A stretch of DNA of 24,648 nucleotides from Bifidobacteriaceae bacterium (GTDB lineage Bacteria > Actinomycetota > Actinomycetes > Actinomycetales > WQXJ01): the NCBI GenBank assembly GCA_031279575.1, contig JAITIG010000104.1:1-24648 (forward strand), written 5' to 3'. Position numbers and translations under genes: made by a program. Below are positions 1 to 24,648 of this stretch, piece by piece. The stretch's first letter is position 1. Each line of letters opens with the position of its first letter. Below the pieces are notes generated by a model. That model was not told the origin of the DNA, ran no database searches, and saw nothing but the letters and a program-made list of their open reading frames with translations.

Positions 1-231
1 GGGGCTGTCGCGGGGGGGGGGGCGTGGGCCGCCCCCGGCGGGGTTTGGCGCCACCGGCGGCCGCTTTACAACGCCGCATTGACGGCGGCCGATTGGGCCG
101 CCTGGGCGGCCGCGGCCGCCCGCGGCCCCGGCTCGGCCGGGGCGGAGCAGGCCGCGGCCGTGGCCCAAGAGTGCGCCGAGGCGATGATCGCCCTGCACGC
201 CTCCCTAGTCCGCCACCACACCCCCGCGTAA
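1..231 (+). CDS. 3' end of a truncated hypothetical gene
   Basis: Frame 1 is open from the first base and ends at TAA (229-231), giving 76 C-terminal residues. The start lies outside the window. The fragment is rich in Ala, Gly and Trp, has several Trp residues and is predicted helical (ADWAAW, AVAQECAEAMIALHASLV). I recognise no domain. It points towards the leftward dctQ gene, so the two are convergent. A reverse-strand ORF over the same bases (66-299) looks like a GC shadow. Function unknown; that it is coding at all is moderately likely, based on the helical pattern and the plausible convergent layout. Confidence 0.45.
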   Translation, partial: GAVAGGGAWAAPGGVWRHRRPLYNAALTAADWAAWAAAAARGPGSAGAEQAAAVAQECAEAMIALHASLVRHHTPA

Positions 232-356
232 ACCCCGCCCCAGCCAACACCCAGACGACGCCGCATTGGGGCACGGGGATGCCTTCGCGGCCGTGTCAAA
301 CCACCTCGGGCCAGCGCAGGCCGTGAAGCAGTTGCCCCCGAGAGCCGCGCGCGGTG

Positions 357-902
357 TCAGGCCTCAGGCTCCTGGCGGTCCGCCGCGCCCGCCCGCCGCC
401 CGGCTGTCGCGGTTTTCGCCAAGGAGATCAGCAACTCGCCGGACAGGACAACCAGGCCCAGCGCGATGGCCAGGCGGCTCGGCCAAGTCGGCGCGATGAT
501 GAGGCCGATTCTCGCCTCGTGCACCGCCAGCGCGGCGAAGAAGCTGTGGAATGCGGCCGCTGCCAGCGCCAGGCAAACCGCCAAAGAGAAGCCCTCCGCC
601 ACTATCTTGACGGCCCGTCGGGGACGCGGAGCCAGCCGCTCGGTCAGGAGTTTCACCTGGATCATGGCATCGTCCCGCTGGGTCGCTGGCAAGCCCAGAA
701 AGACAGCCGCCGCGACTGACAACTCGACCAACTCGTACAGCCCGGGGACCGAGGCCCCCGAACTGACTCGGACAGTCACGTCGACCACTATCGCCGCCAT
801 GATGGCCATGGTCAGAGTCGACGCGAGGACGCCCAGGATGCCGCTGGCGCCGTGGCAGGCGCGTCTGGCCAGGCTCAGGACTCTCACTGTCACCGCTATC
901 AC
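357..902 (-). CDS. dctQ: TRAP transporter small permease (DctQ family)
   Basis: The 181-residue protein has four hydrophobic segments (about 20-45, 55-75, 95-120 and 135-160), the length and topology of the small membrane subunit of tripartite ATP-independent periplasmic transporters. The motif region LPATQRDDAMIQVKLLTERL resembles the cytoplasmic-loop motif of DctQ proteins. It starts with GTG, and that codon overlaps the TGA of the upstream dctM (GTGA), so translation is probably coupled. It is last in the operon. The usual order is dctP-dctQ-dctM; here dctM precedes dctQ. DctQ and DctM together form the Na+-driven membrane component that accepts substrate from DctP. Confidence 0.88.
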   Translation of the reverse strand: MIAVTVRVLSLARRACHGASGILGVLASTLTMAIMAAIVVDVTVRVSSGASVPGLYELVELSVAAAVFLGLPATQRDDAMIQVKLLTERLAPRPRRAVKIVAEGFSLAVCLALAAAAFHSFFAALAVHEARIGLIIAPTWPSRLAIALGLVVLSGELLISLAKTATAGRRAGAADRQEPEA

Positions 903-2251
903 ATCATCCGATCTGGGAGGAAGAGAACAATGTCGGGGAAAAGCATGATTAAGGCCACGAAAACGAGATCCGCCGCCAGGAACGGCAGCACGCCCCGGAA
1001 CGCGTCTTCGGCTTTGACCCCGGGAACGCTAGATCCGATGACGAAGGCGTTCATCCCGACCGGCGGGGTCACCATGCCGATCTCGATCAGCTTGACGGCC
1101 AAGACTCCGAACACGATCGGGTCGTAGCCGATGGCGTCGATGACGGGAAACACCACCGGCACAAAGACCAGCACAATCGACACCGAATCCAAGATCATGC
1201 CCAGTGGCACCATCGCGGCCAGGACAACCAGGACGAGGATCCAACCGGGGACGGGCAGGCCCGCCGCCCAGACGGCGAAGGCGCTGGGGACCCCGAGCCG
1301 CACCATCAAAAAGGTCAGCATCGCTCCGCCGACCACGATCAGGAAGACCGCGCTGGTCAGGCTGGCCGACTCGACCAAAGAGGTGACGACAGCTCGCAGG
1401 CGGGTCTCGCCGCTCTTGCGCCGTGAGGCCAGCAGGATCACCAGGGCGGCCAGCGCCCCGATTCCCCCCGCCTCTGTGGCTGTGTAGAGCCCGGTGTACA
1501 TGCCCACCACTACGACACCGAAGAGGGCCAGCACTTTGATGAGAGAGAGGTATTTGCGCCGGTCGAAGGCGGCCCGGCCGGTTGTTCCCCTGGCCTGGCC
1601 GGACCAGCGGTCGCGCCGTTCGCGACCCACCAGAGCCGGGTTGCGCACGGCCAGGACCACCGCGATCGCACTGTAGAGGACGGCGGAGATGATCCCGGGG
1701 ATAATGCCCGCGATGAGGAGTTTGCCAATCGACGTGCCGGTGACAACGCCGTAGAGCACCATAGCCACGCTCGGCGGGATCATGATGCCAAGCGTCCCGG
1801 CGATGGCGATCGCCCCGGCGCCGAAGCGCTTGTTGTATCCATGGGCCACCATCTCCTCGATGGTGGCCTTGCCGACCGAGGCCACGGTGGCAACGCTCGA
1901 TCCGGTGATTGCCGCGAAGCCGGCGCAAGCGAAGATCCCGGCTATCGCGAGGCTGCCCGGCAACCGGCGAAGATGGTGCTCGATAAGGTCGAACAAGTCG
2001 CCGGCGATGCCGGCCCTCTGGGCGAAGGTCCCCATCAACACGAACAAGGGGACCACGGCCAAGGCGTAGTCTGCCGTCGCGTTGAAGACCGCGCCGCCCA
2101 GCGCGCTCTGCGACATCCCCGCGCCCGAGGCGACAGTCAGCCCGATGGTCGACGCGCCGATCAGGGCGAAGGCGATCGGCACGCCGAGCAGGATCAAGGC
2201 GACGAGGAGCACTAGGACGCCCAGGAAGACCAGGCAGGCAGTCAAGCTCAC
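899..2251 (-). CDS. dctM: TRAP transporter large permease (DctM family)
   Basis: This 450-residue, highly hydrophobic protein has about 12 membrane segments, as expected for the DctM channel subunit. Family-like stretches are GVPIAFALIG near the N-terminus, IMIPPSVAMVLYGVVTGTSIGKL (about 155-178), MILDSVSIVLVFVPVVFPVI and KLIEIGMVTPPVGMNAFVI near the C-terminus, the last a strong DctM signature. The GTG start at 2251 has a good Shine-Dalgarno (GAGGGGG at 2259-2265). It lies 31 nt after dctP and overlaps dctQ by 4 nt. Substrate cannot be read from this subunit; context suggests a carboxylate such as an acidic amino acid or 5-oxoproline. Confidence 0.93.
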   Translation of the reverse strand: MSLTACLVFLGVLVLLVALILLGVPIAFALIGASTIGLTVASGAGMSQSALGGAVFNATADYALAVVPLFVLMGTFAQRAGIAGDLFDLIEHHLRRLPGSLAIAGIFACAGFAAITGSSVATVASVGKATIEEMVAHGYNKRFGAGAIAIAGTLGIMIPPSVAMVLYGVVTGTSIGKLLIAGIIPGIISAVLYSAIAVVLAVRNPALVGRERRDRWSGQARGTTGRAAFDRRKYLSLIKVLALFGVVVVGMYTGLYTATEAGGIGALAALVILLASRRKSGETRLRAVVTSLVESASLTSAVFLIVVGGAMLTFLMVRLGVPSAFAVWAAGLPVPGWILVLVVLAAMVPLGMILDSVSIVLVFVPVVFPVIDAIGYDPIVFGVLAVKLIEIGMVTPPVGMNAFVIGSSVPGVKAEDAFRGVLPFLAADLVFVALIMLFPDIVLFLPDRMM

Positions 2252-2282
2252 CGTGAGTCCCCCTCGCGCCCTGTTGGAACAC

Positions 2283-3407
2283 TCAGAAGCGAGCCGCGCA
2301 TTCGGCGACGCCGTCAGTTGGCAGGCCGAATTCTTGGTCGTAGGCGCTCATAGCGTCCACATAGGCCCGTTCGAAGGCTGTGGCCGCATCGCCGCCGCCG
2401 ACGCGCTCGCGCCAAGCTTGCAGCAGGTCGTCGCCGAGCACGTCGGCCCAGGCCTGGCGTTCGGTGTCGCCCCAGACGCTGACCGTGCCGCCGGCCGCTG
2501 CGATGGTATCGCAGGCAGACGCGTAGGCGGCCGCCTCGAAACCAAAATAGGCGTCGATGGCGTCAGCGGCTTTGTCTTGCATGATCTTCTTGACATCCTC
2601 GCTCAGGCCGTCCCAGGTGTCGGCGTTGATCGAGACGGGGTAGGTCGACAGCAGTCCTTGGCGTGGATTGGCGACGTATGGCGCGACCTCGTAGAGCGCG
2701 GCCACCTCGATCGAGTCGAGCAGAATTCCCGAGTACGAGTCGACCACTCCGCGTTGGAGGGATTCGTAGAGTTCGTTGAACACGATCGAGACTGGGTTGG
2801 CGCCGACCTCGGCCAGGGTGACCGAAAAGGATCCGGCGGCCCGGATGGACCTGCCTTTGAGATCGCCGATCGACGAGATGGGCTTGTCTTTGGCGCCCAG
2901 AAGCGCGTCTCGGGCCGGCAGGAAGAACAGAGGCACAACGTTGTTGCGCGCGTATTCGGCCTTCATCTCGGACGATGACTCGTACATGTCCCGCAGGGAG
3001 AGCATGGCGGCTTTGGCGTTGGGGGCGAGGTACGGCACTCCCGTGATCGAGGTGAACGGCAGCTGGCTCTCGTAGTACAGCGCGCCAACAAAGCCGATGT
3101 CGGCGCGCCCGTCGCCGGTGCCCTGCAGGGTGTCGTCTGCGGCCAGCAAGGCGGCGTTCCAATGGAACGTGAAGGTGATCGCGCCGTCGGTCGCCTCGGT
3201 GACCGAGTCGGCCCAGGACTTCAGAGTTTGCGACAGCGAAGACCCTTCGGGCGCGAAGACCGAGAAGGCCAGGTCTTGCGCGGTGGCGGTTGTCCCGGTC
3301 TTGTCCGCCGGGTCGGCCACCACCCCGTCGCCGCAGGCTGCGGCCGCCAGCGCGAGGGGGGCCAACGCGATCCAAGCGGTCAGGCGTGTCTTGGTGGAAG
3401 TCTTCAT
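2283..3407 (-). CDS. dctP: TRAP transporter substrate-binding lipoprotein (DctP family)
   Basis: The chosen ATG at 3407 gives 374 residues and follows AAAGGAAA by about 9 nt; a TTG at 3425 in the same frame lies upstream of that site and is less likely. The N-terminus is a lipoprotein signal (MKTSTKTRLT, hydrophobic core, lipobox-like LAAAAC with Cys25). The mature part matches DctP solute receptors: GDGRADIGFVGALYY, a GRSIRAAGSFSVTLAEVGANPVSI segment of the substrate-clamping arginine type, and FNELYESLQRGVVDSYSG. It captures ligand outside the cell for DctM/DctQ. It follows the cyclase gene after 14 nt. Ligand identity is inferred only from the neighbouring enzyme. Confidence 0.9.
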   Translation of the reverse strand: MKTSTKTRLTAWIALAPLALAAAACGDGVVADPADKTGTTATAQDLAFSVFAPEGSSLSQTLKSWADSVTEATDGAITFTFHWNAALLAADDTLQGTGDGRADIGFVGALYYESQLPFTSITGVPYLAPNAKAAMLSLRDMYESSSEMKAEYARNNVVPLFFLPARDALLGAKDKPISSIGDLKGRSIRAAGSFSVTLAEVGANPVSIVFNELYESLQRGVVDSYSGILLDSIEVAALYEVAPYVANPRQGLLSTYPVSINADTWDGLSEDVKKIMQDKAADAIDAYFGFEAAAYASACDTIAAAGGTVSVWGDTERQAWADVLGDDLLQAWRERVGGGDAATAFERAYVDAMSAYDQEFGLPTDGVAECAARF

Positions 3408-3421
3408 GGTGGGTTTTCCTT

Positions 3422-4444
3422 TCAATGGCCGGGCGAGTCGAGCGTGGATTGGGCTACTTCGACAAGGGTGTTGAGCATTTGGACGTAAGCCAGCTGGCCC
3501 GGCAGCGGCACGCCGTCATCGGCGATCTCGGGCGTGCCGAAGGCGCCGTCGAGGGCGCCGGCGTCGATGCACGCGCGGAGCATGCGGTCAAGGTCGGACG
3601 GTGTCAGCATGGCCCGCTGCGCGCCGGTCATGAAGGCGGTCATGGCCCCGACCGCGTAGCCGCCCCAATCGGATATCGCCGCGACCAAGAACTCGTCGGT
3701 TGCCAGCACCGTGGTCGAGCCCCCGCCGCAGCCGCACTGGCACTTGCGGCCGGCCGGCATGATGTCGCGGATCTCTTCCGCCACGACGCCGAAGCCGGCC
3801 TCGTTGCCGCCATCGCCGATACCGAATGTGAGGATCCCCTTCGCGGCGGCACGCGAGAAGTACTCGTCGGGTTTTGTGTGGAGGGCGTCGTAGTCGATGC
3901 CCGTGGCGCCGTGGATGATGCCTTTGGCGTTGGGCGCGAGTTTCTCGATGGCGATCATGATCGCGGGGTCGAGCCGGCCCATCAGGTCCTCGGCGTGGGC
4001 CGCGGCCTCGGCGCGGTCGATGGGGCTGACCTCGAAAGTCACGGCGTGGGCTTGAGCTGGTTGGCCCGGCCGCCGGTAGTTCATCCCGGCAGCTCGCACG
4101 GTGGCGCGGATGGGTGGCTCAGCGCGGGCCTCCGAGAGGATGGTGACTTCGAGCCCGAACCCGAAGTGCAAGGCGCGGGCCAGGGCGACGGCGCCCGGGA
4201 TGCCGTCAACCTCGGAATGCGGCAGCACGGGCGGGCCTCCGGCCCCGGTCAGTATGACAACGTTTGCGCCCGGCTCTGCCGCCTCGGCGAACGCCCGCAC
4301 CGCCCGGGTGACCAAGGGCTCGCCGTACTTGCGGCGCACGGCGCCATAGAGGCGGTGCATGGCGCCGCGGGGCAAGTTGCCCGAGGCCGGGCGCATCTCG
4401 ACGGTGGCAAGGCGATCGATGTACTCTCCCAAGACTTGCGGCAT
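3422..4444 (-). CDS. D-glutamate cyclase-like protein (DUF4392)
   Basis: The 340-residue protein matches the bacterial short form of the D-glutamate cyclase family (Pfam PF14336), known in animals as the C-terminal part of DGLUCY, which converts D-glutamate to 5-oxo-D-proline. Visible family motifs are IAIEKLAPNAKG (165-175), FGIGDGGNEAGFG (207-219) and ISDWGGYAVGAM (257-268). The N-terminal GAGGPPVLPHSEVDGIPGAVALARAL segment fits the family too. The ATG at 4444 is chosen because GGAGGAACC directly precedes it; the longer open frame to 4591 crosses the promoter region. Residues 235-239 carry a Cys-rich CQCGC stretch in a loop. It is the first gene of the operon with dctPMQ. Substrate is known for animal members and inferred here. 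Confidence 0.82.
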   Translation of the reverse strand: MPQVLGEYIDRLATVEMRPASGNLPRGAMHRLYGAVRRKYGEPLVTRAVRAFAEAAEPGANVVILTGAGGPPVLPHSEVDGIPGAVALARALHFGFGLEVTILSEARAEPPIRATVRAAGMNYRRPGQPAQAHAVTFEVSPIDRAEAAAHAEDLMGRLDPAIMIAIEKLAPNAKGIIHGATGIDYDALHTKPDEYFSRAAAKGILTFGIGDGGNEAGFGVVAEEIRDIMPAGRKCQCGCGGGSTTVLATDEFLVAAISDWGGYAVGAMTAFMTGAQRAMLTPSDLDRMLRACIDAGALDGAFGTPEIADDGVPLPGQLAYVQMLNTLVEVAQSTLDSPGH

Positions 4445-4486
4445 GGTTCCTCCAGTGGGTGGGATTGGACTGCGGGGTTGACGCCT

Positions 4487-4516
4487 AAGGTAAAGTTCCT
4501 TGCGGAGCGATGTAAA
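4487..4516 (-). promoter_or_regulatory. Candidate promoter of the cyclase-TRAP operon
   Basis: On the minus strand a -35 TTTACA (4511-4516) and a -10 TACCTT (4487-4492) are separated by 18 nt. This is a good match to the vegetative TTGACA/TANNNT pattern of actinobacteria. It would give a leader of about 35 nt before the ATG at 4444, leaving room for the strong ribosome site. Not experimentally supported. Confidence 0.5.
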
Positions 4517-4549
4517 CATGTTGTTGAGCTTTTTTACACAAACGTTACA
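4511..4549. promoter_or_regulatory. Possible operator cluster in the divergent spacer
   Basis: This AT-rich island in a GC-rich window holds the perfect palindromes AACATGTT (4515-4522) and AACGTT (4541-4546). It also holds three TGTAA/TTACA elements: 4511-4515, 4534-4538 and 4545-4549, the first inverted relative to the other two. The first overlaps the -35 of the leftward promoter. The divergent neighbour encodes a PAS-HTH regulator, so it is a plausible binding region, but no site is known for this protein. Confidence 0.35.
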
Positions 4550-4565
4550 AGAAGCTGGAGTTTGA

Positions 4566-5312
4566 ATGAACAAACAGGGGCCGCGCCCCATCCCCGCCCA
4601 AGGCCGTCCCGCCGACCTCTCGCTCCAGCCGCCTTGGCTTAACGATGAGGATTACCAGGCAGAGGCCGTAAAAGTCGTCGCCCAGTTCAGCCCGATCGTC
4701 GAGCCTCTGGCCAAGGCTCTCGGCCCCAAGACCGAAGTCGTCTTGCACGATTTGTCGAAGCTGCCTGGCTCAATCGTGGCTATAGCGCAGTCCATCAGCG
4801 GGCGGCGGGTGGGCTCTCCCTCGACCAGCCTCGGCCTGACCACGATGTCGGCCAGCGAGCCGCCACCCCATTGGTTCAACTATCGGACCGAGATGCCAGG
4901 CGGGGTGGTTTGCCGCTCGTCGACCATCTTCCTGTACGGTGCCGCCGCCTTCCCGGTCGCGGCGCTGTGCATGAACACCGACGTCACCGAGGCGTTGCAA
5001 ATCCGGTCGCTGTTCGAGGCGGCAGTTGGCCCTTGGCCGCAGGCGGACCACCCGCCGGAGAACGAGGTCTTCTACGACAATCTGGTTTCCCTGACCGACG
5101 ACATCCTGCAGCGCTCAATCGCCTCGGTTGGCCGGCCGGTGGCAGCCATGACCAAGGCGCACAAGCTACGCGTCGTGGCCGAGCTGGACCAACGCGGGTT
5201 CTTCATTGTCCGCGAGGCCGCCGAGATCGCAGCTGAAGCGCTGGCGGTGACCCGCTACACCATCTACAACTACCTCAACGAGGTCCGCGACGACCCGGGC
5301 CGCCCGGCTTGA
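4566..5312 (+). CDS. YheO/DauR-like PAS-HTH transcriptional regulator
   Basis: This 248-residue protein has an N-terminal PAS-like YheO domain (about 34-145, including KALGPKTEVVLHDL and FPVAALCMNTDV). Its C-terminal helix-turn-helix (about 190-241) contains KLRVVAELDQRGFFIVREAAEIAAE and LAVTRYTIYNYLNEVR, as in PF08348/PF13309 proteins. The family includes DauR, the regulator of D-arginine use in Pseudomonas aeruginosa, and many members sit beside amino-acid catabolic genes. The ATG has GGAG (4557-4560) at 5-nt spacing. It is divergent from the cyclase-TRAP operon and 39 nt upstream of the Ldh_2 gene. I infer that it senses a D-amino acid or product through the PAS domain and controls both arms. 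Confidence 0.85.
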   Translation: MNKQGPRPIPAQGRPADLSLQPPWLNDEDYQAEAVKVVAQFSPIVEPLAKALGPKTEVVLHDLSKLPGSIVAIAQSISGRRVGSPSTSLGLTTMSASEPPPHWFNYRTEMPGGVVCRSSTIFLYGAAAFPVAALCMNTDVTEALQIRSLFEAAVGPWPQADHPPENEVFYDNLVSLTDDILQRSIASVGRPVAAMTKAHKLRVVAELDQRGFFIVREAAEIAAEALAVTRYTIYNYLNEVRDDPGRPA

Positions 5313-5351
5313 GTCGCCCCGTCGAACCTGTCGGTGCCCGAAGGAGGCCCA

Positions 5352-6380
5352 GTGAGAGTCGCAATCGACGACTTGCGCGCCAAAGTGCGGCGCGCCGTCC
5401 GCCAGCTCGGCTACCCAGAGGGGGAAGCCGGTGTCATCGTCGACGTGCTGATCTACGCCCAGCTGCGCGGCAACAACCAAGGGCTCGCCAAACTCGCCAC
5501 AGGGGGCGTCCCCCGGGCTGGCCAGGCGGCGCCTTTCGCCGTCGTCAAGCAGGGCGATCTGAGCGCTTTGCTGACGGGCGGGCAGGCCATGGTGACGGCG
5601 GCCAAAGCGGCCGACCTCGCGGCCCGGATGGCGGCCGAGCGCGGCATCGGCCTGGTGGCGGCGAATGACTCGCTGGGCTCTTCCGGCGCCATCGGCTACT
5701 ACGCCAGGCGGATCGCCGAGGCGGGCTTGATCGGGTTCATCGCCGTCGGCACCGGCGCCTTGCGCGCCGTCGCGCCAACCGGCTCGGCTGAGCCGCGGCT
5801 CGGCACCAATCCGCTGGCTTACGCGTTTCCCTACGACGGCGGGGTGGTGGTCTTCGACACCGCCACCGCCGCGATGGCCCGCTTCGGCGTCATCGAGCAC
5901 TGGCTGCGAGGCGAACCCCTGCCGGAGGGCATGGCCTTTGACGGCGCTGGCCAGCCGACCACCGACCCGGCAGCCGTGCTTGGCGCCGAAGCGGGAGCCG
6001 GAGGGGCCGGCGGCGCGGTGACTCCCTTCGGGGGGCACCGCGGCTATGGGCTCTCGCTGGCTGTGCAACTGCTGGGAGGCCCCTTCGCTCTGGCCGCTTT
6101 CCCGGGCGCAGCTGGCGCAGGCGGGCAGGGCTTCCTCGCGCTGGCGCTGGACCCAGGCTTGCTCAGCGGGCGCCAGGAGTATATGGCGCGCGCCAGCGAA
6201 CTGGTCGCCAGCGTCAAGGCGGCCCGGCCCCTGCCTGGGCAGCAGGTGCTCATGCCCGGGGAGAGGGGCGACCAAGTCGCGCGCCAGGCCGAGGAGATGG
6301 GCTACTTGGACATAGCCGATGGCATCTGGCTCAAGTTCCTCGAGTTGTTGGGCGAGGGGCCGGCTGAAGACTGCCCGTGA
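5352..6380 (+). CDS. Ldh_2 (malate/L-lactate dehydrogenase-type) oxidoreductase, NNQG variant
   Basis: The GTG at 5352 follows AAGGAGG (5341-5347) and gives 342 residues; an in-frame GTG at 5334 has no such site. The fold is the Ldh_2 family (PF02615) of NAD(P)-dependent 2-oxoacid and cyclic-imine reductases. Conserved pieces are LGTNPLAYAFP (150-160), FDTATAAMARFG (168-179) and FGGHRGYGLSLAVQLLGG (226-243). The family's usual LRGVDSHG stretch reads LRGNNQG (38-44), so the catalytic His is Gln. The usual SNHFG stretch reads NDSLGSSG (105-112), so the second His is also absent. It may be a distinct subfamily with its own chemistry. It lies downstream of the YheO-like regulator, probably co-transcribed, so a role in D-amino-acid or pyroglutamate metabolism is inferred. 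Substrate unknown. Confidence 0.8.
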   Translation: MRVAIDDLRAKVRRAVRQLGYPEGEAGVIVDVLIYAQLRGNNQGLAKLATGGVPRAGQAAPFAVVKQGDLSALLTGGQAMVTAAKAADLAARMAAERGIGLVAANDSLGSSGAIGYYARRIAEAGLIGFIAVGTGALRAVAPTGSAEPRLGTNPLAYAFPYDGGVVVFDTATAAMARFGVIEHWLRGEPLPEGMAFDGAGQPTTDPAAVLGAEAGAGGAGGAVTPFGGHRGYGLSLAVQLLGGPFALAAFPGAAGAGGQGFLALALDPGLLSGRQEYMARASELVASVKAARPLPGQQVLMPGERGDQVARQAEEMGYLDIADGIWLKFLELLGEGPAEDCP

Positions 6381-6400
6381 CGGGGGCCGGGGTGGGGGTG

Positions 6401-6424
6401 AAGTTCAGGTTGAGGTTTAGGTTT
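6401..6424 (+). repeat. Short hexamer tandem repeat (AGGTTN, four units)
   Basis: Four consecutive 6-nt units AAGTTC-AGGTTG-AGGTTT-AGGTTT lie in the spacer between the Ldh_2 and MerR genes, just after a G-rich run (6381-6400). It looks like simple-sequence slippage. No gene or known site is attached to it. Confidence 0.5.
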
Positions 6425-6449
6425 GTGGCGGGCGGACCGGCGTGGCGCG

Positions 6450-6478
6450 TTGACCAAACTGGGGGATGGGCCTAGCGT
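6450..6478 (+). promoter_or_regulatory. Candidate promoter of the MerR-family gene
   Basis: TTGACC (6450-6455) and TAGCGT (6473-6478) are separated by exactly 17 nt, a strong vegetative promoter match. Transcription would start near 6485, which excludes the ATG at 6466 as a start and supports initiation at 6550 or 6559. Confidence 0.6.
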
Positions 6479-6549
6479 CAAACAGTGGAGGCCGGCGCGG
6501 CCCCGGGGAGGGCCCCGGGGCGGGGACCGGCGCAAGAGCGAGGGAGACG

Positions 6550-7116
6550 GTGACGCGGATGGCCACAACAGGCGGCGGGCCGGTGGGACGCCAGGGCTTG
6601 CTGTTCGGCGAGCGCGTCACCGACGAGGCGGTCGGCTTCCGCGGCCCCACCGCCTGCCGCGCCGCCGGCATCACCTACCGGCAACTCGACTACTGGGCCC
6701 GCACCGGCCTGGTCGAGCCGAGCGTGCGCCCCGCCACCGGCTCCGGCACCCAGCGGCTCTACAACTTCCGCGACATCCTGGTGCTAAAAATTGTCAAACG
6801 CCTGCTCGACACCGGCGTCTCGCTGCACCAGATCCGCCTCGCCGTGCAGCACCTGCGCGATCGCGGCGTCGAAGACCTGGCCACGGTGACGCTGATGTCA
6901 GACGGCGCCTCGGTCTACGAGTGCGCCAACGCCGACGAGATGTTTGACCTGGTGCAAGGCGGCCAAGGCGTGTTCGGGATCGCCGTCTGCCGGGTTTGGC
7001 GGGAAGTCGAGGGCACGCTGGCGGAACTCCCCTCGGAGCGCTCCCAAGCCACCGCCCCGACCGCCGCCCCGGTCGACGAGTTGGCGGCGCGCCGCCTGCG
7101 CCGGCGCGTTTCGTAG
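6550..7116 (+). CDS. MerR-family transcriptional regulator (Rv1830-like)
   Basis: The MerR winged helix occupies about residues 29-100 and contains FRGPTACRAAGITYRQLDYWARTGLVEPS, then GSGTQRLYNFRDILVLKIVKRLLDTGVSLHQIR. This is the very conserved actinobacterial MerR type related to Mycobacterium Rv1830, which lies near the garA/FtsR-type MerR region there. The C-terminal part (LATVTLMSDGASVYECANADEMFDLVQGGQGVFGIAVCRVWREVEG) is typical of that group and not a metal-binding tail. The GTG at 6550 (AGGGA 4 nt upstream) gives 188 residues; the ATG at 6559 is an alternative. Function is probably cell-cycle or growth-related regulation, inferred from the family; its target is not visible. Confidence 0.85.
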   Translation: MTRMATTGGGPVGRQGLLFGERVTDEAVGFRGPTACRAAGITYRQLDYWARTGLVEPSVRPATGSGTQRLYNFRDILVLKIVKRLLDTGVSLHQIRLAVQHLRDRGVEDLATVTLMSDGASVYECANADEMFDLVQGGQGVFGIAVCRVWREVEGTLAELPSERSQATAPTAAPVDELAARRLRRRVS

Positions 7117-7161
7117 TCTGAGACCCGGCGCCAGCGCGCCCCGGGGCCGCCAGGGCGATCT

Positions 7162-7167
7162 TAGCCT
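7162..7167 (+). promoter_or_regulatory. Candidate -10 element, possible leaderless start
   Basis: TAGCCT (TANNNT) ends 6 nt before the GTG start at 7174, the spacing expected if transcription begins at the start codon. No convincing -35 or well-spaced ribosome site is present. Confidence 0.3.
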
Positions 7168-7173
7168 GAGGCG

Positions 7174-8814
7174 GTGACATCAACACACCTCGGGAGCGGA
7201 CCGCTGGCGCCACTCGGCATCGGCCTGTTCCGCACCTTGTGGATCGCGCAGCTGGTGTCCAACGTCGGCAGCTGGATGCAGGCTGTCGGCGCCCAATGGC
7301 TGCTGGTCGGCGGGCGCGACGCGGCCCTGCTGACGGCCCTGGTCTCAGCCGCCTCGCTGATCCCGGTCTTCGCCCTGTCGCTGCCGGCCGGGGTGCTGGC
7401 GGACTCGCTCGACCGGCGCTGGGTGCTGGTGTTCTCCAACGCCTTCATGTGCCTGGCGGCCGGCCTGCTGGCGCTGCTGACCTGGAGCGGCAACGCCGGC
7501 CCGGCCGTGGTTTTGATGCTGACCTTCGCCCTGGGCTGCGGCACCGCCCTGGGCGGCCCGGCCTGGCAGGCCATCCAACCCGACCTGGTGCCGCGCCACC
7601 TGCTGCTGCCCGCCTCGGCGCTGTCCAGCGCCAACATCAACATCGCGCGGGCGGTGGGGCCGGCCCTGGCCGGCGCGGTGGTGGCCTGGGCCGGCCCGTC
7701 CCTGGTGTTCGCCATCAACACGGTGACCTTCCTGGGCGTCATCGGGGCGGTTTTGCTGCTGCGCACCCAGCGCCGCTCGCGCGGCTCGGTGGGCCTGGCC
7801 CCGGCCGTCGCGGCCGGCCTGCGCTATGTCCGCAACGCGCCGGGGGTGCGGCGCATCGCCCTGCGGGCGGCGCTGTTCGTGGTGCCGGGCAGCGCGCTGT
7901 GGGCGCTGCTGGCGGTGGTGGCGCACAGCGGCCTGCACCTTGGCTCGCGCGGCTACGGGCTGATGCTGGGGGCGCTGGGCGGCGGCGCGGTTGGCGGCGC
8001 CCTGCTGCTGCCGTTCCTGCGCGGGCGGTTGTCGAACAACGCCATCTTGGCCCTGAGCACGCTGCTCTACTCCGCCTGCCTGGTGGCGGTGGCGCTGACC
8101 GGATCGGTGGGGCTGGTGGTGGCGGTGCTGCTGCTGGCCGGGGTGGGCTGGGTCTGCTGCCTGTCGGTGCTCAACACCGCCATGCTGCTGAGCCTGCCGA
8201 ACTGGGTGCGGGCCCGCTCGATGGCCGTCTACAACGTTGTGTTCATGGGCGGCCAGGGGCTTGGCGCGCTGTTTTGGGGGGCTGTCGGCAACCTGCTGGG
8301 CCCCGACGCGGCGCTGCTCGCGGCCGCCGCCATCACCCTGGGGTGCCTGGCCACAATGCACTTGTGGCCGCTTTACCGCGCCACCGGCACGCTCGACCGC
8401 ACCACCCAGCCGATGTCGGAGTCGACGCCCGATGACGCCGTGCCGGCCTCAGCGGGCCCCGTCCAGATCCAGATCGAATACCGGGTGGCGGCCGATGACG
8501 AGTCCGCCTTCAGGCGGGCGGCGCGGGCGCTGGCCTCATCGCGCCGGCGCACCGGGGCGGTCACCTGGGACCTGTGGCAGGACGTGGCCGACCAGCGCGT
8601 CTTCATCGAGCAGTACACGCTGCCGAGTTGGGGCGAGCACCTGGCCCAGCGCGAGGAGCGCATCACGGGCTACGACAGGGAGTTGGAGAGCCGGGCGGAG
8701 GCTTTGGCCGCCCCCCAGCCGGGTGTGCGCCACCTGGTGCGGCCCGAGTCCATGCCAAGGGTCGACCACGGGCTGGCTGTGGCCGATTTGCAAGCGAAAG
8801 GGAGAACCAAATGA
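7174..8814 (+). CDS. MFS exporter with C-terminal monooxygenase-like domain (MFS_3)
   Basis: This 546-residue protein has 11-12 membrane helices over residues 10-400 and a soluble C-terminal part (about 425-520). The soluble part contains VQIQIEYRVAADDESAFRRA and RVFIEQYTLPSWGEHLAQ, the ABM-like domain found in PF05977 (transmembrane secretion effector/EntS-like) transporters. The loop AGVLADSLDRRWVLV (about 69-83) matches the MFS motif between helices 2 and 3. Length is normal for the family. It probably exports a small molecule or siderophore-like compound by proton antiport; the substrate cannot be read. GTG start with a weak ribosome site. Its TGA overlaps the next ATG (ATGA), coupling it to the DUF308 gene. 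Confidence 0.85.
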   Translation: MTSTHLGSGPLAPLGIGLFRTLWIAQLVSNVGSWMQAVGAQWLLVGGRDAALLTALVSAASLIPVFALSLPAGVLADSLDRRWVLVFSNAFMCLAAGLLALLTWSGNAGPAVVLMLTFALGCGTALGGPAWQAIQPDLVPRHLLLPASALSSANINIARAVGPALAGAVVAWAGPSLVFAINTVTFLGVIGAVLLLRTQRRSRGSVGLAPAVAAGLRYVRNAPGVRRIALRAALFVVPGSALWALLAVVAHSGLHLGSRGYGLMLGALGGGAVGGALLLPFLRGRLSNNAILALSTLLYSACLVAVALTGSVGLVVAVLLLAGVGWVCCLSVLNTAMLLSLPNWVRARSMAVYNVVFMGGQGLGALFWGAVGNLLGPDAALLAAAAITLGCLATMHLWPLYRATGTLDRTTQPMSESTPDDAVPASAGPVQIQIEYRVAADDESAFRRAARALASSRRRTGAVTWDLWQDVADQRVFIEQYTLPSWGEHLAQREERITGYDRELESRAEALAAPQPGVRHLVRPESMPRVDHGLAVADLQAKGRTK

Positions 8815-9557
8815 CCGCCACCGGCGAGGGACCCGCGCGCGGGTTCGACCCGTCCAAGGCCTGGGCCTGGGGGCCCGCCCCGGCGCCCGAATCGGCGGGC
8901 TGGCCCGGCCCCGGCGCCCCGCCCGGCCCCGCCCCGGGCCCGCCGCCCGGCGTTGGCCCGCGCGGGTTCGGGCCGGGCGGGTTCGGCCCGCCCGGCCGCC
9001 GGCGGCGCCCGAGCCGCCGGTTTGTCGGCCGGATGCGCGCCTGGCTGGTCTTCCGCGGCGCGCTGGGGCTTGTCCTAGGCGGCCTCATCCTGCTCCAGCC
9101 GACCTTGTCCCTGGACGCGTTTGCGCTGGCGGTGGGCGTGTTCTTCGTCATCGGCGGGGTGGCGCGGGTGGTGGTCGGGGCGGCCGAGACGCACTACGCG
9201 GCCGGCCTGCGGGTGCTCAACGTGGTGGTGGGCGCGCTGCTGGTGGCGCTCGGCGCCGCCTCCATCCGCTACCCCGGGTTCGGGCTGGTGGCCACGGTGG
9301 CGATCATCGGGTTCGCCTGGATGATGGAGGGGGCGGCCACCTTGGCCGTCTTGCCGCCGCGCCACCGGGGGCGGGGTTGGGCCATCGCCTTCGGCGCGGT
9401 CTCGCTGCTGGCCGGGGCGGTGGTGATTGTGTGGCCTTGGGCCTGGCTGCTGCCGCTGCTGATTGTGGTCGGCGCCGCCCTGGCGGTGGGGGGAGTCTTC
9501 GACATCGCCCGCGCCGCCAAACTGAGGCCGGGTTGGGGGCGCCGGTCCGTGGAATAA
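8811..9557 (+). CDS. HdeD/DUF308-family membrane protein
   Basis: The ATG at 8811 overlaps the exporter's TGA by 4 nt and has GGGAG upstream, so the 248-residue reading is preferred over longer open frames. Residues 1-70 form a Pro/Gly-rich cytoplasmic tail that is probably disordered. Residues about 72-240 form six membrane helices in three two-helix repeats (for example [45 protein letters not shown]), the DUF308/HdeD pattern. E. coli HdeD is linked to acid resistance, but the role of actinobacterial members is unknown. Coupling to the exporter suggests a shared membrane function. Confidence 0.78.
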
Positions 9558-9564
9558 TCGAGGC

Positions 9565-10047
9565 ATGGCCATCAGAGACATCCGCGTCATCGGAGACCCG
9601 GTGCTGCGCACCCCCTGCGACCCGATCACCAAGATCGACGAACGCGTGGAAGCACTGGTCAAGGACCTGCTGGAGACTGTCGACCAAGAAGGGCGGGCCG
9701 GTTTGGCGGCCAACCAGATTGGCGTGTCGCTGCGCGCGTTCTCCTACAACATCGAAGACGAGGTCGGCTACGTGCTCAACCCCAAGCTGGTCGAGCTGTC
9801 CGAGGACAGCCAAGACGGCGACGAGGGCTGCTTGTCGGTGCCGGGCCTGTGGTTCGCCTGCAAGCGGGCGGACTACGCCCGCGTTGTGGGGCAGAACCTG
9901 GCGGGGGAGGAAGTCATGGTCGAGGGCGCCGGGCTGATGGCGCGCTGCCTGCAGCACGAATTAGACCATCTAGACGGCCATTTGTTCTTGGACCGGCTCG
10001 ACCGCGCCACCCGCAAAAAGGCGATGGCGGCTGTCCGCGACCTATAA
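9565..10047 (+). CDS. def: Peptide deformylase
   Basis: This 160-residue protein carries all three deformylase motifs: GLAANQ (46-51, from G-h-G-h-A-A-x-Q; the preceding residue is Ala), EGCLS (87-91, Cys89) and QHELDH (130-135; His131, Glu132, His135). Cys89 and the two histidines bind the catalytic metal. It removes the N-formyl group from nascent proteins in the cytosol. Length is slightly short, as in the actinobacterial type with a compact C-terminus. The ATG lies 7 nt after the upstream DUF308 gene. GAGG sits too close for good spacing, and an AATAAT hexamer ends 6 nt before the ATG, so leaderless initiation is possible. Terminates with TAA. Confidence 0.93.
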
Positions 10048-10160
10048 ACACCTCGTTACGCTCCGCCCCGACTGGCGGCGCCGGGAGGTCATAGGGCACA
10101 ATTGATGCCAGCGCGCCGCGCGCGGCCGCTACCCGTTTCCATTGGCAGCCTGGTCGCAGG

Positions 10161-10197
10161 TTGTCCGAGGCCGTTGGGGAAGACGCACCTCGGACAA
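10161..10197 (+). promoter_or_regulatory. Perfect 10-bp inverted repeat upstream of the DUF3145 gene
   Basis: TTGTCCGAGG (10161-10170) and CCTCGGACAA (10188-10197) are exact reverse complements separated by 17 nt. They end 5 nt before the AGGAGG ribosome site of the next gene. It can be a DNA operator with half-sites about 27 bp apart or an mRNA hairpin in the 5' leader. There is no T-run, so it is not a classical terminator. Confidence 0.55.
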
Positions 10198-10214
10198 GCG
10201 CTAGGAGGCTGATG

Positions 10215-10715
10215 ATGTCTGGTGTGATCACGCGCGGCGTGCTCTTTGTGCATTCATCGACCCGGGCTGTCAGCCCGCATGTCGAATGGGTGGCGGCCAA
10301 CATCTTGGGCGCGCGCGTCTCGATGGATTGGACCGAGCAGCCCGCCGCGCCCGGCACGCTGCGGGCGGAGCACTCCTGGCAGGGCCCGCAAGGCACCGGC
10401 GCGCGCCTCGCCTCGGCCCTGCGCGGCTGGGAGCACCTGCGCTACGAGGTGAGCGAGGAGCCCTCCTTCGGGACCGATGGCGGGCGCTGGTCGCACACGC
10501 CCTCGCTGGGCATCTTCCACGCCGTCATCGACGTCCACGGCAACACCATGGTGCCGGAGGACCGCATCCGCGCCGCCTTGGACTGCGGCGGGGACTTGAT
10601 CGCGATGCGCCGCCAGCTGGACTTGGCCCTGGGGCAGGCCTGGGACGACGAGTTGGAGCCGTTCCGCTACGCCGGCGCGGGCGCGCCGGTCCGCTGGCTG
10701 CACCAAGTCGGCTAA
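10215..10715 (+). CDS. DUF3145 family protein
   Basis: The ATG at 10215 lies 6 nt after AGGAGG (10203-10208) and gives 166 residues; the ATG at 10212 is too close. The sequence follows DUF3145 (PF11343) closely: RGVLFVHSSTRAVSPHVEWVAANILG, VSMDWTEQPAAPGTLRAEHSWQGPQGTGARLASALRGWEHLRYEVSEEPS and SHTPSLGIFHAVIDVHGNTMVPEDRIRAAL. The family is restricted to Actinomycetota and has no known function. It is cytosolic, with no signal or membrane segment. It is convergent with fabF; in actinobacteria it is often near the fab cluster, so a link to lipid synthesis is possible but unproven. Terminates with TAA. Confidence 0.9.
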   Translation: MSGVITRGVLFVHSSTRAVSPHVEWVAANILGARVSMDWTEQPAAPGTLRAEHSWQGPQGTGARLASALRGWEHLRYEVSEEPSFGTDGGRWSHTPSLGIFHAVIDVHGNTMVPEDRIRAALDCGGDLIAMRRQLDLALGQAWDDELEPFRYAGAGAPVRWLHQVG

Positions 10716-10716
10716 C

Positions 10717-10740
10717 CCCCCGGGCGGCGCCGCGCCGGGG
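10717..10740. terminator. GC-rich hairpin between convergent genes
   Basis: CCCCGG (10718-10723) pairs with CCGGGG (10735-10740) around the self-complementary GCGGCGCCGC. It fills the 27-nt gap between the DUF3145 and fabF stop codons, so it could end transcription from both sides. No U-tract follows, as is common in high-GC actinobacteria. Confidence 0.35.
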
Positions 10741-10742
10741 CC

Positions 10743-12035
10743 TCACGGCGAGGCGAAAACCAAAGCCATGTTGTGCCCGCCGAAGCCAAAGGCGTTGTTC
10801 AGCACCGCCAGCGGGCCTGGGCCCAGCGCCACCGGCTGGCCGGCGGTGACGCGGCAGCCCACCTCGGGGTCCAACCGCTCGATGTTGGTGGTGGGCGGGG
10901 CCAGGCGGTGGCGCAGCGCCAGCACCGAGAAAACCGACTCGACCGCCCCGGCCGCCCCCAGCAGGTGCCCGGTCATCGACTTGGTGGCGCTGACCGGCAC
11001 CTGGGCCGCCGCCGCCGGCGAGCCCAGCGCCTGCGCCAACACCTCCAGGATGGCCCGCGCCTCGATCACGTCGCCCGCCGGGGTGGCGGTGGCGTGCGCG
11101 TTGACGTGGGCCACCAGGCGGGCCGCCGGGCCGGCCTGGGCCAGCGCCTGGCGCATGGCCCGCAGCTGGCCCTGCCCGGACGGGTCCGGCGGGGCCACGT
11201 CATAGGCGTCCGATGTCGCCCCCGCCCCCACCAGCGCCGCCAGCGCCGGCGCGCCGCGCCCAGCCGCGTGGGCGGCCGATTCCAGCACCAGCGCGCCCGC
11301 CCCCTCGCCCATGACAAAGCCGTCCCGGGTGGCGCAATAGGGGCGCGAGGCGGTGGCGGGCGAGTCCCGCCGGGTCGACAGGGCCTGCATTTTGCCGAAC
11401 GCGCCCAGGGTCAGCGGGTGGATGGCGGCCTCGGCGCCGCCGGCCACCACCACCTCGGCCAGGCCGGCCCGGATCAGCCGCGCGCCCAGCACCACCGCCT
11501 CCGCCCCTGAGGCGCAAGCCGAGACCGGCGCGTGGGCCCCGCCCCGGGCGCCCAGGTCGATGGCGACTTGGGCGGCGGCCGAATTCGGCATCAGCATGGG
11601 CACGGTCAGCGGCATGAGCCGGCGCGCCCCCCGCCGGCGCACCGTGTCCCAGGCGTCCAACATGGTCTGCAAGCCGCCGATGCCGCTGCCTATCACCACC
11701 GCCAAGCGCTCCGGGTCGGGGCCGGGGCCGGCCGCGAAGCCCGCGTCCGCCCACGCCTCGCGGGCCGCGATCAGGGCGTATTGGGCCGATGGGTCGGCCC
11801 GGCGGGTCTCCAGCCGGCTCAGGACCTGGCTGGCGGGCACCGCCAAGGTGGCCGCGAAGTCGGTCGCCAGGCCGTAGTCCTGGGCCCAGGTGTTGTCCAG
11901 GCGGCGGGCGCCGGAGGCGCCCGCCAGCAGCGCCGCCCAGGTGGTGGGGACATCGCCGCCGAGCGGGGTGGTCGCCCCCAAGCCGGTCACAACGACCTGC
12001 CGGGCGGCGGCCCCGGTGGTGCCCACCGCGCTCAA
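10743..12035 (-). CDS. fabF: 3-oxoacyl-ACP synthase II (FabF)
   Basis: This 430-residue condensing enzyme elongates acyl-ACP with malonyl-ACP. The thiolase-fold active site is complete: Cys174 in VSACASGAEA, His314 in VNAHATATPAGD, Lys352 and His357 in TKSMTGHLLGAAG, plus the C-terminal NNAFGFGGHNM loop. NAHATATP differs from the common NAHGTSTP by small residues only. The TTG start overlaps the acpP TGA (TTGA), and no ribosome site is evident, so expression probably depends on coupling; a GTG four codons in is an alternative. Last gene of fabD-fabH-acpP-fabF. Confidence 0.94.
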   Translation of the reverse strand: MSAVGTTGAAARQVVVTGLGATTPLGGDVPTTWAALLAGASGARRLDNTWAQDYGLATDFAATLAVPASQVLSRLETRRADPSAQYALIAAREAWADAGFAAGPGPDPERLAVVIGSGIGGLQTMLDAWDTVRRRGARRLMPLTVPMLMPNSAAAQVAIDLGARGGAHAPVSACASGAEAVVLGARLIRAGLAEVVVAGGAEAAIHPLTLGAFGKMQALSTRRDSPATASRPYCATRDGFVMGEGAGALVLESAAHAAGRGAPALAALVGAGATSDAYDVAPPDPSGQGQLRAMRQALAQAGPAARLVAHVNAHATATPAGDVIEARAILEVLAQALGSPAAAAQVPVSATKSMTGHLLGAAGAVESVFSVLALRHRLAPPTTNIERLDPEVGCRVTAGQPVALGPGPLAVLNNAFGFGGHNMALVFASP

Positions 12036-12280
12036 GCGGCGGCGGCCGCGATGAAGTCGACGGCGTCTTGGACGGTGGCCAGGTCCTTGACCGCCGCGTC
12101 GGGGATCTCGACCTCGAACTTGTCCTCAGCCAGGGTGACAATTGTCATCATGGTCAAAGAGTCGATCAGCAGGTCGTCCGCGAACGACTTGCCGGGGGTG
12201 ACCTGGGCGGCGTCCAATTCGCCCTCCTCGGCCACGATCTCGGCCAAGCCCTCCAGAATCTCGTCTGGGTTCAGTGCCAT
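12032..12280 (-). CDS. acpP: Acyl carrier protein
   Basis: This 82-residue acidic protein carries the phosphopantetheine site Ser41 in LLIDSLTMM. It is the carrier of growing fatty acids for FabD, FabH and FabF. The ATG has GAGG at about 6-nt spacing. Around the site it departs from typical actinobacterial ACPs: the residue before I-D-S is Leu38, where an Asp (DLDVDSL) is common, and helix II reads SLTMMTIVT, with Thr46 at the position of E. coli Glu41. The later helix acidic pair Glu52-Asp53 is kept. The operon position between fabH and fabF leaves no doubt about identity. Confidence 0.94.
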   Translation of the reverse strand: MALNPDEILEGLAEIVAEEGELDAAQVTPGKSFADDLLIDSLTMMTIVTLAEDKFEVEIPDAAVKDLATVQDAVDFIAAAAA

Positions 12281-12328
12281 AGTTGTCCTCGCTTCTTGTC
12301 GGTGCTTGTCGCCGGTTGGCGCTGGTGG

Positions 12329-13324
12329 TCAGGCGGCGGGCAACTCCACCACCTGGGCGGCGTAGGCCAGGCCCGCGCCAAACCCGAGTTGGAGGGCCAG
12401 CCGGCCCGGACGCGGCGGGCTCAGCCGCAGCAGGCGCTCGGTCGCCAGCGGAATCGAGGCGGCCGAGGTGTTGCCGGTCTCGCGGATGTCTTGCGCCACC
12501 ACCGCGTCTGCGCGCAGGCCCAAGCGTTTGGCCTGCTGCTCGATGATTCTAAGGTTGGCCTGGTGGGGCAAAAAAACGTCCACCTGGGCGGCGCGCAGCC
12601 CGGCGGCGGCGATCGCCTGGCGGGCCACCTGCGCCATCGCGAAAACCGCCCACTTGTAAACTGTCGGCCCCTCCTGGCGCAAGGTGGGCCACACGCCCTG
12701 GGCCACGGCTTGGCGCAGGTCGAGGTCTTGGCCCACCGCGTCCGCCTTCGAGCCGTCCGAGCCCCACACCGTGGGGCCGATGCCCGGCCGCTCGGCCGGC
12801 CCCACGATGGCCGCCCCGGCCCCGTCGGCCAGGATGAAGGAGATTGTCCTGTCCGCCGGGTCGATCCAATCGGACAGTTTGTCCGCGCCCACCACCAGCA
12901 CATGGGTGGCCGCCCCGGACCGCACCAGGCTGTCCGCCAGGCCGATGCCGTAGCAGTAGCCGGCGCAGGCGGCGTTGAGGTCGAAGGCGGCCGCGCCGCC
13001 CGCCCCGATGCGCTCGGCCAGGGCGGGGGCGACGGCCGGGGTCTGCCTCAGGTTGGTGATGGAGGCCAGCAGCACTGTGTCGATTTGGCCCGCCTCCAGC
13101 CCGGCCCGCGCCATGACCCGCCGGGCCGCCTGCTCGGCCAGGTCCAAGGTGGTCACGCCAGGTTCCGCCCGGGCCCGCGTGACAATCCCGGTGCGCGCCC
13201 GAATCCACTCATCAGATGACTCGATTGGCCCCGCCACCTGCTCGTTTGTGACCAAGTTGGCGCCGCGCACGCCATCGACGGCCAGGATTCGCGCGCCTGG
13301 GCGGGCCGGGCGGGCGGCGATCAC
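12329..13324 (-). CDS. fabH: 3-oxoacyl-ACP synthase III (FabH)
   Basis: The GTG start at 13324 overlaps the fabD TGA (GTGA) and gives 331 residues, a normal FabH length; the longer open frame to 13468 lies inside fabD. It starts fatty-acid synthesis by joining an acyl-CoA primer to malonyl-ACP. The catalytic triad is visible: Cys120 in DLNAACAGYCYG, His254 in LPHQANLRI, and Asn285 in RETGNTSAASIPLA. SSDEWIRARTGI (36-47) and the C-terminal LQLGFGAGLAYAAQVV are also family-typical. Primer preference (branched or straight chain) cannot be judged from sequence alone. Confidence 0.94.
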   Translation of the reverse strand: MIAARPARPGARILAVDGVRGANLVTNEQVAGPIESSDEWIRARTGIVTRARAEPGVTTLDLAEQAARRVMARAGLEAGQIDTVLLASITNLRQTPAVAPALAERIGAGGAAAFDLNAACAGYCYGIGLADSLVRSGAATHVLVVGADKLSDWIDPADRTISFILADGAGAAIVGPAERPGIGPTVWGSDGSKADAVGQDLDLRQAVAQGVWPTLRQEGPTVYKWAVFAMAQVARQAIAAAGLRAAQVDVFLPHQANLRIIEQQAKRLGLRADAVVAQDIRETGNTSAASIPLATERLLRLSPPRPGRLALQLGFGAGLAYAAQVVELPAA

Positions 13325-14196
13325 GCCATCCCCCCCGGCGCCTCGGCGCGCTCCAGGGCGGCGCCCGGCAGGCCGCGTTTGGCCAGCCCCGTCAGCACCC
13401 CGGCCGGCGCCAGCTCCAAATGGCGCTCGACGCCTCGGGCCGCCAGGGCCTCCAGCACCAGGTCCCACCGCACCGGCGCCGCCACCTGGCGGATCATGGC
13501 CTCGGCGATGAGGTGGCCGTTGGTCAAAGCCGCGCCGTCCCGGTTGGAGATGAACGGCACCGCCGCGTCGCGCACCTTGGCGCCGGCCAGGGCGGCCCTC
13601 AGGGCGTGCTCGGCCTCGGCCATCAGGGGGGTGTGGAAGGCGCCGGCCACCTCTAAGCGGACCACCCGCGCCCGCGCCGGCGGGGCGCCGGCCAGCCGGT
13701 CCAGGGCCTCGAGCGGGCCGCCGGCCACGATCTGGCCGGGGCCGTTGCAGTTGGCGACCTGGGCGCCGGCGGCGGCGATGGCGCGCAGGACGGCATCGGG
13801 CGCGCCGCCCAGCACGGCCGCCATGCCGCCCGGGCGCCGGCGGGCGCAGCGGGCCATGGCCCGGCCGCGGGCGGCCACCGCCCGCATGGCCGCGACCGGC
13901 TCGAGCGCCCCGGCGATGGCGGCGGCCGCGAACTCGCCCACCGAGTGGCCTGCCACCAAGTCGAAGGGCTCCTCGACCAGCTGGTAGGAGATGAGGGCGG
14001 CCGCGGCCAGCAGCGGCTGGGCCACAGCTGTGTCGCGGATGGTGGCGGCGTCAGATTCGGTGCCGTGCTTGACCAGGTCCAAATCAGCCGCGCGCGAGAA
14101 GTCTTGAAGTTGGTCGCGCGCGCCGGGCAGGGCCAGCCACGGGATCAGCATCCCCGGTTTTTGCGCCCCCTGCCCAGGGGCCACCAACGCGCGCAC
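13321..14196 (-). CDS. fabD: Malonyl-CoA:ACP transacylase (FabD)
   Basis: The GTG at 14196 gives 291 residues and begins RALVAPGQGAQKPGML, the canonical FabD N-terminus; the open frame further upstream to 14766 is a shadow of fasR. The nucleophile is Ser85 in AGHSVGEFAAA. Arg110 in VAARGRAMA binds the malonyl carboxylate and His188 in VAGAFHTPLM completes the dyad. It loads malonyl groups onto ACP. GGAAGG is only 1 nt from the GTG, so ribosome binding there is questionable. First gene of the fab operon; its promoter should lie in the 97-nt gap after fasR or read through from it. Confidence 0.93.
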   Translation of the reverse strand: MRALVAPGQGAQKPGMLIPWLALPGARDQLQDFSRAADLDLVKHGTESDAATIRDTAVAQPLLAAAALISYQLVEEPFDLVAGHSVGEFAAAAIAGALEPVAAMRAVAARGRAMARCARRRPGGMAAVLGGAPDAVLRAIAAAGAQVANCNGPGQIVAGGPLEALDRLAGAPPARARVVRLEVAGAFHTPLMAEAEHALRAALAGAKVRDAAVPFISNRDGAALTNGHLIAEAMIRQVAAPVRWDLVLEALAARGVERHLELAPAGVLTGLAKRGLPGAALERAEAPGGMA

Positions 14197-14262
14197 GCCT
14201 TCCAGTCTGGGTTGTCCGGCTTTGGGGGCGTCCGCCTGGCGCGCACAGGGTCGGGGGCTGGC

Positions 14263-14297
14263 TTTTGTGGATGTTCTCCAAACCAGCCGCCGGTCAA
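14263..14297 (-). promoter_or_regulatory. Candidate fabD promoter element and FasR-site-like sequence
   Basis: On the minus strand TTGACC (14292-14297), overlapping the fasR stop codon, could be a -35. No convincing -10 follows at 17-18 nt. Downstream lies TTTGGAGAACATCCACAAAA (14263-14282), a degenerate dyad sharing GAAC and CCACAA with the palindrome before fasR. FasR is known to act on fab promoters in streptomycetes, so this may be its site here; weak support. Confidence 0.3.
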
Positions 14298-15478
14298 CAG
14301 CGGCTGGGCCGGTCCCGCAGGCGGCCCACCCCCAAGGCGTGCTGGAGCACATAGGCCTCGCGCGGGTCGCCCGGGTCCCAGCCGCAGGCGTCGATGATCT
14401 TGCCCAGCCGGTAGCGCACCGTGTTGGCGTGCACAAACAGGATCCGGGCGGCGCCCTCCAAGGACCGGCCCAGCTCCAGGTAGGCGGCCAGCGTGCCCAC
14501 CACGTCGCGGCCCAGCGCCACCAGCGGGTCGTAGACGCTGGCCAGCAAGGTGGCCCGGGCCTCCGGGTCGCCCACCAGCAGGCGCTCGGGCAGCAGGTCG
14601 TCGGCCGCCACCGGCCGGGGCGCGCCGGGCCAGGCGGCGATGGCGTCCAAGCCGGCCCCCGCCGCCCTGATCGAGCGGGGCACCTCGGCCAGGCTGCCCA
14701 CCTTGGGGCCCACCACCACCGGGCCCGCGCCCAGCGCCCCGGCCAGCTGGGCGATCGGCGCGTCAAACTCCTCTAGGCCGCTCAGCAGCAGGATCACCCT
14801 GTCGGAGTGGAACCCGGCCAAAGAGTCCGGCACCGCCGCGCGCAATGCGTGGCGCACATCTTGGACCTCGGACTGGTTCAGCGGCGCGTCCAGCCCGGCC
14901 ACCACGCAAATCGTCGGGCCCTGGTCGCGCCAGCCCAGGGCGGCGGCGCGCGAGCGCACGGCCGGCCCGGCGTCGCCGCGCACCAGGGAGTCCACCACCA
15001 GCGCTTCTAGGCGCGCGTCCCACGAGCCGCGCATCTCGGCGGCGCGGGCGTAAACCTCGGCGGTGGCGAAGGCGAACTCGCGCGAATAGCGCAGGATGGC
15101 ATCGTGCAGCTCATTGGCTTTGCCGGGCGCCGAGACCACCTCCGCCGCCTGCTCGATGACGTCGACGCCGCTCTTGACCAGCAGCAGCGTCTGGTGCAGC
15201 GAGACCGTGCGGGTCAATTCGGCCGGGGCGACGGAGAAGATCTCCTGCGACGAGGCGGCCGAGGCCAGCGGATCGCGGCACCAGGCGATGAACGCGTCGA
15301 TCGACGCCTGGGCCACCAAACCCACCCAGGAGCGGTCCTGGGCGCTCAAAGCGCGGTACCAGGGGTGCTCGGCGTCGATGGTTTTCATCAGCCGGGTGAC
15401 CATGCGGTCGCGGTGCGAGGACAGGCGCGTGACAGTGGTGGCGCACGGCACAGGGTGCCCGGAGGGATTGCTTGCCAT
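14294..15478 (-). CDS. fasR: PucR/CdaR-like regulator of fatty-acid synthesis (FasR)
   Basis: The 394-residue protein ends in the PucR-type helix-turn-helix (HTH_30, PF13556; about 335-385): LAAYLELGRSLEGAARILFVHANTVRYRLGKI followed by GDPREAYVLQHALG. The middle region (about 180-300) is a GGDEF-like PucR domain with no visible enzymatic motif. Its place directly upstream of fabD-fabH-acpP-fabF matches FasR of Streptomyces, which activates that operon. The ATG at 15478 has AGGA at 7-nt spacing, and a TAGGAT hexamer ends 6 nt before the ATG, so the mRNA could be leaderless. A 17-bp palindrome sits just upstream. Confidence 0.9.
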   Translation of the reverse strand: MASNPSGHPVPCATTVTRLSSHRDRMVTRLMKTIDAEHPWYRALSAQDRSWVGLVAQASIDAFIAWCRDPLASAASSQEIFSVAPAELTRTVSLHQTLLLVKSGVDVIEQAAEVVSAPGKANELHDAILRYSREFAFATAEVYARAAEMRGSWDARLEALVVDSLVRGDAGPAVRSRAAALGWRDQGPTICVVAGLDAPLNQSEVQDVRHALRAAVPDSLAGFHSDRVILLLSGLEEFDAPIAQLAGALGAGPVVVGPKVGSLAEVPRSIRAAGAGLDAIAAWPGAPRPVAADDLLPERLLVGDPEARATLLASVYDPLVALGRDVVGTLAAYLELGRSLEGAARILFVHANTVRYRLGKIIDACGWDPGDPREAYVLQHALGVGRLRDRPSRC

Positions 15479-15483
15479 GGGGA

Positions 15484-15489
15484 AATCCT
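15484..15489 (-). promoter_or_regulatory. Candidate -10 of fasR at leaderless spacing
   Basis: TAGGAT on the minus strand fits TANNNT and leaves 6 nt before the fasR ATG. The same bases hold the AGGA ribosome site, so the two readings compete. TTGTGG in the palindrome would be a -35 at a long 19-nt spacing. Confidence 0.3.
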
Positions 15490-15498
15490 AAGCCCCGG

Positions 15499-15515
15499 TT
15501 GTGGGAACCCCACAA
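15499..15515. promoter_or_regulatory. 17-bp palindrome (candidate FasR operator)
   Basis: TTGTGGGAACCCCACAA is an exact inverted repeat with 7-bp arms around AAC. It lies 20 bp upstream of the fasR ATG, in the divergent spacer with the DUF3052 gene. The position fits autoregulation by FasR. A related, degenerate sequence precedes fabD. Confidence 0.5.
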
Positions 15516-15576
15516 TTCGAGGGCCAAGAGCCCAAGGCCGGCCGGAACTCGATGTGCGCGCCGCGGCTTCCTCGGC

Positions 15577-15582
15577 TAGCGT
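15577..15582 (+). promoter_or_regulatory. Candidate -10 element of the DUF3052 gene
   Basis: TAGCGT, identical to the -10 proposed for the MerR gene, ends 8 nt before the ATG at 15591. No good ribosome site is present, which fits a leaderless mRNA. No clear -35. Confidence 0.4.
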
Positions 15583-15590
15583 TGGACGCG

Positions 15591-16037
15591 ATGAGCGCGC
15601 TGACCCCCAACGACCAAGGCTCTAAGTCCGCCGGGAGGAGCCAGGCGGCACCCCCGCTTGGCCTGCTCAACGGCCAAGTGGTCCAAGAGATCGGCTATGA
15701 CGACGACGTCGACTTCGACCTGCGCGACGCGGTCGAGGACGCCATCGGCGCCGAATTGGCCGACGAGTACTGGGATGACGTGACAGACGCCGCCCTGATC
15801 TGGTGGCGCTACGGCGACGGCGACCTGACCGACACCATCGTGGACGCGCTGACCCCGCTGGAGGAGGGCGGCGTGGTCTGGGTGCTGACCCCCAAGCCGG
15901 GCCGGCCGGGCTATGTCGAGGCCTCCGAGATCTCCGATGCCGCCGCCATCGCCGGGCTGCACGCCACCACCAGCCACTCGGTGGGCCCGGATTGGGCGGG
16001 CACCCGCCTGGCGGCGCGCGGCCGGGCCAAGCGCTAG
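15591..16037 (+). CDS. DUF3052 family protein
   Basis: The ATG at 15591 gives 148 residues, mostly acidic and cytosolic. The core follows the actinobacterial DUF3052 family (PF11253): VVQEIGYDDDVDFDLRDAVEDAIGAELADEYWDDVTDAALIWWRYGDGDLTDTIVDALTPLEEGGVVWVLTPKPGRPGYVEASEISDAAAIAGL. The WRxGDGDL and VWVLTPKxGRPG patterns are diagnostic. The product's role is unknown; members commonly lie next to fasR/fab or pyruvate dehydrogenase genes in actinobacteria. It is divergent from fasR and convergent with the amino-acid ABC operon. Confidence 0.88.
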   Translation: MSALTPNDQGSKSAGRSQAAPPLGLLNGQVVQEIGYDDDVDFDLRDAVEDAIGAELADEYWDDVTDAALIWWRYGDGDLTDTIVDALTPLEEGGVVWVLTPKPGRPGYVEASEISDAAAIAGLHATTSHSVGPDWAGTRLAARGRAKR

Positions 16038-16044
16038 CCCGCCC

Positions 16045-16086
16045 CCCGCCTCACCGCACTGTCAGCGGCACGTGGCCCGAGGCGGG
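16045..16086. terminator. Hairpin at the ends of two convergent genes
   Basis: CCCGCCTC (16045-16052) pairs with GAGGCGGG (16079-16086), with an inner CCGC/GCGG stem (16054-16057/16065-16068). It overlaps the ABC ATPase stop and lies just past the DUF3052 stop. It may act as a terminator in both directions; no T-run. Confidence 0.35.
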
Positions 16087-16923
16087 CGGGCGGTAGTCCG
16101 CCTCGCCGACCTGGGCGGGCTCGGTTTGGCCCAAGTCCGAATCCCCGATGTCGCTCGGGTGCAGCACCCGGTGCAAAAAGATGCGGGCCCGCTGGCTGGC
16201 CGGCGCGCCAATCACCTGGCGGGCCGGGCCCTGCTCCATCACCAGGCCCTCGTCCATGAACACCACCCGGTCGCCGACATCGCGGGCGAAGGCCATCTCG
16301 TGGGTCACCACCATCATGGTCATCCCGGATTGCGCCAGGTCCCGCATCACCGCCAGCACGTCCCCCACCAATTCCGGGTCCAGGGCCGAGGTCGGCTCGT
16401 CGAACAGCATCATGGCCGGGTCCATCGACAGCGCCCGGGCGATGGCGACGCGCTGCTGCTGGCCGCCGGACAATTGCGCCGGGTAGGCCTCGGCCCGGTC
16501 CGCCAAGCCGACCTGCTCCAGGTTGCGCTGGGCCACCGCCCGGGCCTCGGCCTCGGAGCGGCGCAGCACCTGGCGCTGGGCCAAGGTCAGGTTGCCCATG
16601 ACCGTTTTGTGCGGGAACAGGTTGAAGGATTGGAACACCATGCCGACGTGGGTGCGCACCTGGTCGATGTCCACATCCGGGTCCGTCACCTCCACGCCGA
16701 GCAGTTTGATCGAGCCGGCCGAGGGCTGCTCGAGCAGGTTGACGCAGCGCAGCAAGGTCGATTTGCCGGAGCCGGAGGGGCCGATGACGCAGACCACGTC
16801 GCCCGCCCCGACCGTCAAGTCGATGCCCCTGAGGACCTCGCGCGAGCCGAACGACTTGCGCAAACCCGAGATCTCGATGACGGGCGCGCCGGGCGGGGGG
16901 GCCGCCTTGGGTGGGGGGTTCAT
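16051..16923 (-). CDS. Polar amino-acid ABC transporter ATP-binding protein
   Basis: The ATG at 16923 overlaps the permease TGA (ATGA), giving 290 residues; the much longer open frame to 17820 is an artefact across the permease gene. Walker A is GPSGSGKST (48-56), the Q-loop lies in VGMVFQSFNLFPHKTV (93-108), the signature is LSGGQQQR (151-158), Walker B is MMLFDEP (171-177) and the switch His is in VVTHEM (205-210). FNLFPHKTVMGN is typical of GlnQ/HisP-type importers. About 35 residues past the usual end (HPSDIGDSD onwards) form an acidic, Pro-containing tail. It energises uptake through the adjacent permease. Confidence 0.92.
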   Translation of the reverse strand: MNPPPKAAPPPGAPVIEISGLRKSFGSREVLRGIDLTVGAGDVVCVIGPSGSGKSTLLRCVNLLEQPSAGSIKLLGVEVTDPDVDIDQVRTHVGMVFQSFNLFPHKTVMGNLTLAQRQVLRRSEAEARAVAQRNLEQVGLADRAEAYPAQLSGGQQQRVAIARALSMDPAMMLFDEPTSALDPELVGDVLAVMRDLAQSGMTMMVVTHEMAFARDVGDRVVFMDEGLVMEQGPARQVIGAPASQRARIFLHRVLHPSDIGDSDLGQTEPAQVGEADYRPPASGHVPLTVR

Positions 16924-18074
16924 GCCAGCGCCTTTCCAAAGCCCTTTTCCATCCGCCGGACCAAGAACCCCAGCGGCAGCGTGATAACCAGATAGCAGGC
17001 CGAGATGGCGAACAGCGCCGTCATCCCGCCGTGCGGGGCGTTCAGCGCCAGGCGGGCCAGTTTTGACAGCTCGTATTCGTACACCGTCAACCCCATGACG
17101 TAGACCAGCGAGGTGTCCTTGGTGAGCAGGATGATCTCGTTGGTGACGGGCGGCAGCACAATCCGGAAGGCCTGCGGGATCACCACCGAGCGCAAGGTGG
17201 CGCCGTGCGACATGCCCAGCGAGCGGGCGGCCTCGATTTGGCCTTTGGGCACAGCCTGGATGCCCGCCCGGATCGACTCCGCCATATAGGCGGCCGAGAC
17301 GCAGCCCAAGGCCAGGGCCGCCTTCAAGGTCACGGTGGGGATTTTGATCTGCAGCGCCAGGGGCAGGCCGTAGGCCACCGCGAAGACCACGATCAGGGCC
17401 GGCAGGCCGCGGAAGAACTCGATGTAGCCGGTGGCCAGGGCGCGGTAGAGCGGCGCGCTGGACAGCTTCATCAAGGCCAGCACCAAGCCCAGCGACAGCG
17501 ACACGCCGAAGGCCCCGAAGGTGTACTTCAAAGTGTTGAGGAAATCGGGCAGGATGCGCGGCGCGTTCTCCTTGATCGCCTCCAAGGTGAGCAATTGCCG
17601 GCTGACCAGCTCCCAGTCGGTGGCCAAAGCCAGAACCACGATGGCGCCCGCCAGCACCCCGTACTGGACGCCGCGCACCGACGCGGTCCGCTCCCGGGGC
17701 CTGAGCCTGAGCCTGGGGCTGAGGCTGGGGCTGGGGCTGGGGCTGGGGCTGAGCCTGGGGCTGGGGCTGGGGGCGGCGGCATCGGGCGCTGGGGGGTGGG
17801 GGCGGCGCGAGCGGCGCCAACCGCGCAGGCCGGCCGCCAGCAGGGCGAGCGACCCGGCGGCCAGCACCGCCGGTATGACGTAGATGGTGGCGACAAACCA
17901 GTTCGGGGACGCCAGCACGGCCGCGGGGTAGGCCAGCTCGACCACGCCCAAGGCCCCGACCAGGCAGCGCGCCCTGGCGGAGGCGAAAGCGCCGGGCCTA
18001 AAAGCCAGCCCCAGCGCCGCCAGGCTGACGGCGAACCACGGGGCGTAGATCAACGCCAGGCGGGCGACGGTCAT
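16920..18074 (-). CDS. Polar amino-acid ABC transporter permease with extra N-terminal membrane domain
   Basis: The 384-residue protein is much longer than the usual HisM/GlnP permease of about 220-300. Residues 135-384 are the standard core, with the NTLKYTFGAFGVSLSLG start, EFFRGLPALIVVFAVAYGLP, and the EAA loop EAARSLGMSHGATLRSVVIPQAF (281-303). Residues 6-85 add three hydrophobic helices. A linker (86-130) is rich in Arg, Pro and Ser; residues 102-127 are encoded by a 12-unit hexanucleotide repeat. The extension may be an independent small membrane domain. ATG start with no clear ribosome site, 24 nt after the binding-protein gene. Confidence 0.88.
   Translation of the reverse strand: MTVARLALIYAPWFAVSLAALGLAFRPGAFASARARCLVGALGVVELAYPAAVLASPNWFVATIYVIPAVLAAGSLALLAAGLRGWRRSRRPHPPAPDAAAPSPSPRLSPSPSPSPSLSPRLRLRPRERTASVRGVQYGVLAGAIVVLALATDWELVSRQLLTLEAIKENAPRILPDFLNTLKYTFGAFGVSLSLGLVLALMKLSSAPLYRALATGYIEFFRGLPALIVVFAVAYGLPLALQIKIPTVTLKAALALGCVSAAYMAESIRAGIQAVPKGQIEAARSLGMSHGATLRSVVIPQAFRIVLPPVTNEIILLTKDTSLVYVMGLTVYEYELSKLARLALNAPHGGMTALFAISACYLVITLPLGFLVRRMEKGFGKALA
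17701..17772 (+). repeat. Hexanucleotide tandem repeat (CTGGGG/CTGAGC), 12 units
   Basis: Twelve uninterrupted 6-nt units (eight of them CTGGGG or one-base variants, others CTGAGC/CTGAGG) run through the permease linker. Read on the minus strand they encode Ser-Pro and Arg-Leu dipeptides. Because units are 6 nt, copy-number change keeps the frame. The run of consecutive GGGG blocks every 6 nt on the + strand can form a G-quadruplex. Confidence 0.85.
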
Positions 18075-18098
18075 GGGCGTGCGGCTTCGGGCGCAAAG

Positions 18099-18911
18099 CT
18101 ACTCGGCGGCGGTGGCGAACCACTTCTCGATCAGCGACTCGTAGGTGCCGTCGGAGTTGACGCGCTCCAAGGTGGCGTTGACGGCCTCCAGCAGGGCGGT
18201 GTTACCGGTTTTGACGGCGAAGCCGAACTGCTCGCCGGTGTTGAAGGAGCCGACCACGGCGAAGCCCTCGCCGGCATACGGGGTGAGTGTGGGCTCGTCG
18301 TTGAAAATGCCTGCCACCTCGCCCGCCTTCAGGGCTGTGACCTGGTCGCCGAGGCCCTCGAACTGCTTGATCTGGGTCAATTCCGGCTGCGCCCGGGCCC
18401 AGTCCTCGCCGGTGGTGCCCTGCTGGACGCCGACCGGCTTGTCTTTCAGGCCGGCCAGGTCGGTGATGCCCGAGTCCTCCTTGACCAGCAAACCCATGGT
18501 GGTCTCGTAATACGGGTTGGAGAAGTCCAGCTTGGCCTCCCGATCCGCGGTGATGGTCAAAGCCGAGGCGCCCACGTCGCAGCTGCCGGTGTCGAAGGAG
18601 GCGGCCGACTCGATCGACTCGAACGGGGCCTCGACAAAGGCGATCTCAAGGCCCAAGTCTTTGGCCATCTCGCTGGTCAGGTCCATGTCGAAGCCGACCA
18701 CCTGGCCGCCCGCATTGTCCTCGAAGGGAGCGTAGGGCGGGTTGGTGCAAACGGTCAGGACGCCTTCTTTGATGGTTTCGATGGCGGCCGCGCCGTCGGC
18801 GGGCGCGTCGGAGGAGCCGTCCCCCTTTTCCACGGCGCCGCAGCCGGCCAGGGCCAGGGCCAGGGCGGCCCAGCCGGCCAGCCCAAGCTTGATCGGGGTC
18901 TTGATGGTCAT
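18099..18911 (-). CDS. Polar amino-acid ABC transporter substrate-binding lipoprotein
   Basis: The ATG at 18911 follows GAGG at about 7-nt spacing and gives 270 residues; upstream in-frame starts lack such a site. The lipoprotein signal ends in LALAGC with Cys24. The mature part is a type 3 solute-binding protein (PF00497): LTVCTNPPYAPFEDNAGGQVVGFDMDLTSEMAKDLG, SCDVGASALTITADREAKLDFSNPYYE and VGVQQGTTGEDWA. It captures a polar amino acid outside the membrane and delivers it to the downstream permease/ATPase pair. Ligand not predictable with confidence. Confidence 0.9.
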   Translation of the reverse strand: MTIKTPIKLGLAGWAALALALAGCGAVEKGDGSSDAPADGAAAIETIKEGVLTVCTNPPYAPFEDNAGGQVVGFDMDLTSEMAKDLGLEIAFVEAPFESIESAASFDTGSCDVGASALTITADREAKLDFSNPYYETTMGLLVKEDSGITDLAGLKDKPVGVQQGTTGEDWARAQPELTQIKQFEGLGDQVTALKAGEVAGIFNDEPTLTPYAGEGFAVVGSFNTGEQFGFAVKTGNTALLEAVNATLERVNSDGTYESLIEKWFATAAE

Positions 18912-18977
18912 AGTTGCGCCTCTTCCAAAGCTCGCGGGTGGGCGGTGGGCGGCGCGCCGGGCGGCCCGCCACGCATA

Positions 18978-18983
18978 AAGATA
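18978..18983 (-). promoter_or_regulatory. Candidate -10 of the amino-acid ABC operon
   Basis: TATCTT on the minus strand lies about 67 nt before the binding-protein ATG in the 151-nt gap after valS. It matches TANNNT, but no good -35 precedes it. Confidence 0.25.
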
Positions 18984-19031
18984 CCCGCCAGTCTGTTTCC
19001 ATGCCATGCCGCGCGGGCGCCCCCGGCTCCG

Positions 19032-19078
19032 GGCGCCGGCCGGCCGGCCGGTTGGCGCGGCGTCAGGCGGCCGGCGCC
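19032..19078 (-). terminator. Perfect 10-bp GC hairpin at the 3' end of valS
   Basis: GGCGCCGGCC (19032-19041) and GGCCGGCGCC (19069-19078) are exact complements across the valS stop codon. It may be a terminator lacking a U-tract or an artefact of the GGCC-rich composition. Confidence 0.35.
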
Positions 19079-19785
19079 AAGGTCGCCTGCGCCAGTTGGA
19101 CCGCCTCGCCGTCCGATGCCGCCAGGACCAGTTCGGCCGCCCGCCCGGCCGCCATCACATCGGCCCGGGCCGCCGCCGCCGCGGCCGCCCAGGCCGCCGG
19201 GACGGCCACGCTCGCCTGGGCGATCTCGGTCCGCATCGACACCTTGGCCTCCGATTTGACGCGGCGCAGCTCGCTCAGCACCCGGCCGGCCACGGCCAGC
19301 ACCGCCGGGTCGCCGCCTGCCGGCAGCTCGGCCCGGGTGGGCCAGGCGGCGCGGTGGACCGAGTCGCCCGGGGCGTGCCACCAGGACCAGACCTCCTCGG
19401 TGGCGAAGGGCTGGAACGGCGCCAGCAGGCGCAGCAGCGCGGCCAGGGCCAAGCCCAGGGCGGTCTGGGCGCTGAGGGCCGCCTGCGGGCCGGCCGCGCC
19501 GTTGGCGCGGGCTTTGACCAGTTCGATGTAGTCGTCGCAGAAGGTCCAGAAGAAGGCCTCGACCGCCTCCAAGGCCTTGGTGTGGTCATAGGCCTCCAGC
19601 GCCTCGGTGGCCCGCTCCACCACCAGGCCGAGCTGCGCCAGCATGGCCAAGTCCACCGGCTCCGCCACCGCCGCCGGGTCCAACTCCAGGCCCGCCCCGG
19701 GGGCCCGCTGGGCGCCGGGGCCGGGCTGGGAGCCGGCGGCGGCATCGGGCGGGGGGGTGGCGGCCAGGAAGGACAAGGCGAACTT
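19063..19785 (-). pseudogene. valS: valS, C-terminal part beyond the in-frame stop
   Basis: In the same frame as the N-terminal part and directly after its TAA, 240 codons continue as KFALSFLAATPPP and on to a normal stop. They encode the anticodon-binding domain (PF08264): LGLVVERATEALEAYDHTKALEAVEAFFWTFCDDYIELVKAR and LLRLLAPFQPFATEEVWSWW, then the KSEAKVSM region. There is a Pro/Ala-rich insert at about 7-33 of this part. Nothing looks decayed. A TTG at 19776 could start a separate polypeptide but has no good ribosome site. Either the gene is broken, the base is wrong, the stop is read through, or the enzyme is made in two pieces. Confidence 0.8.
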
Positions 19786-21765
19786 TTAGGCGTTGAGCAG
19801 CTTGATGGCCAGGCGCCGGCCGATCTTCATCTGGCCGGGGTCGAAGGCGGCGTCTGTGCCAAGGCGGGCGGCGGCCGCCCAGTAGCGCACCGCGTCTGAG
19901 CCGTGCTGGTCCAAGAGCCCCGCCGGGGTGACCACGTTGCCAACCGACTTGGACATCTTTTTGCGATCCGGGTCCAGAATGAAACCGCTGATGGCGGCCT
20001 TGTAGAAGGGGAGCGAGGCCTGCTCCAGGTGGGCTCGCACCACGGTGGCGAACAGCCAGGTGCGGATGATGTCCTGGGCCTGGGGGCGCAAGTCCATGGG
20101 GAAAGTGGCGGCGAACAGGGCCGGGTTGTCGCGCCAGTGGGCAGCGATCTGCGGGGTCAGCGAACTGGTGGCCCAGGTGTCCATCACATCTGGGTCGGCC
20201 ATGAACCCGCCGGCCTGGCCGCGCTGGCCCGCCGCGTAGCCCGGGGGCGCCTCGGAGGCCGGGTCGACCGGCAGCTCGGACTCATCGGGCAGGATCGGGT
20301 GGTCGTAGTCCGGCGCGCCAAACCGGTCCAGCGGGTACCAGACCGGGAACGGGACGCCAAAAAAGCGCTGGCGGGAGATCAGCCAATCGCTGGTCAAACC
20401 CTCCACCCAGTTCTGGTAGCGGACGCCCATGAAGTCCGGGAACCACTCCAACTCCCGGCCGCGCCGCAGCAGCTGCTCGCGCACCGCCATGTCCACCCCG
20501 CCGTTCGACAAGTACCACTGCCGGGTCGGGATGATCTCCAAGGGCTTGTCGCCGCGCTCGAAGAACTTCACCGGGTGGGTGATCGGCCGCGGCTCGCCCA
20601 CCAAATCGCCGGACTGGCGCAGCAGCTCCACCACCCGCTGCTGGGCGCTGAAAACCGTCAGGCCCGCCAACTCGGCGTAGGCGGCGCGGCCTTGCGGCGT
20701 GTCGATCCCCGGCGGCGGCTCGGGCAGGACGCGGCCGTCCCAACCCAAGATGGCCCGGGTCTCCAAGTGCAGCTCGCGCCACCACACGACATCGGTCAGG
20801 TCGCCGAAGGTGCAGACCATGGCGATGCCGGAGCCTTTTTCCGGGGTGGCCAGGCGGTGGGCCACCACCGGCACCTCGGCGCCGAACAGGGGCACCCGGA
20901 CGCGTTGGCCAAACAGCGCCTGGTAGCGGGCGTCGTCGGGGTGGGCGACCAGCGCCACGCAGGCCGCCAGCAGCTCCGGGCGGGTGGTCTCGATGAAGAC
21001 CGCGCCCTCGGCGCCGACCCGGGGGAAGCCGATGCGGTGGTAGGCGCCGGGGCGTTCGCGGTCCTCCAACTCGGCTTGGGCGACGGCCGTGCGGTAGGTC
21101 ACATCCCACAGCGTGGGGGCCAGCTGCTGGTAGGCCTCGCCGCGTTTGAGGTTGCGCAGGAAGGCCAGCTGCGAGGTCGCCTGGGCGTGGCGGCCGATGG
21201 TCTGATAGGTCTGCGACCAGTCGACCGACAAGCCCAAATGCCGCCACAGGGCCTCGAACTGCTTCTCGTCCTCGGCGGTCAGGCGCTGGCACAACTCGAC
21301 AAAATTGGGCCGCGAGACGGGCAGCTGCTCGGCCGACTTGGTCCGCTTGGCCGCCCCGGCGCCGGGGGGCGGGGCGAAGTCCGGGTCGTAGGGCAGCGAC
21401 GGGTCGCAGCGCACGCCGTAGTAGTTCTGCACCCGGCGCTCGGTGGGCAGGCCGTTGTCGTCCCAGCCCATCGGGTAGAACACCGCCAGGCCGCGCATGC
21501 GCTTGAAGCGCGCCACGATGTCGGTGTGGGTGTAGCTGAAAACATGCCCCACGTGCAAGCTGCCGGAGACGGTGGGCGGCGGGGTGTCGATGGAGTAGAC
21601 CTGCTCCCGGGCCAACCCGGCCGGGAAGCGGTAGGTCCCCTGGGCGGACCAGGCGGCGTCCCATTTCTCCTCCAAGCCGTCCAGCGACGGGCGGTTAGGC
21701 ACCCGGGGGGGCAGGTGGCTGGGGGCGGGGCTGGGCTGGTTGGGCTGGCTGGGCTGGTGGCTCAC
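19786..21765 (-). CDS. valS: Valyl-tRNA synthetase, N-terminal catalytic and editing part ending at a premature TAA
   Basis: The 659 residues hold the whole class I catalytic core and editing domain of ValS: HVGH (71-74) for HIGH, GWDDNGLPTERRVQNYYGVRCDPSLPYDPDF, the editing region (about 240-400) and KMSKS (603-607). The frame stops at TAA (19786-19788) within KLLNA-stop-KFAL, where other ValS proteins read on with a Ser-like residue (NASKFAL). No shift occurs: 901 codons run in phase from 21765 to 19063. The GTG start follows GGAGG at 10-nt spacing. Codons 4-12 are three CAGCCCARC repeats (Gln-Pro-Ser/Asn). It charges tRNA-Val; without the anticodon domain this part alone should be impaired. 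Confidence 0.88.
   Translation of the reverse strand: MSHQPSQPNQPSPAPSHLPPRVPNRPSLDGLEEKWDAAWSAQGTYRFPAGLAREQVYSIDTPPPTVSGSLHVGHVFSYTHTDIVARFKRMRGLAVFYPMGWDDNGLPTERRVQNYYGVRCDPSLPYDPDFAPPPGAGAAKRTKSAEQLPVSRPNFVELCQRLTAEDEKQFEALWRHLGLSVDWSQTYQTIGRHAQATSQLAFLRNLKRGEAYQQLAPTLWDVTYRTAVAQAELEDRERPGAYHRIGFPRVGAEGAVFIETTRPELLAACVALVAHPDDARYQALFGQRVRVPLFGAEVPVVAHRLATPEKGSGIAMVCTFGDLTDVVWWRELHLETRAILGWDGRVLPEPPPGIDTPQGRAAYAELAGLTVFSAQQRVVELLRQSGDLVGEPRPITHPVKFFERGDKPLEIIPTRQWYLSNGGVDMAVREQLLRRGRELEWFPDFMGVRYQNWVEGLTSDWLISRQRFFGVPFPVWYPLDRFGAPDYDHPILPDESELPVDPASEAPPGYAAGQRGQAGGFMADPDVMDTWATSSLTPQIAAHWRDNPALFAATFPMDLRPQAQDIIRTWLFATVVRAHLEQASLPFYKAAISGFILDPDRKKMSKSVGNVVTPAGLLDQHGSDAVRYWAAAARLGTDAAFDPGQMKIGRRLAIKLLNA
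21730..21756 (-). repeat. Three 9-nt tandem repeats at the valS N-terminus
   Basis: CAGCCCAGC, CAGCCCAAC and CAGCCCAGC follow one another, encoding QPS-QPN-QPS before the conserved ValS body. A low-complexity, probably disordered tail. Confidence 0.6.
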
Positions 21766-21771
21766 GGTGGT

Positions 21772-21831
21772 CTATCCTCCCAGATCCCGGGCCCGCCGCT
21801 GGACTGCGAGGCGGGGCGGGCGGGAGGATAG
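21772..21831 (-). promoter_or_regulatory. Leader hairpin that can sequester the valS ribosome-binding site
   Basis: On the minus strand CTATCCTCCC (21822-21831) is the exact complement of GGGAGGATAG (21772-21781), which contains the valS Shine-Dalgarno. Directly inside, GCCCGCC (21815-21821) pairs with GGCGGGC (21791-21797). The result is a 17-bp helix broken only by a 9-nt bulge, with a 17-nt loop. If transcribed, it would hide the ribosome site. No T-box specifier or T-box consensus was seen. TATCCT in the 5' arm could instead be a -10 element. Confidence 0.5.
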
Positions 21832-21895
21832 GAGGCGGCGGCCAAGTGGACAGGCCGCTGGCAGATAGCGGACCTGAGAGCAAAGGCGGCCTGGC

Positions 21896-23032
21896 ATGAG
21901 CGGTCCCAAGGGCTACGCGTACCGGGTTGAGGCCGAGCGGCTGCGCCGGCGCCGCGAGCAGGCGGCGCGGCGGGCGCGCTGCGCGGCGCGCCTGGCCACC
22001 TGGGACCACCTGGCGGCCGAGTTGGAGCGCTACGGCCCGCAGGCCGCCCAGCCCCGGCCCGTGCGCGGCGCCGAGCAGGATTGGGCCGCCTGGGAGCAAA
22101 CCCTGCGCGATGCCGTCGCCCGCGCCCGCCAAGCCCTCCGCCTGGAGTCCCTCAACCTGGTTCAGCAGCGCCTGGCGGCGGCCCGCCCGGCGCCCCGCCC
22201 AGCCCCGGCCCGGGCCCGCCTGGAGGCCGAGCTGGCCAAGGTCGCCGGGGCCGTGGCCCAGGTGCGCGACGGGCCGGCCCGCGAGCGCCTGGCCGACCTC
22301 GCGGCCAAAGTGGGGGCGGTCGAGGCGCCCCGGCAGGCGCAGGCCGATCTGCTGACCCTCAAGACCCGCCTGGCCGAGGCCCTGCGGGCCCAGGGTTGGC
22401 AGGACTTGGCGCAGCAGGCCTGCGAGCAGATTGCCCACCTTGGCGGCGAGGCGGCCGAGGCGGTCCGGGCCCAGGCGGAGCTGGCCCGCTCGGCCGAGCA
22501 GGTGGCCCAGGTGCGCGCCGCCGCCGAGGCCCTGGCGTTGGCCTGGGCCGGGCGCGAGGCGGCCGACTACGCCGTCGAGGCGCTGCGAGAGGCGCTGGCG
22601 GAACTGGGTTTCACCTGGGCGGGCGGCTTCGAGGCGGTGGGCCCGGATTCGGTGGCGGCCGTGGCCGGCCACCCCGACCACCCCGGCTACGGCCTGCGCC
22701 TGCAGGTCAATGCCGCCACCGCCCGGTTCTTCACCCGGCTGGTGGCCGAGGGCCCATCCAGCCCCGCCGCCGACGCCGCCGCCGAGGCGGCCGCCTGCGC
22801 CAAGGTCAAGGCCCTGCCCGGCGCCCTGCGCCGGTGGGGCGTGGCCGCCAGCCTCGACTTTGAGCGCGAGGCGGGCCAGGTCCCGCTGCTCCGGCTGGCC
22901 CCCCCGGCCGGGCGGCGGGCCCAAAGCGGCGGCCAGCGCCAGGCCCGGCGCCAAGCCGGGCGCCAAACCCGGCGCCAGGCCGGCCGCCGCGCCCAAGCCG
23001 AGCGCGAAGACGCCGGCGGGAGCGCCTCATGA
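21896..23032 (+). CDS. MSGPK coiled-coil protein of unknown function, kinase partner
   Basis: The 378-residue protein begins MSGPKGYAYRVE, then has long charged helices (about 10-240) with coiled-coil character and many Ala/Arg/Glu residues. A compact region at about 238-335 looks alpha/beta: LGFTWAGGFEAVGPDSVAAVAG, GYGLRLQVNAATARFFTRL, then a Cys-led helix and GVAASLDFEREAGQVPLLRL. The last 43 residues are an Arg/Gln-rich tail made by a 12-bp repeat. No catalytic motif, signal or membrane segment. AAGGCGG precedes the ATG. Its TGA overlaps the next ATG (ATGA), so it is coupled to a tiny ORF and then a Ser/Thr kinase. It may be a substrate or adaptor of that kinase. I do not recognise a named family. 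Confidence 0.75.
   Translation: MSGPKGYAYRVEAERLRRRREQAARRARCAARLATWDHLAAELERYGPQAAQPRPVRGAEQDWAAWEQTLRDAVARARQALRLESLNLVQQRLAAARPAPRPAPARARLEAELAKVAGAVAQVRDGPARERLADLAAKVGAVEAPRQAQADLLTLKTRLAEALRAQGWQDLAQQACEQIAHLGGEAAEAVRAQAELARSAEQVAQVRAAAEALALAWAGREAADYAVEALREALAELGFTWAGGFEAVGPDSVAAVAGHPDHPGYGLRLQVNAATARFFTRLVAEGPSSPAADAAAEAAACAKVKALPGALRRWGVAASLDFEREAGQVPLLRLAPPAGRRAQSGGQRQARRQAGRQTRRQAGRRAQAEREDAGGSAS
22935..22982 (+). repeat. 12-bp tandem repeat in the tail of the MSGPK gene
   Basis: Four units of the form GGCGCCARRCCS lie end to end. In the annotated frame they read RQAG/RQTR. In the +1 frame, which is the kinase frame, they read GAKP-GAKP-GARP. A homopolymer of seven C at 22899-22905 lies just upstream. 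Confidence 0.7.
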
Positions 23033-23124
23033 GCGCGGCCGCAGGCGCCCCGGGGCAGGCGGCGGACGGCATCGCGCGCCAGGCCTGGCGGGGGGCGCCG
23101 GCGGGGCCGGGGGGCGGGTGCTGA
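23029..23124 (+). CDS. Possible 31-residue small protein between MSGPK gene and kinase
   Basis: The ATG shares ATGA with the upstream TGA, and the TGA shares TGATG with the kinase start. The ORF therefore bridges two genes with perfect start/stop coupling. The product would be MSAAAGAPG..., Gly/Ala-rich, with one Trp and a C-terminal GGGC. It may be a real small protein, or only a ribosome bridge, or chance in GC-rich DNA. No homologue is recognised. Confidence 0.35.
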   Translation: MSAAAGAPGQAADGIARQAWRGAPAGPGGGC

Positions 23125-24632
23125 TGGCGCGCACTCGCCGCGAGACGCGCCCAGGCGGCCCCCGGGGCGCCGCGCCCACCCGGCTCGAGCGGCCCGGCGG
23201 CCCGCCGGCGCGCCACACCCCGCCGGCCGCGGTGGTGGCGCGCTACGAGCCGTTGGCCGAGTTCCCCGCCGCCGGCGCCGAGGCGGACCTGATGCTGGTG
23301 CGGGACCGGGCCAGCGGCGAGCAGGTGGTGTTCAAGTGGTACCGGCTCGGCCTCAAACCCGATCCGCTGGCGATGGCGCTGCTGCGCGCGGCCGACCCGC
23401 GCCACGTGGTGCGCCTGGTCGACTTCCACGACGCCGCCGATGGCGCCTGGGAGCTGCAAGAGTACTGCCCGCTCGGCTCCCTGGGGGACTGGGTGGCGGC
23501 CCAGGGCGGGCGGCTGCCCCCGCCCACCTTGGCCCTCGCCTTGGCGGAGATGGCGGCCGCGCTGCACTATTTGCACAGCTTGGGCGCGGGGATCGCCCAC
23601 CGGGACTTGAAACCGGCCAATGTGCTGGTCCGCGCCGCCCAGCCGCTGGACCTGGTGCTGGCGGACTTCGGGTTGGCCCGGGCCCAGCAGGGCATGTCGC
23701 GCCTGACCACCACCCTCAAAGGCACCTGGCATTACACCGCCCCGGAGGTGTACAAGCAGATCTCGTCGCCGAAGTCGGATTGGTTCTCGCTGGGCGCGAT
23801 CATCTACGAGTTGCACACCGGGCGGCGCCTGTTCGCCATGGAGGACGGCTCGGAGATAGACGATGCCGACGCCCGGGCCAGGTGCGAGAGCGGCGCCTAC
23901 TCCACCGCCGCGGTGGCCGACCCGCGCTGGCGGCTGCTGTGCGACGGGCTGTTGGCCTACCAGCGGCAGGAGCGCTGGGGCTATGAGCAGGTCGAGGCCT
24001 GGCTGGGCGGCGCCTCGCCGCCGGCCCCGGCCCAAACCGGGCCGCCCGGCCCGGCCCCGGGCCAGCCGCCCGGCCCGGGGTACCAGCCTGGGTGGGCCTC
24101 GGCGCCGGTGCGCAGCGGCCCGGAGCTGGCCGAGCAGCTGCGCGTCCACTGGCGCGAGGCGGCGGACGGATTGGCGGGCCGGCCCGAAGCCGGCCTGGTG
24201 CGCTTTGTGGCGGGGCTGCCGGCCGGCCCGGAGGCGCTGGAGGTGCTCGACTCGGCCGAGGGCGTGGCCGCCAAACTGGTCCGCTTGCAGGGCTTGCTGG
24301 ACCCGGGCGGCCCGCTGGTGTTCGATGGCGCCGCCTTGGACCCCGAATCGGTGGGCCGGCGCGTCCAAGCCGCCGCGCGCGGCCGGGCGGAAGCCTTGGA
24401 CTGGCTTGAGGCGGTCCTGGCGCAGGGCGTTTTGACGGCCTTCGCCGAGGTGGCGCCCTCGCCGCAGATGGCCCGGGCGGCCTATTGGCTGGGCCGCTGG
24501 CACGACCAGGCGGTGGCGGCGCTGGCCCCCCTGGCGCCCGAGTTGGCCGAGATTGGCCGGGCGGCTTGGCGCGAGTCGCTGCCGGAGCTGTTCGGCGAGG
24601 CGCTGCGCCGGGCCGGCCGGGAGGCGGCCTGA
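23124..24632 (+). CDS. Divergent Ser/Thr protein kinase with uncharacterised C-terminal domain
   Basis: The ATG at 23124 gives 502 residues; the open frame continues upstream without a better start. Residues 41-295 are a Hanks-type kinase: Lys71 in VVFKWYR, HRDLKPAN (159-166) with Asp161, DFG (181-183), the TLKGTWHYTAPE activation segment with APE (207-209), and SDWFSLGAIIYELHTGRR. The Gly-rich loop is degenerate (FPAAGAEADLMLV) and no helix-C glutamate is obvious. A Pro/Gly linker (298-328) leads to a helical domain (334-500) that I cannot identify. There is no membrane segment or PASTA repeat, so it is not a PknB-type sensor. It should phosphorylate proteins of its own operon; inference. 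Confidence 0.88.
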   Translation: MARTRRETRPGGPRGAAPTRLERPGGPPARHTPPAAVVARYEPLAEFPAAGAEADLMLVRDRASGEQVVFKWYRLGLKPDPLAMALLRAADPRHVVRLVDFHDAADGAWELQEYCPLGSLGDWVAAQGGRLPPPTLALALAEMAAALHYLHSLGAGIAHRDLKPANVLVRAAQPLDLVLADFGLARAQQGMSRLTTTLKGTWHYTAPEVYKQISSPKSDWFSLGAIIYELHTGRRLFAMEDGSEIDDADARARCESGAYSTAAVADPRWRLLCDGLLAYQRQERWGYEQVEAWLGGASPPAPAQTGPPGPAPGQPPGPGYQPGWASAPVRSGPELAEQLRVHWREAADGLAGRPEAGLVRFVAGLPAGPEALEVLDSAEGVAAKLVRLQGLLDPGGPLVFDGAALDPESVGRRVQAAARGRAEALDWLEAVLAQGVLTAFAEVAPSPQMARAAYWLGRWHDQAVAALAPLAPELAEIGRAAWRESLPELFGEALRRAGREAA

Positions 24633-24648
24633 TGGCGCGGGCGGCGCG
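24632..24648 (+). CDS. First codons of a further operon gene (runs off the window)
   Basis: The ATG overlaps the kinase TGA in TGATG, and GGGAGG lies 7 nt upstream, a good ribosome site. Only MARAA is visible, so the product is unknown, but the operon clearly seems to go on. Confidence 0.45.

Follow-up and report, generated by a model that had tools for sequence, protein, structure and literature searches.

A rare actinobacterial operon joining a stand-alone PF14336 metalloenzyme to a TRAP importer

We describe a rare actinobacterial operon whose conserved unit consists of four genes, PF14336 enzyme-dctP-dctM-dctQ. The operon probably serves to import a carboxylate, which the PF14336 metalloenzyme would then process. 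It lies in the window, the whole stretch of 24,648 nucleotides analyzed here, which comes from a Bifidobacteriaceae bacterium (contig JAITIG010000104.1). An initial annotation had read the locus as a candidate six-gene module for D-glutamate or its lactam, and its account of the genes holds: all six are present in the divergent layout and the families described, each above the Pfam cut-off. On the minus strand, dctQ (357–902; TRAP small permease, 181 aa; PF04290, E 1.8e-18) overlaps by 4 nt with dctM (899–2251; TRAP large permease, 450 aa; PF06808, E 3.7e-84, with TIGR00786 also above cut-off). These are followed by dctP (2283–3407; TRAP solute-binding protein, 374 aa), which starts at the ATG at 3407 and whose N-terminus reads as lipoprotein-like, so that DctP, DctQ, and DctM of a TRAP transporter are encoded together. 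The PF14336 (GLUCM-like_C) gene (3422–4444, minus strand) encodes 340 aa and matches its profile with an E-value of 3.8e-52 (bit score 178, cut-off 27.9). Across a divergent intergenic region of 121 bp (4445–4565), which is AT-rich and carries TGTAA-like words, the plus strand encodes a YheO-type regulator of 248 aa (4566–5312; PF08348, E 4.4e-26; PF13309, E 1.2e-19) that combines PAS_6 with HTH_22, as in YheO/DauR-type regulators. After a gap of about 40 nt, it is followed by an Ldh_2-fold protein (5352–6380, plus strand; PF02615).

The length of 340 aa was assigned to the PF14336 enzyme because 20 of 21 aligned proteins, the window's own included, share a start at the 'MPQV' residue and because a ggagg ribosome-binding site stands just upstream of 4444; the 21 were drawn from 97 among the matches listed, P0002 being the longer one. 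A 389-aa version starting at 4591 was ruled out, as 20 of the 21 proteins begin at its residue 50 and the ribosome-binding site fits 4444. The Ldh_2 gene most likely starts, judging by the gaaggagg that precedes it, at the GTG at 5352 rather than at 5334. The corrected gene starts therefore place the intergenic space at 4445–4565. A simple consensus scan of 4300–4800 returned no sigma-70-like site, and the operator and promoter search gave nothing clear.

Conservation of the operon was established in one related genome, apparently Microbacterium pseudoresistens (L098), which is the source of the gene context for the window's own subfamily. It carries PF14336-DctP-DctM-DctQ in the same order as the window, with identities of 67%, 59%, 68%, and 52%, respectively (DctQ over 159 aa). 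The flanking genes are unrelated to those of the window operon: a RadA-like AAA gene stands at one end, and moaE, a molybdopterin-binding-domain gene, and cytochrome bd genes stand at the other. The 20 kb around the L098 operon contained no match to the YheO-type regulator or to the Ldh_2 protein; at E up to 1e-5, the genome as a whole yielded a single Ldh_2 match, a canonical protein with the SHG motif, 35% identical and 0.5 Mb away. Because L098 keeps the four genes without the YheO-type and Ldh_2 genes beside them, we regard the operon as genuine and conserved; the right-hand arm lies outside the conserved unit in this one genome. The co-occurrence anticipated in the initial annotation was thus recovered for the four-gene arm but not for the regulator and the Ldh_2 gene, whose membership of a common module finds no backing in the one genome checked. 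The contigs that carry the three PF14336 relatives nearest to the window enzyme, among the matches listed, measure 7769, 8940, and 2,914,491 bases, and DctP relatives with 57–59% identity lie on contigs of equal size; these equal sizes are indirect evidence that the 7769- and 8940-base contigs also join PF14336 to DctP.

The subfamily appears sparsely distributed. Four partly overlapping genome samples, searched without a positive control, contained no member of the PF14336 subfamily (0/396 at E 1e-60; 0/37, 0/397, and 0/48 at E 1e-40). A ValS search for a Microbacterium-like genome gave 100 genomes at no more than 73% identity, short side matches aside, and then G345, G259, and G318 at 82–86%. 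In the genus reached through G345, the subfamily was found in 1 of 257 genomes, which indicates that the search is able to detect it. Genome contigs searched with a single PF14336 protein yielded no relative, those searched with the PF14336 alignment yielded relatives of at most 39% identity among the matches listed, and viral contigs contained no relative of either locus protein searched.

The PF14336 enzyme is probably active, since all six acidic metal ligands mapped on TON_0340 are intact (E78, D80, E167, D211, E215, and D310). The same residues occur in 145 of 145 rows, with D310 in 144 owing to one gap, and conservation of the six ligands in an alignment extending up to human has been described in the available text of PMC5132392. 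The window enzyme also carries a CxCxC loop (C235, C237, and C239). Two known proteins provide reference points. The animal GLUCM/DGLUCY enzyme (mouse 9030617O03Rik) shares the PF14336 domain but additionally has PF07286 (DUF1445), whereas the window enzyme consists of PF14336 alone. TON_0340 of Thermococcus (PDB 4dwz, 4fc5, 5gkx, and 5gl2–5gl4) likewise consists of PF14336 alone and shares the six metal ligands, and the window enzyme differs from it in the CxCxC loop and in its place in a TRAP operon.

To place the operon in a wider context, 94 other PF14336 loci were compared, comprising 78 from GTDB contigs, taken from among the matches listed, and 16 of 17 plasmid loci (L080–L096) hand-picked from 64 plasmid records, L086 being excluded as a copy of L087. 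Neighbor classes were assigned by single-sequence phmmer, so the counts are under-counts. Within 4 kb of PF14336, the search recorded a recurring aminotransferase-type gene at 14 loci, a peptide-type solute-binding protein (SBP) at 13, a TRAP or TTT permease at 11, RidA at 11, an amino-acid SBP at 7, AMDase/racemase at 7, PF07286 at 4, PxpA at 2, YheO at 1, and Ldh_2 at 0. The tripartite permeases are therefore present at just 11 of 94 loci, several of which are supplied by the hand-picked plasmids, and many PF14336 genes adjoin peptide ABC importers, aminotransferases, or other genes. Transporter genes concentrate close to PF14336: across the 43 loci with full flanks, L086 included, 26 transporter matches fell within 4 kb (17 loci) versus half that number, 13, at 4–8 kb (8 loci). 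The window operon is paralleled most clearly by a LysR gene diverging from PF14336-DctP-DctQ-DctM in Sagittula, PF14336-PF14336-TctC-TctB-TctA in Roseinatronobacter, TctB-TctA-PF14336-TctC in Devosia, and PF14336-TctC-TctB-TctA-RidA in S. meliloti; Salipiger has DctP-DctQ-DctM-arylmalonate decarboxylase-PF14336. In the alphaproteobacterial loci L080, L081, L082, and L087, PF14336 adjoins tripartite SBP and permease genes with a regulator adjacent or diverging, as in the window; however, the regulator is LysR rather than YheO, and the enzymes are 37–38% identical to that of the window and belong to another branch. Unlike the window enzyme, those of L080, L081 (first copy), L082, L086, and L087 have no cysteine in the CxCxC loop region. 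Given the missing cysteines and the separate branch, the alphaproteobacterial enzymes of TRAP/TTT operons may run another reaction than the window enzyme. A TRAP- or TTT-linked PF14336 operon is not described in the available portions of the literature retrieved on DUF4392, D-glutamate cyclase, and DUF1445.

In pairing an importer with an enzyme, the operon is of an ordinary type. The usual cargo of TRAP importers is organic acids. On family knowledge, as to both substrate class and direction of transport, the TRAP proteins of the window would import a small carboxylate. The PF14336 protein, apparently an intact dinuclear-metal enzyme, would act inside the cell on the imported acid or its product, a role suggested by the conservation of the operon and by the similar PF14336 operons with TRAP/TTT importers. 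Control of the operon in this organism probably lies with the divergent YheO-type regulator, as its layout suggests, and we read the Ldh_2-fold protein downstream of the regulator as a local addition of uncertain role. A lone PF14336 enzyme with a single importer in a compact operon narrows the substrates worth assaying to a few, and such assays would show whether the annotation is right.

The identity of the acid is where the readings diverge. DctP retains the conserved carboxylate-binding arginine, its IRAAG aligning with the IRGAG of 4nap; this residue of TRAP binding proteins has been described as binding the ligand carboxylate (PMC3610893, available text). Among solved structures, the closest relative by sequence is 4n6d, followed by 4nap and 4pgn, and by fold it is 4nap, with the coumarate and cinnamate entries 7nr2 and 7nra in the top four. 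We take 4pgn and 4pgp, like 4nap, to be Dde_0634. This protein, which ranks first by fold and second by sequence, is 25% identical to the window DctP over the aligned fold, and its ligand may differ. According to the available text of PMC9973260, Dde_0634 binds indole-3-acetic acid. These relationships favor an aromatic or indole-type acid or keto acid, or an aromatic amino acid, as the substrate, with PF14336 performing some other metal-dependent reaction; as a specific assignment, we still consider this doubtful. Going by the titles of entries 2pfy, 2pfz, and 6wgm, pyroglutamate is a ligand of some TRAP binding proteins, which would suit the D-glutamate/5-oxo-D-proline substrate of the initial annotation; however, the window DctP resembles the aromatic- and indole-acid binders somewhat more than it does the pyroglutamate-binding DctP6 and DctP7, so the proposed import of D-glutamate or its lactam gains no support from it. 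D-glutamate or 5-oxo-D-proline as the substrate of the operon is put forward here only as an unlikely option. Its basis is the mouse D-glutamate cyclase, a protein with both DUF1445 (PF07286) and DUF4392 that was assayed in cloned, purified form (PMC5339696, available text), and the intact metal ligands of the window enzyme are compatible with it. In Pseudoalteromonas, a remote PF14336 gene occurs with a GH3 gene, a PF07286-related 'putative hydro-lyase', PxpA, and a D-amino acid aminotransferase, a set that resembles D-glutamate use. Moreover, the enzymes of L014 and L063, where PF07286 lies 4 bp away, match the window enzyme at 38–39% identity, no further from it than the TRAP/TTT relatives compared (37–38%), and the chemistry may therefore be common to them. 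Against this, the window enzyme has no PF07286 domain, and tblastn with one PF07286 protein found no PF07286 gene in the window or in L098, with the control L095 matching. In a tree of rows taken from the profile search, the 15-row clade of the window contains none of the six rows that have PF07286 or PxpA at a distance of up to 5 kb; context is known for 1 of the 14 other rows of this clade. The missing 5-oxoprolinase remarked on earlier was likewise not seen in tblastn of the window with one PxpA and one PF07286 protein or in Pfam scans of 15 window proteins, and the same 15 proteins included none of the DgcN/DgcA-type families recognizable at the Pfam level. Thus, the coupling of a TRAP importer to a PF14336 enzyme, kept in L098 and recurring with TRAP/TTT importers elsewhere, survives from the earlier reading, but D-glutamate specificity lacks specific support and a six-gene D-glutamate module is not supported.

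Two further readings concern the roles of the individual proteins. A small-molecule phosphatase activity, the role put forward for TON_0340, is conceivable for the PF14336 protein, which has the six metal ligands in common with TON_0340, but we consider this very improbable. TRAP cargo, usually organic acids, argues against it, as does the absence of the CxCxC loop from TON_0340. The available text of PMC5132392 describes TON_0340, itself a lone PF14336 protein, as a weak Mn-dependent phosphatase that hydrolyzes AMP, with activity lost in E59Q and D157L; however, this activity reaches a kcat/KM of just 1.9 x 10^2 per M per s with AMP, which is very low, and may be incidental. Alternatively, the YheO protein might sense the imported acid and switch both arms, with the Ldh_2 protein taking a later step of the same pathway, a proposal that falls somewhat short of an even prospect. 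The divergent layout, the 121-bp intergenic region, and the narrow gap between regulator and Ldh_2 gene favor it, as does L017, where a YheO-type gene, 33% identical, is found near three PF14336 genes. However, both genes are missing from the L098 flanks over the 20 kb searched, the one Ldh_2 match in that genome is canonical and remote, and the phmmer tally, an under-count, placed YheO at 1 of 94 loci and Ldh_2 at 0 of 94 within 4 kb. In addition, the 7769-, 8940-, and 2,914,491-base contigs do not appear among the 120 of 1038 Ldh_2 rows listed. The regulator itself had no relative among solved structures at E up to 1, and the literature matches listed for DauR contained nothing relevant. Import of a carboxylate by the four-gene operon, with PF14336 acting on it, remains our preferred reading.

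The Ldh_2 protein proved to be as odd as first remarked. Its PF02615 profile and fold are clearly those of Ldh_2, shared with the type 2 malate/lactate, L-sulfolactate, and ureidoglycolate dehydrogenases, and the cofactor-site residues Thr145, Pro147, and Asp162 (list in the available text of PMC3527362) are kept. However, Lys224 is replaced by Arg223, a loop is one residue shorter, and HMMER alignments, whose chain numbers run two ahead of those in PMC3527362, show His44, His116, and Arg48 of E. coli AllD replaced by Gln36, Ser103, and Lys40 (P0118 numbering). The available text of PMC3527362 calls His44 and His116 invariant across the family and suggests that every member uses one or the other as its catalytic residue. 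A subfamily without either histidine runs counter to that proposal. Gln36, Ser103, and Lys40 occur in all 120 Ldh_2 rows among the matches listed (of 1038, the window included), 113 of which have RGNNQG exactly; SHG is absent from the first 80 residues in every row. With both family histidines lost, this protein probably does not carry out ordinary 2-hydroxyacid dehydrogenation. Nearby histidines occur at position 99 in 105 and at position 101 in 55 of these 120 listed rows, and a shifted histidine could act as a stand-in in the subfamily. The window protein and four other rows of the 120 have no histidine at 95–106, and the window copy differs at 18 of 125 strongly conserved columns, where the median for these rows is 1 and the next-highest value 7; on account of these 18 changes, we read it as either changing function or decaying. 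Taking both arms together, it is a tentative but serious possibility that lone PF14336 proteins in tripartite-importer operons run a new dinuclear-metal reaction on a carboxylate other than D-glutamate, and that the adjoining gene represents a previously unrecognized Ldh_2 subfamily, with RGNNQG/Ser103 in place of SHG/His116, whose members differ in chemistry or act as sensor-like pseudoenzymes. The Ldh_2 query matched none of 298 genomes at E 1e-70. The organism is named for eight Ldh_2 rows among the matches listed, seven of Patescibacteria type and one Leucobacter.

Among the PF14336 loci compared with the window, one on a Pseudoalteromonas plasmid (L095, 2519-7616) carries consecutive genes for GH3, a PF07286-related protein, PxpA, PF14336 and a D-amino acid aminotransferase, and this locus is a better candidate for D-glutamate/5-oxo-D-proline use than the window itself. 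Two further loci, L014 (7905-9776) and L063 (from 7863, with the PF07286 frame from 9003), pair a PF14336 gene with a PF07286-related gene that follows it after 4 bp. Whereas these domains are fused in the animal D-glutamate cyclase, they are encoded here by separate genes, and the pair looks like an unfused form of that enzyme.

In a recurring cluster, an aminotransferase-like gene lies between two PF14336 paralogues of different clades in L006, L009, L016, L019, L021, L026, L033, L037, L083 and L084, often accompanied by genes for an aldehyde dehydrogenase and a 3-hydroxyisobutyrate-dehydrogenase-like protein. An asparagine-synthase-like gene adjoins PF14336 in L007, L015, L022 and L063, and in a Chloroflexota MAG (L017, 3891-10228) three PF14336 genes stand in tandem, alongside one gene for a YheO-type regulator and another for a peptide-type binding protein.

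Of the eight organism-named relatives of the window's Ldh_2 protein (5352-6380) among the matches listed, seven are of Patescibacteria type (Saccharibacteria and others). Given that Saccharibacteria live on actinobacteria as hosts, exchange of this gene with a host is possible. Between the divergent genes of the window, an AT-rich stretch (4505-4560) within GC-rich surroundings contains several TGTAA/TTACA words and, judged from sequence, is a possible operator. The window's valyl-tRNA synthetase gene (19063-21765, minus strand) is divided into two reading frames, 19786-21765 and 19063-19776, corresponding to profile positions 1-630 and 643-825, respectively; this split perhaps reflects a sequencing or assembly error.
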